Assembly: GCA_902810695.1 (NCBI GenBank)
Contig: CADDYV010000006.1
Coordinates: forward strand, 1 to 64,000
Direction of reading: 5' to 3'
Source: Actinomycetota bacterium
Lineage (GTDB): Bacteria > Actinomycetota > Rubrobacteria > Rubrobacterales > Rubrobacteraceae
Length of the DNA: 64,000 nucleotides
The first letter of the stretch is position 1; each line of letters begins with the position of its first letter. A program made the translations under genes and the position numbers. Below the pieces are notes generated by a model. That model was given only the letters and a program-made list of their open reading frames with translations, ran no database searches and was not told the DNA's origin. Below are positions 1 through 64,000 of the stretch, piece by piece.

Positions 1-50
1 CCAGATGTTCGCCGGTGAGAGAAATCAGGGGCAAAGACTAAAGATTCTGG

Positions 51-94
51 CTTTGTAGCCGATAACTAACTCCTTTGTAGCCGATAACTAACTC
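51..94. repeat. Perfect 22-bp tandem repeat (2 copies)
   Basis: Two head-to-tail identical copies, 51-72 and 73-94, beginning ctttgtagccgataac. They end about 40 bp before the start of the secreted RNase gene, so they may overlap its promoter. No mobile-element ends are seen nearby. Function unknown. Confidence 0.8.
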
Positions 95-134
95 TATAGA
101 TAGCTGTCTACTGGAAAGGAGTATCCAGAGCAAT

Positions 135-620
135 ATGGAGCGCCTAACCAACGCAACACGCCTTCGGAAGTATTCCGTAGTGTCACTCTCAATATTTGTG
201 GTTTTGATAATGGCCGCGATAATGGCTTTAGGTATACTCTCCTCTTCAGCTCATGCTGCGACTCCTCCCGCAACGCGGATTCCGCTCTGCGATTGCCGGG
301 GCGATATCCCAGATGCGGCTTGGCACACCTACGATTATGTTACTGCACACAACTATAGTCCTCCGCCGCACTACAAGGGTGGAAAGAAATATCACAACAG
401 GGACGGAAAACTACCTAACGGCCACGGACACTACAAGGAGTACCATATATACCGTAAAGGTACACACTCTGAATGGAATAGAGTAAGGCGGATAGTGGTT
501 AACACGAAAACACAAGACGCCTGGTATACCCCTGACCATTACAGAACGTTCAGGCATATGTGCGTTTGCGAAATGAAGCGCATTCAGGCGTTGGTTTCGC
601 ACCACAAGCACCCCAACTAA
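135..620 (+). CDS. Secreted guanyl-specific ribonuclease (RNase Sa / barnase superfamily)
   Basis: A 161-residue protein that probably cleaves RNA after guanosine outside the cell. Residues 1-41 are a signal peptide: basic start, hydrophobic core, and SAHA-A cleavage region. The mature part aligns by eye with microbial RNase Sa: the YKEY strand supplies the general base Glu102, the RRIV strand Arg119, and the PDHYRTF motif the general acid His135, matching Glu54, Arg69 and His85 of RNase Sa with an Arg-to-His spacing of 16 in both. Three Cys cluster near residues 52-54 and 143-145. An AAAGGAG Shine-Dalgarno sequence precedes the ATG. The downstream barstar-like gene is the natural inhibitor partner. 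Base composition is more AT-rich than most of the window, which hints at acquisition. The assignment is by motif, not by search. Confidence 0.85.
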   Translation: MERLTNATRLRKYSVVSLSIFVVLIMAAIMALGILSSSAHAATPPATRIPLCDCRGDIPDAAWHTYDYVTAHNYSPPPHYKGGKKYHNRDGKLPNGHGHYKEYHIYRKGTHSEWNRVRRIVVNTKTQDAWYTPDHYRTFRHMCVCEMKRIQALVSHHKHPN

Positions 621-646
621 TTCCTATAGATTTTTGACATTGTGCG

Positions 647-690
647 TAGAAGCTCGATCCTATAACTCCTCCCGTAGAATCGAGCTTCTA
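647..690 (+). terminator. Stem-loop after the RNase gene
   Basis: A 12-bp perfect inverted repeat (tagaagctcgat at 647-658, its complement at 679-690) with a 20-nt loop, followed by a T-rich stretch. It lies 27 bp after the RNase stop codon and before the barstar-like gene, so the two genes may be transcribed separately or with attenuation between them. Confidence 0.6.
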
Positions 691-793
691 TCTCTTCGAT
701 TTCTTATGGACACTCCAGATAAGGTTGGCAAGTGGTTGGCAGAGGTTTTACGCTTTAGCGATGGCGTAAGCCTTTGAGAGAAAAAGGAGACTT

Positions 794-871
794 ATGCAGG
801 TATGCAGGACTCTGGAGCCTCGCGGGCAACCTTTTCTGGGAATCACTTCTGTACGTTGGGATAATGAATAG
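794..871 (+). CDS. Possible 25-codon leader ORF coupled to the barstar gene
   Basis: An AAAAAGGAG ribosome-binding site sits 5 nt before an ATG at 794. The frame encodes 25 residues and stops at 869-871, inside the ATGAATAG that carries the likely barstar start at 864. The stop-start overlap is the classic arrangement for translational coupling, so ribosomes loaded at the strong upstream site would reinitiate on the inhibitor gene. The peptide has no recognisable domain. It could also be chance, with the real barstar start at TTG 774. Confidence 0.35.
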   Translation: MQVCRTLEPRGQPFLGITSVRWDNE

Positions 872-1424
872 AGAACAATCTCCTCACTGGGCGTGGTTAG
901 TTACTTGCCCTGAAACAGAAGTCGAAAGAGTTGTTTACAAGCTCACAGAAAACCCGCCTCAGGGTGGCATTGCACTCCGTATTGTCCGTGGCGAACGCTG
1001 TATGACCAAAGCAAGTCTGTTTGAGGAATGGTCCCGAGCATTTCGCTTCCCCGCCTACTTCGGCCACAATTGGGATGCTTTTGAGGAACTCCTCGATGAG
1101 CTGCTGGTACTGGACGAAGGTGGGTTGGGCTCCTACTGGGATGAGGAGACCTCTGTAGAACGAGCTGAGACCCTGCTTGTACTCATAAAGCGCACGGAGG
1201 CGTTGCTACGTGATGAGCCCGAGGAAAGCTTTAAAACCTTGGTAGAAATCCTTAGAACTGCGTCTCTGGGCCTCTGTTGGGCGGAGACTACACCACAACA
1301 TACCCTGGCTCGCATGCTTATCCTCTTTCAATGCGGTCCCCAGCAGGCAGAGCTGATGCGCAGACGGTTGCGTGCAGCCGGACTGACCGATTTCGGAGAA
1401 TGTGCCGCGATCCCGCGCCTTTAA
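864..1424 (+). CDS. Barstar-family ribonuclease inhibitor
   Basis: A 186-residue cytoplasmic protein with the barstar signature FPAYFGHNWDAFEELL near residues 62-77. In barstar the equivalent segment inserts into the RNase active site, with Asp35/Asp39 contacting barnase; here the Asp is at about residue 71 and the second acid is Glu. It is about twice the length of classical barstar (89 residues), with an extra C-terminal helical region. The frame stays open back to TTG 774 (216 residues), but the AAGGAG there fits a different frame, so ATG 864 is preferred. Placement beside a secreted guanyl RNase supports an immunity role. Confidence 0.75.
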   Translation: MNREQSPHWAWLVTCPETEVERVVYKLTENPPQGGIALRIVRGERCMTKASLFEEWSRAFRFPAYFGHNWDAFEELLDELLVLDEGGLGSYWDEETSVERAETLLVLIKRTEALLRDEPEESFKTLVEILRTASLGLCWAETTPQHTLARMLILFQCGPQQAELMRRRLRAAGLTDFGECAAIPRL

Positions 1425-1463
1425 AGAGCAAAGCCAGTTCCCCTATATATAAAACGTACTTTG

Positions 1464-1475
1464 TGTTGCGCAACA
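1464..1475. other. 12-bp perfect palindrome
   Basis: The palindrome tgttgcgcaaca lies 7 bp beyond the 3' end of RNase P RNA and about 40 bp after the barstar stop codon. It could be a protein-binding dyad or a short hairpin. No T-run follows on either strand, so it is a poor intrinsic terminator. Confidence 0.4.
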
Positions 1476-1482
1476 AATGAAA

Positions 1483-1883
1483 GTTCTGGGCCGTCCCGTA
1501 AGCCGGATTCTGCTCTATCCCGCCATCCATCTCCGGGGACGAACCCCGGGCCCCTCTTTCCGAGGAGCCGCGCCTACCAGTCTGGAAGACACTCCTTCCA
1601 GACAATTTGGCTTGCTCGCACCGGTGGTTTACCTGGCCGGTCCCTTACGGGATACCGCCGGTGGGCTCTTACCCCACCCTTTCACCCATCACCTGTGCCG
1701 AAAGGACGTAAATCCTCCGGCCATCGGCTGGTCTGCTCTCTGCTGCACTTGACGTAGCGGCGGGCTTGCGCCGCGCCGCTCCCCGGGTTATTAGCCCGGG
1801 CGGCCTCTGCTGCGAGTCCGGACTTTTCTCTACGCTCCCAGACAAATTTCGGGAGCGCAGCGGCGGGTCGGACGGCCCAGAGT
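1483..1883 (-). ncRNA. rnpB: RNase P RNA (bacterial class A)
   Basis: The catalytic RNA of RNase P, which matures tRNA 5' ends. Read on the minus strand, the 5' end near 1883 and the 3' end near 1483 form the closing helix P1 (ctctgggccgtc with gacggcccagaac). The conserved core GAGAAAAGUCCGGACUC follows shortly after the 5' end, and the conserved 3' segment AGAAUCCGGCUUACGGGACG precedes the end. Length of about 400 nt suits the class. The protein subunit gene rnpA lies 13 kb away in this window. Ends are accurate to a few bases. Confidence 0.95.
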
Positions 1884-1889
1884 AGGCAA

Positions 1890-1895
1890 ATTATA
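1890..1895 (-). promoter_or_regulatory. -10 element of the rnpB promoter
   Basis: A perfect TATAAT on the minus strand, about 7 nt before the predicted 5' end of RNase P RNA, which is the expected spacing. No clear -35 match is seen 16-18 bp further upstream. Confidence 0.6.
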
Positions 1896-1918
1896 TCTCA
1901 TCAAGATGCCCTGACCGA

Positions 1919-2287
1919 TCACTTTTTCAAGCGGGGCGCACCTCGCTGGACCAGTACGATCCTGGTCGGAGTAAGATGAACTTCGACTCCCTCGACCCGG
2001 CTCCAGTGCGCCTTCCACCGAGGGTCGTCGCCGACGGCCGGATCGAACCAGACACCCGGATCTCCGGTGTTTTCGAGGACTCCTTCATAGGACGCGTATT
2101 CCTTGGGATTGTATAGCGCGGAGCCCACGTCCCGGCGATAGATGGCGTTGCGAGAGCGAAACGACTGCACCGACGAGGCGCTGGTTCCGAGTGCGCTTGC
2201 GATCCACTCATCGCTTTTGCCTTCATTGACCCAGCGGCGGATGTCATCCACGAATTTTCTTAACGAGACCCTCTGATTTATGCCCAT
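1919..2287 (-). CDS. Small unknown protein with possible helix-turn-helix
   Basis: A 122-residue protein not recognised. Residues 1-45 look like a helix-turn-helix: a basic amphipathic helix (KFVDDIRRWVNEG) followed by DEWIASALGTSASSVQSFRS, which resembles the recognition region of small DNA-binding proteins. The second half is acidic with conserved-looking Trp residues and ends in a basic tail (PRLKK). The ATG at 2287 is chosen because GGAG lies 6 nt upstream; the frame extends further to 2335 without a better start. It lies just upstream of the rnpB promoter, on the same strand. Confidence 0.55.
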   Translation of the reverse strand: MGINQRVSLRKFVDDIRRWVNEGKSDEWIASALGTSASSVQSFRSRNAIYRRDVGSALYNPKEYASYEGVLENTGDPGVWFDPAVGDDPRWKAHWSRVEGVEVHLTPTRIVLVQRGAPRLKK

Positions 2288-2669
2288 GTCAACTCCGCGC
2301 CCGCCGAGTAGTAGTGATAATGTGTTAGCATACACAAGCTACCGGCATATTTCCAGCGATCCGTGGTGTAAACTTGCGATCGTGAGCGCATTAATCGAGA
2401 TAGGAGCCAGCATCCTGAGCCTGGTTCCCCTGATACTTGCTTTCTACATCCCGGCTCTTTTTGGGACGGCGACCTGGAAGGAGCGCGGCAAGGGTTACAA
2501 GGTCAAAGCTCTCCTGTGGCTCATCATCGGGTTCGGGATCATAGTCGCCATACGGCTGATGCTCGACGTAACCGTGCTGCAGGACCTCAAGACCATAGGG
2601 ATCTCACTGGTCCAGATCGCCATCGCCCTGGTTCTCGCATCTCTCACCGTCTACAAACTGGCTGACTGA
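2280..2669 (+). CDS. Small unknown membrane protein (3 TM segments)
   Basis: Up to 129 residues with three predicted membrane spans, roughly residues 36-62, 76-94 and 106-125. No family recognised. The start is uncertain: ATG 2280 or 2286 would overlap the divergent gene on the other strand and has no Shine-Dalgarno sequence; GTG 2322 or GTG 2382 (95 residues, all three spans kept) are alternatives. It converges with the NYN/LOTUS gene, with 7 bp between stop codons. Confidence 0.5.
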   Translation: MPMSTPRPPSSSDNVLAYTSYRHISSDPWCKLAIVSALIEIGASILSLVPLILAFYIPALFGTATWKERGKGYKVKALLWLIIGFGIIVAIRLMLDVTVLQDLKTIGISLVQIAIALVLASLTVYKLAD

Positions 2670-2676
2670 CCGCTGG

Positions 2677-3876
2677 TTACCGGCTGGAGTTAAGGATCTC
2701 CTTTACCTCCGAGAGATCGCTGTTCAACGAGTAGAAGGTCATCTTTGCCTTGGCCTGCTTGTATGGTTTGGCGCGGGTTGCCTTCAGATAGTCGGCGTCC
2801 AGCATGGCTTTCACAACGCCTTCTATCTCCTCACGGGAGAGTTCGAGTTCTCCCCTCTCGTCCAGCTCGCGGATGCCGCTGAAGATCTCTACGAGAGAAG
2901 TAGGCTGTTTCAGCCTGGTTACGCTCTCGCAGATCGTCCTGAGCTCGTAGGGGGTCAGGTCCTCGCGAAGGTCCAGTCCGTCTCTCCTGGCGGACTCGTC
3001 CTCGGAAGTTGCGATTTCTTCGGCGGGTCTGCGGTCCTCACCACCGCGCACAGCGCCATCCTCCTCATGCGGCTCTTCGGCGGCAAGATCCGACTCCGGA
3101 GGCGCGGGGATTTTCTCGTTCGGCAGATAGACCTGGAGCTCAAGATCCTGGTCCACCGTGTTCACCAGCCCGCGTCGCTCGGCTTCGACCACGAAGTCCT
3201 TGAACTTCTTGAATCCCGCGTTGCGCTCGTCGAACGAACCCATCTGAACGATCATCTGCTGCTTAACCTGTCCCAGCACGCGGGCCTTGTTGCCCTTCTT
3301 CAGGTTCTCTACCGCTCGCACAAGTTCCTTGAACGGGTCGGGAGCCTTTTTCCTGGGTTCCCTGTCGCGCGCCCGCGCAGCGCGCTCCTCTTCCAGAAGC
3401 GAGGCGTAGGAGACGAAGTGGTCGGCGGACTCTATCAGGTGGTACGAGGCTGCTTCCGAAACCCCGATCACAACCACCGTTTTCCCCTGGCTCCTCAGCA
3501 GGTTGACCAGGGGAATAAAATCGCCGTCGCCGGTAACCAGAACGTAGGTTCCAACCTGCGGATGGTTGTGCAGAAAATCCGAGCACTCCACGGCGAGCAT
3601 CACGTCTATCGAGTTGGTCCGCCTCTTGGAGGACTTGCCACCGGGGAAGTACCGCGCGGAGATGTAGCGCGGAGCGATCCCGTTGGAGTAAAGGGTGGGC
3701 GGCGCCTCCCGGAAGTCTCCGTCCGTCCAGTCGGCGTAGGCGGTGGCCGAGACGATCCGGCCATACTCCCGGGCTTTCTCCAGGATGGCCGAAACATTGG
3801 GCTTGGAGTTGTACTCGGTGACGGTGGAGATGTAGATGTTTTCCCAGTCTATAAAGACCGCAAGATCATCAGGCAT
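2677..3876 (-). CDS. NYN (LabA-like PIN) domain protein with LOTUS/OST-HTH-like domains
   Basis: A 399-residue likely RNA-processing protein. Residues 5-160 form an NYN/LabA-type PIN-fold nuclease with the acidic metal-binding set Asp10 (FIDWEN), Asp91 (SIDVML) and Asp117/Asp119 (VTGDGDF). Residues about 178-252 and 318-398 each resemble OST-HTH/LOTUS winged helices, which bind RNA (G-quadruplex RNA in eukaryotic LOTUS proteins); an acidic, low-complexity linker joins them. The nuclease site appears intact. It is followed upstream by a DUF6941-like gene on the same strand but separated by a stem-loop, so it is probably its own unit. The RNA target cannot be read from sequence. Confidence 0.8.
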   Translation of the reverse strand: MPDDLAVFIDWENIYISTVTEYNSKPNVSAILEKAREYGRIVSATAYADWTDGDFREAPPTLYSNGIAPRYISARYFPGGKSSKRRTNSIDVMLAVECSDFLHNHPQVGTYVLVTGDGDFIPLVNLLRSQGKTVVVIGVSEAASYHLIESADHFVSYASLLEEERAARARDREPRKKAPDPFKELVRAVENLKKGNKARVLGQVKQQMIVQMGSFDERNAGFKKFKDFVVEAERRGLVNTVDQDLELQVYLPNEKIPAPPESDLAAEEPHEEDGAVRGGEDRRPAEEIATSEDESARRDGLDLREDLTPYELRTICESVTRLKQPTSLVEIFSGIRELDERGELELSREEIEGVVKAMLDADYLKATRAKPYKQAKAKMTFYSLNSDLSEVKEILNSSR

Positions 3877-3896
3877 TTAATCTTCCCTCGTGACAT

Positions 3897-3925
3897 GGAA
3901 AAGCCCGGAAAGACCGGGCTTTTCC
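3897..3925 (-). terminator. Terminator after the gyrB-gyrA-DUF6941 unit
   Basis: A 12-bp perfect stem (ggaaaagcccgg / ccgggcttttcc) with a 5-nt loop, 8 bp beyond the stop of the gene at 3933. The 3' arm ends in a TTTTCC run in either direction, so it may work on both strands. Confidence 0.75.
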
Positions 3926-3932
3926 AGGACCT

Positions 3933-4338
3933 TTATACATTGTACCTTTCACGCAGGGGCACGGCGGTTTGGGCCAGGGTTTCCCCGTCCAGGACGGCCT
4001 CGATCCAGAGTATGCGCTCCTCGCCCTCGAAATCTTCCTGAAGCTCGAAGGACGAAACCATAGTCGTAGAGTTCTCGGGACCATCGAGCCACACGGAGTA
4101 TTCCTCGGACTCCTCGATAACCTTGCCGTCCTCATCGGTTACCAGGAGGCGGGCGCTGCGGCGCTCTCCGCCCGTGTGCTCGCACCCCTCGAACTTCACG
4201 TACACGACGAAGGATGCTTCGCCATCAGCGCCGGGTCGTATCTCATCGAGGATCCCGAAGAGCGTCAGCCGGTCGTCCAGCTCCGCGTAACCTTCGGCGA
4301 GGACGAGCGCCGTGCACTCGACGACGCCGTCGCAGGTG

Positions 4339-4346
<8 letters not shown>
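3933..4346 (-). CDS. DUF6941-like protein translationally coupled to gyrA
   Basis: A 137-residue acidic protein with beta-rich pattern (LTLFGILDEI, FVVYVKFEG, RILWIEAVLDG). It resembles the small DUF6941 family, whose function is unknown. Its start overlaps the last 8 bases of gyrA, and a stem-loop follows its stop, so it is the last cistron of a gyrB-gyrA transcript. The overlap suggests expression proportional to gyrase, but no functional link can be shown. The family call is tentative. Confidence 0.65.
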
Positions 4347-8890
<4,544 letters not shown>

Positions 8891-8915
8891 TTATCGTGTA
8901 ACTTTGCACCCGAGA

Positions 8916-8944
8916 ATTGTAACACACTTTATGCGTTTTCCCAA
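8916..8944 (-). promoter_or_regulatory. Predicted promoter of gyrB
   Basis: On the minus strand TTGGGA (8944-8939) and TACAAT (8921-8916) are separated by 17 bp, a good match to a housekeeping sigma-70 promoter, with the TTG start of gyrB about 75 bp downstream. The 156-bp gap between recF and gyrB contains it. Confidence 0.6.
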
Positions 8945-8995
8945 CGATGCTTATTGCGCTTTGAGGCTTATGTAAGCCTTTTTGCAGATGCAAGC

Positions 8996-10117
8996 CTACT
9001 GGCTTGCGTTACTATTCGCCTCCTCGAAGACGCTCCCGCTGGCTATGCGTATGATCCTCGCCTGCCTGCGAACTTCGTCCTCGAAGTATTCGAGATTCGT
9101 GGTTGAGATGACCGACTGCGTGCTCTCCAGAAAGTAGCCTGCGAGATAGCCGCGCCGGTGCTCATCCAGCTCGCTCATCACATCGTCGAAGAGCAGAATG
9201 GGGTCCTCTCCCGTCTGCTGCCTGATGTACTCCCTCGCCGCGAACTTGAGCGCGAGCGTCGCCAGCCGCTGCTGCCCCTGCGAGCCATAGGTCGTCAGGT
9301 TCACCCCACCCAGAAGAACCTCGAAGTCGTCCCGGTGCGGCCCTACCGAGGTGGTGCCACGCTCTATGTCGGCGCTGTGAGCCTCTCTGAGAGCCTCCGC
9401 GTAGTTTTCTAGTGGTGCGCTGTAGGAATAGCGGAGCGCGGCCTTCTCAGGGCCGTATAGAGCCCTCACAGAGCTTTCGAGGAACGCTCCCAGGGGTTCT
9501 ATCGCCGCGGCGCGTCCCGCCAGCACGGTTTTTCCCAACTCGATGACCTTCCTGTCCCAGGTGGAGAGCGTCTTCGGAGAAGAGAGCCCGTCCCGGATGC
9601 GCCGCAACAGTTGGTTGCGTTGCTGGACGACCTTTGCGTACTCGGCGACGGTGCGGGCGTAGGATGGCCGCAGGCTGGAGAGCAGAACATCTATAAACTC
9701 CCGGCGCTCGGAAGGCGCACCCTTGACGATTCTGATGTCGTCCGGGAAGAAGGTTACGGTCCGCACCCCGGCTCCGCCAGCGGCGTAGTCGGCCAGGGAT
9801 CTCACAGGTGCTCCGTCCACGGTAAGCCGTTTTTTCTGGCCCGGAGCGTAACCGATGGCCACCCTGCGCTCGTCACCGGCGTCTTGTAGCGCGACGCGCA
9901 TCTCGGCGCGGGTGAAGTCCTGGCCCCAGCGTACGGTCTCCGAGTCGTTGGGGGTACGGGGTGTCGAGCCGGTTACGGCGAAGGAAATCCCTTCCAGAAG
10001 GTTAGTCTTCCCCTGGGCGTTGTCTCCCACTACGATGTTGAGCCCCGGCGCGAGCACCACGGTCGCGTCGGCGTAGTTGCGGAAGTTCACAAGCCGCAAA
10101 GCCCGGATGTAGGCCAT
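8996..10117 (-). CDS. recF: DNA replication/repair protein RecF
   Basis: A 373-residue SMC-like ATPase that loads RecA at single-stranded gaps. Walker A is VGDNAQGKTNLL near residues 31-42; the ABC signature appears as GSQGQQRLATLAL and Walker B as ILLFDDVMSELDE in the C-terminal third. The start codon overlaps the stop of the upstream S4 gene (TGATG), which implies translational coupling in the dnaN-S4-recF unit. Confidence 0.96.
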   Translation of the reverse strand: MAYIRALRLVNFRNYADATVVLAPGLNIVVGDNAQGKTNLLEGISFAVTGSTPRTPNDSETVRWGQDFTRAEMRVALQDAGDERRVAIGYAPGQKKRLTVDGAPVRSLADYAAGGAGVRTVTFFPDDIRIVKGAPSERREFIDVLLSSLRPSYARTVAEYAKVVQQRNQLLRRIRDGLSSPKTLSTWDRKVIELGKTVLAGRAAAIEPLGAFLESSVRALYGPEKAALRYSYSAPLENYAEALREAHSADIERGTTSVGPHRDDFEVLLGGVNLTTYGSQGQQRLATLALKFAAREYIRQQTGEDPILLFDDVMSELDEHRRGYLAGYFLESTQSVISTTNLEYFEDEVRRQARIIRIASGSVFEEANSNASQ

Positions 10118-10311
10118 CAGCGGATCTCGATCCGCTCGCCCGCAACCTCAACGACGTCTCCCGGGACGAGCCTGCGCCCCCGGCGAGTCTCGACCTCTCC
10201 GTTTACCCGGACTTCCCCGGATTGGATGATGAGCTTCGCCTCTCCCCCGCTTCCGACCACGTTGGCGGCTTTGATCGCCTGGCCGAGCGTCATGCCGGAA
10301 GGAAGCTGCAC
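10117..10311 (-). CDS. S4-domain RNA-binding protein (YaaA type)
   Basis: A 64-residue protein made almost wholly of an S4 RNA-binding fold: it begins with a short lead (MQLPSGMTLGQAIKAANV), then IIQSGEVRVNGEVETRRGR and a VVEVAGERIEI strand. Small S4 proteins between dnaN and recF are common in Gram-positive bacteria (B. subtilis yaaA). Its RNA target is unknown. It overlaps recF by one base and starts 16 bp after dnaN. Confidence 0.9.
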   Translation of the reverse strand: MQLPSGMTLGQAIKAANVVGSGGEAKLIIQSGEVRVNGEVETRRGRRLVPGDVVEVAGERIEIR

Positions 10312-10327
10312 GGCTGGTTCGGTGATC

Positions 10328-11461
10328 CTAGCTCCTGGAAGGATCCCGCATGGGCATGATCAGGTACAAAAAGTCCGGCTCCTCCTCGCCATCCGCTGCG
10401 GGCACGATCAAACCCGGCTTTAGGGACTCGTTGAACTTGAAAATGACGTTCTTCGAGTCCACCGCCGAGACGCCGTCCAGGAGATACCCCGGGTTGAAGG
10501 AGATGTGGAACTCGTCTTCGCTCGAGGCCGGGAGCTTCTCGTGGGCCTCCCCTATCTCCTGGCTTCTCACTACGACTTCGACAGCCCCATCTGAGAACGA
10601 AAGGCTCACCGGAACCGGCGGCGTCTGGCGGGTGGCGAAGAGGTTGACCCGGCGCAGCGTCTCCAGGAGGTCCTCGCGCGGAACGGAGATCTCACGCTCG
10701 AACTGATCCGGCAGAAGCCGCTTGTACTCCGGGAAGTTACCCTCGATCAGGCGCGTTCCGAGAAGAACGTCCCCGATTCGGAACAAAGCCTGGTTCTCGG
10801 AGAGGGAGATCTCTATCTGCTCCACCTCAGATCCGGAGAAGATCCGGCTGACCTCCTGCATGGCCCGCGCCGGGATGATCGCCTGCCTGGAACCCTCGAA
10901 GGTGGTGGCGAGCTCGCTCTCCTTGATGCTGAGCCGGTAGGAGTCCGTGGTAACCATCCGCACCCTGGAGTCCTCGAAGTTGATCAGAATCCCCGTCAGC
11001 ACCGGGCGCGTCTCGTCCCGCGAGTACGACCTGGAAACCTTCTCGACGGTTTCGACCAGCACCTCTCCGGTTATGGTGAACGCATTCTGCTCGTCGAAGG
11101 CCGGAAGCTGGGGGAAGTCCTCGGCGGCGTAAGCCCGGATGCGATACTCGTTCTCTCCCGCCGCAAGCCTTACCGTACCGCCCGCCCGATCATGCTCCAG
11201 CAAGAGATCCCCCTTCGGCAGCGAGCGCACCACGTCGTTGAAGATGCGGGCCGGGATCACCACCCGACCTTCCTCCTCGACCTCCGCCGGCGACGAGGTC
11301 TGGATCGACAGCTCCATGTCCGTCGCCGAGAGTTTCACACTCTGGTTACCAGTCTCCACGAGTATCCCTCGGAGTAGCTCAACCGTAGACCTCGCCGATA
11401 CCCCTCGCGAAGTCATCGCCAGCTTTCTGCCAAAAGACTCAGTGTTACAAACAGCCCTCAT
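10328..11461 (-). CDS. dnaN: DNA polymerase III beta sliding clamp
   Basis: A 377-residue ring-forming clamp that tethers the polymerase to DNA. Three repeated clamp folds are visible in length and in the characteristic stretches TDMELSIQ (about residues 47-54), RPVLTGILI (about 146-154) and the C-terminal YLIMPMR that lines the partner-binding pocket. An additional DPSRS tail follows. The ATG at 11461 borders the AT-rich edge of oriC, so its promoter must lie inside the origin. Confidence 0.96.
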   Translation of the reverse strand: MRAVCNTESFGRKLAMTSRGVSARSTVELLRGILVETGNQSVKLSATDMELSIQTSSPAEVEEEGRVVIPARIFNDVVRSLPKGDLLLEHDRAGGTVRLAAGENEYRIRAYAAEDFPQLPAFDEQNAFTITGEVLVETVEKVSRSYSRDETRPVLTGILINFEDSRVRMVTTDSYRLSIKESELATTFEGSRQAIIPARAMQEVSRIFSGSEVEQIEISLSENQALFRIGDVLLGTRLIEGNFPEYKRLLPDQFEREISVPREDLLETLRRVNLFATRQTPPVPVSLSFSDGAVEVVVRSQEIGEAHEKLPASSEDEFHISFNPGYLLDGVSAVDSKNVIFKFNESLKPGLIVPAADGEEEPDFLYLIMPMRDPSRS

Positions 11462-11477
11462 ATGCCCTTCCTCTCGA

Positions 11478-11530
11478 CCTTATTATTATTACTAAACCAT
11501 TTATCTATTAGAATAATAATAATAATAAGG
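11478..11530. other. AT-rich inverted repeat, probable DNA unwinding element
   Basis: The dnaN-proximal edge of the origin holds TTA/TAA triplet runs: ccttattattatta at 11478-11491 is the exact complement of 11517-11530, with a 25-bp AT-rich centre. It directly adjoins the first DnaA box (11542). AT-rich triplet tracts beside DnaA boxes are where bacterial origins open, so this is the best candidate site of initial melting. Confidence 0.65.
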
Positions 11531-11532
11531 GC

Positions 11533-11912
11533 TGTGGATAGTGTGGATAACTCCGAAATTCCCCTTACCTAAGCCAAAAACATCCTCCCCCACCTGTGGA
11601 CAAAACTGTGGATAACTCGCAATGTCCTGTGGATAGATTGTGGATAACTCGTGAGTTATCCACAGCCAGAGCTTATCCACAAAATTATCCACAGAGTTAT
11701 CCACAGTTTTTACCCCTCTTATCCACAGAGTTATCCACAACCAAATTAGATTTGTATGCATAAATCTAATGTAAATACGCGCCGGGCGATGCTTTTATCC
11801 ACAAGATGAGCCACTTTATCCACAGATTCTGTGGATAACTCCGCGAGTCTGTGGATAACTTTTGCAGAGTTATCCACATTCAGAGCGCACCCTGTGGATA
11901 AAGTGTGGATAA
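11533..11912. other. oriC: Chromosomal replication origin oriC (DnaA-box array)
   Basis: The dnaA-dnaN intergenic region carries 16 exact copies of the strong DnaA box TTATCCACA or its complement. Starts: 11542, 11607, 11639, 11656, 11673, 11685, 11697, 11719, 11731, 11795, 11816, 11830, 11850, 11870, 11893 and 11904. One-mismatch copies occur at 11533 and 11595. Boxes 11656-11739 are mainly in one orientation and tightly phased (11-22 bp start-to-start), while outer boxes face the other way. A box-poor gap at 11740-11794 splits the array. Position, density and the adjoining AT-rich element make the origin call secure. Confidence 0.96.
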
Positions 11913-11989
11913 CTGGTGCTTTCTATGCTTGGGATTTGTTACAAAGTCCCTGCCCCGGGGGTAGGGGTTAGGAGTGGTTTTTAAAGAGC

Positions 11990-13333
11990 TCAACGTTTGG
12001 TTTTTATCTGTTGGGTGAGCTCGTGGATCTGGTTGAAAGCGTCGCGGTCGTTGTTGATGAGGTTAGATATTTTGGTTGTGGCGTGCATGACGGTGGAGTG
12101 GTCACGCCCGCCGAATGCTTTTCCTATTTTGGGGAGTGATTCGTCGGTGATCTCGCGGCACAGGTACATGGCTACCTGGCGAGGGTAGGCGAAGGCTTTG
12201 GAACGGCTGGAGCCTACGAGATCTGGCTGAGAGATACCGAAGTAGCGGCAGACTTCGTGCTGGATCAGTTCCACCGGGATCTCGCGATACGGCTGGTCCG
12301 GCAGGATGTCCTTCAGGACCTCTTCGGCGAGCGCAACGCTCACCTCGCGCCCGTACAGCGAAGAGTAGGCTAGTATGCGCACCAGTGCCCCTTCGAGTTC
12401 CCTGATGTTCGTCGAGACCTTCGAGGCTATAAAGGTGAGTACGTCGTCGTGCACTTCGAGTTTGTCCATCGTTGCTTTCTTGCGGAGAATGGCGATTCTC
12501 GTCTCCAGGTCCGGGGGTTGAATGTCGGTTACCAGCCCCCACTCGAAGCGGCTCACCAGCCGGGCTTCGAGAGTCTGGATATACCTCGGGTGCCGGTCGG
12601 AGGTTATGACGATCTGCTTGTTTTCCTCGTAGAGCGCGTTGAAGGTGTGGAAGAACGCCTCTTGGGTCTCTACCTTGTTCTCCAGAAACTGAATGTCGTC
12701 TATGAGCAGAACGTCGTTCTCCCGGTAACGCTTCTGGAAGCCCAGCGGGTCGTTTTCGCCTATTGAGTTTATGAAGTCGTTGGTGAACTGCTCGCAGGTG
12801 ACATAGCGGACCCTCATGCTGGGCTCCTGGTCCTCGACGTACTGCCCGACAGCGTGCAGAAGGTGCGTCTTCCCGAGCCCGACGCCTCCGTAGATGAACA
12901 GCGGGTTGTAGACCACTCCCGGCGTTTCCGCCACCGCCATCGCCGCAGCATGAGAGAACCTGTTGCCCGCCCCGATAACAAAGGTGTCGAAAGTATACTT
13001 GGACTTGAACGGACGCGGCGTCCTGACGTTCAGGACGTGCTCGACGCCGTTTCCCTGTCCCGACACACCACGCCCATTGCCGCCACCGATGCTGACGGCC
13101 ACGGTCGCCTTCTCCTGGCCTAGCGCCGAACCGAGCGCCTCTTCAAGAAGCGGACGAAACCGGCTCTCGATGTACTCTTTGGCGAAGGAGTTGGGAACGG
13201 ATATCTCCAGCCGGTCTCCATCAAGTTCTACGGGCACGATGCCTTCAAACCATACCTTGAGCGAGGAGTCGTCTACCTGCTCGGCGACGTGGTTCAAAAC
13301 CTCGGTCCATATCTCTTCGATCATGCGCGCCAC
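11990..13333 (-). CDS. dnaA: Chromosomal replication initiator DnaA
   Basis: A 447-residue AAA+ initiator. Domain I spans about residues 1-80; domain III has Walker [12 protein letters not shown], Walker [11 protein letters not shown] and the arginine-finger-containing [11 protein letters not shown] segment; domain IV carries the DNA-binding signature [10 protein letters not shown] near the C-terminus. Domain II is short (about residues 85-110, glycine-rich). The start lies 6 bp after the stop of the GHKL-wHTH gene, so the two genes are almost certainly cotranscribed. DnaA boxes near 14.21-14.24 kb at the head of that unit offer a route for autoregulation. Confidence 0.97.
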
Positions 13334-13339
13334 GACTTC

Positions 13340-14116
13340 CTACACCCAGGTGGAGATCAGAGCTTCCACGAGATCCCGCCCGAGCGGAGAGACGAGGCGC
13401 TTACCGCTCTCGTCGCTGCTGAGGAGCCCGTGCTCCTCCAGCACCGACAGATCCCGGTAGGCGGTGCTGACGCTGATCTCCAGTATCTCCGCCACCATCG
13501 AAGGTCCCACTTCCCCGCACTCCAGGACCGTCATGAGCACTTTCTGCTGCCGCTCGGAGATGCTCATCCTGGGCACGGCATCTGGATACCTGCGCTGCGA
13601 GGGTGCCTCCGGCACGGCGTTTTCCTCACCTTTGGTAGAAGTCTCCTTGCCGGGAACCGATATCGTGACCACGGTCCCACCCCCGATGTTGTCCTCGATC
13701 GTTACCGCCCCCCCCACCTTCTCCGCTGCGGCGCGCGCGATGCCGAGTCCGGCGCCAACGCCCCGAATCTCGCGTAACGCCTCCGTAGTCGCCCCGCTGA
13801 ACCCGAACTCCAGTGCCCTCTCCTTGTCTGCTATGCCCGGCCCTTTGTCCGAGACCCTTACGGTTCTTCCCCCGTCGAGAACCGAGATGACCACGCCCCT
13901 GTAGCCAGCGTGTATCAGATTCTCGATAATCTCCCTTAGCGCCTCTTCTGGAAAGCCAGCAGCAACTTTCTCCATCACGAGCTTCGAGAATTTTGCGGTC
14001 GCCGCCCGTGGATTCGCAGCCGCCGCCTCGGTTACCTCCGGACGACCATTCTCAGGGTACATAGCGACCCGGATACCAATATCTGCCCTCTCGGGCTCGC
14101 CTCTTGTCTGCTCCAT
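13340..14116 (-). CDS. GHKL-ATPase / winged-helix protein upstream of dnaA
   Basis: A protein of about 258 residues, not recognised as a named family. Residues 43-155 are a GHKL (histidine-kinase/SpoIIAB-type) ATP-binding domain: N-box REIIENLIHAGY (Asn66), G1 box SDKGPGIAD (Asp90) and G2 box GVGAGLGIARAAAEKVGG. There is no phospho-acceptor His domain, so it is not a standard sensor kinase. Residues 183-250 look like a winged helix (SISERQQKVLMTVLECG, then SVSTAYRDLSVLEEHGLL, as in DeoR-type HTHs). Its stop is 6 bp before dnaA. ATG 14116 follows GGGGAT; ATG 14125 and GTG 14179 are alternatives. Context suggests an ATP-responsive regulator in the dnaA unit, but this is inference. Confidence 0.75.
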   Translation of the reverse strand: MEQTRGEPERADIGIRVAMYPENGRPEVTEAAAANPRAATAKFSKLVMEKVAAGFPEEALREIIENLIHAGYRGVVISVLDGGRTVRVSDKGPGIADKERALEFGFSGATTEALREIRGVGAGLGIARAAAEKVGGAVTIEDNIGGGTVVTISVPGKETSTKGEENAVPEAPSQRRYPDAVPRMSISERQQKVLMTVLECGEVGPSMVAEILEISVSTAYRDLSVLEEHGLLSSDESGKRLVSPLGRDLVEALISTWV

Positions 14117-14209
14117 GTGGATCATCCCCAACGCGGAATTTAACGCACCCTGCGCCGCAACGCTATAGCCGGAGCGCACAAAATGCAGTTTTGCAGGGTA
14201 TTAAGGTAT

Positions 14210-14242
14210 TTATCCACAATTTTATCCACAGGCTGTGGATAA
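14210..14242. promoter_or_regulatory. Three DnaA boxes at the dnaA-unit / rpmH divergence
   Basis: Perfect DnaA boxes at 14210-14218, 14222-14230 and 14234-14242, the third inverted. They sit in the 350-bp gap between the GHKL-wHTH gene (minus) and rpmH (plus), where gene direction flips. They are well placed to repress or time transcription of the dnaA unit, and possibly of rpmH. Confidence 0.8.
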
Positions 14243-14466
14243 GTTCCCGTAATGGGTAACTTGAGAGGATCAAAGTGACCCCGAAAGAGCCTTTATGTGT
14301 AGCGTTGAGAAATAAGTTTTGCAGGTATTTTCCAAGATAAGGCAAGCTCTGGTATATACTCGTTACTCTGCGCGAGGCCGAGGAATTTGCTGGATGGCTG
14401 ATGGTGCTTCGGATATACTCTTTTAGACATCAGGATGTTCTTTGAGCTAGTCTGCGAAAGGGTTTT

Positions 14467-14601
14467 ATGAAGCGCACCTATCAACCAAATCGCCGCAAGC
14501 GGGCCAAGACGCACGGATTTCGCAAGCGCATGAGCACGGTTGGTGGACGCAGGGTGATATCCGCCCGCCGCCGCCGCGGACGCAAGCGTTTGGCTGTGTA
14601 G
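14467..14601 (+). CDS. rpmH: Ribosomal protein bL34
   Basis: A 44-residue, extremely basic large-subunit protein starting [18 protein letters not shown] and ending GRKRLAV, the full usual length. It begins the plus-strand arm rpmH-rnpA-yidC-khpB. The rnpA ATG lies 21 bp after its stop. Confidence 0.97.
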
Positions 14602-14622
14602 GCTTTGGCCCGGGCTAGGCAC

Positions 14623-14958
14623 ATGCGTCTGACGGACTCGCCGGAGTTTGAACGAGTCTACAAAGAGGGCAGCGCGTATCGTGGGAAGCTGCTCTCCGTG
14701 CACGCCTACCCGAATGGGCTTGGTACGTCGAGGCTTGGCCTCTCTGTCTCGAAGAAGGTGGGAAACGCCGTTACTCGCAACGCGGTTCGGCGCAGGCTCA
14801 AAGAGATTTTCTACTCCGAGGTATCGAACGTGTGCGAGGACCTGGACTTCGTAATATCGGCCCGGCCCGCCTCGGCCTCGGCGTCATTCGAGGAGTTGAG
14901 AGAAGAGTTTGTACGTGCGATACGAAAGCTGGACGACCGCTTAGATCGGGTGGAATAA
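14623..14958 (+). CDS. rnpA: Ribonuclease P protein component
   Basis: The protein cofactor of RNase P, about 111 residues. The hallmark basic helix NAVRRRLKEIF (RNR motif) and the FERVYKEG and LGLSVSKKVGNAVTRN stretches are present. The ATG at 14623 (MRLTDSPEF) is preferred; TTG 14605 in the same frame would add six residues. The RNA partner gene lies at 1483-1883 in this window. Confidence 0.95.
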   Translation: MRLTDSPEFERVYKEGSAYRGKLLSVHAYPNGLGTSRLGLSVSKKVGNAVTRNAVRRRLKEIFYSEVSNVCEDLDFVISARPASASASFEELREEFVRAIRKLDDRLDRVE

Positions 14959-14968
14959 TCGTAGGTAA

Positions 14969-15847
14969 ATGGTGGAATATTTTTTGAGCAATTTATTTCT
15001 CGCGATCAGTCCGGCTAATAATGGCGTTGTAAAGTTTTTTGAGCACGTCCTCAAGCCCCTTACGGACCCCATGGGTCACGGGCTTGAATTTTTCCATGGG
15101 CACGGTGTTCCCTGGTGGCTTTGTGTCGTCGTTATCACTGCCATAGTGAGAACCCTGCTGTTTCCACTGACGATAAAGCAGGTTCGGAGCATGCGCGCCA
15201 TGCAGGAGCTTCAGCCGGAGCTGAAGAAGATCCAGGCGAAGTTCAAAGACAACCGTCAGAAGCAACTGGAAGAGCAGCAGAAGCTGTACCGGGAGCGCGG
15301 TATAAATCCCCTGGGCGGCTGTCTGCCCGCTGTGATCCAGATACCCATATTTATGAGCGTCTACTACGTTATCCGGGAGTTTGGCGGTCTCGGAGGCGTT
15401 CCGGCAACCGTACCGAGCTTCAGGACGGGCGGTACTTTGTGGTTCGACAACCTCACCCAGGCCGACCCGTACCACATACTCCCTATCCTCTCCGCCCTGA
15501 CGATGCTGGCTGCAACCGCTATCACCTCGAAAAGTATCCAGCCCCAGCAGCGAATCCTTATGTACATCCTGCCGTTCGGGATCATGATTTTCCTCTGGAA
15601 TTTCCCAGCCGGTATGTTTATGTACTGGATAACGAACAACGTCATGACCCTGGTTCAGAACTACCTGATTTACCATCACGGACCCGGCAGACATATCATC
15701 TCTTCCAGGATCACGAGCCTCACCCGGGGCGACGAGGAGGAAGATTCGGAAAACGGCAACGAGACCAGCGAGGAAGAAAAGAGGAAGGCCGCAGAGCAAC
15801 AGGCGCGTAAGTTGGCCAAACGCAAGCGGAGAAAGAAGAAGAAATGA
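14969..15847 (+). CDS. yidC: Membrane protein insertase YidC
   Basis: A 292-residue Oxa1/YidC-type insertase that folds proteins into the inner membrane. Hydrophobic spans occur near residues 48-68 (with VVITAIVRTLLFPLTIKQ), 118-135, 165-185 and 190-225. A cytoplasmic coiled loop rich in Gln/Glu/Lys lies between spans 1 and 2 and the cytosolic tail is long, acidic then strongly basic (KLAKRKRRKKKK), typical of ribosome-docking tails. No lipobox is seen. The last 4 bases overlap the next gene. Confidence 0.95.
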   Translation: MVEYFLSNLFLAISPANNGVVKFFEHVLKPLTDPMGHGLEFFHGHGVPWWLCVVVITAIVRTLLFPLTIKQVRSMRAMQELQPELKKIQAKFKDNRQKQLEEQQKLYRERGINPLGGCLPAVIQIPIFMSVYYVIREFGGLGGVPATVPSFRTGGTLWFDNLTQADPYHILPILSALTMLAATAITSKSIQPQQRILMYILPFGIMIFLWNFPAGMFMYWITNNVMTLVQNYLIYHHGPGRHIISSRITSLTRGDEEEDSENGNETSEEEKRKAAEQQARKLAKRKRRKKKK

Positions 15848-16587
15848 CGCAATCGCTGGAATTTAATGCTGCAACAGTAGATGAGGCTCTACAAAGAGCG
15901 TGTGAGAAGCTAGGGCTGAGCCCCGAACAGGTGTCGTATGAGGTCCTGGATCCGGGGAGCGCAGGGTTTTTGGGTATAGGCGCGAGAGATGCGCGTATAT
16001 CCGTCACTCCAGTATCTGCTGAAGAAAACGCCGGGTCGGGCACGAACGAAATCCGCTCTTCTGAGCATTATGCGGAACATAGTAATTCAGGAGCGTACTC
16101 TGAAGACGATACGGCGCAAACGAGGAAACAAGCGGCGTCCCAAGACTTTCTGGACGAGATAGAGCAGTATGTTACCCAAACCGTGCAGAAGATGGGAATA
16201 GATGCTCGCGTGGATGTTTATGATGCCGGAGAATACATCGCGGTGGACGTCGCAGTAGAGGAGACAGGGCTGTTTATAGGACAGAAGGGCGAAACAATAG
16301 ATGCTCTCCAGTATCTCCTGAACGTAACCATGTATAAAAATCGCGAGTACCTGAAGAGGATAGTTATAGACTCAGAGGGTTACCGCCAGCGCCGAATCGA
16401 AGCGATTCAAGGTATGGCTCACCGTACAGCACGGCGGGTTGCTCGTGAGCAGCGACCGATCGAGCTTCCGCCGATGAGCCCTTCAGAACGCAGAATCGTA
16501 CACATCTTCTTGAAGGACAATGGGCGGGTTACAACCGCCAGCAAGGGTAGCGGCGACGACCGCAGGGTTACTATCTCACCCGCCTGA
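15844..16587 (+). CDS. khpB: KhpB / Jag RNA-binding protein
   Basis: A 247-residue RNA-binding protein with an N-terminal Jag domain (residues 3-50, VDEALQRACEKLGL then GFLGIGARDARI), a linker of about 50 acidic residues, a KH-II domain (about 95-170, with GLFIGQKGETIDALQYLLN) and a C-terminal R3H domain (about 175-245, with EQRPIELPPMSPSERRIVH). Family members bind RNA and affect cell elongation and division in Gram-positive bacteria. It overlaps yidC by 4 bp (ATGA). Confidence 0.95.
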   Translation: MTQSLEFNAATVDEALQRACEKLGLSPEQVSYEVLDPGSAGFLGIGARDARISVTPVSAEENAGSGTNEIRSSEHYAEHSNSGAYSEDDTAQTRKQAASQDFLDEIEQYVTQTVQKMGIDARVDVYDAGEYIAVDVAVEETGLFIGQKGETIDALQYLLNVTMYKNREYLKRIVIDSEGYRQRRIEAIQGMAHRTARRVAREQRPIELPPMSPSERRIVHIFLKDNGRVTTASKGSGDDRRVTISPA

Positions 16588-16593
16588 ATAAAT

Positions 16594-16609
16594 GGTTTCA
16601 CGTGAAACT
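16594..16609. promoter_or_regulatory. parS-like site 1
   Basis: The sequence ggtttcacgtgaaact contains the 14-bp palindromic core GTTTCACGTGAAAC of the bacterial parS consensus TGTTTCACGTGAAACA. ParB would nucleate here and spread. It lies between khpB and rsmG, close to parA-parB. Confidence 0.88.
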
Positions 16610-16686
16610 AACTTCTCTATGCGACAATAAATGCCGAACGCAAAGTTTTGTCGCAAATAATTGTTGTCCGAGCTCTTGTGGCGGCT

Positions 16687-16702
16687 AATTTCACGTGAAA
16701 CG
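16687..16702. promoter_or_regulatory. parS-like site 2
   Basis: A second copy, aatttcacgtgaaacg, with the 12-bp core TTTCACGTGAAA, 93 bp after the first and ending 6 bp before the rsmG start. Bound ParB there could hinder rsmG translation or transcription initiation. The short gap between the two sites also has a 7-bp inverted repeat gcgacaa / ttgtcgc starting at 16621. Confidence 0.82.
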
Positions 16703-16708
16703 TATGCA

Positions 16709-17437
16709 ATGAATCCGGAGGAACAGCTATCAAAGCAATTAGAAGTCTGGGGAATAACGCTTGAGGCGGACCGGATAGATGGATTGCTCCGGTATGCTCA
16801 TCTATTGAGCAGTTATCGGCAAGCCAACGTAATAGGGACCAGGGCCCTGTCGCTGATAGTATCCGACCATCTACTAGATTCCTTGAGTTGTTTTTTGTTG
16901 GGACCTCTCAGGAGGGGATCAAGTTTGATTGATGTTGGTTCTGGCGGCGGGTTACCGGGCATACCGCTAAAGCTGATCAGGCCGGACCTTGAGCTATGCT
17001 TGCTGGAAGCTACGGCTAAGAAGGCCAAGTTTCTACGTTACGTGGTAGAGGAACTCGGGTTGAGCCTGACCTCCGTAGTAAATGCGAGGGCAGAGGAGTG
17101 TGGTCATCTACCCGAATACAGGGAGCAATATCAAGTGGCGACCGTCCGAGCGGTCGCTTCCCTGCCGGTAATAATGGAATATAGCGTCCCCCTGGTGCAG
17201 CATGGCGGGTTCGTGGTCGCGCTCAAGGGGGAGATGTGGGACTCTGAAATACGGGAGGGAGAAGAAGCCGCCCACACACTGGGGGCGAAGATTGTCGAGA
17301 TCGTGCCGGTCGAGTTTCTGCCAGAGATCAGTTCCAAGCGTAGTCAGCTAGTAGTTATCCAGAAGTTCACTAATACGCCGGTGAATTACCCTCGGGGACC
17401 TGGGCGACCCAAAAAGCGTCCTTTAGGAAGGCATTAG
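16709..17437 (+). CDS. rsmG: 16S rRNA (guanine-527-N7) methyltransferase
   Basis: A 242-residue SAM-dependent enzyme that methylates G527 of 16S rRNA. The SAM-binding loop reads VGSGGGLPGIPL and the Rossmann core continues through LLEATAKKAKFLRYVVEELGL; a later EVVVIQK-like strand reads QLVVIQKF. ATG 16709 is chosen because the earlier in-frame TTG at 16661 would place the second parS site inside the gene. It is the standard neighbour of parA in Gram-positive bacteria. Confidence 0.95.
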   Translation: MNPEEQLSKQLEVWGITLEADRIDGLLRYAHLLSSYRQANVIGTRALSLIVSDHLLDSLSCFLLGPLRRGSSLIDVGSGGGLPGIPLKLIRPDLELCLLEATAKKAKFLRYVVEELGLSLTSVVNARAEECGHLPEYREQYQVATVRAVASLPVIMEYSVPLVQHGGFVVALKGEMWDSEIREGEEAAHTLGAKIVEIVPVEFLPEISSKRSQLVVIQKFTNTPVNYPRGPGRPKKRPLGRH

Positions 17438-17465
17438 AGACAACTGGTGCTGTTAGCGTGCTAAG

Positions 17466-18233
17466 ATGCCCTCCGTGAGGATGGTAACAGCGATAGTCAA
17501 TCAAAAGGGCGGGGTAGGGAAGAGCACTACAGCAATCAACCTCGGAGCCTATCTCACTGGTATGGGTGAGAAAGTTCTGGTGGTGGACATGGACCCCCAG
17601 GGGAATGCAACCAGCGGACTGGGAGTATCAGCCGGGCCCAACGGATGCATGTACGATGTTTTGCTGGAAGGGAAGCCTCTGCAAGAAGTGGTGCTTCAGA
17701 CCAGCGTTGACGGCCTTCACGTCGCTCCTTCGACGATACACTTGGTAGGGGCGGAGGTAGAGCTGGTATCTGCTCTTGCGCGAGAATTCAAGCTCAAAAA
17801 AGCCATAGAAGCTCTCCCGCTGGATGCGTACAGTAAGGTTCTAATAGACTGTCCGCCGTCTCTCGACTTTCTCACCATAAACGCGCTGACTGCGGCAAAT
17901 GAAGTTTTGATCCCGGTGCAGTGCGAGTACTACGCGCTAGAAGGATTAAATCACCTCCGGGAGACCATAGACGAGGTCAGAAAGCACCTGAATCCGGATT
18001 TGAAGATAGGCGGCGTGTTGCTGACCATGTTCGATACCCGGACCAATCTGGCGCGGCAGGTGGCCGAGGACGTGAGAGCATTCTTCGGAGAGCGGGTGTT
18101 TCGAACCATGATCCCACGCAACATTCGGCTAAGCGAGGCTCCCAGCTTCGGGATGCCGATTACCCTGTACGCTCCGAAAAGCGCCGGTGCTGAAGCGTAC
18201 GCGGCGGTAGCAAAAGAGGTTATGAGCCGGTGA
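17466..18233 (+). CDS. parA: Chromosome-partitioning ATPase ParA/Soj
   Basis: A 255-residue deviant-Walker ATPase that moves ParB-parS complexes and regulates DnaA in some bacteria. The deviant Walker A reads KGGVGKSTTAIN with the signature Lys, Walker A' is VLVVDMDPQGN and Walker B VLIDCPPSLDFLT. It has no N-terminal HTH, as expected for a chromosomal small ParA. The start may be ATG 17466 or the internal ATG five codons on. It overlaps parB by 4 bp. Confidence 0.96.
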   Translation: MPSVRMVTAIVNQKGGVGKSTTAINLGAYLTGMGEKVLVVDMDPQGNATSGLGVSAGPNGCMYDVLLEGKPLQEVVLQTSVDGLHVAPSTIHLVGAEVELVSALAREFKLKKAIEALPLDAYSKVLIDCPPSLDFLTINALTAANEVLIPVQCEYYALEGLNHLRETIDEVRKHLNPDLKIGGVLLTMFDTRTNLARQVAEDVRAFFGERVFRTMIPRNIRLSEAPSFGMPITLYAPKSAGAEAYAAVAKEVMSR

Positions 18234-19111
18234 GCAGGAGAGGGCTCGGACGAGGGCTATCGGCCCTGATAGCCACAGGGGAGAATGTGGGGGGGCTCAA
18301 GTTCGAGGAGTTGCCCATATCCGCAATCCGTCCCAATTCGTTGCAGCCCAGGCGAAACTTCCCAGAGGCGGGGATAAAAGAGCTGGCAGCTTCCATCCGG
18401 GAAGTCGGGATCCTGCAACCGCTCGTCGTCCGCTCGACGGGCAGCGGATTCGAACTAATAGCAGGAGAGCGACGATTACGAGCCGCGAAAGAAGCCGGAC
18501 TCGAGAGGATCCCGGTCCTAATCCGTCAGGCTGCAGAGAACGAGTCCGTAGAGCTCGCGCTCGTCGAGAACTTGCAGAGGGAGGATCTCAATCCCCTGGA
18601 GACCGCGGGCGCGTACCAGGCCCTCATGGACAGCTTCGGGCTTACCAAAGAGCAACTCGCTGTGAGGTTGGGAAAGAGCAGGGCGGCCGTAACCAATACC
18701 CTGCGACTGATGCAGCTTCCGGACTCTGTGAGGGCCATGCTTATAGAGGGGAAACTCACCGAAGGACATGCACGGGCACTTCTGAGCCTGCAGGACGAAG
18801 AACAAATGGTCGCTGTAGCCGAGCAGATCCAAACCAAGAAGCTGTCGGTGCGCAGAACCGAGGAAATCGTCAGGGAGCATATTTCGGGTAGCCAACAATC
18901 CAGGCAGACGACCCAGGAGAAAAAAGAGAAGCCTCAGCAAAGCGCCGAATTCGGCGAAGCTTCCCGGCAGATCCAAGACGCCATCGAGTTGCCTACCAGG
19001 GTCCGGACTCTGCGCCGCGGCGGGAAAGTTGAAATCCGGTTCCGCGAAAAGGAGGAACTGGAGGCTATTGTGGCACTGCTCACCTCGCAGGAAGTCAAAA
19101 AGGAATCATGA
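18230..19111 (+). CDS. parB: Chromosome-partitioning protein ParB
   Basis: A 293-residue CTPase and parS-binding protein. The N-terminal GLGRGLSALI motif contacts ParA; the CTP-binding motif GERRLRAAK sits near residue 83; a helix-turn-helix runs through GLTKEQLAVRLGKSRAAVTN; the C-terminal dimerisation region starts after a Gln/Lys-rich linker. The gene starts with GTG overlapping parA. Two parS-like sites lie 1.5 kb upstream. Confidence 0.96.
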   Translation: MSRRGLGRGLSALIATGENVGGLKFEELPISAIRPNSLQPRRNFPEAGIKELAASIREVGILQPLVVRSTGSGFELIAGERRLRAAKEAGLERIPVLIRQAAENESVELALVENLQREDLNPLETAGAYQALMDSFGLTKEQLAVRLGKSRAAVTNTLRLMQLPDSVRAMLIEGKLTEGHARALLSLQDEEQMVAVAEQIQTKKLSVRRTEEIVREHISGSQQSRQTTQEKKEKPQQSAEFGEASRQIQDAIELPTRVRTLRRGGKVEIRFREKEELEAIVALLTSQEVKKES

Positions 19112-19213
19112 CCCGGTAACTGTGCATTCAATAGGAATTGTAACACAGTAACTTTGGAAAGATCGAGTACAAGCTATAGCCTGCGGCTCAGATGGTGCAA
19201 GGAGGGAGGTCAA

Positions 19214-20437
19214 ATGAGCAGGAAAGCCAGGGTTGCGGGGATGTTTTTGTTTGTTGGCTTGGCGTCCGTCTCGGCGGCTGGGGTCGCCCAAGCTCAGACT
19301 ATTCAGGCTGACAACGACCAGTACTCGCAGATATCCGCGCTACAGGCGAAATCGCAGCAGCAGCAAACGCTGCTGGATCAGAAGGTGGGGGAAATCTCTG
19401 ACGTTGGCTCCAGATTGTCCAAAGCGCAATCACAGGTAACGGGAGCCCAGGTCAGGGCTCGGCAGCTCAAGGGGCAGACCAAAGATCTGAAGAGCGAGCT
19501 TGCGTCCCAGCAGCGTGCCCTTTCGGATTCAAAAGCAGAGTACCGGGCCAGAGCCAGGGCTGCCTACAAAGGTGGAGCCGTGCAAAGCCTGGGCTCTATT
19601 CTGGGAGACCTCTTTCGCCCGGGCAACCGGACGACCGTCACCGATGACTTTCAAGCAGCCAGAGCGATGTTTGAGGGTCGCCAGGTGATCCAGAATTACC
19701 AGCAGTCCAAGCAGGAACTGCAGAATACAGTCAAGCAGTTAAATCAGAAGCGCACCGGCTACGGGCGAGCCCTGGCTCGCGAGAAGACCAGAACCAGGCA
19801 GCTAAATCAGCGCAAACAAGAGCTTCAGAAAGCCATCTCGCGCATAAAAGCCAGCAGGGATCAGATGCAGGCGCATTTAAAGAACCTGCGTTTGCAAGCT
19901 CGGGAGAGGGCGAGGATTCTGAAGCAGGCACCGGCCACCGGGGGAACGACGTACGGGCGGACGCAGGAATTAAAGATCGCGCGCAACGACATCGTGGCTC
20001 GCCGGGTGGCTCCGATCTCCAAGAAAGAATATCTGAGGCTCTACAAAAAGGCGGCCAGGGAGTACGGCTTCGCCAAGGACTGGTACGTGCTCGCAGCGGT
20101 GGGCGAGGTCGAGTCCAACCACGGAGAGAACATGGGACCTTCAAGTTCCGGGGCTCTGGGGCCGATGCAGTTTTTGCCCTCGACCTGGAGAACCGCCGGA
20201 GTGGACGGTAACGGCGACGGGGTGGCGAACATAATGGACCCCAGAGATGCGATACCTGCGGCGGCGGCGTACCTCAAAAAAGGCGGCGCTCCAGAAAACT
20301 GGTACGCGGCGCTCTACTCCTACAACCACGCCGACTGGTACGTAAAAGAAGTCCTGGGAGTGGCCGAGGTCTACCGGCGGCTGGCCGGTGACAACACCGT
20401 AGGACCGTACACCGACCTGATCCAATCCTCCCACTAA
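19214..20437 (+). CDS. Secreted coiled-coil lytic transglycosylase-like protein
   Basis: A 407-residue exported protein. Residues 1-28 are a signal peptide ending AQAQ. Residues about 30-270 are a long Gln-, Arg- and Lys-rich coiled coil like those of PcsB/RipC-type cell-wall hydrolases. Residues about 285-395 resemble a lytic transglycosylase (SLT/MltB-like) domain with the catalytic Glu in GEVESNHGENMGPSS, followed by GALGPMQFLPSTW and YSYNHADWYV. ATG 19214 has GGAGGGAGG just upstream. It follows parB by 100 bp. The likely role is peptidoglycan cleavage during growth or division; the coiled coil would regulate or tether it. Confidence 0.87.
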   Translation: MSRKARVAGMFLFVGLASVSAAGVAQAQTIQADNDQYSQISALQAKSQQQQTLLDQKVGEISDVGSRLSKAQSQVTGAQVRARQLKGQTKDLKSELASQQRALSDSKAEYRARARAAYKGGAVQSLGSILGDLFRPGNRTTVTDDFQAARAMFEGRQVIQNYQQSKQELQNTVKQLNQKRTGYGRALAREKTRTRQLNQRKQELQKAISRIKASRDQMQAHLKNLRLQARERARILKQAPATGGTTYGRTQELKIARNDIVARRVAPISKKEYLRLYKKAAREYGFAKDWYVLAAVGEVESNHGENMGPSSSGALGPMQFLPSTWRTAGVDGNGDGVANIMDPRDAIPAAAAYLKKGGAPENWYAALYSYNHADWYVKEVLGVAEVYRRLAGDNTVGPYTDLIQSSH

Positions 20438-20459
20438 ATACCGGGGGAAGCGGGCGCCG

Positions 20460-21041
20460 TTACCCTGAAGCTAGGGGCGGCCAGATCAGGTGGCGATCAA
20501 CGCCAAACGGATCGAATACCGCCGGAAGGTGCTGGTTGGATCCGAGCATGCAGAACTCGGGCGCCGGACCCAGAACCATCTGACGACGCCAGAGGATCGT
20601 ATCAGGCTGCTCTGTCCAGGGTTCGAGCCGGGCGTAGAAGTCCTCGTAGCTCATATCTGAGGGTTTGGTCAGCCAGATCGCGGACCCGGATCCTGTGATC
20701 TCTGGGTTTCCCGCCTTCAGCCTGTAGAGCCCTCCGGCCCCGCCCGCGGCTGCATGTGCCGCCGCATCGTGCGGTTCCTTGCGCCGGCCGCTGACTGCGG
20801 CTTCGTTAAGAGGATCCAGCGCAAAAGACCCCCGTGTCAAATACCAGTCCTCGTAAACGCGGGGCTCGGAACCGGCCCACAGAGCGCCTTCGATGCGAAA
20901 AGTCGCAGAACGGAGGAAGCCTTCCGGCGGAGTAGAAGCCGCGAGCGTCTCGTGGAAACCGATGAGGTTTCGCTCGTAGACATCGGTTGGGATTTCGGGC
21001 CACGGCCAGTGCCAGAAGAGATAAGCGAGCACACTCTCCAT
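20460..21041 (-). CDS. Conserved-looking protein of unknown function
   Basis: A 193-residue protein with no family recognised. It has a Trp-rich N-terminus (YLFWHWPWPEIP), a central hydrophilic region with an Ala/Gly loop, and a C-terminal part with WRRQMVLGPAPEFCM and HLIWPPLA. No signal peptide or membrane span is clear. ATG 21041 is chosen over 21113 because AAGGAGCG lies 5 nt upstream. It converges with the transglycosylase gene (22 bp between stops) and diverges from modA. Confidence 0.6.
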   Translation of the reverse strand: MESVLAYLFWHWPWPEIPTDVYERNLIGFHETLAASTPPEGFLRSATFRIEGALWAGSEPRVYEDWYLTRGSFALDPLNEAAVSGRRKEPHDAAAHAAAGGAGGLYRLKAGNPEITGSGSAIWLTKPSDMSYEDFYARLEPWTEQPDTILWRRQMVLGPAPEFCMLGSNQHLPAVFDPFGVDRHLIWPPLASG

Positions 21042-21198
21042 GACGCTCCTTGCTTCGTTCTGTTTACGCGAGCAGATTAGCCGAGACGGAACTTTGCTAC
21101 AAGCAACCCGCAAGTTTCGTGCACTTTACCCAAAGTCTGCTGACCCGGCTTTCTTTAACATAAACGTAGGACTGGTAGCCAGATAGAGGACTAAGAGC

Positions 21199-22062
21199 TT
21201 GAAGAATGGCTTGCGAGTAAACCGGGTAACGGCGGTGTGCCTGGTGTTAGCGGTACTTGCCGTGGTGATGCTTGCAGGGTGTGGCGGAAGCTCAAGTGCC
21301 GCGAGCGGCAAACCTTCAACCGGTGGAAAGGGACAGGCAAGAAGTGCGACGCTCACCGTACTCGCCGCCTCCTCGCTTACGGACGCTTTCGGACAGCTCT
21401 CCAGGACATTCGAGAAGCAGAACCCCGGCGCCAAAGTGCGCACCAGTTTCGGCGCGAGCTCCACGCTTCTTACCCAGATACAGCAGGGAGCCCCGGCCGA
21501 CATCTTCGCCTCGGCGGATACAGCCAAGATGAATACCGCCCGGAAAGGCGGCCTGATCTCCGGCAGGCCAGAGGTGTTCGCCAGAAACCATGAGGTCGTG
21601 GTCGTCCCCAAGTCAAACCCCGCGAATATCAAGAGCTTCAAGGACCTCGCAAAACCGGGTACCAAGCTCGTCCTCGCCGAAGACGGCGTTCCCGCAGCCG
21701 TGTATGCGAAGGAGATACTCGGCAACACTGCCAAAGATCCCCAATACGGCCCGTCGTTCAAGAAGGCCGTGCTCTCCAATATAGTCTCGCGGGAATCGGA
21801 CGTGCGGGCGTCGGTGAACCGGGTGGTCGTGGGGGACGCTGATGCGACCTTCTGCTACGCCAGCGACGTTACTCCAGACATCCGGGACAAAGTCAAGGTT
21901 GTGAAGATCCCCAAAAACCTGAACGTGATCGCCACCTACCCAATAGCTGTCCTGAAGGGATCCAAGCACAAGGAACTGGCCCGGAAGTGGGTCAGGCTGG
22001 TCACGAGCGTCTACGGCCAGCGGGTGCTCAAGAAGTGGGGCTTCAAGCCCATCGCCAGGTGA
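21199..22062 (+). CDS. modA: Molybdate ABC transporter substrate-binding lipoprotein
   Basis: A 287-residue periplasmic-type binding protein for molybdate/tungstate. The signal sequence ends in the lipobox LAGC, so the mature protein is lipid-anchored. The family motifs ASSLTDAF, FGASSTLLTQIQQGAPADIFASAD (read as consecutive strands) and NRVVVGDADATFCY are present. The start is TTG 21199. It overlaps the permease gene by 4 bp. Confidence 0.94.
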   Translation: MKNGLRVNRVTAVCLVLAVLAVVMLAGCGGSSSAASGKPSTGGKGQARSATLTVLAASSLTDAFGQLSRTFEKQNPGAKVRTSFGASSTLLTQIQQGAPADIFASADTAKMNTARKGGLISGRPEVFARNHEVVVVPKSNPANIKSFKDLAKPGTKLVLAEDGVPAAVYAKEILGNTAKDPQYGPSFKKAVLSNIVSRESDVRASVNRVVVGDADATFCYASDVTPDIRDKVKVVKIPKNLNVIATYPIAVLKGSKHKELARKWVRLVTSVYGQRVLKKWGFKPIAR

Positions 22063-22892
22063 AGAAGAACAAACGAAAATCTCTCTTTCGCAGGGTTCCT
22101 AGAGACAGGGACGGGCTTGCCTCCGGACTGGCCGTAACGGCGCTCGCGCTGCTCGCGGGGTTCATAAGCCTGCCCCTGATCGGTCTCGTCCTCTGGACCG
22201 TGGATGAAAGCTCCTGGCGGGCCATAACCTCCCCGGAAGCGCGCGATGCTCTGCTCTTAAGCATCAAGACTACTTCGATCGCCATGACCCTCATAATAGC
22301 CATCGGGACCCCGGCAGCCTATCTTCTGGCACGAGCCAGCTTCCCTGGCAAACGGATTCTGGATAGCCTCATAGATCTGCCGGCTGTCTTACCGCCGTCT
22401 GCCGCGGGCATAGCTTTGCTCCTGACTTTCGGCAGGATGGGGCTGATAGGAAAACCTCTTGGGCTCTCCGTTACCTTTACCACCGTGGCGGTGATCATGG
22501 CCCAGGTCTTCGTTTCGGCCCACTTCTACGTCCGGCAGGCGGCTGTGGGGTTCTCCCAGGTCGGGCGGGAGCCGGAAGAGGCGGCTCTGGTGGATGGGGC
22601 CGGGCTGTTCGGCGCTTTTGCAAGGGTTACGCTCCCGCTCTCGTTTCCGGCGCTGCTGGCTGGGGCGGTAACGGCCTGGGCTCGCGCGCTGGGCGAGTTC
22701 GGCGCCACCATAATCTTCGCCGGTTCTCTCCAGGGCACGACCGAGACCATCCCCCTGGCGATCTACAATACGCTCCAGAAGGGGAATTTCGACGCAGCCG
22801 TAGCCCTCTCCGTGCTCGTTCTCGGCTTCGCTTTCGTGGTCATGCTGGTCGCGAGGTTCCTGACCCGCCGGGCGGTGGAGTTCAAAGAGTAA
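22059..22892 (+). CDS. modB: Molybdate ABC transporter permease
   Basis: A 277-residue inner-membrane permease with about six spans. The cytoplasmic EAA loop that docks the ATPase is present (EPEEAALVDGAGLFGAFARVTLP, about residues 179-201). The GTG at 22059 overlaps the modA stop. No ATPase gene (modC) follows: the next gene is convergent and unrelated, so the ATPase must be encoded elsewhere or shared. Confidence 0.93.
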   Translation: MKKNKRKSLFRRVPRDRDGLASGLAVTALALLAGFISLPLIGLVLWTVDESSWRAITSPEARDALLLSIKTTSIAMTLIIAIGTPAAYLLARASFPGKRILDSLIDLPAVLPPSAAGIALLLTFGRMGLIGKPLGLSVTFTTVAVIMAQVFVSAHFYVRQAAVGFSQVGREPEEAALVDGAGLFGAFARVTLPLSFPALLAGAVTAWARALGEFGATIIFAGSLQGTTETIPLAIYNTLQKGNFDAAVALSVLVLGFAFVVMLVARFLTRRAVEFKE

Positions 22893-22909
22893 GAAAGGTT
22901 CTCGGGTGG

Positions 22910-25255
22910 CTAGCTCCGCAGCCTGGAGCTGATCTTCCTGGCGATGAGGTTGGCGTAGGCCCGCGCGCCGTTGGGACGGAGGTGGATCCCATCGTCCCAG
23001 AAATATCCGGGGTGGCCCGCGCTCGCAGATTTCCAGTCTACCAGTATGGCCTTGTTGTGATACTGCTTCACTTTCTCGGACAGCATCTGGTCGTTGGACT
23101 GCTCCCAGGGGCGGGGGACCTTGTCGTTCACGACCACGACCAGACGCGTGCCTTTAAGGATATTCATCATCTCGTCGAACTGCTGGGAGGTGAAGGGGCC
23201 ATTGTTGCCTATATCCACGATCACGACGTTGCCGAGCTGTCCCTGATCGCGGCGACTCTTGAGAATGTCCAGCGCGGCCTGGACCTGGAGACCTTCCTGG
23301 GCATCAATTCTGGCGTTGCCGCCGAGATCCTGCTGAAGCTCATTCGCGGCTCCGAGCATCACCGAGTCGCCTACGGCGCTGACGCTACCCAGGTTAACTC
23401 TGGAGTGAGATGCCTTGCCCGGCGATGCGGCGTTCGCGGTTCTGTGTTTTACCGAAGTGTGCAACCTGCCGTTTTCCTTCTTGTGGACCGTGGTTGCTTT
23501 TGGTCCGGTGTGGATGGACTTCACGGAGAGGTAAGAGGGTGGGGCTGGCTGGCGGGCGTTGGCCAGCACGACGCAGAGCGTTACGCAGAGAGCCAGGACC
23601 GCTCCAGCGATGGTGCTCCACTGCACTCTCAGACGCCATCCTCTGGCTCCACGCGCCTCACGCAGAGAGTTCCATATCCGCCCCAGTGCTCCGCGCCGGA
23701 TCGGATTCTCAACGAAGCGATATGAAAGGTCCGCGAGTACGAGCGTCACGAAGATCCGGATCGCGAACAACCGCAGCCCGCCGATGGGCACATCCAGCCC
23801 CGGCCGGGTAACCTCGAAGACGGGCCAGTGCCAGAGGTAGATGCTGTAGGAGCGCAGGCCCACCCATCGCAGCGGCTGCTGTTCCAGAACGTACCTACCA
23901 AGATGAGCGCGCGGGTGAACGGCAACCGCTATCACCGCGACGGTGGTGAGCGAAACCGCGGCGAAGCCGCCCTGATAGAGAAACGGCTGAAACTCATTCA
24001 TCTTGAAGCAGAACATGGCAAGCCCACCGAGGGCGGCGAGGCCCGCAGCATCCAGGAGCAGGGGAGAAGACCTGTCCCAGAAGCTTCGGAGTTGCCCTAC
24101 CAGGCGGGCATTTCCGGCTCGGAGACGCCGGGCGGCAACGAGAGACCCCGCTCCGGCTGATGCCATAGTCTGGTCCGGCGACCACACGAAGGCGAGCGCG
24201 GCCCCGAACAACAGTTCCGCGGCTCGGGTGCCTGTGCCGTAGTAGAGGCGCGAGGGATCAACGTTCGGCTGGTACAGCAAGGCCATCAGGACGCTTGAGG
24301 CCGCTGCGAGAGCGAGACTGAAGACGAACATCCCACGCCGCCGCAGCAGGAGCATCCCGGCGAAGAACAGGAGCGGCCAGAGTATGTAGAATTGCTCTTC
24401 GACCGCCAGGGACCAAAGATGCTGGAAGAGAGAGGGTCTTCCTACGGCCTCGAAGTACGACTGGTGCCTGAACACCAGATACCAGTTGGTAACGTAGAAA
24501 AATGCCGCCAGCGCATCGTCGCGGAGCCTCGCGGCCTCGCCGGGCAGGAAGATGACCGCGTAGGTGAGCACACCCAGAAGCAACGCGTAGAGCGCGGGCA
24601 AAAGCCTTCTCGCACGCCGCAACCAAAAAGCCTTCAGGCTGATGCGACCCCGCTTCTGCCACTCCGCCAGGAGGAGCGAGGTGATCAGATACCCGCTCAG
24701 GACGAAGAAGATCGAAACTCCCAGGAAACCCCCCGGAAGCCAGTTGATGTTCGCGTGATAGAAGAGCACGGCGATGACCGCCAGAGCGCGCAACCCGTCG
24801 AGACCAGGGAGGTGGGGGAGATTCGCGCCCCTCGTCTTCTTCGGAGGTGTGGTCTCTGGGGTGATCTTGCGGCGAACGAAGCGGGCGGTCGTCCGCCCGA
24901 AGATCAGCTCGTCCCCGTCATCTATCCGCTCCCGGCTAACGGGGGAGCCCCGCAGAATGGTCCCGTTGGCAGAGTCAAGGTCCTCGACGACGAAGCCGCC
25001 TTCCGCGCGCGAAATCTGCGCGTGCTCGCGGGAGATGTAAGGGTCTTTGATGACCACATCACAATTTTTCGAGCGGCCGATGGACCACGGTCCCGGGCCT
25101 TCCAGCCGATACGCGCTGCCCTCTACGACGAGATCCACGATCTCCCGCCCCGAACCGCCGGGCTCACCGATTCCGCCCGCAGGCATGTGGGGAGGACGCC
25201 GCGAATCTCCCTTGCCCCTGCGCAGGGTGCTGGTGGAGGGCAATCCTCGCGGCAT
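22910..25255 (-). CDS. FHA domain - acyltransferase-3 - SGNH fusion protein
   Basis: A 781-residue membrane protein of unusual build. Residues 40-130 form an FHA domain, which reads phosphothreonine, with the conserved GR (60-61), SREH (75-78) and SANGT (96-100). Residues about 148-530 are an acyltransferase-3 (OatA-type) domain with about ten spans, beginning LPGLDGLRALAV and holding His167. A basic linker leads to an SGNH/GDSL hydrolase domain (625-775) with Ser631 in GDS and the Asp755-x-x-His758 pair. OatA-like enzymes O-acetylate cell-wall glycans or surface polymers. The FHA head suggests control by Ser/Thr kinases. A shorter start at ATG 25186 would still keep the FHA domain. Confidence 0.9.
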   Translation of the reverse strand: MPRGLPSTSTLRRGKGDSRRPPHMPAGGIGEPGGSGREIVDLVVEGSAYRLEGPGPWSIGRSKNCDVVIKDPYISREHAQISRAEGGFVVEDLDSANGTILRGSPVSRERIDDGDELIFGRTTARFVRRKITPETTPPKKTRGANLPHLPGLDGLRALAVIAVLFYHANINWLPGGFLGVSIFFVLSGYLITSLLLAEWQKRGRISLKAFWLRRARRLLPALYALLLGVLTYAVIFLPGEAARLRDDALAAFFYVTNWYLVFRHQSYFEAVGRPSLFQHLWSLAVEEQFYILWPLLFFAGMLLLRRRGMFVFSLALAAASSVLMALLYQPNVDPSRLYYGTGTRAAELLFGAALAFVWSPDQTMASAGAGSLVAARRLRAGNARLVGQLRSFWDRSSPLLLDAAGLAALGGLAMFCFKMNEFQPFLYQGGFAAVSLTTVAVIAVAVHPRAHLGRYVLEQQPLRWVGLRSYSIYLWHWPVFEVTRPGLDVPIGGLRLFAIRIFVTLVLADLSYRFVENPIRRGALGRIWNSLREARGARGWRLRVQWSTIAGAVLALCVTLCVVLANARQPAPPSYLSVKSIHTGPKATTVHKKENGRLHTSVKHRTANAASPGKASHSRVNLGSVSAVGDSVMLGAANELQQDLGGNARIDAQEGLQVQAALDILKSRRDQGQLGNVVIVDIGNNGPFTSQQFDEMMNILKGTRLVVVVNDKVPRPWEQSNDQMLSEKVKQYHNKAILVDWKSASAGHPGYFWDDGIHLRPNGARAYANLIARKISSRLRS

Positions 25256-25468
25256 ACGGAGGTTCCTAGCTCCCGCCGCCGTTCAACGAATTGCTCTCAT
25301 GACAGCAAGTATTGACGGCCTGATCGCCGGAGATGGAACAGTTGCGTGAAGCCCGTTTAAGGCCCTGCATCCTCTTTCCACCCGCTACGTCCTCCCTCGT
25401 TGCGTGAGTGGATAAAGAAAGAGTATCAGAGGGGCTCTAAATTGACCACCTGAAAGCTCTAGAAATTT

Positions 25469-25687
25469 CTATGCCAAGCCCTCGTCGGTGAGCACCATCA
25501 CATCGGTCGCCTTTACGAGGGCGGTAGCCCTCATGCCAGCTTCGAGCCCGAGTTCGTCGCAGCTTTCGCGTGTGATCAGGGCAACCACGTGGTTATCTCC
25601 GACCTGGAGCGTAACTTTTGCTGCGACATCGTCCTTGACGACCTCGGTGATCGTACCGGGCAGACGGTTACGGGTGCTGAGCTTCAT
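25469..25687 (-). CDS. Mop-domain (molbindin/TOBE) molybdate-binding protein
   Basis: A 72-residue single Mop (TOBE) domain of the kind that binds molybdate or tungstate as multimers. It begins MKLSTRNRLPGTITEV, matching the MKxSxRNxLxG start of molbindins, and continues through VALITRESCDELGL and ATALVKATDVMV. Its first 20 bp overlap the end of the HTH gene, so they are translationally coupled. It lies 2.6 kb from modA-modB. Confidence 0.92.
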   Translation of the reverse strand: MKLSTRNRLPGTITEVVKDDVAAKVTLQVGDNHVVALITRESCDELGLEAGMRATALVKATDVMVLTDEGLA

Positions 25688-25991
25688 CGCTTTTCTCTCC
25701 TTCCATCGCCAGTAGCCCGAGCTGGAGAACCAGCCGTGCCTCGGATTCTTTTAAGTCTAAACCAGTCAGCTTCTGTATGCGCTCCAGGCGGTAGAGCAAA
25801 CTGTTGCGGTGCAGAAAGAGCCTGTCTGCGGCCTCGCTCGCATTGGTGCCCGCGTCGAAGTAGACCGCCAGCGTGCGCGTCAGGTCGCTGCCGCGTTCCC
25901 GGTCGTAGGCGACCAGGGGCTCCACCACCTCGCGGAAGGGTTTCAGATCCGGCGAGCGAGAGAGTTTAGCGAGTAGCAGAGCAGGGTCCAT
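25668..25991 (-). CDS. PucR-type helix-turn-helix protein
   Basis: A 107-residue protein equal to the C-terminal HTH domain of PucR/CdaR-family regulators: LVAYDRERGSDLTRTLAVYF, then DAGTNASEAADRLFLHRNSL and LYRLERIQKLTGLDL. The usual N-terminal sensory domain is absent. ATG 25991 is favoured because AAGG precedes it. The gene overlaps the Mop gene by 20 bp, so together they encode the two halves (DNA-binding and oxyanion-binding) found joined in ModE regulators. It is divergent from the TPR gene, with 48 bp between starts. Confidence 0.85.
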   Translation of the reverse strand: MDPALLLAKLSRSPDLKPFREVVEPLVAYDRERGSDLTRTLAVYFDAGTNASEAADRLFLHRNSLLYRLERIQKLTGLDLKESEARLVLQLGLLAMEGEKSDEAQHP

Positions 25992-26039
25992 AGGGCCTTC
26001 GTTGTAACAGGTGGTGGGGATTCGTGCTAAAAAGTCCTC

Positions 26040-26381
26040 ATGCAAAGCGGAGAATCCAGAGCCGAGACATTTCGCAAACTTCTCGATAGGGACCCCAACA
26101 ACCCTATGATCCTGTGCTCGCTGGGCATCGAGCTGTTCAAGCAGAAGAATTATCCGGAGGCGCGGGAACATCTGGAGCGGGCGGTCGAGAACAAGCCGGA
26201 TTACTCCGTGGCATACCGGATGCTCGGGCGCACGCTCTACGAGCTGCACCAGGACACCGAGGCGCGCCAGATTTTCGAGAGAGGACGCCAGGTAGCCGAG
26301 GAGAACAGAGACCTCCAGACGGTGAAGGAGATAGATGTCTTCATGCGCCGGTTGGAGAGAAGAGCCGAAGAAGGCTGGTGA
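26040..26381 (+). CDS. Small TPR-repeat protein
   Basis: A 113-residue soluble protein with about two and a half tetratricopeptide repeats: residues 19-52 (NNPMILCSLGIELFKQKNYP) and 53-86 (YSVAYRMLGRTLYELHQDTE). TPRs mediate protein-protein contacts; no enzyme domain is present. It may share a divergent promoter with the HTH-Mop pair. Confidence 0.82.
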   Translation: MQSGESRAETFRKLLDRDPNNPMILCSLGIELFKQKNYPEAREHLERAVENKPDYSVAYRMLGRTLYELHQDTEARQIFERGRQVAEENRDLQTVKEIDVFMRRLERRAEEGW

Positions 26382-26473
26382 TTGGAGAACATCCCCGGCC
26401 AGATCGTTCGCCCGTCAGCCAAAGTATTCGGAACGTGGACTGATAGGGTTGGCCGTCTGCTAACATCCTCGAA

Positions 26474-26932
26474 ATGTCCGAGACTACCGTAGGTATCTTC
26501 GTTGACTACGAGAGCCCGCTCGCCCGCCGGGTAGCAGGCGATATATGGTCCGGGCTGGCGAGGGCTTCGCTGCGCACCGGCCGCGCAAAGACGACTGCCA
26601 TTTGGGAGAGCCTCGGGGAGAAAGAGGAGCCGGAGAAGATCGAAGGTAGATCAGTCTACGTTTTCGTCGTCGGCCAGGACCGCCCCGAGGCCGTGGAGAA
26701 CGTCGGAGCCGTTGTGAAGCCGGACAATGGGCCTCTTTACGGGGTGGTGGTCGCCGTCCCGGATCGGCCGAGCCCGCTGGCCGGATCTCTTCTGTATCAG
26801 GGAGTCGAACGCCTTACCGGAAGCGGCGTCAAAGCCGGGACCATAGAGCCCGCCCTGCTGCACGCTATTCCTCAAGAGTGCGAGTCCTACGCCGGCAGGC
26901 TCCTCGAACGGCTGGGAAAAATCTCGGGATGA
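26474..26932 (+). CDS. Unknown alpha/beta protein
   Basis: A 152-residue protein, not recognised. Alternating strands and helices (TTVGIFVDYES, RSVYVFVVGQD, YGVVVAVPDRP) suggest a small Rossmann-like or flavodoxin-like fold, but no binding motif is clear. No signal or membrane segment. It precedes the DUF92 gene by 33 bp and is probably cotranscribed with it. Confidence 0.6.
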   Translation: MSETTVGIFVDYESPLARRVAGDIWSGLARASLRTGRAKTTAIWESLGEKEEPEKIEGRSVYVFVVGQDRPEAVENVGAVVKPDNGPLYGVVVAVPDRPSPLAGSLLYQGVERLTGSGVKAGTIEPALLHAIPQECESYAGRLLERLGKISG

Positions 26933-26965
26933 GCGTCGAGCCTCTCTGCCGCGCGAGGCAGCAAG

Positions 26966-27667
26966 ATGTTTGAAGGGGTTTTCGCCGCTGTAGTAGTGAC
27001 GGCGGCTTTCGCCGCGCTCGCTTACCTGCTAGGGATGGTCAGCCGGAGCGGGGCAGTGGGCGGGTTCGTGGTGGGGGCTGTGATCTACGCTTCTTTAGGC
27101 TGGCAGGGGTTTGCGATCCTGGCGCTGTTCGTGATCGGCGGCTCGGCCCTTACCCGTCTCGGATACCGGATAAAGCGAAGCAGGGGAGTAGCCGAGGCTG
27201 GCGGCGGGCGCCGCGGCGCCAGAAACGCCTTCGCGAACTGCGCCGTTGCGATCTTCTGCGCGCTGGCGGCCAGGGCCTCACACGACTACGAACCGTTTGC
27301 GGCGGCCTTCGTCTCCTCTCTGGGAGCGGCGTTCGCGGACACGAGCGAGTCCGAGATCGGGCAGCTCCTCGGACGCGCACCCCGCCTCATTACGAGTATG
27401 GGGAAAGTCCCGCCCGGCACCGACGGTGCCATCTCGCTGCCGGGAACGCTGGCAGGGGTTAGCGCGGCGGCGATAACAGCGGCTCTCGCGCTCGCGCTCG
27501 GGCTGCTCGTGGGACCGGGAGCGGCGGGGTTCGCAGCCCTCGCGGCGCTCTGCGGAACCGTGGTAGATAGCATCCTCGGCGCCACGGTACCCCGTCTCGG
27601 CAACGAGTTGACCAACTTTCTGTGCACGCTCGTCGCCGCAGTTATCGGACTTTTTCTCGCCGCATAG
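26966..27667 (+). CDS. DUF92 family integral membrane protein
   Basis: A 233-residue membrane protein with about six spans and the DUF92 signatures GAVGGFVVGAVIY, AFADTSESEIGQLLG and GKVPPGTDGAISLPGT. DUF92 members include plant VTE6 phytyl-phosphate kinases and TMEM19; many bacterial ones are thought to phosphorylate isoprenyl phosphates, but the substrate here is not known. Spans are rich in Ala/Val/Leu. Confidence 0.85.
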   Translation: MFEGVFAAVVVTAAFAALAYLLGMVSRSGAVGGFVVGAVIYASLGWQGFAILALFVIGGSALTRLGYRIKRSRGVAEAGGGRRGARNAFANCAVAIFCALAARASHDYEPFAAAFVSSLGAAFADTSESEIGQLLGRAPRLITSMGKVPPGTDGAISLPGTLAGVSAAAITAALALALGLLVGPGAAGFAALAALCGTVVDSILGATVPRLGNELTNFLCTLVAAVIGLFLAA

Positions 27668-27801
27668 GGGTGATATATTAAGTTTATGAACGCTGGGTAT
27701 CATAAGGGTTTAAGCGCAGACTCCCGACTATAGGTTCCCACGCGCTTTTCTAGAGTTCTAAAATCCCGAAATCAACGAAACTACGTTCGGAGGAGTCTTA
27801 C

Positions 27802-30243
27802 GTGAGCGAGGTGTCTGTAAAGCGGGATTACGATCCCGGCATAATAGAAAGCCGCTGGCAGAGGCGCTGGGCCGAAAGCGGCCTGTACAAAACCGACGAG
27901 GACCCGGCAAAGCCCAAGCACTACGCGCTCACGATGCTCCCGTATCCGAGCGGCGACCTGCACGTGGGGCACTGGTACGCGATGACTCCTTCGGACACGC
28001 GGGCGCGCTTCATGCGGATGCGCGGCTACCGGGTATTCTTCCCGATAGGCTTCGACGCGTTCGGGCTCCCGGCGGAGAACGCGGCCATAAAGCGAGGCAT
28101 CCACCCCAGGAAGTGGACCTACTCTAACATCGAGAACATGCGTGGCCAGCTTAGGCAGATGGGCACGATGTTCGACTTCGACTCCGAGGTCGTTACCTGC
28201 GAGCCGGAGTACTACCGCTGGAACCAGTGGTTCTTCCTCAAGTTCTTCGAGAAGGGGCTAGCCTACCGGGCCGAGGTTCCCGTGGACTGGTGCCCCAATG
28301 ACCAGACCACCCTCGCCCGCGAGCAGGTCATAGGTCCCAACCGGGTCTGCGAGCGGTGCGGGACGCCGGTCATAAGGAAGAATTTAAGGCAGTGGCTGTT
28401 CAAGATCACCGACTACGCCGACGAGCTTCTCGACTTCTCCAAAATAGAGTGGCCCGAGCGCGTGAAGACTTTGCAGACCAACTGGATCGGGCGCTCCGAG
28501 GGAGCCGAGATAGAGTTCGACGTTCCCGGTTACGGGCCGATAGAGGTCTTCACCACCCGCCCGGACACGCTGTTCGGGGCTACGTTCTTCGTGATGGCCC
28601 CCGAGCACCCGGCGGTCGAGAAGATCACAACTCCCGAGCAGCAAGCCGAGGTGAAATCCTACGTCGAGAAGGCCGCTCGTATGAGCGAGATAGACCGCAC
28701 CGACGTAACGCGCGAGAAGACCGGGGTGTTTACCGGGGCGTACGCGACGAACCCCGCGAATGGCGAGTCTATCCCGATCTACGTAGCAGACTACGTCCTG
28801 ATGGGCTACGGGACCGGTGCGATCATGGCCGTCCCCGCCCACGACGAGCGAGACTTCGAGTTCGCCCGCCAGTATGGAATCGAGATCCGGCCTGTCATAG
28901 CACCACCCGATTGGAAAGGCGGAGAGTTCGAAGAGGCTTATACGGGCGAAGGTACGATGATCAACTCCGGCCGGTTCGACGGGACGCCGAGTGACGAAGG
29001 CCGCGAGAAGGTAACCGCCTGGCTCGAGGAGCGAGGCAAAGGCAGGCACGCCGTCTCCTACCGCCTGCGTGACTGGCTCATCAGTCGCCAGCGGTACTGG
29101 GGCACACCCATCCCCATCATCTACTGCGAGAAGTGCGGCACCGTCCCGGTTCCTGAAGAAGATCTCCCGGTCCTTTTGCCCGAGGACGCCGAGTTTACGC
29201 CTACTGGCGAGTCGCCGCTGAAGCTCGACCCGGACTTCTACAACACGACCTGCCCGCGGTGTGGCGGCCCCGCCACGCGGGAGACCGACACGATGGACAC
29301 CTTCATGGACTCCTCGTGGTACCAGTACCGCTACCTCTCGCCGCACTACGACGAGGGACCGTTCGATACGGAGCGGGGCGGGAAGTGGCTTCCGGTGGAC
29401 CAGTACACAGGCGGGGTGGAGCATGCGGTCATGCACCTGCTCTACACGCGGTTTTTCACCAAGGTCATGCGGGATCTCGGTCTCGTGGACTTCGACGAGC
29501 CGATGAGGCGCCTGTTCAACCAGGGTGAGATCCTCGGCCCCGACGGGAACCGGATGAGCAAGAGCAAGGGTAACGTGGTCAACCCGCAGGAGTTCGTGGA
29601 TCGTTACGGCGCGGACGTGCTGCGATGCTTTCTCATGTTCATCGGACCGTGGAACGAGGGCGGGCCGTGGGACGGCAAAGGTATCGAGGGAGTGGCGCGT
29701 TTCCTGCGCCGGGCGCACACGCTCGTAACCGGGGGAGGACCTTCGGGTGCCGAAGCCGACCCGGCGGAGATCGAGCGCCGGACCAACCGGACCATAAGGA
29801 AGATCACGCAGGACATCGAAAACTTCCGCTTCAACACGGCGATAGCCTCGCTCATGGAGCACACCAACTACCTGCTCGCCGTCAGGGGCAGAGTGGGGGA
29901 GGGCGAGTGGAGGGAGGCTCTCCGGTCCTTCGTCCTCATTCTCGCCCCCTTCGCGCCGCACCACGCCGAAGAGATGTGGGCCGAGATGGGCCTGTCGTAC
30001 TCGGTGCATCTGCAGGAGTGGCCTCAGTGGAACGAAGATCTGGTTGCCGAAGAGGAGATCACACTGGTCGTCCAAGTCAACGGCAGGCTGCGCGACCGCA
30101 TTCAAGCTCCCGCGGACATCGCCGAAGAAGACGCCAGGGAACTCGCGCTCGCGAGCCCGAAAGTCCGTCCCCACGTCGAGGGCAAGGAGATCCGCAAGAG
30201 CATCTACGTGCCGGGAAGACTCGTCAACCTCGTCGTAAAGTAG
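27802..30243 (+). CDS. leuS: Leucyl-tRNA synthetase
   Basis: An 813-residue class I aminoacyl-tRNA synthetase. The HIGH signature appears as GDLHVGHWYAM (about residue 50) and KMSKS as NRMSKSKGN (about residue 583). A CP1 editing domain (about 220-400) includes TRPDTLFGATF and the threonine-rich region, and a zinc-ribbon-like CEKCGTVPV / CPRCGG pair follows. The start is GTG with GGAGGAG upstream. No T-box leader was seen in the 134-bp gap before it. Confidence 0.96.
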   Translation: MSEVSVKRDYDPGIIESRWQRRWAESGLYKTDEDPAKPKHYALTMLPYPSGDLHVGHWYAMTPSDTRARFMRMRGYRVFFPIGFDAFGLPAENAAIKRGIHPRKWTYSNIENMRGQLRQMGTMFDFDSEVVTCEPEYYRWNQWFFLKFFEKGLAYRAEVPVDWCPNDQTTLAREQVIGPNRVCERCGTPVIRKNLRQWLFKITDYADELLDFSKIEWPERVKTLQTNWIGRSEGAEIEFDVPGYGPIEVFTTRPDTLFGATFFVMAPEHPAVEKITTPEQQAEVKSYVEKAARMSEIDRTDVTREKTGVFTGAYATNPANGESIPIYVADYVLMGYGTGAIMAVPAHDERDFEFARQYGIEIRPVIAPPDWKGGEFEEAYTGEGTMINSGRFDGTPSDEGREKVTAWLEERGKGRHAVSYRLRDWLISRQRYWGTPIPIIYCEKCGTVPVPEEDLPVLLPEDAEFTPTGESPLKLDPDFYNTTCPRCGGPATRETDTMDTFMDSSWYQYRYLSPHYDEGPFDTERGGKWLPVDQYTGGVEHAVMHLLYTRFFTKVMRDLGLVDFDEPMRRLFNQGEILGPDGNRMSKSKGNVVNPQEFVDRYGADVLRCFLMFIGPWNEGGPWDGKGIEGVARFLRRAHTLVTGGGPSGAEADPAEIERRTNRTIRKITQDIENFRFNTAIASLMEHTNYLLAVRGRVGEGEWREALRSFVLILAPFAPHHAEEMWAEMGLSYSVHLQEWPQWNEDLVAEEEITLVVQVNGRLRDRIQAPADIAEEDARELALASPKVRPHVEGKEIRKSIYVPGRLVNLVVK

Positions 30244-30271
30244 CGGCCAGCCTCGAAAAGAGGCTGGCCGC
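30243..30271 (+). terminator. leuS terminator
   Basis: An 11-bp perfect GC-rich stem (gcggccagcct / aggctggccgc) with a 7-nt loop, starting in the leuS stop codon. Little T-run follows; since the AIM24 gene converges here it probably acts for both strands. Confidence 0.75.
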
Positions 30272-30295
30272 AAGAATCCCGGTAGTTACCGGAGG

Positions 30296-31012
30296 TTAAT
30301 CGTTGTCGAAATCCATGTCGAAGCCTCCGCCGCCTCCCTGGTTGGGGTGCGAATGCGGGGGAACGACCGGGCCTTCGGAGGGTTGGATCAGGACCCACCC
30401 CGGACCTTCGAAGGAGATCTGGAACGTCTCGCCCGAGCCGCGGCCGATGAAGGTCTTGAAAGACACGTCGCTACGGATACCGGTCCTGACGTTCCCGCTC
30501 CAGGCGACTGCGGAGTCCGGGTCTGCGAAGGTCGGGGTGCTCGTGTCCAGCAGCACCGGGTCTCCATCGGAGGTTACCGCGACTTTGCCCGTACCCTCCA
30601 GGACGACGTTGAAGAGGCCACCAGCGAGGCGTCCCGCCCCCTCGACCCGCCGGATGTCCCAGTCAATTCCGCTATCGAAGGCCAGGATGTTGTCGCCGTT
30701 TACCGTCATGCGCTCGTTGTTCAGGTCGAGGACCATGATCTTGCGCTTGTCGTGGGCCAGGAAGAGGTCCCCGGTTCCCCGGCAGGCCATCAGCTTGACG
30801 CCCTCGCCGGTAACTGCTTTTTTGAGGAACCGTCCGAGGCCGCCGCTCTTGTGCTCGAAGCGGATGTCGCCCTGGTAGGCGACCATCGAGCCGAGCATGG
30901 CCTGGATCTCATCTCCATCCAGCCGAACTTTCAGCATCGAAGAGTTCTGCAGCGTGAAGCGCCCTTCAGGGGTTACCTCCTTGAATTGCTCGAGATTCGT
31001 TTCGCTCACCAT
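30296..31012 (-). CDS. AIM24 family protein
   Basis: A 238-residue beta-rich protein of the AIM24 family (formerly DUF124), a TRAP-like fold. Visible features are the repeated strand pattern LNNERMTVNGDNILAFDS, GTGDLFLAHDKRKI and ETFQISFEGPGWVLIQPSEGP. The last 25 residues are Gly/His-rich (PHSHPNQGGGGGFDMDF). Family members are widespread, of uncertain function. ATG 31012 has GGAGG close upstream. Confidence 0.85.
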   Translation of the reverse strand: MVSETNLEQFKEVTPEGRFTLQNSSMLKVRLDGDEIQAMLGSMVAYQGDIRFEHKSGGLGRFLKKAVTGEGVKLMACRGTGDLFLAHDKRKIMVLDLNNERMTVNGDNILAFDSGIDWDIRRVEGAGRLAGGLFNVVLEGTGKVAVTSDGDPVLLDTSTPTFADPDSAVAWSGNVRTGIRSDVSFKTFIGRGSGETFQISFEGPGWVLIQPSEGPVVPPHSHPNQGGGGGFDMDFDND

Positions 31013-31163
31013 ACCTCCATTTCGCGTGTTTTTACGAAACGATAGTAACCAAGTACGAGACCACCGTCCAGAAGTTTCCTGCTACACGTTGAGGAACCTT
31101 CCTTGTAATTATCGGAGGTAAAGAACTATTTCTTTAATGTACAGTCAGGATCGGGTCAAAAAT

Positions 31164-31502
31164 TCAGAACATCCTGCTGCCAGAAGGCACCTCCTGGTCC
31201 GGGGCTAGCAGCACTACCGCTCCGTCCCGATCCGGCACGCCGAGGACCAGGACCTCGCTCTTGAAGCCTGCGATCCGCTTGGGCGGGAAGTTCACGACCG
31301 CCACCACCTGTCGCCCGAGAAGCTTTTCTGGGGAGTAGTGGTCCGTGAGCTGCGCGCTCGACTGCTTCGTGCCGATCTCGGAGCCGAAGTCTACTTTCAG
31401 CTTGATCGAGGGCTTCCGGGCCTCCGGGAACGGCTCCGCCTCGACGACCCGGCCTACTCTCACATCCACCTTCTCGAAATCTTCCCAGGAGATCTCAGGC
31501 AA
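31164..31502 (-). CDS. csaA: CsaA-like tRNA-binding domain protein
   Basis: A 112-residue protein consisting of one OB-fold tRNA-binding domain (as in CsaA and the C-terminal part of MetRS): [19 protein letters not shown], then [14 protein letters not shown] and [20 protein letters not shown]. CsaA is a chaperone or tRNA-binding factor in B. subtilis. The TTG at 31502 has GGAGAGGAGAG upstream, which fixes this start; the frame runs open back to 31733 through non-coding sequence. Confidence 0.88.
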
Positions 31503-31569
31503 AATGACTCTCCTCTCCGCAAAGTAGCTGGCAACAATCCCGAATTTTAGTTGAGCGGGCAAAAGAAGA

Positions 31570-31591
31570 GCCAGCTCTCCTGAGAGCTGGC
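31570..31591 (-). terminator. Terminator of the LPDTG surface-protein gene
   Basis: A 9-10 bp stem (gccagctctc / gagagctggc) with a tight loop, followed on the minus strand by TTCTTTT. It lies 27 bp after the stop codon at 31618. Confidence 0.7.
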
Positions 31592-31617
31592 CCTTCCGGG
31601 AAAGGAGTTGACAACTG

Positions 31618-32352
31618 CTAGTGAGCGAAGCGCCGCAGCAGGATTCCACCGCCAGCGAGAAGTCCTGCGCCCACGATGAGCAGGGGCATGGCCCCGCCTG
31701 TATCGGGGAGCAGACCGCCGATGCCGGAACCATTATCGGATGGCGAGGAAGCGGTCGCGCTTGATCCTGTGCTGGTCGTACTTGGCGTGCTGCTCTCGCT
31801 GGAGTACTGGTCGGCCGCCGGGGTCGTGTGGCTCACCGGTTGCACGGGCGCTACGCTGCTCGGCGTGCTGCTGGCCGGGTCGGAGGCCGGTGCGCTGCTC
31901 GGCGGGTCACCCGGAGGATCCCCCTGCGGATCATCGCTGGAAGGTACCGTATAGGAAGCGGTAACTATCTCGCCGGGGGTAAAGACTTTGGTGTGGGTTT
32001 CGAAGTGCTCTATAGGACCGCTCTGGGGAGCGACCGAGTAGGAGTAAGAAAACGGGTCGCTGGTGGAGACCGGGATGGTTGCGGTATAGGTATGGCCATC
32101 CTCGCACCTCGGGCCGATTCCGCTCGGCATGGTCGTGCAGAAAAAGCCCGCCGGTGCTTCGCCATTCAGGCTCGTGAACAGGTAGAAAGCCTCGCCGTCT
32201 GGCACCTGGCCATGGATCGTGAGCTGGAATACGATCGGAACCGTCCCGCTACCCTGTCCAGGCCCTTGTAAAGGGCTCTCCTGCGCGATCGCCGGGACCC
32301 CAGCCACCAGCGTCGCTACCGACATCGCCATCAAAGCTATCAGTTTCTTCAT
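31618..32352 (-). CDS. LPXTG-type cell-wall-anchored secreted protein
   Basis: A 244-residue secreted protein. Residues 1-23 are a signal peptide ending AIAQ. A beta-rich domain follows (about 35-140), then a Ser/Pro/Thr-rich stalk (about 145-210). The C-terminus has the sortase motif LPDTG, a hydrophobic span and RRFAH, so it should be covalently attached to peptidoglycan. The ATG at 32352 is chosen with GAGGAGG 11 nt upstream; GTG 32361 is too close to it. It is divergent from the glycine riboswitch. No sortase gene is present in the window. Confidence 0.85.
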
Positions 32353-32499
32353 AACGATCACATCCTCCTCAAAACACTTATTGATCGCTGTTCAATATAT
32401 TAAGTGAAATAGGTAACAACAGGGTTACAACAGGGACGTTTTTTGGTAACAGTTTTATAGATACGTTCGGAGCTAGAGTGTGCTAGTCTTAGGCTGTCC

Positions 32500-32690
32500 G
32501 GTGAGGGCTGCGGGAGAGAGCCGTCCGGAAAGGGTGGCCGCCGAAGGTGAAAGGCTCGTGGGTGATAGGCCGAATCTCTCAGGCAAAAGGACCGCGGTTC
32601 TGAGGACGTCCTGGAGAGTCCGGCGCGCTTTATGCGAACCGGCGCCGACGGGGTAACACTCTCAGGTCTTTGGGACAGGACGAAAGGTAT
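32500..32690 (+). promoter_or_regulatory. Tandem glycine riboswitch (gcvT motif)
   Basis: Two adjacent glycine aptamers precede the glycine-cleavage operon. The first ends with CTCTCAGGCAAAAGGACCGCG, the second contains CTGGAGAGTCCGGC, GCGCCGACGGGG and ACTCTCAGGTCTTTGGGACAGG, the conserved features of the gcvT class. In known examples glycine binding turns the operon on. The riboswitch ends about 35 bp before the gcvPA start, so control of ribosome access is plausible. Boundaries are approximate. Confidence 0.93.
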
Positions 32691-32724
32691 AGACGTCCGC
32701 CCTGAGAGAAGGGGGTGCAGCCGC

Positions 32725-34014
32725 GTGGCGAGATTTACACCGCACACAGAAGACGATATACGCGAGATGCTCGGAGCCATCGGGGTGGAAACCCTCGACG
32801 ACCTTTTCGCCGACGTCTCGCCCAAGCAGGATCAGCCGTTGGACTTACCGTCCGCCCTCTCAGAGTACGAGGTGCTCGAAGGCGTAAGCGAGTTAGCCGG
32901 AGAGAACATCACCGGGCTGCCCGTTTTCCTCGGGGCGGGGGCTTATGACCGGATCGTACCCTCGGCGATAGGCGCCATCACCGCGCGCGGGGAGTTTCTG
33001 ACCTCCTACACGCCCTACCAGCCGGAGGTCAGTCAGGGTGGGTTGCAGGTCATCTTCGAGTTTCAGTCCGTTATCTCCGAGCTGACCGGGATGGAAGTCG
33101 CCAACGCCTCGGTCTACGATGGGGCGAACGCCGCCGCCGAAGCTGCGCTTATGACCGCCCGCCTGACGAAGCGGGATCCCAAAGTCGCCGTTTCCGCGGG
33201 GCTCAACCCCCGCTACCGGGAGGTCATAGAGACCTACCGAGTAGCGACTGTCGAGCTTCCTTTTGACGGGGGAACCACGGACTTCTCGGAGGTGCCGGAG
33301 GATGTCTCGGGAGTCTTCGTCCAGAGCCCGAACTTCTTCGGGATCGTCGAGGATGTCGGGGCAGCTTCACAGGCGGCGCACGAGGCCGGTGCTCTCTCGG
33401 TCGCGGTATGCGACCCCATCTCGCTGGCCGTGCTGGAAGCACCCGGAAACCTAGAGGCGGACATTGCGGTGGGGGAGACCCAGCCTTTAGGGATGCCGCT
33501 ACTCTACGGCGGTCCCTACGCCGGGTACATGGCGACCCGCGAGAAATTCGTCCGGCAGCTCCCCGGTCGCATCGCCGGGGAGACCGTTGACAAAGACGGC
33601 AGGCTCGCCTACGTCCTTACCCTGCGCGCCCGCGAGCAGGACATCCGGCGGGCGCGGGCCAACTCCAACCTCTGCACCAACCAGGCGCTCATGGCCCTCG
33701 CCGCAACCGTCTACGCGGCGCTCATGGGACCGGAGGGGTTGAGGAAGGTGGCGGAGCTTTCGATCTCCAAAGCCCACTATCTGGCGCGGAGACTAGGGGA
33801 GTCGGGATTCGAGCTGCGCTACCCGGATGCGCCGTTTCTCTGGGAATTCGCGGTGGAGATGCCGGATGTGGCGCGGGCGAACGAGGCGCTTCTGGAGGCC
33901 GGGATCGTCGGAGGGTTGGATCTCGGTGACGGAGCGATGCTCGTCGCGGTTACGGAGAAGAGAAGGAAGGAAGAACTCGACCGCTTCGTGGAGGTGGTGG
34001 CCGATGCTCAGTAG
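32725..34014 (+). CDS. gcvPA: Glycine dehydrogenase (decarboxylating) subunit 1
   Basis: A 429-residue N-terminal half of the P-protein. It and GcvPB form the PLP enzyme that decarboxylates glycine and loads aminomethyl on GcvH. Recognisable stretches are FLGAGAYDRIVPSAIG, TSYTPYQPEVSQGGLQVIFE and RIAGETVDKDGRLAYVLTL. The GTG at 32725, preceded by a purine-rich AAGGGGG, is preferred over the upstream ATG inside the riboswitch. It overlaps gcvPB by 11 bp. Confidence 0.95.
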   Translation: MARFTPHTEDDIREMLGAIGVETLDDLFADVSPKQDQPLDLPSALSEYEVLEGVSELAGENITGLPVFLGAGAYDRIVPSAIGAITARGEFLTSYTPYQPEVSQGGLQVIFEFQSVISELTGMEVANASVYDGANAAAEAALMTARLTKRDPKVAVSAGLNPRYREVIETYRVATVELPFDGGTTDFSEVPEDVSGVFVQSPNFFGIVEDVGAASQAAHEAGALSVAVCDPISLAVLEAPGNLEADIAVGETQPLGMPLLYGGPYAGYMATREKFVRQLPGRIAGETVDKDGRLAYVLTLRAREQDIRRARANSNLCTNQALMALAATVYAALMGPEGLRKVAELSISKAHYLARRLGESGFELRYPDAPFLWEFAVEMPDVARANEALLEAGIVGGLDLGDGAMLVAVTEKRRKEELDRFVEVVADAQ

Positions 34015-35431
34015 CGAGCAGACGCTCGGAAACCTTATCCGGGACAAAGGCCGTCCCGGTCGCCGGGGTTACACGTTGCCAAAGCCCGACGTGGATGAGA
34101 TCAGCCTGGAGAACGTGCTCCCGGAGGATGCGCTACGCAAAGAGAAGCCGCGCCTTCCAGAGGTAGACGAACCGACTGTGATCCGGCACTACACCAACCT
34201 CTCGCGCAAGAACTGGGGCATAGACACCAACTTCTACCCTCTGGGCTCCTGCACGATGAAGCACAACCCGCGCGCCAACGAGGCTGCGGCGGCTGTGCCG
34301 GGATTCGCCGGACTCCATCCCCTGCAACCCGAGGACCAAGCGCAGGGCGCTCTCAGGGTCATGCACGAGTTGCAGGTGTTCCTCTCGGAGATATCCGGCT
34401 TCCCGGCAATCTCCCTGCAACCGCTCGCCGGGGCGCAGGGCGAGCTTACGAGCATCCTGATGGTCAAGAAGTACTTCGAGGACGCCGGGGATGAGGGGCG
34501 CACCAACGTCCTCATCCCCGAGACGGCGCACGGGACGAACCCGGCGACGGCGACGATGGCCGGTTTCAACGCGCAGAGCATCGGGCTCGACGAGCACGGA
34601 TGCGTGAACGTCGAGGAGCTCAAAGAGAAAGCGGACGAGACGACCGCCGCCCTGATGATAACCAACCCCAACACCTGCGGCGTCTACGAGCGGAACATAA
34701 GTGAGATCGCCGAGTTGCTGCACGAGGCAGGGGCCTTCCTCTACATGGACGGGGCGAACATGAACGCCAACCTGGGCCGGATGCGTCCCTCCGACGCCGG
34801 CGCGGACATCATGCACTTCAACCTGCACAAGACCTTCTCGACTCCGCACGGCGGGGGCGGACCCGGCTCCGGAGCCATCGCCTGCTCCGAGAAGCTTGCT
34901 CCCTTCAGGCCCGTTCCTGTTGTGGAAAAGGAGGGCGAGAGCTACCGCTTCGTAAGCCCGGAGAAGACGATCGGACGTGTAGCAGGTTTTCACGGCAACT
35001 TCGGGGTGCTCTTGAAGGCGTGGAATTACATCAGGATGCATGGTCCCGAGCTGAAGGATGTAACCGATATGGCGGTCTTGAACGCCAACTACGTGCGCGC
35101 CCGCCTGAAGGGAACCTACCGCATCCCCTACGAAGGGCCGTGCAAGCACGAGGTCGTCGTCCAGCCCCCCAAAGGCATGAAAGCGCTCGACATCGCCAAG
35201 GGCCTCATAGATCACGGCTTCCACCCGCCCACAATATACTTCCCCCTCGTCGTCAAGGAGGCGATGCTGATCGAACCGACAGAGACGGAATCTAAAGAGA
35301 CGCTGGACGACTTCGTAGGAGCTATGCTGGAGCTGGCGCAGAGCAAGGATCTCGAAGAGGCCCCGACGAAGGCTCCGACCCGCCGGCTCGACGAGGCGAA
35401 GGCCGCCCGGCAGCTCAAGGCGCACTGGTAG
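34004..35431 (+). CDS. gcvPB: Glycine dehydrogenase (decarboxylating) subunit 2
   Basis: A 475-residue C-terminal half of the P-protein with the PLP-binding lysine in HFNLHKTFSTPHGGGGPG. Other family blocks are FYPLGSCTMKHNPR and NTCGVYERNISEIAEL. The ATG at 34004 overlaps the gcvPA stop, so the two subunits are made in matched amounts. The frame is open upstream to 33827 only as a shadow of gcvPA. Confidence 0.95.
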   Translation: MLSSEQTLGNLIRDKGRPGRRGYTLPKPDVDEISLENVLPEDALRKEKPRLPEVDEPTVIRHYTNLSRKNWGIDTNFYPLGSCTMKHNPRANEAAAAVPGFAGLHPLQPEDQAQGALRVMHELQVFLSEISGFPAISLQPLAGAQGELTSILMVKKYFEDAGDEGRTNVLIPETAHGTNPATATMAGFNAQSIGLDEHGCVNVEELKEKADETTAALMITNPNTCGVYERNISEIAELLHEAGAFLYMDGANMNANLGRMRPSDAGADIMHFNLHKTFSTPHGGGGPGSGAIACSEKLAPFRPVPVVEKEGESYRFVSPEKTIGRVAGFHGNFGVLLKAWNYIRMHGPELKDVTDMAVLNANYVRARLKGTYRIPYEGPCKHEVVVQPPKGMKALDIAKGLIDHGFHPPTIYFPLVVKEAMLIEPTETESKETLDDFVGAMLELAQSKDLEEAPTKAPTRRLDEAKAARQLKAHW

Positions 35432-35437
35432 GCTGCG

Positions 35438-36529
35438 ATGGCTGCTGCGAAAGACACCCCCAGGCGCACCCCGCTCTACGAGGAGCACAGGTCTCTGGGA
35501 GCGAAGATGGTGGACTTCGCCGGGTGGGAGATGCCCGTGCAGTACGAGGGGATCCAGGCCGAGCACCGGGCCGTCCGCGAGCGGGCGGGTCTCTTCGACG
35601 TCTCGCACATGGGCGAGGCCATCTTCCGCGGCCCGGACGCCGAGAGAGCCGTCCAGCGGCTCGTAACCCGCGACGTCTCCCGCCTCGATGTCGGGCAGGC
35701 CGGGTACGCCGCCGTCTGCTACGAAAACGGCGGTACGGTGGACGACGTGCTCGTCTACCGGCGCGCAGAGGATTTTCTCGTAGTCATCAACGCCGCAAAC
35801 CGCGAGAAGGACCTTGAATATTTTCGAGAAAACACGCAAGATCTCGACGTAGAGGTCGCCGATGAATCCGACTTCTACGCGCTGCTCGCGCTCCAGGGTC
35901 CCCGGGCGCAGGAGATACTGCAGAACTTCACCGAGGTTGATCTCCCGAACCTGAAGTATTACCGCTTCGTCGAGGCAACGGGAGATGGCCTGCGGGCGAT
36001 CATCTCCCGCACCGGCTACACCGGGGAGGACGGGTTTGAGCTTTTCTTCAGGCCGGATGACGCCGCCGGAGCGTGGAGGAGTTTTATCGAGGCGGGCGCG
36101 ACCCCGGCGGGCCTGGGTGCGCGCGACACGTTGCGGCTGGAAGCAGGGATGTGCCTCTACGGGAACGAGCTGGATGCACAGACGACCCCGCTGGAGGCCG
36201 GCATCTCCTTCGCCGTGCACCTCGACAAGGAGCCCGAGTTTATAGGGCAGGAGGCGTTGCGCCGGGAGAAGGAGACGGGCCTGCGCAAGAAGCTCGTCGG
36301 ATTCAAGGTCGAAGGCCGGGGCATAGCCCGCCACGGCTATCCGGTGCAGTCGGATGGAGAGACAGTAGGGCACGTTACGAGCGGCACGCGCTCTCCCACG
36401 CTGGGTGAGGCGATCGGTCTCGCCCTCGTCGCTCCCGAGATTGAAGAGGGATTCGAGGTAGTGGTAAGATCCCGGTCCGTCCCGGCCCGCACCGTGCCAC
36501 TACCGTTCTACAGGCGCGAGAGAAGATAG
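35438..36529 (+). CDS. gcvT: Glycine cleavage system aminomethyltransferase (T-protein)
   Basis: A 363-residue tetrahydrofolate-dependent T-protein. Visible blocks: [39 protein letters not shown]-like [10 protein letters not shown] and [14 protein letters not shown], then [13 protein letters not shown]. It releases ammonia from GcvH-aminomethyl and transfers the carbon to folate. It begins 7 bp after gcvPB. Confidence 0.96.
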
Positions 36530-36548
36530 CTTTCGAGGAGGACTTTTC

Positions 36549-36926
36549 GTGAACTTGCCGCAGGAGCTTCAGTACACCAGATCCCACGAGTGGGTCCGGC
36601 GCGAGGGAGATGTCGCCACCATCGGCATCACCGACCACGCCCAGGACGAACTGGGAGACGTGGTCTTCGTGGAGCTTCCAGAGGTGGGAGCCACCCTCGA
36701 AGCCGGCAACACCTTCGGCACCGTAGAGTCGGTCAAGGCCGTCTCCGATATCTACGCGCCCGTGGGGGGCGAGGTCGTCGAGGTAAATGGATCCCTCGAA
36801 GAAAGCCCCGAAAAAGTAAACGAAGACCCCTACGGCGAGGGGTGGATGATCAAAGTTCGCATCTCCTCCGAAGGCGAACTCCTCTCCGCAGCCGACTACG
36901 AGAAAGTAGTCGAAGAGGAAGAGTGA
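36549..36926 (+). CDS. gcvH: Glycine cleavage system H protein
   Basis: A 125-residue lipoyl carrier. The lipoylation site is Lys in [15 protein letters not shown] (about residue 63). It starts 20 bp after gcvT with GAGGAGG upstream, completing the four-gene unit. No lipoate ligase or dihydrolipoamide dehydrogenase lies nearby. Confidence 0.96.
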
Positions 36927-37213
36927 AGTAACAGAAGTGACGGGAAGACCGGCCCTCTCCCGAAAACAACTGCAACAAGAAGATCCTCAAGGCGGGTTTG
37001 TGAAAAACGACACTTCCAATGGTAAGGCTATACGAGCGCACAACTCCTCAAAAATCCTTAATTTGCAGGAAATACATTTGGAAGCTATGTGCACCACGAA
37101 GATATTTTCAGGAAGTTTTTAAATTTCAGTTCCAAGACCTTTACAAAGTGTAACTAGTACGGTATCATTCTGACTGTCGGTTGGTGCGTAAAGCCAAAAC
37201 CGACGTACAATTA
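36927..37213. other. Non-coding gap after gcvH
   Basis: No gene, promoter or strong hairpin recognised. The stretch 36990-37215 is more AT-rich than the flanking genes and contains no convincing coding frame. It leads into the duplicated stem-loop element. Confidence 0.5.
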
Positions 37214-37350
37214 AAGAGCCCGGGGCGATACTCCTCCTTTCCCTTTCCCCACCTATCACCCCTAAAGTTCGTCTCGGGCTCTTCTCTGGGACTGGGGTAG
37301 CACTCCTCCTTTCCCCACCTATCACCCCTAAAAAGATGCGCCCCAGCCCC
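37214..37350 (-). repeat. Two tandem stem-loop elements sharing a 30-nt loop
   Basis: Unit 1: arms aagagcccg (37214-37222) and cgggctctt (37275-37283). Unit 2: arms gggactgggg (37288-37297) and ccccagcccc (37341-37350), one mismatch. The stems differ but enclose the same sequence, 37230-37266 and 37302-37331, which reads TTTAGGGGTGATAGG then TGGGGAAAGGAGGAGT on the minus strand; unit 1 has a small extra insertion. The element lies directly after the LOG-family gene (minus) and at the convergent end of the gcv operon. The conserved loop contains a perfect Shine-Dalgarno-like AAAGGAGG. Either tandem terminators of an unusual form or a structured RNA. Confidence 0.6.
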
Positions 37351-37424
37351 TCACCTTCTTTCCTGGATGACTTGCCAGCTGGCGGTAGGTTAGCTCGCCC
37401 TATTCGGGCGCCGCGCACAGTTTC

Positions 37425-38006
37425 TTACAGTTCCTCCGGCGAAATCCACTTCTTCGTTCGGGGCGGGGTATAGCGTTCCATCGCGTCGAGCAGCGATTCC
37501 GGCTCGTCGTTTTCGAGCACGAGCGAGCGGTGGTCGGGATGCACGAAACCTTCTGCTACGGCCAGATCGAAGAGCTTGCGCAGGGGTTTGAAGAACCCCT
37601 CGACATCGAGTAGCGCGCACGGCTTCTCGTGGATGGAGAGCTGCGCCCAGGAGAGGACTTCCATGAACTCCTCCAGCGTACCGTAGCCGCCCGGGAGGGC
37701 GATAAACCCGTCCGAGAGATCCGCCATGGTCTTCTTGCGCTCGTGCATCGAGCCGACCACGTGCAACTCGGTCAACCCGCCGTGCCCGATCTCCTTCTCC
37801 AGAAGCGCCTTCGGGATGACGCCCGTTACTTCACCGCCAGCTCCGAGTGCGGCGTCGGCTACAGCTTCCATCAGGCCGACCTTCCCGCCTCCGTAGACGA
37901 GCCTCAGACCACGCCCGGCGATGGCCGCGCCCAGATGTCGCGCCGCTTCGGAGTAAGCCGGGCGCACCCCGGAACTAGACCCGCAAAACACGCAAACGCT
38001 TCTCAA
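37425..38006 (-). CDS. LOG-family (TIGR00730) nucleotide phosphoribohydrolase-like protein
   Basis: A 193-residue Rossmann-fold protein of the LOG/YvdD family, which hydrolyses nucleoside 5'-monophosphates, including cytokinin precursors. The active-site motif PGGYGTLEEFMEVLSW is complete and the N-terminal VFCGSSSGVRP binding loop is present. It is often mis-named lysine decarboxylase. The exact substrate is not predictable. Confidence 0.9.
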   Translation of the reverse strand: MRSVCVFCGSSSGVRPAYSEAARHLGAAIAGRGLRLVYGGGKVGLMEAVADAALGAGGEVTGVIPKALLEKEIGHGGLTELHVVGSMHERKKTMADLSDGFIALPGGYGTLEEFMEVLSWAQLSIHEKPCALLDVEGFFKPLRKLFDLAVAEGFVHPDHRSLVLENDEPESLLDAMERYTPPRTKKWISPEEL

Positions 38007-38093
38007 CCTGAAGCTCCTCCCTGCTGATGGCGTCGATACTCTAAGCGAGAATAGTATCCCAGACCCGCAGGCGGGCCGAAAGCGCAGGAGAGC

Positions 38094-40352
38094 CTACTCC
38101 AGAATTCCCAGCTCTACGAGTTCTTCCCTGAACCGCGAGCCAGCCTCCGAGCCTACCCTGTAGAAGACGGCCGGATGTCCGATCGGCGCGTCTACCGTCA
38201 ACCACGCGCCTTCGTGGAAGTCGTGCTCCGCTCCCGACCACAGGTATACCCACTCGCCGGCGGGCAGGTAGACTTTCACGGTCTTCCTGCCGGGGTCGAG
38301 CACGGGCGCAACCATGAATTCGGAGCCGACCATGAACTGGTACTCCAGCTTTTGCACCTCGGGATCGTGCCAGTAGTGCAGAAACGGATGGCGTATTACC
38401 GGCATGCCCGTGCGGGAAGCCTCCTCGATGAGCTCCTCCCGATAGGGCTTCCACGCGCGGTAGATCCTGGCGAAGCGCGCAAAGTGGTGCAGGGTCTCAT
38501 CATCGGAGTAGATCTGGTGGTTCGCTTCGGGCTGATTGCCCTCGTGGGTGCGGAGCACGGTGGTGAAGGCGGAGAGCTCGATCCAGCGCAAAAGAAGCTC
38601 TCTGGAGCGGTGGTAATTCCTGATGGGGCTCGTAATCGTGGTGTAACCGCCGGTGTCGGAGTGGGTGAGGCTGTAGCCGGAGATGCCGCTGGAGAGCATC
38701 CCCGTAACGGCGGTCTTTATTCCGTCATGGCGATCCCAACTCACCAGCTGGTCTCCGAGCCAGAACAGGGTGCTCTGACCGGGGCTTCGGGTGTAACCGG
38801 AGCGGCCGAAGAAGACGGCTTCTCCTCCGAGTCCGGATTCCTGAATGGCCTCGCGGTTGATCCGGGCCCACTCCTCTGCGTAGCGGTTGTGGTAGCTCGC
38901 GGGACTCTCGCCGGAGGAGAGAACGGCGTCGTAGGGCAGACCCTCGCCGAAGTCGGCCATCCAGCCCGAAGCCCCACCGCCGATGAGGTTCTCCTTGATG
39001 ACATCCTTGATCCACTCCCGCGCCCGCCGATCCGTGAGGTCCAGCAGCGCCGCCGAGAAGTCTGTTATCCTCACCATGTACGGCTCGCCGCTCCGGTTCG
39101 TAACCAGGTAGCCTTTGCTCCTGGCTTCCTCGAACATGTTGCGGCGGTAGTTTTTCTTCTCCGATACATCAACCAGAAACGGGTTGATATACGCCATCAG
39201 CCGGATTCCTTCCTGCTCCAGCCGCTCGGAGAGCATCTTCCAGCCGGGGTATCGTTCTTCATCGAGTTCCCAGTTCCACCAGAGCTGCTTGCCGAAGCTG
39301 GTGGTTCTCTGGCCTACCCAGTCCTGAAGCCAGAAGGCGGCTACCGGAACTCCGGAGGCGTCGAGCTTCTCTTTTATCTCCAGTAGCCTGCGCGTGCCGC
39401 CCTGCAGCCCGACCACCGCGCCGTCCAGGATCCAACCCGGCAACGGACGCATCCGGCCGGAGAATTCCGTATAGACTTCGATCAGCTCCGCAGGCGAATC
39501 TCCGCTCAGGATCTGGCCTGCCATCCGCCGCGAGAAGATCTCTATGCGCACTCGCGCATCCTCGCGCATGTCGAAAACCGAGTGCTCGTAGTTCTCCAGG
39601 AACATCGAACGCAGCTTGCTCGTCATGTAGTGGGGGACGCAGGCGTAGCTAGAGTGCCAGCTTCCCCCGGCCCCGTACCTCAAGTTCGCCAGCAGCGTCG
39701 CCGGTTGCGCCCCGCGTCCAACGCCCTGCTCCCCGATAAAGATGGGAAGCCTCTTGCCCTTGAGGTCGAAGTAGCTGTACTGCGTCCCGAAGCCGAAGAA
39801 CCGCTCGCCGGCTTCCGAGGCGCAGGTCAGGTAGAGGCGGTTGCACGGCTCATCCACCTCGACCGTAAAGCGCAGACGGCGGCTTGTCTCCGGGGAGAAG
39901 GTAATCCTGTACCCGATCTCACGGGAAAGATTTTTATCCCCGATCCTGCCTGCGAGGATGAGCGCGGAACCCGACATTTCGAGACGGTCTATCGTCTGGT
40001 GGGCGTACATTACTTCCAGCCGGTCATGGATGGAGTAGTGCGCTCTTGCGCCGCTGACGCTCTCGCGCCCCCGCGCTGCCGCTACGAAGCTCTCTCCGGG
40101 CACGCTCTGCCACAGGATTCGTTCCGGTCGGGAGTGGTGTGTGATCTGCAGGGAAGCACCGCGTCTGCTGCCGTCCTGCCGGTCTTTCAAGGTGATGACG
40201 AAATCTCCCACCCGGTAAGAGCCGAAAACATCTTCCGGTAGCTGGATCGGGGCGCCGCCAACCTTGTATCTGGAGCGCCGCCGGAGCGCGTATGCGCCGA
40301 GGAAGGAGGCTGCCAGAGCCGGGATGAGCAGTGTTCTGGGTGTTATGTGCAT
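38094..40352 (-). CDS. GH31 alpha-glycosidase, sulfoquinovosidase (YihQ) clade
   Basis: A 752-residue glycoside hydrolase. An N-terminal hydrophobic segment (residues 7-22) suggests export or membrane anchoring. The catalytic nucleophile is Asp467 (WMADFGE) and the acid Asp534 (WLGDQLVSW). Similarity to E. coli YihQ runs through QDWVGQRTTSFGK and LTHSDTGGYTT, with residue spacing identical to YihQ for the substrate residues: Gln317 (Q262), Gln343 (Q288), Trp359 (W304), Tyr570 (Y508). The sulfonate-binding Arg301 is replaced by Gln356. So the fold is sulfoquinovosidase-like but sulfonate preference is doubtful. Substrate unknown; it starts 59 bp from a divergent Nudix gene. Confidence 0.9.
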   Translation of the reverse strand: MHITPRTLLIPALAASFLGAYALRRRSRYKVGGAPIQLPEDVFGSYRVGDFVITLKDRQDGSRRGASLQITHHSRPERILWQSVPGESFVAAARGRESVSGARAHYSIHDRLEVMYAHQTIDRLEMSGSALILAGRIGDKNLSREIGYRITFSPETSRRLRFTVEVDEPCNRLYLTCASEAGERFFGFGTQYSYFDLKGKRLPIFIGEQGVGRGAQPATLLANLRYGAGGSWHSSYACVPHYMTSKLRSMFLENYEHSVFDMREDARVRIEIFSRRMAGQILSGDSPAELIEVYTEFSGRMRPLPGWILDGAVVGLQGGTRRLLEIKEKLDASGVPVAAFWLQDWVGQRTTSFGKQLWWNWELDEERYPGWKMLSERLEQEGIRLMAYINPFLVDVSEKKNYRRNMFEEARSKGYLVTNRSGEPYMVRITDFSAALLDLTDRRAREWIKDVIKENLIGGGASGWMADFGEGLPYDAVLSSGESPASYHNRYAEEWARINREAIQESGLGGEAVFFGRSGYTRSPGQSTLFWLGDQLVSWDRHDGIKTAVTGMLSSGISGYSLTHSDTGGYTTITSPIRNYHRSRELLLRWIELSAFTTVLRTHEGNQPEANHQIYSDDETLHHFARFARIYRAWKPYREELIEEASRTGMPVIRHPFLHYWHDPEVQKLEYQFMVGSEFMVAPVLDPGRKTVKVYLPAGEWVYLWSGAEHDFHEGAWLTVDAPIGHPAVFYRVGSEAGSRFREELVELGILE

Positions 40353-40411
40353 CGTGTTAGGATAGCTGAGCTTCGACCTGAGAATACAGCTAGAGAAAGA
40401 GGACGCACCCG

Positions 40412-40894
40412 TTGCCGGAAGCGAAGTTTTTCTACAGAGATCCGAAAGCGCCGCAGCCGAACCGCCCGATCTTACTCGGGGTGATGGCCCTGATCGAGCG
40501 CGACGGAGCCCTGCTGCTGGAGCGCCGCAGCGACTGCGGACGCTGGGGACTGATCGGCGGGGCGGTGGAGGTGAACGAGTCCCTGGATAAAGCCCTGCGC
40601 CGCGAGGTTCTGGAAGAGACGGGGCTGATTGTCAAAGAACATGAGCTCTTCTGCGTTTTCTCGGATCCATCGAAGATCGTCCAGTACCCCGACGGCAACG
40701 TAGTGCGGATCGTCTCTTTCGCCTTTGACGTGAAGGTCGCGGGGTTCGGGCCGCTCAGGCACGGTGAGGAGTCCACGGATCTGCGCTTCTTCGACCGCGA
40801 AGAGCTCTCGCACCTCGACATCGTGGAGACCGGGCGACCCATCCTCGACCTGTATCTCTGCGGACCCCCGCCCAAGCCGATGATGCTGGAATAG
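40412..40894 (+). CDS. Nudix hydrolase
   Basis: A 160-residue pyrophosphohydrolase with a complete Nudix box GGAVEVNESLDKALRREVLE then ETGL (about residues 50-73). Nudix enzymes hydrolyse nucleoside diphosphates linked to other groups. The C-terminal GPPPKPMML tail is not diagnostic. The start is a TTG with GAGG upstream; substrate is not predictable. Confidence 0.9.
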   Translation: MPEAKFFYRDPKAPQPNRPILLGVMALIERDGALLLERRSDCGRWGLIGGAVEVNESLDKALRREVLEETGLIVKEHELFCVFSDPSKIVQYPDGNVVRIVSFAFDVKVAGFGPLRHGEESTDLRFFDREELSHLDIVETGRPILDLYLCGPPPKPMMLE

Positions 40895-41093
40895 CAGGCC
40901 CCCGCCTGCCTTGGTCTCCGCGCCGAGCAGAGAGAGGATGCCCTCAACTTCTTCGCCCACCACAGATACTTTCTCTACGAAAACCGCTCTAATCTGACAA
41001 TTGACGCGTGCCGGTTAGAGGTTTGAACAACCTTTTGTCTCACCGCAGATCGCCCGTTCGCATCAGGTTCTCGCTCGTATCTGCAGCGTAGCC

Positions 41094-41142
41094 TTGACAA
41101 TGTTTTTAGGATCTTATATTTTAATGTAAAGACATATTTACA
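41094..41142 (+). promoter_or_regulatory. Promoter and dyad operator upstream of gntR
   Basis: A perfect -35 TTGACA (41094-41099) is followed by AT-rich -10 candidates TATATT (41115) or TATTTT (41117, 17-bp spacing). Just downstream TGTAAA-N6-TTTACA (41125-41142) is a perfect dyad, placed to block initiation and ending 16 bp before the ATG of the regulator gene. It is the best candidate autoregulatory operator for the inositol cluster. Confidence 0.65.
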
Positions 41143-41158
41143 CAGTAGGAGTGTAATT

Positions 41159-41908
41159 ATGAGAAGCAACAGCGTCTTAAGCGGGGTAAATCTCGACCGC
41201 ACCAGTCCGGTACCGCTATATTACCAGGCGGCTCGGGCGCTGGAGGCGGCCATTGAGGATGGGCGTCTGCCGCGGGGGAGCAAGCTGGAGAGCGAGTTGG
41301 ATCTCGCGGAGCAGTTGGGGATCAGCAGGCCCACGATGCGTGCGGCCATCAAGGAGTTGGTGGATAAGGGATTGCTCGTGAGGCGGCGGGGACTCGGAAC
41401 CATCGTCGCGCCGCAACCGGTCAGGCGGGCCGTTGCGTTGACCAGCCTGTACGATGATCTGGCGAAGGCGGGTAGGGAGCCGAAGACGCGCGTTCTGAGC
41501 TTCGAAGAGGTGCCCTGTTCGCCGGAGATCGCGGAGCATCTTGGGCTCGAGGTGGGTGTGCCCGTGTTACGTTTCGAGAGGTTGCGCCTCGCTGGCTCCG
41601 ATCCCATCGCCCTCATGAGCAACGCGGTCCCGGCGAGCCTGCTCGAGATCACAAAAGAAGATCTTGAGCAAACGGGGCTTTACGAGCTGTTCCGCGGGAA
41701 CGGCATCACCCCGCACATCGCCAATCAGCGCATCGGGGCGCGCAAGGCTGCCGGGAAGGAGGTCGAGTTGCTGGAGGTCGAGTCAGGCGATCCCCTGCTG
41801 ACGATGGAGCGGATAGCGTATGACACCGGTGGCCGGCCCATAGAGTACGGCTCGCACCTCTACCCGGCGGAGTCGTACTGGTTCGAGATGATGCTGGCGG
41901 AGTTGTGA
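41159..41908 (+). CDS. GntR-family (HutC/UTRA) transcriptional regulator
   Basis: A 249-residue repressor. The N-terminal winged helix spans residues 15-80 (YYQAARALEAAIEDGRLPRG, LAEQLGISRPTMRAAIKELV); residues 95-245 form a UTRA effector domain, ending ESYWFEMMLAEL. GTN/UTRA regulators respond to sugar phosphates or related acids. It heads the inositol genes on the same strand and probably senses an inositol intermediate, but the ligand is inferred from context. Confidence 0.93.
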   Translation: MRSNSVLSGVNLDRTSPVPLYYQAARALEAAIEDGRLPRGSKLESELDLAEQLGISRPTMRAAIKELVDKGLLVRRRGLGTIVAPQPVRRAVALTSLYDDLAKAGREPKTRVLSFEEVPCSPEIAEHLGLEVGVPVLRFERLRLAGSDPIALMSNAVPASLLEITKEDLEQTGLYELFRGNGITPHIANQRIGARKAAGKEVELLEVESGDPLLTMERIAYDTGGRPIEYGSHLYPAESYWFEMMLAEL

Positions 41909-41940
41909 TCCGGAGTTTGATGGCGAGGGAAAGGAACGTT

Positions 41941-42042
41941 ATGAGGGAAGAGATCGGCGTAGGGGTGATCGGCCTGATGCATGGCAAAGAAATCACCGCC
42001 GCAGCGGCGTCCGAGCGCGGCGCGGAAGGAGCCGGAGCATGA
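41941..42042 (+). pseudogene. Remnant of a Gfo/Idh/MocA oxidoreductase N-terminus
   Basis: A 33-codon frame begins ATG with MREEIGVGVIGLMHGK, the beta-strand and turn of a Gfo/Idh NAD-binding fold, as in the intact paralogs 2-5 kb downstream. It then loses similarity, becomes Ala/Glu/Gly-rich and stops in the ATGA that starts iolC. It looks like an internally deleted gene whose start is retained, now serving as a coupled leader. A chance resemblance is possible given the shortness. Confidence 0.45.
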
Positions 42043-43973
42043 GCGAGAACCGGAATCGCGCTCTGGATCTCATCTGCATCGGACGCACCTGCGTAGACCT
42101 CTACGCCGAGCAGGAAGGGGCGCGCCTCGAAGACGTCCAGTCCTTTCGCAAGTACGTGGGCGGCAGCGCGACCAACATCGCCTTCGGCACGGCGCGGCTG
42201 GGAGTGAAAAGCGCCATGCTCACCCGCGTGGGAGAAGAGCAGATGGGCCGCTACGTGAGAAAAACCCTGGCGGATGGCGGCGTGGACGTAAGCTGCGTGA
42301 GCTTAGATCCCGATCATCTCACCCCCTACGTTCTTCTTGCCGTAAGAGAGATAGATGATTTCCCCAGAATCTTCGCCTACGGCGACCCCGCCGACCTCGC
42401 CCTCGAAGAAGAGGATATCGAGCCGGAGTTCATAGCCTCCTCTAAAGCGTTGCTCGTAACGGGTACACCCTTCTCGCGCTCCAGGCCTCGCGCGGCATCC
42501 TTCAAGGCGATCGAAGCCGCCAAGGAAGCCGGAACCCGCGTGGCCTTCGACCTGGACTACCGGCCCGTATTCTGGGGGGTGGCCTCCCACGAGCAGGGCG
42601 GCGAGATGTTCGTCGAGAGCGAGCGGGTTACAGAGGTCTACCGCTTGGTGCTGCCCGAATGCGACCTCGTGGTCGGCACCGAAGAGGAGATCCGGATAGC
42701 CGGCGGCTCAACAGACACACCGAAGGCGCTAAGGAACATACGCAAGCTCTCTGGCGCGACCATCGTGCTCAAGGTCGGCGCGATGGGAGCCGTGGTCTTC
42801 CCCGAGGAGATCCCGGAGAACATCGAAGATGGGGTCAGGGTCCCGGGCTTTCCGGTGGAAGTTTTCAACTCCGTGGGTGCGGGGGACGCGTTCATGAGCG
42901 GTTTCCTCTCCGGCTGGCTGCGCGAGAAGCCCCTGGAAGAATGCCTCACGCTCGGCAACGCCTGCGGGGCGATAGTGGTCTCCCGGCACGGATGCTCCCC
43001 GGCGATGCCCACAGAGGAGGAACTGAGGTACTTCCTGGCGCTAGAGGAGAAGCCGCACCGCCTCGGCGACGATGTGTGGCTCGATCACCTGCACCGTGCC
43101 ACCACCCGACACGACCCCGATGAGCTGCACGTGCTCGCCATAGACCACCGCTGGCAACTCGAAGAGATGGCCGACGAGTTGGGAGTGGACCGCGGACGCC
43201 TGCGCGAGCTCAAGGTTCTTCTCGGGCAGGCGTTCAAGGGCGTGGCCGGGGGCGACGGCGCGGCAGGCGTGCTCCTGGACGACATCTACGGCGATAAGGC
43301 GTTAGAAGAACTTACGGGGAGCGGAGCCTGGGTCGCACGCGCCGTGGAGGTAGCGAGGTCGCGCCCGGTGGAATTCGTCGGAGGATCGAACGTCGCCGCC
43401 ACGCTGAGGAGATGGCCGCAGGAGCACGTGGTCAAGTGCAACCTGTACATGCACCCCCAGGACGAGCCGGAGATAAAGGAGCCGCAGGAGCAGCGGATGC
43501 TCCAGCTCTACGACGCCTGTCTCAAAAACGACCGCCAGTTGCTCCTCGAACTCCAGAGACCACAAGGGATGCAGTACGACGAGAGCAGCGTGGCGAGGCT
43601 GCTGGAGCGGTTCTACGAGATCGGAGTGCGCCCCGAGTGGTGGAAGCTGCCGCCCAGCACAGATCCCGGCGTGTGGAAGAGGATCGGGGAGGTGGTGCGC
43701 GAGCATGACCCCTACTGTGCCGGCGTGCTCGTCCTCGGTCAGGCTCTCGAAGAAGAGAAGCTCGCCCAGAGCTTCGAGGCGGCCTCCTCAGAGCCTGTGT
43801 GCAAAGGGTTTGCGATCGGGCGTTCGATCTACGGGGAGGCGGCGCGCCGCTGGCTGGCCGACGAGATAGGCGACGAGGAGCTCATCTCATCGGTAGTCGC
43901 AAGCTACGAGCGGATGATATCGCTCTGGCAGGGCAGAAGCGAGCACTGGAGCCGGGAGGGTGCCGCAGGATAA
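42039..43973 (+). CDS. iolC: 5-dehydro-2-deoxygluconokinase fused to DUF2090 aldolase-like domain
   Basis: A 644-residue two-domain enzyme of inositol catabolism. Residues 10-330 are a PfkB-family kinase (IolC) with KYVGGSATNIAFGTARLG and the catalytic VFNSVGAGDAFMSGFL. It phosphorylates 5-dehydro-2-deoxygluconate. Residues about 355-640 are a DUF2090 domain (HVLAIDHRWQLEEMAD, VKCNLYMHPQDEPE, FAIGRSIYGEAARRW), which in such fusions is thought to act as the aldolase giving DHAP and malonate semialdehyde, replacing IolJ. The ATGA start overlaps the upstream remnant. Confidence 0.95.
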   Translation: MSENRNRALDLICIGRTCVDLYAEQEGARLEDVQSFRKYVGGSATNIAFGTARLGVKSAMLTRVGEEQMGRYVRKTLADGGVDVSCVSLDPDHLTPYVLLAVREIDDFPRIFAYGDPADLALEEEDIEPEFIASSKALLVTGTPFSRSRPRAASFKAIEAAKEAGTRVAFDLDYRPVFWGVASHEQGGEMFVESERVTEVYRLVLPECDLVVGTEEEIRIAGGSTDTPKALRNIRKLSGATIVLKVGAMGAVVFPEEIPENIEDGVRVPGFPVEVFNSVGAGDAFMSGFLSGWLREKPLEECLTLGNACGAIVVSRHGCSPAMPTEEELRYFLALEEKPHRLGDDVWLDHLHRATTRHDPDELHVLAIDHRWQLEEMADELGVDRGRLRELKVLLGQAFKGVAGGDGAAGVLLDDIYGDKALEELTGSGAWVARAVEVARSRPVEFVGGSNVAATLRRWPQEHVVKCNLYMHPQDEPEIKEPQEQRMLQLYDACLKNDRQLLLELQRPQGMQYDESSVARLLERFYEIGVRPEWWKLPPSTDPGVWKRIGEVVREHDPYCAGVLVLGQALEEEKLAQSFEAASSEPVCKGFAIGRSIYGEAARRWLADEIGDEELISSVVASYERMISLWQGRSEHWSREGAAG

Positions 43974-44033
43974 TCCGTGCATGAGATAGCGTGGTGGGAG
44001 CGGGGCTTTTCAAGGGAAGGGAGGAAAAGAGCA

Positions 44034-45077
44034 GTGAGAGATCGCATACGTCTCGGGCTGGTGGGCCTGGGGAGGATGGGGCGTTTCCACGCCGCGAACC
44101 TCGCCGGGCGCATTCCTCAGGCAGAGCTGGTGCGGATCGTGGACGCGGATGAGAGCATAGCCCACGAGAACGCCGACCGGCTGGGCGGGATCGAGTGGTC
44201 CACCAGCTACGATGACCTGCTGGATGATCCCGAGATCGAAGCTGTAATCGTGGCGAGCCCGACGCCGCTACACGCCGAGATGGCCGAGGCAGCCGCAGCA
44301 GCAGGCAAGCACGTATTCTGCGAGAAACCCATCTCGCTGGACCTGGGACGCACCTACGAAGTCATCGAGGCCGTGCGCTCGGCGGGAGTCAAGATGCAGG
44401 TTGGCTTCCACCGCCGCTTCGATCCGGACTACCGCGCCGCGAAGCAGCGAATCGCCGCGGGAGAAGCCGGAGAGGTGTACATCTTCCGCACCTCCTTGAG
44501 GGACATGCGCTCGCCCGGCTTCGACTATATCAGAGGCTCGGGAGGATTCTTCGCCGATGTAACCCTGCACGACTTCGACACGGCGCGCTGGATGATCGGG
44601 GAGATCGAGGAGGTAACCGCCTTCGGCGCGGTGCTCTCCGACCCCGGCTTCGAGGAGGTGGGGGACATAGACAATGCCATCGTCAATCTGCGCTTTGCCA
44701 CGGGCGCTTTAGGCGTCATAGACAACAGCCGGGTCGCCGGCTACGGCTACGAGTGCTCCAGCGAGATCATGGGCTCCAGAGCCACGCTCAGGATAGACAA
44801 CCACCGGCGCATCTCGGTCCAGACGCTCACCCCGGACCGGATGTGCCAGGACTACGTCTCCGACTTCGTCGAGCGGTTCGCCGATGCCTACCGCGCGGAG
44901 ATGGAGCACTTCCTCACCGCTCTCCGGGAAGACAGAGACCCCGAAGTAACCGGAGCCGACGCCGCGGCCGCCTTCGTCCTGGCCCAGGCCGCCGACAGAT
45001 CCTACCGGGAAGGCAGGACCATAAGCCTGAAGCGCAAAGAGCAAGACGGCGAAATCTTCTACGAGGAAGTCGGCTAG
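44034..45077 (+). CDS. iolG: Inositol 2-dehydrogenase
   Basis: A 347-residue Gfo/Idh/MocA-family NAD oxidoreductase that oxidises myo-inositol to scyllo-inosose. The Rossmann motif GLVGLGRMGRFHA opens the protein; EKPISLDLG holds the conserved EKP lysine; the catalytic helix HDFDTARWMIG contains the Asp/His active pair. GTG 44034 with GGGAGG upstream is chosen over the ATG at 43977. Closest of the three paralogs here to classical IolG. Confidence 0.88.
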   Translation: MRDRIRLGLVGLGRMGRFHAANLAGRIPQAELVRIVDADESIAHENADRLGGIEWSTSYDDLLDDPEIEAVIVASPTPLHAEMAEAAAAAGKHVFCEKPISLDLGRTYEVIEAVRSAGVKMQVGFHRRFDPDYRAAKQRIAAGEAGEVYIFRTSLRDMRSPGFDYIRGSGGFFADVTLHDFDTARWMIGEIEEVTAFGAVLSDPGFEEVGDIDNAIVNLRFATGALGVIDNSRVAGYGYECSSEIMGSRATLRIDNHRRISVQTLTPDRMCQDYVSDFVERFADAYRAEMEHFLTALREDRDPEVTGADAAAAFVLAQAADRSYREGRTISLKRKEQDGEIFYEEVG

Positions 45078-45081
45078 AGTG

Positions 45082-46281
45082 ATGACCGCAGGGAGCGATA
45101 TCGGCGTTGGGCTCGTAGGCTACAAGTTCATGGGCAAGGCCCACTCCAACGCCTACCGGCAGGTCGCGCGCTTCTTCGACATCGAGCCCGTCCCGAAGAT
45201 GGCCGCCATCTGCGGCAGGGACGAAGCAGCGGTGCGAGAGGCGGCGGACGTTTTAGGCTGGGAGTCCTGCGAGACCGACTACCGCAGCCTCATCGAGCGC
45301 GAGGACATAGAGCTGGTGGACATAGCTTCGTCGGGCGACACGCACCATGAGTTCGCCTTGGCCGCTCTGGAGGCCGGGAAGCACGTGCTGTGCGAGAAGC
45401 CGCTCGCCAACACGCTCTCCGAGGCACGCGAGATGGCCGAGGCCGCCCGGAAAGCCGAAACGGTCGCCATGGTCTGCCACAACTACCGGCGCGTCCCGGC
45501 AGTACAGCTCGCGAAGAAGCTCATCGAAGATGGACGCCTGGGTGAGATAAGGCACTGGCGGGCCGCCTACCTGCAGGACTGGCTGCTGGATCCCGAAGCT
45601 CCGCTGAGCTGGAGGCTCAGGAAAGAGACGGGAGGGGCTGGACCCCTCGCGGATTTGGGCTCGCACCTCATAGACCTCGCGCACTTTCTGGTAGGACCCA
45701 TAATCGAGGTCGTAGGTACCGCCGAGACTTTCGTCAAGGAGCGCCCGCTCGAAAGCGGAGACGGGGTGGGAGATGTAACGGTGAACGACGCTGCGGCGTT
45801 TTTGGCGCGCTTTGAGTGCGGGGCCATAGGGACTTTCGAAGTGAGCCCCCTGGTCGCGGGGCGCAAGGCGAAGGAGTCCTTCGAGATCAACGGCTCAAAC
45901 GGCAGCCTCGTCTTCGACCTGGAGCGCATGAACGAGCTGCAGGTGCATTTCGTGGATGAGGAGCCCGAAATGTCCGGGTTCCGCACAGTTTTGGTAACAG
46001 AACCCGAGCACCCCTACATGAAAGGGTGGTGGCCGCCGGGGCACATTATCGGCTACGAGCACACCTTCGTGCACACCATCAAAGACCTTCTCGACGGGAT
46101 AAAGACCGGCAAAAGCCCGCAACCGACCTTCGAGGACGGATACCGTTGCCAGGCGGTCATAGATGCCGTGGAGCGGAGCGTGGAGAGCCGGGAGTGGACC
46201 ACGCCCGCCGTTGTTTACGAGACGAAAGCGGATAGATCGGGGGGCGGGATGGGGAGTGAAGCCGCAAAGGGATGTATGTGA
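45082..46281 (+). CDS. Gfo/Idh/MocA-family oxidoreductase (inositol cluster)
   Basis: A 399-residue NAD(P)-dependent oxidoreductase. It opens VGLVGYKFMGKAHSNAYRQV, a divergent nucleotide-binding turn, with EKPLANTLSEARE and the LGSHLIDLAHFLVGP helix. This type often acts on inositols or inosose derivatives. Translation starts at GTG 45079 or ATG 45082, 4 bp after iolG, so it is coupled. Specificity is not predictable. Confidence 0.9.
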   Translation: MTAGSDIGVGLVGYKFMGKAHSNAYRQVARFFDIEPVPKMAAICGRDEAAVREAADVLGWESCETDYRSLIEREDIELVDIASSGDTHHEFALAALEAGKHVLCEKPLANTLSEAREMAEAARKAETVAMVCHNYRRVPAVQLAKKLIEDGRLGEIRHWRAAYLQDWLLDPEAPLSWRLRKETGGAGPLADLGSHLIDLAHFLVGPIIEVVGTAETFVKERPLESGDGVGDVTVNDAAAFLARFECGAIGTFEVSPLVAGRKAKESFEINGSNGSLVFDLERMNELQVHFVDEEPEMSGFRTVLVTEPEHPYMKGWWPPGHIIGYEHTFVHTIKDLLDGIKTGKSPQPTFEDGYRCQAVIDAVERSVESREWTTPAVVYETKADRSGGGMGSEAAKGCM

Positions 46282-46292
46282 AGGAGGAGCGA

Positions 46293-47333
46293 ATGGGGAA
46301 CTCTGAGCAGCTCGCGGTCGGCGTCATCGGGACGGGTGGTATGGGTAGCATGCACGCCGAGAACCTGCACGCGAGGGTCGCGAATGCCCGGCTGGCCGCC
46401 GTTTCCGACGTGGATATAGCGCGGGCCGGTGAGATCGCCGAGAGGTACGGTTCCGTCGCTGTTTTCGGGGAGGCTGTGGAGCTGATCCGGGACGAGGAGA
46501 TCGAGGCTGTGGTGATCTCCTCCCCAGACCAAACCCACGCGCCCCTGGTGCTGGAGTGCTTGAAGAACAGGAAGCCAGTGCTCTGTGAGAAGCCGCTTGC
46601 GGATAGCGCCGATGCAGCCCTGGAGATCTTGGAGGCCGAAGTCGAGCTGGGTCGGAAGCTGGTGCAGGTGGGTTTTATGCGCCACTACGACCCGCAGCAC
46701 GTCGCGGTGAAAGAAGAGGTTGCCTCTGGAGCCGTCGGCACCCCCGTGGTGTTCAAGGGGTGGCACAGGAACGCGGACCAGAACCCCGGCATAACCTCCG
46801 AGTGGGTCGTCATAAACGCGACGATCCACGATATAGACTCAGCCCGGTGGTTCATCGGAGAGGAGATCGAAGAGGTCTATGTCCGGGGGATGAACACCGC
46901 GCCGAAGCTCGGCGAGGACGTGTGGGACGTGCAGTTGATCCAGTTCTCCACCACCGGCGGACGCATGGGTTCTATCGAGACGAACGTGGTCTCGGGCTAC
47001 GGCTACGAGGTGGGGGTGGAGATCGTGGGCGAGAGCGGTGTTGTCCGCACAGCGCCGCCGAGCGGAGCGGTGGTGCGCCGGGAGCGCGCGGCTTCCCAGC
47101 GGATAGAGGATGGCTGGCTGGAGCGGTTCCACACGGCGTACGTGATCGAAGTCCAGAATTGGGTCGAGTCTCTGCGAAACGGGGGGCCGACCGGACCGGA
47201 CGCCTGGGACGGGTACGCCTCGCTCGTCGTCGCCGACGCCTGCATCGCCTCGCTGCGTTCGGGGTCTCCCCAGAAAGTGGCGAGGTTGGAGATGCCGCTG
47301 CTCTATGGCGAGGGACTGGAGGTGGCGAAGTGA
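46293..47333 (+). CDS. Gfo/Idh/MocA-family oxidoreductase (inositol cluster)
   Basis: A 346-residue NAD-dependent oxidoreductase, third of its family in the cluster. It has VGVIGTGGMGSMHAENLHA for NAD binding, EKPLADSADAAL and the ATIHDIDSARWFIGEE catalytic helix. Of the three it is also IolG/IdhA-like, so either this or the gene at 44034 could be the main myo-inositol dehydrogenase. ATG 46293 follows AAGGAGGAG; its end overlaps iolE. Confidence 0.9.
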   Translation: MGNSEQLAVGVIGTGGMGSMHAENLHARVANARLAAVSDVDIARAGEIAERYGSVAVFGEAVELIRDEEIEAVVISSPDQTHAPLVLECLKNRKPVLCEKPLADSADAALEILEAEVELGRKLVQVGFMRHYDPQHVAVKEEVASGAVGTPVVFKGWHRNADQNPGITSEWVVINATIHDIDSARWFIGEEIEEVYVRGMNTAPKLGEDVWDVQLIQFSTTGGRMGSIETNVVSGYGYEVGVEIVGESGVVRTAPPSGAVVRRERAASQRIEDGWLERFHTAYVIEVQNWVESLRNGGPTGPDAWDGYASLVVADACIASLRSGSPQKVARLEMPLLYGEGLEVAK

Positions 47334-48229
47334 GAGACGAGCCGCGTATCGCCGGGGCCCCGATCTCCTGGGGCGTCATCGAGGTCCCGGACTGGGGCTA
47401 CCAGATGCCCGCCGAACGACTCCTCGGCGAGGCCGCCGCAATCGGGCTTACGGCGATGGAGGCGGGGCCGGAGGGCTTCCTTCCACAGGACCCCGCGGAG
47501 GTCGCGTCCATCCTCTCCGAACACGGCCTCGGTCTCGTCGGCGGGTTCGTCCCCGCCGTGCTGCACGAGCCGAGCCTTCGCCAGGAAGGGCTCGACGTCG
47601 TCGAGCGCCGGGCGAAGTTCTTCTCCGCAGCCGGAGCGGATACGCTGGTGCTCGCTGCGGCCACCGGCTCGGAGAGCTACGAAGAGGTTGTGGACCTGGG
47701 TGAGGCCGCCTGGAGAGAGCTCTTCGAGAACCTCTCCAGGGTGGAAGACATCTGTGCCCGCTGCGGCCTCACCGTCGTGCTCCACTCCCACTACGGGACC
47801 GTCATCGAGAACGACCGGCAACTATGGCGCTTCCTCGAAGGCAGCGAGATGGGGCTTTGTCTGGACACCGGGCATCTCGTCGTCGGGGGGAGCGACCCGG
47901 TGGAGGTCGCCGAGCAGGCCGCAGACCGGGTGAAGCACGTCCACCTCAAAGACGTAGACCGGGATGTGGCGCGGCGGCTCGGGAGCCGGGAGTTGGACTT
48001 CAAGGGAGCCTGCCGCGCAGAGGCGTTCAAGCCGCTCGGCGACGGAGATGTGGACGTGGCAAGGCTCCTGGAGATTCTGGACCGCTCGGGCTACCGGGGC
48101 GGGTACGTGCTGGAGCAGGACTGCGTGGTCGAGACCGAACCGCCCGAGGGAGCAGGCCCGGTGGACGACATACGCAAGAGCCTGCGGTTCCTGGAAACTG
48201 CTCTCGAAGGCTCCCGAAAGGCACGCTAG
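47330..48229 (+). CDS. iolE: IolE-like inosose dehydratase (xylose isomerase-like TIM barrel)
   Basis: A 299-residue TIM-barrel metalloenzyme. N-terminal IAGAPISWGVIEVPDWGYQM resembles IolE. Metal-ligand-like stretches are VVLHSHYGTVIEN, LCLDTGHLVVGG and VKHVHLKDVD; a C-terminal YVLEQDCVV completes the site. IolE dehydrates inosose to the diketone used by IolD; the related isomerase IolI is the alternative. The GTG at 47330 overlaps the stop of the preceding gene. Confidence 0.85.
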   Translation: MRDEPRIAGAPISWGVIEVPDWGYQMPAERLLGEAAAIGLTAMEAGPEGFLPQDPAEVASILSEHGLGLVGGFVPAVLHEPSLRQEGLDVVERRAKFFSAAGADTLVLAAATGSESYEEVVDLGEAAWRELFENLSRVEDICARCGLTVVLHSHYGTVIENDRQLWRFLEGSEMGLCLDTGHLVVGGSDPVEVAEQAADRVKHVHLKDVDRDVARRLGSRELDFKGACRAEAFKPLGDGDVDVARLLEILDRSGYRGGYVLEQDCVVETEPPEGAGPVDDIRKSLRFLETALEGSRKAR

Positions 48230-48323
48230 CGGTAGAGAGGAAATCTTTGCAGGAAGTTCCGGGAATGAAAGCGGCAAAAGGAGTGCGCGGTTGTGGTGCC
48301 GCGCGAGGAAGGGAGGTAGATCA

Positions 48324-50204
48324 GTGGCTACTACAAGATTGACGATGGCGCAGGCGCTGGTGCGCTTTCTGGCGAACCAGTACACCGAGCGCGACGGGGT
48401 AGAGCAGCGTCTCTTCGCCGGGTGTTTCGGCATCTTCGGCCACGGCAACGTCGCGGGCGTGGGACAGGCGCTGCAGCAGTATTCGAAGGAGCTTACCTAC
48501 TACCAGGCCAGAAACGAACAGGCGATGGTCCACACCGCCGCCGCCTACGCCCGCCAGAAGAACCGCCGGCAGACCCTGGCCTGCACCACCTCCATCGGCC
48601 CTGGGGCTACCAACATGACAACCGGTGCGGCGCTGGCGACCATCAATCGCCTGCCGGTGCTGCTCTTGCCGGGAGACATCTTCGCCTCCCGCGTCCCCGA
48701 CCCAGTTTTGCAGCAGCTCGAAGCCCCGCACGACGGTACGCTCTCGGTCAACGACTGCTTCCGGCCCGTCTCGCGGTACTGGGACAGGATCTACCGTCCC
48801 GGGCAGCTCATCCCCGCGGCTCTTTCGGCGATGCGGGTGCTGACCAACCAGGCCGAGACCGGAGCGGTTACGCTCGCACTGCCCCAGGATGTGCAGGCCG
48901 AGGCTTACGACTACCCAGAGGAGTTCTTCGAGAAGCGAGTGTGGCACATACCGCGCCCGCTGCCGGAGCCGGAGATGATCGAACGCGCCGCCTCCCTCAT
49001 CCGCAGAGCCCACCGGCCCATGATCGTCGCCGGGGGAGGGGTGATCTACTCCGAAGCCACACAGGCTCTCAAGAACTTCGCCGAAGCCACCGGCATCCCC
49101 GTGGCAGAGACGCAGGCGGGCAAGGGCTCGATGCCCTATGATCACCCGCTGGCGCTCGGAGCCGTCGGCGCGACCGGCACCTTCGCCGCCAACCGCGCGG
49201 CCAGAGAAGCGGATGTGGTGATCGGGGTGGGCACCCGCTATACCGACTTCACCACCGCCTCCAAGACCGCCTTCCAGAACCCCGAAGTCCAGTTTATCAA
49301 CATAAACGTCGCGGATTTCGATGCAGCCAAGCACGCCGGTCTCGCGCTGGTGGGCGATGCCCGCGCCACGCTCGAAGCTCTCTCCAAAGCCCTCGGAGAT
49401 TACGAGGTCGAGGCTGGCTACAGGGAAGAGAGCGAGCGCGCAAACCGGGAGTGGGACAGGGAGGTAGAGCGACTCTACACGCTCGGGCACTCACCTCTGC
49501 CCGCCCAGAGCGAAGTCATAGGCGCGGTAAACGCTTCTTCGGAGCCTGAAGACGTGGTGATCTGCGCGGCGGGTTCGATGCCGGGAGATTTGCACAAGCT
49601 CTGGCGCACCAGAGACCCCAAGGGCTACCACGTCGAGTACGGCTACTCGTGCATGGGATACGAGATCGCAGGCGGCTTAGGGGTCAAGATGGCCGCTCCG
49701 GAGCGCGAGGTCTACGTCATGGTAGGCGACGGCTCCTACCTGATGATGAGCGCCGAGATAACCACCTCCATCCAGGAGGGCTACAAGCTCACCGTTGTCC
49801 TGGTGGATAACTCCGGCTTCTCCTCGATCGGGTCGCTCTCCCGCTCGGTAGGCTCCGAGGGCTTCGGCACCCACTACCGCTACCGCAAGGGCGGTTCGAT
49901 CGGGCTGGACACCGAGGAGTCCCCTGGAGAGATCCTGCCCGTGGATCTCGCCAAGAACGCCGAGTCCCTGGGGGCGCACGTATTCCGGGCGAGAACAATA
50001 GGCGAACTCAAAGACGCTCTGGCCGAGTCGAAGAGCGTGGACAGAACGGTCGTGATCCACATCCCCGTAGACCGCTACGAGGGCGTGCCCGACTACGAGT
50101 CCTTCTGGGACGTGCCGGTTGCGGAGGTCTCGGAGATGCAGAGCGTCATCGCCGCCCGCAAGGGGTACATTGCGAACAAGCAGGCCGAGCGCCGCTACCT
50201 GTAG
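48324..50204 (+). CDS. iolD: 3D-(3,5/4)-trihydroxycyclohexane-1,2-dione hydrolase
   Basis: A 626-residue ThDP-dependent enzyme that opens the inositol ring to 5-deoxyglucuronate. The Glu for ThDP activation lies in YYQARNEQAMVHTAA; the cofactor-binding motif is VGDGSYLMMSAEITTSIQ. Start at GTG 48324 with GGGAGG upstream; the earlier frame from 47964 is a shadow of iolE. It sits between iolE and iolB as in many iol clusters. Confidence 0.95.
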   Translation: MATTRLTMAQALVRFLANQYTERDGVEQRLFAGCFGIFGHGNVAGVGQALQQYSKELTYYQARNEQAMVHTAAAYARQKNRRQTLACTTSIGPGATNMTTGAALATINRLPVLLLPGDIFASRVPDPVLQQLEAPHDGTLSVNDCFRPVSRYWDRIYRPGQLIPAALSAMRVLTNQAETGAVTLALPQDVQAEAYDYPEEFFEKRVWHIPRPLPEPEMIERAASLIRRAHRPMIVAGGGVIYSEATQALKNFAEATGIPVAETQAGKGSMPYDHPLALGAVGATGTFAANRAAREADVVIGVGTRYTDFTTASKTAFQNPEVQFININVADFDAAKHAGLALVGDARATLEALSKALGDYEVEAGYREESERANREWDREVERLYTLGHSPLPAQSEVIGAVNASSEPEDVVICAAGSMPGDLHKLWRTRDPKGYHVEYGYSCMGYEIAGGLGVKMAAPEREVYVMVGDGSYLMMSAEITTSIQEGYKLTVVLVDNSGFSSIGSLSRSVGSEGFGTHYRYRKGGSIGLDTEESPGEILPVDLAKNAESLGAHVFRARTIGELKDALAESKSVDRTVVIHIPVDRYEGVPDYESFWDVPVAEVSEMQSVIAARKGYIANKQAERRYL

Positions 50205-50220
50205 AAAGGAGAATAACAGC

Positions 50221-51018
50221 TTGCTGGATCTCATAGTCAAGAGCAGAAGTCAGCCGGATACGAACGGCAGCGTCGTAAAGGTTACGCCGCAATCCGCCGG
50301 GTGGGATTGGGTAGGCTTCGAGGTGTTGAGGCTCGCGGACGGGCGGACCGTCGAGCGCCGCACCTACGACGAAGAGGTCTGCCTGGTGGTCCTCTCCGGC
50401 TACTGCACCGTTTCCACCGCAGACCACGAGTGGAGGGGCATCGGAGAGCGCGAGAGTCCCTTCGAGAGTGCTCCGTTTGCGATCTACCTGCCGCCCGGCA
50501 TGACCTACCGCATCGAGGCTGTTACTTATCTGGAGCTGGCCGTCTGCTCAGCCCCCGCCGAGAAGGGGGTGGAGCCGCGCCTGATCCAACCCGACGACGT
50601 CGAGGTCGGCCCGCGCGGAACCGGCAACGCCGAGCGGGAGGTCAGAGACATCCTGATGGAAGCTCAGCCCGCCGAGCGGCTTCTGGTCACGGAGGTCATA
50701 ACCCCACAGGGGCACTGGTCGAGCTACCCGCCCCACAAGCACGACGAGGACAACCGACCCAACGAGACCTACCTGGAGGAGACCTACTACCACCGTGTGC
50801 AGCCGGAGAAGGGCTTCGCCTTCCAGCGGGTCTACAGCGAGGACCGTTCCTTAGACGAGACTCTTACCGTCAGTGACGGCGATACCGTGCTCGTGCCCCG
50901 GGGTTACCACACCGTCTCCGCTCCGCCGGGCTACGACCTCTACTACCTCAACGTCATGGCCGGACCCGTGAGGGAGTGGAGGGTCAAGAACGACCCCGAC
51001 CACGAGTGGCTCTTCTAG
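50221..51018 (+). CDS. iolB: 5-deoxy-glucuronate isomerase
   Basis: A 265-residue bicupin isomerase converting 5-deoxyglucuronate to 5-dehydro-2-deoxygluconate, the substrate of IolC. The cupin metal site is seen in SSYPPHKHDEDNRPNETYLE then E and YHTVSAPPGYDLYYLNVMAG. The TTG at 50221 has AAAGGAG 11 nt before, 16 bp after the iolD stop. Confidence 0.95.
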   Translation: MLDLIVKSRSQPDTNGSVVKVTPQSAGWDWVGFEVLRLADGRTVERRTYDEEVCLVVLSGYCTVSTADHEWRGIGERESPFESAPFAIYLPPGMTYRIEAVTYLELAVCSAPAEKGVEPRLIQPDDVEVGPRGTGNAEREVRDILMEAQPAERLLVTEVITPQGHWSSYPPHKHDEDNRPNETYLEETYYHRVQPEKGFAFQRVYSEDRSLDETLTVSDGDTVLVPRGYHTVSAPPGYDLYYLNVMAGPVREWRVKNDPDHEWLF

Positions 51019-51204
51019 TCACATAAGAGAAACGGGAAAGAAGCAGAGAGATGCAGAGAACTTCGTCATCCTGCGGCTTCGGTGGCCGTGGCGATTCGGA
51101 TTGCGGGAGCGCGGGTAGCGTCCCGGCTGAGGGGGAGCCGGAAGTCAAGGCCGGCGCGGCATCCGCCAGCGGTCGAGCCGATGTGGAAGAAAGGGTATAG
51201 AAAC

Positions 51205-52128
51205 ATGAAACCCAGACTCGGGCTGGTCGGGCTCGGCAACATAGGCGGGGCCATGTGCCGGCATCTGCTCAAGGCTGGATACGAGGTCACCGTCTACGAC
51301 GTTAGCCCGGAAGCGATCTCGCGGCTGGAGAATACGTCTGCCGAACCGGTCGAGGAGTTGAAGATCCTGGCCGCCAGGGCGGACGTGGTGCTGCTCTCCC
51401 TGCCCAACTCCGACATCGTGGAGGGGGTTGTACTAGGAGAAGGTGGGCTGGTAGAGAGTTTCTCTGCCGGGAAAGTCCTGATAGACACCTCCAGCTCCAG
51501 GCCCTCTTCTACCCGGCGGATCGCCGGGACGCTCGCGAAGATGGGCGTGGAGATGCTCGACGCGCCCGTGAGCGGGGGTGTGCTGCGCGCCCGCGAAGGA
51601 AAGCTGGCCGTGATGGTGGGGGGAGAGCGTCCGGTCTACGAGCGATGCCGCGGTATCCTGCAGGCATTCGGGGAGAGGATCTTCTACGTCGGAGGCCACG
51701 GCGCCGGGCACCTCGTCAAATCACTGAACAACCTGCTCTCGGCGATCACGCTCGCCAGCGCCGCGGAGGCAGCGATACTGGCCGGGAAATCCGGGATCCC
51801 CCTGGACGTGTTCATTGATGTGATAAACGCGAGCAACGGGCGCAGCTACTCGACGGAGGTGAAGTTTCCCCGCTACATACTCGACCGCAGCTTCGACGAT
51901 GGATTCTCGCTCGGCCTCATGAACAAGGATCTCGGGATAGCTCTCGACGCTGCCGCCGAGCAAGAGCTGCCCATGCCCATAGGCTCGGCAGTTTCCCGGA
52001 TCTGGAACTCCGCGGCGGCGCGGGGGTTCGCCGAGAAGGACCACACCGCCATATACGCTTTTTTGGAAGACCTGTTGAGGGAATTGCCCGTACTCGAAGA
52101 GAACAGCCAGCGATCGGAAGACGGATAG
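51205..52128 (+). CDS. 3-hydroxyisobutyrate / tartronate semialdehyde reductase family protein
   Basis: A 307-residue beta-hydroxyacid dehydrogenase. The dinucleotide motif is GLVGLGNIGGAMCRHLLKAG, the substrate loop DAPVSGGVLRAREG and the catalytic lysine in GHLVKSLNNLL. ATG 51205 with AAAGGG upstream is preferred to 51082. A reductase for malonate semialdehyde or tartronate semialdehyde from the inositol route is an attractive role but is inferred from position only. Confidence 0.88.
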   Translation: MKPRLGLVGLGNIGGAMCRHLLKAGYEVTVYDVSPEAISRLENTSAEPVEELKILAARADVVLLSLPNSDIVEGVVLGEGGLVESFSAGKVLIDTSSSRPSSTRRIAGTLAKMGVEMLDAPVSGGVLRAREGKLAVMVGGERPVYERCRGILQAFGERIFYVGGHGAGHLVKSLNNLLSAITLASAAEAAILAGKSGIPLDVFIDVINASNGRSYSTEVKFPRYILDRSFDDGFSLGLMNKDLGIALDAAAEQELPMPIGSAVSRIWNSAAARGFAEKDHTAIYAFLEDLLRELPVLEENSQRSEDG

Positions 52129-52159
52129 ATCCCGCTGCTAGCTAGAAGGAAGGAGCCAG

Positions 52160-52582
52160 ATGGCCTCTCAAGAAGAGAAACAAGCGTACATTGATGAGAT
52201 GGTCCGCAAGCGGGGCTACGTCCTCGACTACCACAAGGTCATGGCGAAGCACGACTACGAGGTGCTGCAGGCGGCCAACGGTCTCGTGGAGGCCGCCTAT
52301 CTTGAGCAGCGACGGCTTGACCGCAAGACTAAAGAACTCATCTTCATCGCGAGCCTCACCGCGATGCGGGCGAGCAAGGGGCACATCCAGAGCCACATAC
52401 GCGTCGCGCTGGACCTCGGCCTCTCGAAGGAGGAGATACTCGAAGCCATAGAGATCACACTGCCCGAGGCGGGAGTAGTCGCCTTTCAGGAGGGCTTCGA
52501 GGCCTGGCGGGAGGTTACGGGCGCAGATGGCATGGAGCCCACGGTAGACGCGCATCAGGGCGGTTCTGGGGCGAGAGGTTAG
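52160..52582 (+). CDS. Carboxymuconolactone decarboxylase family protein (no CxxC)
   Basis: A 140-residue protein of the CMD/AhpD fold, with TKELIFIASLTAMRASKGHI then QSHIRVALDLGLSKEEI. The CxxC pair used by AhpD-type peroxidases is replaced by ASKG, so it is not a thiol peroxidase; some CMD members catalyse decarboxylation or lack known activity. It follows the dehydrogenase by 31 bp with AAGGAAGGAG upstream and ends the plus-strand run. Confidence 0.85.
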   Translation: MASQEEKQAYIDEMVRKRGYVLDYHKVMAKHDYEVLQAANGLVEAAYLEQRRLDRKTKELIFIASLTAMRASKGHIQSHIRVALDLGLSKEEILEAIEITLPEAGVVAFQEGFEAWREVTGADGMEPTVDAHQGGSGARG

Positions 52583-52604
52583 CGCCTGGCCAGGCGGGAC
52601 CGCC

Positions 52605-53396
52605 CTAGATCTCGAACTCGGAGTGCCGGCGGTCGGTGATAAACATGTGGCCGGGGCTGTGCGTGATCATGAGCGGCGGCCTGGCTTTCATAGCCACCGC
52701 CTGCGGCGTTACGCCGCAGGCCCAGAACACGGGCATCTGGTCCTCCGCGATTTCAACAACTTCGCCGAACTCGGGGGTGTTGAGATCCTTCACCCCCAAC
52801 GCCTCTGGGTTACCGACGTGCACGGGCGCTCCGTGCATCGCCGGGTAGCGAGAGGTGACCGAGACTACCAGGGGTATCTCATCGGCTCGATACGGTCTCA
52901 TGCTCACCACCATCGGACCGGAGAAAGCCCCGGAAGGCGCGCATTCGCGCGCGGTAACGTACATGGGCACGTTTCTTCCCTGCTCGACGTGTGCCAGGCG
53001 CAGCCCCGCGGCGACCAGCGCAGCCTCGAAGGTGAAGCTACACCCGATCAGAAAAGAGATGAGATCATCCCGCCACAGATGAGAGATGTCTTGTGGTTCT
53101 CCAATCAGCTCTCCGTTCTCGTACACTCGGTATCTGGGAAGGTCGGTACGCAGGTCAGAGCCGGGAGCCATGAGCGTGGCTTCAGGGGATCCTTCCTCCG
53201 TAACCTCCAGAATAGGGCATGGTTTCGGGTTGTGCACGCAGAACCTGAGAAAGTCGAATGCGAGCTCGCGCGGCAGGATCACCAGATTGGCCTGCACAAA
53301 ACCGGAGGCCAGCCCGCTCGTCGGCCCCGCGTATTCACCGCGCCGGATGCAGCTTCGCACCCGCGATGCGTTTTCATCAACAAGTTCCTGTTTCAT
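52605..53396 (-). CDS. DUF1445 putative hydro-lyase (D-glutamate cyclase-like)
   Basis: A 263-residue protein of the DUF1445 family. Features are GLASGFVQANLVILP, FLIGCSFTFEAALVAAG, VSVTSRYPAMHGAPVHVGNP and FWACGVTPQAVAM, with THSPGHMFITD at the end. Some members are annotated hydro-lyases and the fold is shared with D-glutamate cyclase; the reaction here is unknown. ATG 53396 follows AAGG at 6 nt; ATG 53402 is two codons upstream. Confidence 0.85.
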   Translation of the reverse strand: MKQELVDENASRVRSCIRRGEYAGPTSGLASGFVQANLVILPRELAFDFLRFCVHNPKPCPILEVTEEGSPEATLMAPGSDLRTDLPRYRVYENGELIGEPQDISHLWRDDLISFLIGCSFTFEAALVAAGLRLAHVEQGRNVPMYVTARECAPSGAFSGPMVVSMRPYRADEIPLVVSVTSRYPAMHGAPVHVGNPEALGVKDLNTPEFGEVVEIAEDQMPVFWACGVTPQAVAMKARPPLMITHSPGHMFITDRRHSEFEI

Positions 53397-53449
53397 TGCC
53401 ATCCTTACTGCCTTGCCATCTCTCCACGACGAATTCTACTGCTGCGTCA

Positions 53450-54268
53450 TTACGCGATCCGGACCGCTACCCCTTCCAGTCCGTCCCTCGCGGGGGGATA
53501 GCGTTTCATGACGAGCGGGTCGTGCCCTGGGATGACGTGCCCGGACGAACCAGCGAGGGAACGCACGATGTCGAAGGCACCGTACATCCGGGCGAGATCC
53601 TGGACTACGCTGAAAGGCCTATCCTGTTCGAGGTTTGCGTAGAAGTGGGTCGCGTCGGAGGCGAGGACGACCCTGCCCCGGCCCGTCCTCACGCTCACCA
53701 CCTGTAGCCCTGCCGAGTGTCCCCCCACCCGATGCACCTCGATGCCCGGTAAGATCTCCTCGCTCCCCGAAACGAAGCGCAGGCGCCCGCGGAAGTTCTC
53801 CCGTACCAGATAGAGGATGTCCTCCTCCTCGATAATCCCCCGGAAGTGGGGCCGACCGGCGTACCGGCCCGTCCAGAACGCCATCTCCTTCTCCTGCACG
53901 ACGAACTGCGCGGCGGGAAATTTCTGCAGGTTCCCGATGTGATCGTAGTGCAGGTGGGTGAGGATGACCGGGGAGACCCCTCTGCTGTCTACGCCGATCT
54001 CCGCGAGTGCCTCGGTCGGGCACAGCAGGTGTCTGCGTCCGCGCCGCACCGCCACATCAGCCGCAAAACCGGTGTCAATAACCACCGCGCGCTCCTCGGA
54101 AACCGCAGCCCACACGAAGTAATCCATAGGCATCGGCGCGTCGTGGGGATCGCCGCCGTAGAAGTGCTCGCCGCTTGAGGCCTCCCTTGTTGCGTACCTC
54201 ACGGCGTAGACTCTGAATTCCCCTGACCGATTCACACCCTCATTCCTGGCTCTACAGCTTGCATACAT
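53450..54268 (-). CDS. MBL-fold hydrolase, N-acyl-homoserine lactonase-like
   Basis: A 272-residue metallo-beta-lactamase-fold hydrolase. The zinc-binding motif LTHLHYDHIGN is complete, followed by GGHSAGLQVVSV, VLASDATHFYAN and the late VIPGHDPLVM. This layout matches quorum-quenching AiiA-like lactonases, although many have other lactone substrates. ATG 54268 has GGGGGAG upstream. Downstream of it lies the DUF1445 gene on the same strand, 53 bp apart. Confidence 0.87.
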   Translation of the reverse strand: MYASCRARNEGVNRSGEFRVYAVRYATREASSGEHFYGGDPHDAPMPMDYFVWAAVSEERAVVIDTGFAADVAVRRGRRHLLCPTEALAEIGVDSRGVSPVILTHLHYDHIGNLQKFPAAQFVVQEKEMAFWTGRYAGRPHFRGIIEEEDILYLVRENFRGRLRFVSGSEEILPGIEVHRVGGHSAGLQVVSVRTGRGRVVLASDATHFYANLEQDRPFSVVQDLARMYGAFDIVRSLAGSSGHVIPGHDPLVMKRYPPARDGLEGVAVRIA

Positions 54269-54413
54269 ATTATCTCCCCCGCTGGCCACGGCGAGAACTC
54301 TCTGCTGATTTGCCTCGCGGTGGGGCTTACTCTAAACAACCTGGAGGTATATATCCTTCTGGATAGCGGTTTTGTCTCTGGTGAGGGGGAGATCCGATGA
54401 GAAAGAAGGTGAG

Positions 54414-56141
54414 ATGATCGGGAGCAGAACTACCGGGGAGTTGCGCAGTCACCGCTGGTATGGGGTTCAGGATCTGCGTTCTTTTGGACACCGCTCGCGT
54501 ACCAAGCAGATGGGATATGCCGAGGAGGACTACCAGGGAAAGCCGGTTATCGGCATTATCAACACCTGGAGCGACATCAACCCCTGTCATGCCCACTTCC
54601 GCCAGAGGGCCGAGGAGGTAAAGCGCGGGGTCTGGCAGGCCGGGGGATTTCCAGTAGAGATCCCGGCAATGTCGCTCGCAGAACCCTTCCAGAAGCCCTC
54701 GACCATGCTCTATCGCAACTTTCTCGCCATGGAGAGCGAGGAGCTGCTGCGCTCCTACCCCGTAGATGGGGCGGTTTTGATGGGCGGCTGCGACAAGACC
54801 ACGCCCGCGCTGTTGATGGGAGCTATCAGCATGGATATCCCTGCGATCTTCGTCCCGGCGGGTCCCATGCTGCGCGGTAACTGGCGGGGAAAGGTTCTGG
54901 GCAGCGGCTCTGATGTGTGGAAGTACTGGGATGAGAAGCGCGCCGGAACGATCGGCGAGAACGAGTGGCGGGAGATAGAGGACGGCATAGCCCGCTCTTT
55001 CGGGCACTGCATGACGATGGGCACGGCATCTACCATGACTGCGGCGGCGGAGGCTCTGGGCATGACCCTCCCCGGCGCCTCCTCCATCCCGGCAGCCGAC
55101 TCCAATCACTCCAGGATGGCCTCTCTGAGCGGAAGGCGGATCGTGGAGATGGTCTTCGAGGACTTGAGGCCCTCGAAGATTCTCGATGAGAGAGCCTATG
55201 ATGACGCCGTAACCACCGTGATGGCACTGAGTGGCTCGACCAACGCCCTCATCCACCTGATAGCCCTGGCCGGACGCAGCGGCATTGACCTCAATCTCAA
55301 GCGTTTCGATGAGGTATCACGCCGCGTGCCGGTTCTCGCCAACATCCGGCCCACCGGGGAGTATCTCATGGAGGACTTCTACTACGCCGGTGGTCTCAGG
55401 GGACTCCTCTCCCGGCTGGAGGATATGCTCCATCTCGACCGCCTGACCGTATTCGGGGCTACTATCGAGGAGAGCATAAAGGGCGCGGAAGTCTATGAGA
55501 AAGAGGTTATCCGCTCTCTGGACGATCCTCTCCACGAGGAGGGCGGGCTTGCGGTGCTCTACGGCAACCTCGCACCTGATGGGTGCGTCATAAAGCACTC
55601 GGCTGCCGACCCGCGGCTTCTCAAACACATCGGCCCCGCTGTCGTCTTCGACGACTACAACGACCTCGGGCGGCGTATAGATGATCCTGACCTTGAGGTA
55701 GACGAGAACTCTGTACTGGTGCTCAGGAACGCAGGACCTTTGGGAGCGCCGGGCATGCCGGAGTGGGGGATGCTCCCCATCCCGAAGAAGCTCCTGAAGA
55801 GAGGCGTACGCGACATGGTGCGCATCTCCGACGCGAGGATGAGCGGCACGAGCTACGGCACCTGCGTGCTGCACGTGGCCCCCGAATCGTTCGTGGGAGG
55901 CCCGCTCGCCCTGGTAGAGAATGGAGATCCCATCGAGCTCGATGTACAGGGCCGGCGCCTTGAGCTACAGGTAAACCAGAGGGAGTTGCAGCGCCGCCGC
56001 GCCGCCTGGAAACCGCCGGAACCCTACTACGAACGCGGATACGGACTGATGTACGCAAACCACATAACCCAGGCGAACGAGGGATGCGACTTCGATTTCC
56101 TGGCCCAAAGGGGCAGCGTGCCGGAGCCGGAGATCCACTAG
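54414..56141 (+). CDS. IlvD/Edd-family sugar-acid dehydratase
   Basis: A 575-residue iron-sulfur dehydratase. The three cluster ligands Cys58 (NPCHAHF), Cys126 (GGCDKTTP) and Cys199 (GHCMTMGTAST) match the Cys59/Cys127/Cys200 pattern of pentonate dehydratases with a [2Fe-2S] cluster. The C-terminal RISDARMSGTSYGTCVLHVA block is typical. It is most like L-arabinonate/D-xylonate-type enzymes rather than the valine-pathway IlvD, since no branched-chain genes are close. ATG 54414 follows AAGGTGAG; it is followed by an SDR 20 bp away. Confidence 0.88.
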   Translation: MIGSRTTGELRSHRWYGVQDLRSFGHRSRTKQMGYAEEDYQGKPVIGIINTWSDINPCHAHFRQRAEEVKRGVWQAGGFPVEIPAMSLAEPFQKPSTMLYRNFLAMESEELLRSYPVDGAVLMGGCDKTTPALLMGAISMDIPAIFVPAGPMLRGNWRGKVLGSGSDVWKYWDEKRAGTIGENEWREIEDGIARSFGHCMTMGTASTMTAAAEALGMTLPGASSIPAADSNHSRMASLSGRRIVEMVFEDLRPSKILDERAYDDAVTTVMALSGSTNALIHLIALAGRSGIDLNLKRFDEVSRRVPVLANIRPTGEYLMEDFYYAGGLRGLLSRLEDMLHLDRLTVFGATIEESIKGAEVYEKEVIRSLDDPLHEEGGLAVLYGNLAPDGCVIKHSAADPRLLKHIGPAVVFDDYNDLGRRIDDPDLEVDENSVLVLRNAGPLGAPGMPEWGMLPIPKKLLKRGVRDMVRISDARMSGTSYGTCVLHVAPESFVGGPLALVENGDPIELDVQGRRLELQVNQRELQRRRAAWKPPEPYYERGYGLMYANHITQANEGCDFDFLAQRGSVPEPEIH

Positions 56142-56161
56142 CGAGGGTGAGAGGAGTAGCC

Positions 56162-57016
56162 GTGCAGAGCATTGATGAGGCGACCGTACTGATCACGGGC
56201 GCAACCGACGGTCTTGGCAGGCGCGTGGCGCGAGATATCGCCACCAGGGGCGCCACCGTGGTCCTCCATGGCCGCAGTCGGGAGCGCGCGGAGGCTGCCG
56301 CGCGCGAAATCAGAGGGGAAACAGACAACCAGAACGTCTCCTATCTTCTGGCCGATCTCTCCTCCCTCGACGAGGTGCATGATCTGGCGGAAGAGTTTAT
56401 GGCGCGCTACGGGAGGCTGGATGTCCTGGTGAACAACGCCGGCGTAGGCTCGGGAGGACGGGGGACCGGGCGCGAGTTAAGCAGGGACGGCTACGAACTG
56501 CGCTTCGCAGTCAACTACCTCTCGCACTTTCTGCTCACGAACCTCCTGCTGGGTCGTCTTAAAGAATCCGTCCCGTCGAGGATCGTCAACGTCTCCTCCA
56601 TCGGCCAGGCTCCCGTTGACTTCGAGAATGTCATGCTCGAAGCCGGATACGACGGAAACCGCGCCTACGGACAGAGCAAACTCGCCCAGATCATGTTCAC
56701 CTTCTCTCTGGCCGAGCGTCTGAAGGGCACCGGTGTTACTGCCAACGCCCTGCACCCGGCTTCCCTGATGGACACCAAGATGGTCTACGAGAGCTATGGC
56801 TACACTCTGAGCACCGTCCAGGAAGGGGCTGACGCGACCGTCCGCCTCGCCGCATCTCCGGATCTCGAAGGGGTGACGGGGCGTTTCTACGACGGCGAGC
56901 GGGAGGCCAGGGCGAACGAGCAGGCCTATGACCCGCAGGCCCGCGAGCGGTTGTGGGACCTGAGCGAAGACCTTTGCGGGGGGTTGCTCACCCCGGACTT
57001 CAGCCAGGATGGTTGA
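56162..57016 (+). CDS. Short-chain dehydrogenase/reductase
   Basis: A 284-residue classical/extended SDR with TGATDGLGRRVARDI for NAD(P), NNAGVGS, the catalytic SSIG serine and YGQSKLAQIM (Tyr-x-x-x-Lys). GTG 56162 with GAGGAG upstream is used. It may be cotranscribed with the dehydratase; no substrate is predicted. The sequence resembles retinol-dehydrogenase-type SDRs. Confidence 0.88.
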   Translation: MQSIDEATVLITGATDGLGRRVARDIATRGATVVLHGRSRERAEAAAREIRGETDNQNVSYLLADLSSLDEVHDLAEEFMARYGRLDVLVNNAGVGSGGRGTGRELSRDGYELRFAVNYLSHFLLTNLLLGRLKESVPSRIVNVSSIGQAPVDFENVMLEAGYDGNRAYGQSKLAQIMFTFSLAERLKGTGVTANALHPASLMDTKMVYESYGYTLSTVQEGADATVRLAASPDLEGVTGRFYDGEREARANEQAYDPQARERLWDLSEDLCGGLLTPDFSQDG

Positions 57017-57154
57017 TCGGGGTGCATTCTGGATCAGCTCGGCCAATATGAACTACCGTCTCCTCTGATTCACTGTCTATAAGCCGGGCTCGGACGCCCT
57101 GTGGCGTTCATTTTTTCGGCGGGGTGAAACTTTCTGCGCTCCTGCCGTGTTTAT

Positions 57155-57763
57155 ATGGGTATGGAAAACGAGCTCGAGGCTGCAGAGTATATGAAGAGCG
57201 AAGATCTCCTGACAAGGCGTCTGGCGGATGGCGATCCCGGTGCGCCTAGAGAGATGGTGGAGCGGTACCACGCCGAGCTCTACCGTTATGCCTGGGCCTT
57301 GCTGCGCGACGGTTCTGCCGCCGAGGATGCGGTGCAGGAGGTCTTCGAGAGGACCTTCACCGCCCTCGGGCGCTATTCGAAGGAGCGTATTGAAGCTCTC
57401 TCCTTGCGTCCCTGGCTGTACCGCATCACCCTCAACGTGGCGCGCAACGCCTGGCGCAAGAGTCGCCGGGAGGTGCCTGTAGCCGAGACGCCGGAGCCCG
57501 ATACGCGGTTCGGTGGTGCGTCTGGCTCCACTTCCGGCACGGAGAGCAGAGAGAGCTGGATGGACGCGCTCGAAGCACTGGGACGGTTATCCGAGAGGCA
57601 GCGGGTGGTCGTGACGCTGCGCTACATAGAGGATTTGTCCTATGCCGATATCGCCGAGCAGACCGGCTGGCCCGAGAACACCTGCAAGACCCTCGCGCGC
57701 CGGGGAATCGGACGGCTCGGTGTCTTGTTATCAGGGAGATCGGATGGAGAAGGAGGTAGTTAG
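57155..57763 (+). CDS. ECF-type RNA polymerase sigma factor
   Basis: A 202-residue sigma factor. Region 2 runs from about residue 36 to 100 (YHAELYRYAWALLRDGSAAE, DAVQEVFERTF, RPWLYRITLNVARN) and region 4 from about 140 to 195 (LSERQRVVVTLRYIEDLSYA, DIAEQTGWPENTCKTLARR). Its stop codon TAG immediately adjoins the ATG of the Ogt-Ada gene, so it is cotranscribed and may drive it. No anti-sigma gene with a membrane span is next to it. Confidence 0.92.
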   Translation: MGMENELEAAEYMKSEDLLTRRLADGDPGAPREMVERYHAELYRYAWALLRDGSAAEDAVQEVFERTFTALGRYSKERIEALSLRPWLYRITLNVARNAWRKSRREVPVAETPEPDTRFGGASGSTSGTESRESWMDALEALGRLSERQRVVVTLRYIEDLSYADIAEQTGWPENTCKTLARRGIGRLGVLLSGRSDGEGGS

Positions 57764-58555
57764 ATGAACGGCGAAGGATCGCGAAGGTTCGGTGAGGAGC
57801 GCGCGCTCGGGCTGCTCAGGGACGCGGGCAAGCACCTCGGAGCGATGCGGGAGGGCCTCGTAGAGCGGGCACTCACGCGCGGGACCGACCGCCTCTTCAC
57901 GTGCGACTCGCCTCTGGGAGAGGTCTATGTCGGGGTGAGCGAGAGAGGCGTGCGCCTTCTCGGGAGAGCCGCCTCGCCCGAGGAGTTCGCCCGGCGCTAC
58001 CGGGAGCGATTCGGACGGCTCCTCTCGTGGGGCACGGACGAGAGCACGCGCGCTCTTGCCCGACGAGTCGCCACGGCGCTCGCCGGGGAGAAGGTCGAGG
58101 TTCCGGCGGACCTTTCGGGAACGACGCCCTTCCAGCGTCGGGTGCTGGAGGTGGTGAAGGGGATTCCCCGCGGCGAGGTCAGGTCCTACGCCTGGGTCGC
58201 CCGCGAGGCTGGCTCTCCGAAGGCTTCCCGCGCCGTTGGCACGGTGATGGCGAGCAACCCCGTACCACTCGTCATCCCCTGCCACCGCGTCATCAAAAAC
58301 GATGGCACTACAGGCAACTATGCATTCGGCGCCGAGGAAAAAGTCGGGTTGCTCGAAGGAGAAGGCGTGCCGGTGAGTGAGCTGGCCGGCTCGCCCTATC
58401 TCGCGACGCCGACCACGGGGATCTTCTGCCACGCCACCTGCCCGAACGCCAGGAGGATAAAGCCCGAAAACCGCAGGCGGTTCCGCTCCGCGCAGGCGGC
58501 GATAGAAGCCGGCTACAGGCCATGCAGGGTATGCCGTCCGGCGGTGGCCGGATAG
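57764..58555 (+). CDS. Methylated-DNA-cysteine methyltransferase fused to Ada zinc domain
   Basis: A 263-residue DNA alkylation repair protein with inverted domain order relative to E. coli Ada. Residues about 45-205 are the O6-methylguanine methyltransferase domain with the acceptor Cys173 in IPCHRV. Residues about 212-258 are the Ada zinc-binding domain: Cys222 and Cys226 (TTGIFCHATC), Cys254 and Cys257 (YRPCRVC), which in Ada repairs methylphosphotriesters through the first Cys. There is no AraC-type HTH. Directly after an ECF sigma gene with no gap, so the sigma may supply the alkylation response instead of Ada's own DNA-binding domain. Confidence 0.9.
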   Translation: MNGEGSRRFGEERALGLLRDAGKHLGAMREGLVERALTRGTDRLFTCDSPLGEVYVGVSERGVRLLGRAASPEEFARRYRERFGRLLSWGTDESTRALARRVATALAGEKVEVPADLSGTTPFQRRVLEVVKGIPRGEVRSYAWVAREAGSPKASRAVGTVMASNPVPLVIPCHRVIKNDGTTGNYAFGAEEKVGLLEGEGVPVSELAGSPYLATPTTGIFCHATCPNARRIKPENRRRFRSAQAAIEAGYRPCRVCRPAVAG

Positions 58556-58599
58556 CAGGAGAGCGCGACGAACCTGGTGGGAACATCGCCGGACTGACT

Positions 58600-58887
58600 C
58601 CGGATCCGCCGCAAGTGAGCGCCTCGAAGAAGCTGCGATGCGCTCTGTCAACGTCGCGCATCGCCTCGGCATGCCACCGGACGCCGAGGATCCAACCCTC
58701 CGAGAAGGTGTGGCACTCGACCACCTCTACACACCGTCGGTGGAGAAGGCGGACGCCGGGAGCCCTCTCTTACCTCGACCGCGTGCGGGCTGTTGCTTGG
58801 GAGCCCCAGGCTGTGTTCGAGGGCCTCGCTGCCAGACTGAGAGGGGAGATCCTGGTACAGCGCCCCGCCGAGGGCCGCGTTGCTTAG
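58600..58887 (-). pseudogene. Decayed peptidase C26 (PuuD-like gamma-glutamyl hydrolase)
   Basis: On the minus strand two fragments of a class I glutamine amidotransferase-like hydrolase are visible in different frames. The first has AALGGALYQDLPSQ and HAVEVREGSR; the second has VVECHTF then GWILGVRWHAEAM, the C-terminal His-x-Glu region (usually LGVQWHPE). The start of the gene and the segment between the fragments are missing. It sits 10 bp after the asparaginase remnant and next to the Ogt-Ada stop. Confidence 0.7.
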
Positions 58888-58897
58888 CCAAATTGGG

Positions 58898-59364
58898 CTA
58901 GTCGGTCCAGGAGTTGAAAGCGACTTCGATCTCCTGGCGGTTTGTGCCTGACCGGAACAGCAGGCTGAGCAACAGCCTGGCTTTCAAGCCGTCGAGCATG
59001 CCGGCCCGGAGCAAGTCCATCTCGGGGCCCGGAAAGCTGTAGGTGCGCCTCAAAACCTCCCCGCTTCCGGTGCGGGAGGCCAGGACCACTGGCATCTCGC
59101 GCGCCAACTCTTCGAGCCCCCGGCGATGCGCGAAGGGACATGCCCGCCCCCAAAAGCTTCGATCACGAGCCCTGCGTATCCCGCATCTTTTATCGCAGGG
59201 AGCAGCCTACCGTCTTCTCCGACTACCATCGTCAGGAGCGCAATCGCGTGCTCCGGACCTTCCTGCGGCATCGGAACGGTGAGACGGTCAGAGAGACGCA
59301 GAACGACGCGCACCTCTCCCTCCGATATCCAGCCGAGCGAGAGGACTGTTATCTTCGGGAGCAT
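58898..59364 (-). pseudogene. Decayed L-asparaginase
   Basis: The minus strand starts MLPKITVLSLG, the first strand of asparaginases, and then jumps to the middle of the protein (LTMVVGEDGRLLPAIKDAGY, VIEAFGGGHVPS), so the catalytic Thr loop GGTI and about 180 residues are deleted. A second frame carries the C-terminus (EELAREMPVVLASRTGSGEV, LKARLLLSLLF). The shift occurs near a C5 run at 59117-59121. It diverges from the MFS gene. Confidence 0.8.
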
Positions 59365-59475
59365 GGGAGACCTCCTCGTTTTGTTCGCGCAGACGCCCCA
59401 CTCTGTAGCTTTGCTTCTGGTATCTTTTTACACGGTGCGAAGAATATTGATGCAGATTTTCTCCGGACGGGATCT

Positions 59476-60663
59476 GTGAGTTCGGATAAGGCCGAGTCGC
59501 GGGCCGCCGGAGAGCAGTTCGTCCGGGGCCGGCTCACCTGGGGAATCTACGGGCTGGTTGGCTACTTCGCCTACCTGGAGACCGTGCTCGGGCCGCTCAT
59601 GCCGTTTTTGCGAGCCGAGCATGGTTACAGCTATACCGTGGCGAGCCTCCACTTCAGCGCCTTCGCCTCGGGCGGTGTGATCATAGGGCTGCTCGGCGAC
59701 CGCATGACCGGGCTCTGGGGACGCCGCACGAGCCTCTGGGGTGGCGGCGCGGGCATGGCGGCGGGGGCTGTGCTCCTGGCGGCAAGCCCGGAGGCGCTCG
59801 GCACGATTCTGGGCGCGCTCTTCATGGGAATCTCGGGCTCGCTGCTGCTGATCACAACCCAGTCCGTTCTTTCGGACAGACACGGGCGCCACGGCGCGGC
59901 TGCTCTCGTGGAGTCCAATGCCGCGGCCAGTGCGTGTGCGATCCTGGCTTCTCTGGCGGTCGGGGCACTCGCCAGCTCGGTGCTCGGGTGGCGGGCGGCG
60001 CTTTTCTTGCCCATCCCCGTGCTGGTGCTGCTTGCGATCCGCTTCCACGCGGAGCCTCTGGGAGACATTCGCGGCGAAGAGCGACCGGAGCACGAACAAT
60101 CCCCGATGAAACTCTCCTTGCGCTTCTGGGCCTGCCTGGGTGTGGTGTCTCTGGGTGTTGCGGTGGAGTGGTGCGTGACGTACTGGGGTGCGGAATTTTT
60201 GAACGAGGGGGCGGGGCTGGGACGTTCGGAGGCGGCGAGTGCGCTCAGCGTGTTTCTGGCGGCCATGCTGACGGGCAGATTATTGGGCAGCCGCCTGACG
60301 CGGCGGTTGACGAGCACAACCTTGCTCGTGCTCACCCTCGTCGTTGCACTGGCGGGTTTCCCGGTGTTCTGGTTGTCGGGTGCGCCGGGACTTAACCTGC
60401 TCGGGCTTTTTGTCACCGGGCTCGGCGTCGGCAGTGTTTATCCGCTTGCGATATCAGCGGGTGTAGCCGCAGTTCCGAAAGGTAAAACAGAGGTGGCGAC
60501 CGCGCGGCTGGCGCTGGGAGCGAGTGGGGCTATACTCCTCGCCCCTTTCCTGCTCGGCGCTCTCGCCGATCACGCAGGCATCGGGAAAGCCTACGGAATA
60601 GTTCCTCCGATGCTCCTCGCGGCGGTGCTGTTGATGCTGGTGGTGCGGCGGTCGAGCCCGTGA
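59476..60663 (+). CDS. MFS transporter
   Basis: A 395-residue major facilitator with about twelve spans. The inter-span loop GLLGDRMTGLWGRR is the MFS A-motif region, and a central cytosolic loop (about 190-215) precedes the second half. GTG 59476 is used since upstream sequence overlaps the decayed asparaginase. Substrate unknown; cytosolic loops are short and no extra domain is present. Confidence 0.85.
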   Translation: MSSDKAESRAAGEQFVRGRLTWGIYGLVGYFAYLETVLGPLMPFLRAEHGYSYTVASLHFSAFASGGVIIGLLGDRMTGLWGRRTSLWGGGAGMAAGAVLLAASPEALGTILGALFMGISGSLLLITTQSVLSDRHGRHGAAALVESNAAASACAILASLAVGALASSVLGWRAALFLPIPVLVLLAIRFHAEPLGDIRGEERPEHEQSPMKLSLRFWACLGVVSLGVAVEWCVTYWGAEFLNEGAGLGRSEAASALSVFLAAMLTGRLLGSRLTRRLTSTTLLVLTLVVALAGFPVFWLSGAPGLNLLGLFVTGLGVGSVYPLAISAGVAAVPKGKTEVATARLALGASGAILLAPFLLGALADHAGIGKAYGIVPPMLLAAVLLMLVVRRSSP

Positions 60664-60792
60664 GAGCCGCCTGATCCTAGAGGTCTCTTTCGACCCGGGT
60701 AATTGGCGGGGCTTACGCGGTGGCCGCGGAACCGGATGCGTCGTGCTAAGCTAGCAGTATATTCAAACGGTTGGATCGTAAGGAGGATTTTC

Positions 60793-61845
60793 GTGGAGTA
60801 TCGCCGTCTCGGGCGCTCGGGCCTGTTCGTCTCTGCCCTCACACTCGGCACGATGACCTTCGGCGGGCGCGGCAGGTTTGGCATGGTCGGCTCGACCGAC
60901 GTGAAGGGCGCGACGCGGCAGGTGGACATGTGCCTCGACGCTGGGATCAACCTCTTCGACACCGCCAACATATATTCTGCGGGCGAATCCGAGGAGATTC
61001 TCGGCCAGGCGATCTCCGGTCGCCGCGACAGGTTGCTGCTGGCTACGAAGGCGCGTATGCGTGTCGGTGATGGGCCTAACGATGCCGGACTTTCCCGGTA
61101 CCACCTGATCCGCCAGTGCGAGGAGAGCCTCAGGCGGCTGGGGACCGACTACATAGACCTCTACCAGGTACACGAGTGGGACGGCGTGACGCCGATGGAG
61201 GAGACCCTTGAGGCGCTCGATACGCTCGTAAAGCAGGGCAAGGTCCGCTACATAGGGTCTTCCAACCACTCGGGATGGCAGCTCATGAAGGCACTCGGGC
61301 TCTCCGAGCGGCTCGGGTTGCAACGCTACGTGAGCCAGCAGATCTACTACTCCCTGGAGGCAAGGGACGCCGAGTACGAGCTCGTTCCTCTTGCGCTGGA
61401 TCAGGAATGCTCGATTCTCGTCTGGAGCCCGCTGGCCGGCGGCCTGCTCTCGGGCAAGTATCGGCGCGACCGGGATGCCCAGGAGGGGCGGCACGTGGAA
61501 GGCTGGAATGAACCCCCGGTTCGCGACCCGGACAAGCTCTACGACACGATAGACGTGCTGGTGGAGATCGCCGAGGGACACGGGGTCTCGGCGGCGCAGG
61601 TGGCGCTATCCTGGTTGCTGGGCAGGCCCGGCGTGGCCTCGGTCGTGATCGGGGCGCGCACCGAGGAGCAACTGGCCGACAACCTCAAAGCTGCCGAGTT
61701 GAAGCTTTCCGATGAGGAGCGACGTCGCCTGGACGAGGTGAGCGCGCCGCCCCTGATCTACCCCCACTGGCACCAGCTCAGGACCGCTTCCGACCGGCTC
61801 GGCCCGGCAGACCTCCCGCTTCTGGGACCGCACCTCAAGCAATAG
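60793..61845 (+). CDS. Aldo/keto reductase
   Basis: A 350-residue (alpha/beta)8 NADPH-dependent oxidoreductase. The catalytic tetrad is visible: Asp and Tyr in NLFDTANIYSAGESEEILG, Lys in LATKARM and His in YQVHEWDG. The C-terminal VVIGARTEEQLADNLKAAEL binds cofactor phosphate. GTG 60793 with AGGAGG is the start. Similar to YajO/GSP69-type reductases; substrate not predicted. Confidence 0.93.
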   Translation: MEYRRLGRSGLFVSALTLGTMTFGGRGRFGMVGSTDVKGATRQVDMCLDAGINLFDTANIYSAGESEEILGQAISGRRDRLLLATKARMRVGDGPNDAGLSRYHLIRQCEESLRRLGTDYIDLYQVHEWDGVTPMEETLEALDTLVKQGKVRYIGSSNHSGWQLMKALGLSERLGLQRYVSQQIYYSLEARDAEYELVPLALDQECSILVWSPLAGGLLSGKYRRDRDAQEGRHVEGWNEPPVRDPDKLYDTIDVLVEIAEGHGVSAAQVALSWLLGRPGVASVVIGARTEEQLADNLKAAELKLSDEERRRLDEVSAPPLIYPHWHQLRTASDRLGPADLPLLGPHLKQ

Positions 61846-61898
61846 CTCCCGGTTCCTACGAGCCGCTGGGATCTCATCTGAAGACACCAACTCACTGC

Positions 61899-61947
61899 GC
61901 GAGGCTGCCAGCATTGAAGAAACGTCAATGGCAGACAGCAGCCTCGC
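61899..61947. terminator. Two-part stem-loop after the aldo/keto reductase gene
   Basis: A 10-bp perfect stem gcgaggctgc / gcagcctcgc encloses a second 6-bp stem cattga / tcaatg. It is 54 bp after the stop. A terminator is the simplest reading, although no T-run follows. Confidence 0.55.
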
Positions 61948-62072
61948 TCATATGAATATCTTATACCAAAGTGTCTCATACTCTAGTCATCTCGTGGATC
62001 CACCTATCTCACACCTGCGTATAAAGGAGTGTTGGCCGCACCCAGCGGCCTTAGCAGAGGGAGTTTGTTGCC

Positions 62073-62612
62073 ATGAAAAAGTTCGTCGCGGTGTTAGCGC
62101 TGGGAGTGATGATCGCCCTGGTCTCCGCCTGCGCGGTTAACAGGCAGGCAAGTACGCAACACCCTGGAGTGAATAACACCGCTCAAAGCGGGGCCACGGT
62201 GTCGCTCAGATCCATCCAGGGTGTGGGCAAAGTGCTGGTGAGCCGGACGGGCATGACGCTCTACAGCCCGAAACAGGAAGCCAATGGTCATATCTTGTGC
62301 ACGGCGGCATGCGTCCATTTCTGGCAGCCGCTGTCGTTGCCTAAAGGGAGCAAGTCCCCAACAAAAGGTCCAGGAATCTCTGGCAAGCTTGCCCTTGTGG
62401 ATCGTCCTGATGGCACGAAGCAGGTTACATTCGATGGCAAGCCGCTGTACCAGTTCGCCGAAGATGCCAGTCCGGGTGACGCCAAAGGAAACGACTTTCA
62501 GGATAGTTTTGGCGGGCACCAGTTTTTCTGGCAGGCGGTGACGATCGGTAAAGCGGCATCTCCCAACGGAGGCGGATCGCAACACCATGGCGGCTACGGG
62601 GGAGGCTATTGA
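62073..62612 (+). CDS. Secreted lipoprotein, COG4315-like
   Basis: A 179-residue lipoprotein: signal peptide ending LVSAC gives lipidation at Cys20. The body has two copies of the COG4315 pattern: SRTGMTLYSPKQEA, LCTAACVHFWQPL and FDGKPLYQFAEDASPGDAKG. These are predicted extracytoplasmic proteins of unknown role. The tail is Gly/His-rich (GGGSQHHGGYGGGY), perhaps metal-binding. ATG 62073 has AGAGGGAG upstream. Confidence 0.85.
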   Translation: MKKFVAVLALGVMIALVSACAVNRQASTQHPGVNNTAQSGATVSLRSIQGVGKVLVSRTGMTLYSPKQEANGHILCTAACVHFWQPLSLPKGSKSPTKGPGISGKLALVDRPDGTKQVTFDGKPLYQFAEDASPGDAKGNDFQDSFGGHQFFWQAVTIGKAASPNGGGSQHHGGYGGGY

Positions 62613-62919
62613 TCCCGGAGGATTCTCTTTCCCGTCCTGATTTTTAAGCCTCACCGATCTTCGGTGCACTACCTTCTTGGCAAAGGTGAAATGCGCCCCC
62701 AGATCGTCAACGGTCTGCTCCTCGAGACATCGCGTAACTAAAAGATGAGATCAGGTGCGGAGATGACAGGGGCGCTGGGGGCTCTCTTTGTCGGAGATTG
62801 GAGCCTTCCTCTAGTGTTCACCTCCGGATGATCTCCAGGTAACGAAAAGACCGGACTCGTGAAGGTTAAGCCATGGCAAAAGCGAACTCCAACAGATCCT
62901 AAGCCAGAAAGGAAGAGTA
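62613..62919. other. Gap without a recognised gene
   Basis: No gene or regulatory signal is convincing. A short plus-strand frame ending at the TAA near 62742 (contains GEMRPQIVNGLLLE) could be debris of a coding region, but it has no start signal and no family was recognised. Confidence 0.4.
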
Positions 62920-63414
62920 ATGAAAACGCCAGCATCAGTTACTCCCAGACCGCTCGGATGGAGCCTTATAAGGCGTCTCAGTTGGGTGGGATTGCTCGCC
63001 ATCGTGGCTGCGACAGCCGTGAACCTGCTGATCGGCTATCTGGCGATTGCGTTCCTCGACATCCCCAAGATGTTCTTCGTATTGATCGGTTACCTGGCGG
63101 TTACATTCCTCGGCATCTCCGATCTGTTCTTACCCCTGAACTGGTACGCTACCATAGTTCCCTTTACCGTGGTCGGCGTGTTCGGGGCGACTGCGGTGTA
63201 TGCTCTCATCGTGCGCTACTCCCGAAGCCCGATCAGGTTCTTTCTCTGGGTTGCTGGTGCAGCCCTCGTGCTCTCCTTCGTACCGGACATCTCGCTGCTG
63301 GTGTTCTCCGTGGCGGGAGCAACCCTGATACCGGTAGTCGTGCTGATGCTTATGCATGTCGCAGCATTCCTCGTGAGCGTCGGGATGCTCACGAGGCTCG
63401 TCCCGTCGGACTAG
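62920..63414 (+). CDS. DUF6069-like membrane protein with internal duplication
   Basis: A 164-residue membrane protein with about four spans, consistent with the DUF6069 group (family call tentative). Residues 37-54 and 55-72 are a tandem pair, LIGYLAIAFLDIPKMFFV and LIGYLAVTFLGISDLFLP, so an 18-codon in-frame duplication enlarged the first extracytoplasmic region. GGAAGAGTA precedes the ATG. Function unknown. Confidence 0.7.
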   Translation: MKTPASVTPRPLGWSLIRRLSWVGLLAIVAATAVNLLIGYLAIAFLDIPKMFFVLIGYLAVTFLGISDLFLPLNWYATIVPFTVVGVFGATAVYALIVRYSRSPIRFFLWVAGAALVLSFVPDISLLVFSVAGATLIPVVVLMLMHVAAFLVSVGMLTRLVPSD

Positions 63415-63600
63415 AACGGCGCCGGCCCCATCATAAGACGTAGTCTCAATGCGCTAGGTTGCCTCCGTCCGCTATTGATGGCTCTTCAACGCCGATGGCC
63501 TCGCGCTTGCTAGTCTCTTCGCCAAAGTTCCAGCCAACTCCCACGCCAGTAACGGAATAATCCCGGCGGTTTCGGACTCTTACGCTCTTGTATTCCTTTG

Positions 63601-63614
63601 TGTAATCGTTTACA
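63601..63614. promoter_or_regulatory. LacI-type operator before the LacI gene
   Basis: TGTAATCGTTTACA is a near-palindrome with the central CG typical of LacI/GalR-family operators, 25 bp before the TTG start. Autoregulation is the likely purpose. Confidence 0.6.
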
Positions 63615-63639
63615 GTAGGATCAGGAGGGCACGGAGGGG

Positions 63640-64000
63640 TTGGCGAACATAAAAGACGTAGCCAGGGAAGCGGGGGTATCGGTAGCTACCGTATCGAGGA
63701 CTTTCAGCGGGGCGCAGTTCGTCAGCCCGGAGGTCCGCGAGCGGGTGATAACTATTGCGGGCAGGCTAGGCTACCGGCCCAATGCGGTGGCGCGCTCTCT
63801 GAGGACCGAGAACACCCGCACGCTCGGGCTGGTGATACCCAACGTGATGAACCCGTTTTTCACTGCGGTGGCGCGGGCGGTCGAAGACGCTGCCATGGAG
63901 CGCGGTTACAGCCTCGTGCTCGGCAACACCGACGAGGACCCGGAGAAGGAGGCGCGCTACATAGACGTTCTTCTGCAAAAGAGGGTAAACGGGCTTATCG
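63640..64000 (+). CDS. LacI-family transcriptional regulator (5' part only)
   Basis: The first 120 codons of a LacI/GalR regulator, cut by the window edge. The HTH reads IKDVAREAGVSVATVSRTFS, the hinge helix NAVARSLRTENT and the start of the periplasmic-binding-like domain LGLVIPNVMNPFF then ARAVEDAAMERGY. The start is TTG with GGAGGGG upstream. The ligand cannot be judged from this part. Confidence 0.93.
   Translation, partial: MANIKDVAREAGVSVATVSRTFSGAQFVSPEVRERVITIAGRLGYRPNAVARSLRTENTRTLGLVIPNVMNPFFTAVARAVEDAAMERGYSLVLGNTDEDPEKEARYIDVLLQKRVNGLI

Follow-up and report, generated by a model that had tools for sequence, protein, structure and literature searches.

A GHKL-ATPase/winged-helix gene directly upstream of dnaA in several bacterial phyla: a probable, as yet undescribed partner or controller of replication initiation

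Most of what is understood about how replication initiation is controlled comes from E. coli and B. subtilis. Known regulators of DnaA or oriC include Hda, SeqA, DiaA, YabA, SirA and Soj, and in many bacteria no DnaA regulator has been recognised (PMC5720831). The window analyzed here, a 64-kb stretch of DNA (64,000 nt) from a member of the Rubrobacteraceae, carries immediately before dnaA a gene for a protein that joins a GHKL-type ATPase domain to a winged helix. Does such a protein take part in the start of chromosome copying? The earlier note on this DNA knew of no described role for a gene of this kind, and our searches agree. No description of a GHKL-wHTH (winged helix-turn-helix) gene beside dnaA was found in an open-access collection of 5.39 million papers, and no dedicated family model for the protein was found in Pfam, NCBIfam, PADLOC or PHROGs. 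The domains themselves are known; it is their fixed pairing with dnaA that is, as far as we have found, undescribed.

Because the alignment with relatives carrying the protein begins at ATG 14125, and because stops or frame changes appear upstream of this codon in several of them (DNA alignment), the gene is best taken as 13340–14125 on the minus strand (261 aa; the coordinates take in the stop codon). The ATG is itself conserved; an alternative start, GTG at 14179, opens the longest ORF. The earlier note had marked out 13340–14242. The lower coordinate is indeed the end of the gene; the upper one closes the third DnaA box upstream and does not mark the gene start. Between the TAG stop and the GTG start of dnaA at 13333 lie six bases, GAAGTC, the same 6-bp spacing as noted before. 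The dnaA gene (11990–13333, minus strand) matches Pfam models Bac_DnaA, Bac_DnaA_C and DnaA_N, and rpmH (14467–14601, plus strand) is the divergent neighbour on the other side. In this operon-like position, the GHKL gene and dnaA are probably cotranscribed and possibly translationally coupled.

Two domains are evident in the protein. Residues 60–158 (13652–13948, minus strand) match Pfam HATPase_c (PF02518, E 4e-14) and contain the N-box REIIENLIHAG with E65-x3-N69, the G1 motif D93-x-G95-x-G97 and the G2 motif G122-x-G124-x-G126. These motifs lie on a Bergerat fold (Pfam, AF2/Foldseek), which places the protein in the GHKL superfamily. Residues 189–247 (13385–13561, minus strand) form a C-terminal wHTH matching HTH_IclR/TrmB/DeoR-like Pfam models, with a recognition helix at S220-T221-A-Y-R224 and a wing at G241-K-R243. 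In the AlphaFold2 model of the window protein (pLDDT 83.5), the GHKL alpha/beta domain is followed by a disordered linker and then by the winged helix, with helices at 191–203, 208–215 and 219–231 plus wing strands. The same GHKL–linker–wHTH layout is predicted for a Bacillota homologue (pLDDT 87.5). Pfam and the predicted topology agree on the winged-helix class, from which DNA binding is predicted. All of 42 homologues searched with Pfam matched HATPase_c, and most matched a wHTH model. No phospho-acceptor (HisKA-type) model was matched by the window protein or appeared among the families matched by the 42 homologues, and the AlphaFold2 model of the window protein has no DHp helical hairpin. 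We therefore rejected a two-component histidine kinase, and the earlier description of a GHKL fold plus winged helix without a phospho-acceptor domain holds in both Pfam and AlphaFold2.

Comparison with known proteins gave likenesses to parts of this arrangement. The best whole-length structural match was DIP2311 of Corynebacterium diphtheriae (PDB 3lmm), which spans both the GHKL and winged-helix parts over 263–280 aligned columns, ranking first for the Bacillota model (E 6e-7) and 13th for the window protein. The two differ widely, with 14–16% identity, TM ∼0.5 or less and a large rmsd, and the DIP2311 chain is much larger (up to 556 residues versus 261 aa). We found no described function for this structural-genomics protein. 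Larger GHKL-wHTH proteins like DIP2311 presumably carry an N-terminal AlbA_2-type domain before the GHKL and wHTH parts; at 261 aa, the protein studied here is too short for such a domain and has no such Pfam match, so it is not of this type. For the ATPase domain, the closest solved fold and Pfam family (PF02518) are those of the CA domains of sensor histidine kinases (HK853, CpxA). Unlike these kinases, the GHKL protein has no DHp, phospho-acceptor histidine, or sensor or membrane part, and it has a DNA-binding domain of its own. SpoIIAB and RsbW are likewise small stand-alone GHKL domains, yet the GHKL protein has an added wHTH, barely matches HATPase_c_2 (2 of 42 homologues) and has dnaA as its neighbour. 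We take its N-box, ENLIHAG, to resemble the ENSLDAG of MutL, and MutL chains match approximately residues 59–113 of the GHKL profile. In contrast to the MutL/GyrB GHL ATPases, however, the second half of the domain is histidine kinase-like, and a linker and wHTH follow in place of an S5 transducer domain; membership of that group was rejected. A defence or phage function was also rejected, since PADLOC and PHROGs matches were domain-level only. As a proposed controller of DnaA or oriC, the protein would stand with Hda, SeqA, DiaA, YabA, SirA and Soj. To our knowledge these have unrelated domains, none of them combines GHKL with wHTH, and none is encoded at a fixed place upstream of dnaA.

How constant is the position of the gene? 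A first search of relatives placed it directly before dnaA in the Rubrobacteraceae loci read and in seven genomes from other actinobacterial families. The domain pair is thus found next to dnaA in Rubrobacteria, one of the two groups in which the earlier note had proposed to look for it. Wider searches reached several phyla, and a gene restricted to Rubrobacteria was rejected. When one genome was scanned for each GTDB species, 415 stretches encoding a GHKL-wHTH homologue emerged, the best 80 of which include metagenome-assembled genomes (MAGs) with deposits under Actinomycetota, Coriobacteriia, Armatimonadetes, ANGP1, Bacillota and Clostridia. In profile searches at a strict threshold (E ≤ 1e-25), which give lower bounds and classes that rest on MAG deposit titles, homologues were found in 153 of 396 Actinomycetota genomes sampled, 29 of 299 genomes in the phylum to which a Bacillota MAG belongs, and 35 of 36 in that of genome G411 (MAGs, most of them deposited as Armatimonadetes, ANGP1 or Bacillota). 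Nearly always there was one match per genome. We then considered 163 distinct loci, picked by protein similarity and not by position. In all 156 assessable loci, dnaA follows next in the same orientation, after a median gap of 18.5 bp, and rpmH lies divergently upstream of the GHKL gene in 150 of 150. Seven of the 163 stop at contig or chromosome ends; three of these are complete chromosomes that close with the GHKL gene and open with dnaA. The earlier note had named absence from this site in relatives as the result that would count against it; the search for such cases instead found the gene there in every assessable locus, over several phyla.

Of the gene-less Rubrobacteraceae genomes examined, G009, G030, G014 and G034 are assemblies without dnaA as well, so true absence was rejected for them, and in G032 dnaA is cut by a contig end. 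Several other actinobacterial families have members without the gene, in which dnaA comes directly after the rpmH region. Genome L178 has no GHKL gene between rpmH and dnaA, though others of its family carry one, and is probably a natural loss. Since the homologue was not found in 243 of the 396 Actinomycetota genomes sampled (E ≤ 1e-25) and is absent from L178, the gene is not universally needed. Several carriers have a more diverged DnaA (L026, L185–L187, L191, L193). In L026 the frame runs to 454 aa, and a long G/P/Q-rich linker separates its GHKL part from its wHTH part.

We analyzed residue conservation in 115 homologues with a mean distance of 0.55 (55% average difference). E65, N69, H72, D93, G95, G97, G108, G122, G124 and G126 are 99–100% identical, with the catalytic glutamate of E-x3-N conserved at 99%, and R224 and L229 of the wHTH are 100% identical. 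Near-invariance at both the ATP site and the wHTH suggests that ATP binding and DNA binding are probably both used. Distance matrices of the GHKL protein and DnaA are correlated (Mantel rho 0.52, 0/999 permutations). Joint inheritance would give such a correlation, which by itself is no proof of interaction.

Three perfect DnaA boxes TTATCCACA, which the earlier note had also seen in this gap, lie between rpmH and the GHKL gene, at 14210–14218 (plus), 14222–14230 (plus) and 14234–14242 (minus). This cluster is ∼85 bp upstream of the gene and occupies the same place in 24 Rubrobacteraceae (gap alignment). In the 64-kb window, the pattern TTWTNCACA occurs at 21 sites versus 0.88 expected by chance, and the sign of the GC skew flips near 14 kb, which is what an origin should show. 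A larger cluster, 16 perfect boxes, lies in the dnaA–dnaN gap (11542–11912). Other Rubrobacteraceae have 14–18 boxes between these two genes, and in this family the cluster is probably the main oriC. Outside Rubrobacteraceae, by contrast, the dnaA–dnaN gap has mostly 0–1 boxes, so origin layout differs between Rubrobacteraceae and most other carriers. Boxes between rpmH and the GHKL gene are present in nearly all loci and lineages, numbering 3–4 per Rubrobacteraceae genome and up to 10 in Bacillota. Thus, in most carriers, the GHKL gene rather than dnaA is the first gene after the cluster, and in most lineages outside Rubrobacteraceae, oriC probably lies directly in front of it.

To look for other elements, we used a footprint alignment of 24 Rubrobacteraceae rpmH–GHKL gaps. 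Two conserved direct repeats of CTGCAAA on the minus strand flank the DnaA boxes, the proximal copy (14190–14196) ∼65 bp upstream of the start codon and the distal copy (14318–14324) on the rpmH side. On the gene's strand, ∼42 copies occur in 8.1 kb of Rubrobacteraceae gaps versus ∼0.5 expected, whereas the word is hardly present in the gaps of other groups. Across the whole window, its enrichment is not significant (9 versus 4.9 expected). Further copies lie in the recF–gyrB gap (8981–8987) and the dnaA–dnaN gap (11861–11867), neither conserved in six relatives. From these sequence comparisons, the repeats are a candidate operator in Rubrobacteraceae; as a universal operator they were rejected, being confined to that family, and no word other than the DnaA box was common to the gaps of all groups. 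A conserved GCTATAGC-like element (14162–14169, minus strand; TCTAGC, TCTGGC or similar in relatives) is possibly the –10 of a GHKL–dnaA promoter. A sigma-70 scan called no promoter in the rpmH–GHKL gap, this element included. On the rpmH side, GTATATCC (14411–14418) and TCCA (14391–14394) are conserved in Rubrobacteraceae and probably make up the rpmH promoter. A structured RNA leader ahead of the GHKL gene was rejected, there being no Rfam match.

Because the gene stands directly before dnaA in all 156 checkable relatives, over several phyla, it probably encodes a partner or controller of chromosome replication initiation that has not been described before. The earlier note's proposal, that such a protein could tie initiation to nucleotide state, is partly supported: the linkage to dnaA came strongly through the check in relatives, and the regulatory link itself is presumed. 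As to how, we lean toward an ATP-switched DNA-binding regulator of the oriC–dnaA region that sets dnaA expression or DnaA action. Binding of ATP to the GHKL domain, perhaps followed by hydrolysis, would change the dimer state or shape of the protein. This would bring its C-terminal winged helices onto an operator in the rpmH–GHKL gap, among the DnaA boxes. Once bound, the regulator could set transcription of its own operon, dnaA included, or how active DnaA is at the origin, or both, with an effect on initiation that might be of either sign, and DnaA might close a feedback loop by way of these boxes. Counted against this reading is that gene order alone is no proof of function. So are the restriction of CTGCAAA to Rubrobacteraceae, the many sampled Actinomycetota in which the gene was not found, its absence from L178, and the failure of the sigma-70 scan to call a promoter in the gap.

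The main rival is a purely post-translational role, in which the ATPase acts on DnaA protein or on origin unwinding, and not on transcription. It would bind oriC via the winged helix and promote or block DnaA assembly, in role (not fold) like SirA, YabA, DiaA and Soj. Such a role would suit lineages outside Rubrobacteraceae, where the box cluster that is probably oriC sits directly ahead of the gene and the dnaA–dnaN gap is nearly free of boxes. It also fits the conserved E-x3-N glutamate, which suggests hydrolysis rather than binding alone, and the many bacteria with no recognised DnaA regulator (PMC5720831). But the wHTH resembles those of IclR/TrmB-type transcription factors, and contact with DnaA is so far a proposal; we regard this rival as unlikely, yet worth serious thought. 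Could the protein instead be a SpoIIAB/RsbW-like protein kinase or anti-sigma factor with an added DNA-binding domain, its partner encoded elsewhere? The compact GHKL domain without DHp and a weak HATPase_c_2 match of the window protein would agree with this. That match, however, is seen in just 2 of 42 members, weak and below cut-off, versus 42 of 42 for HATPase_c, and the locus has no anti-anti-sigma, STAS or sigma gene; the constant partner is dnaA. With the wrong GHKL subfamily by Pfam and no partner at the locus, an anti-sigma kinase was rejected as improbable; a distant partner may still exist.

The rpmH–dnaA neighbourhood is conserved in bacteria generally, and a transcription factor unrelated to replication might hitch-hike there, held by the stability of the region. 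A passenger, though, should now and then have moved or been duplicated, whereas none of the homologues (E ≤ 1e-25) whose surroundings were read was placed away from dnaA, in several phyla, which makes hitch-hiking a shade more improbable still. The reading we find hardest to credit is a helicase-loading factor replacing DciA. DciA (PF05258) was found in none of 36 Rubrobacteraceae genomes searched, versus 21 of 24 other Actinomycetota sampled, which would fit such a replacement. The idea is largely refuted by five other actinobacterial genomes that carry the GHKL gene and DciA together (G037, G039, G040, G052, G053). Moreover, the GHKL protein is not AAA+ and has no PF05258 match, and Rubrobacteraceae have a DnaC/DnaI-like ORF of IstB fold. 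In several complete relatives this ORF (∼288–305 aa; G000:C14:21081-21509) lies at a distance of ∼45–55 kb from dnaA; it is a possible helicase loader.

With a gene always before dnaA, and ATP-site and DNA-binding residues intact over several phyla, the protein is a strong candidate regulator. More broadly, though here we are more doubtful than confident, it may represent an old, mostly single-copy and previously unrecognised family of DnaA/oriC regulators over several phyla, Coriobacteriia included, in which a GHKL ATPase always encoded before dnaA would read ATP state and bind origin DNA. The regulator reading can be tested in any cultured, manipulable carrier. If true, it would give a direct handle on the coupling of initiation to energy state in the lineages that carry the gene.
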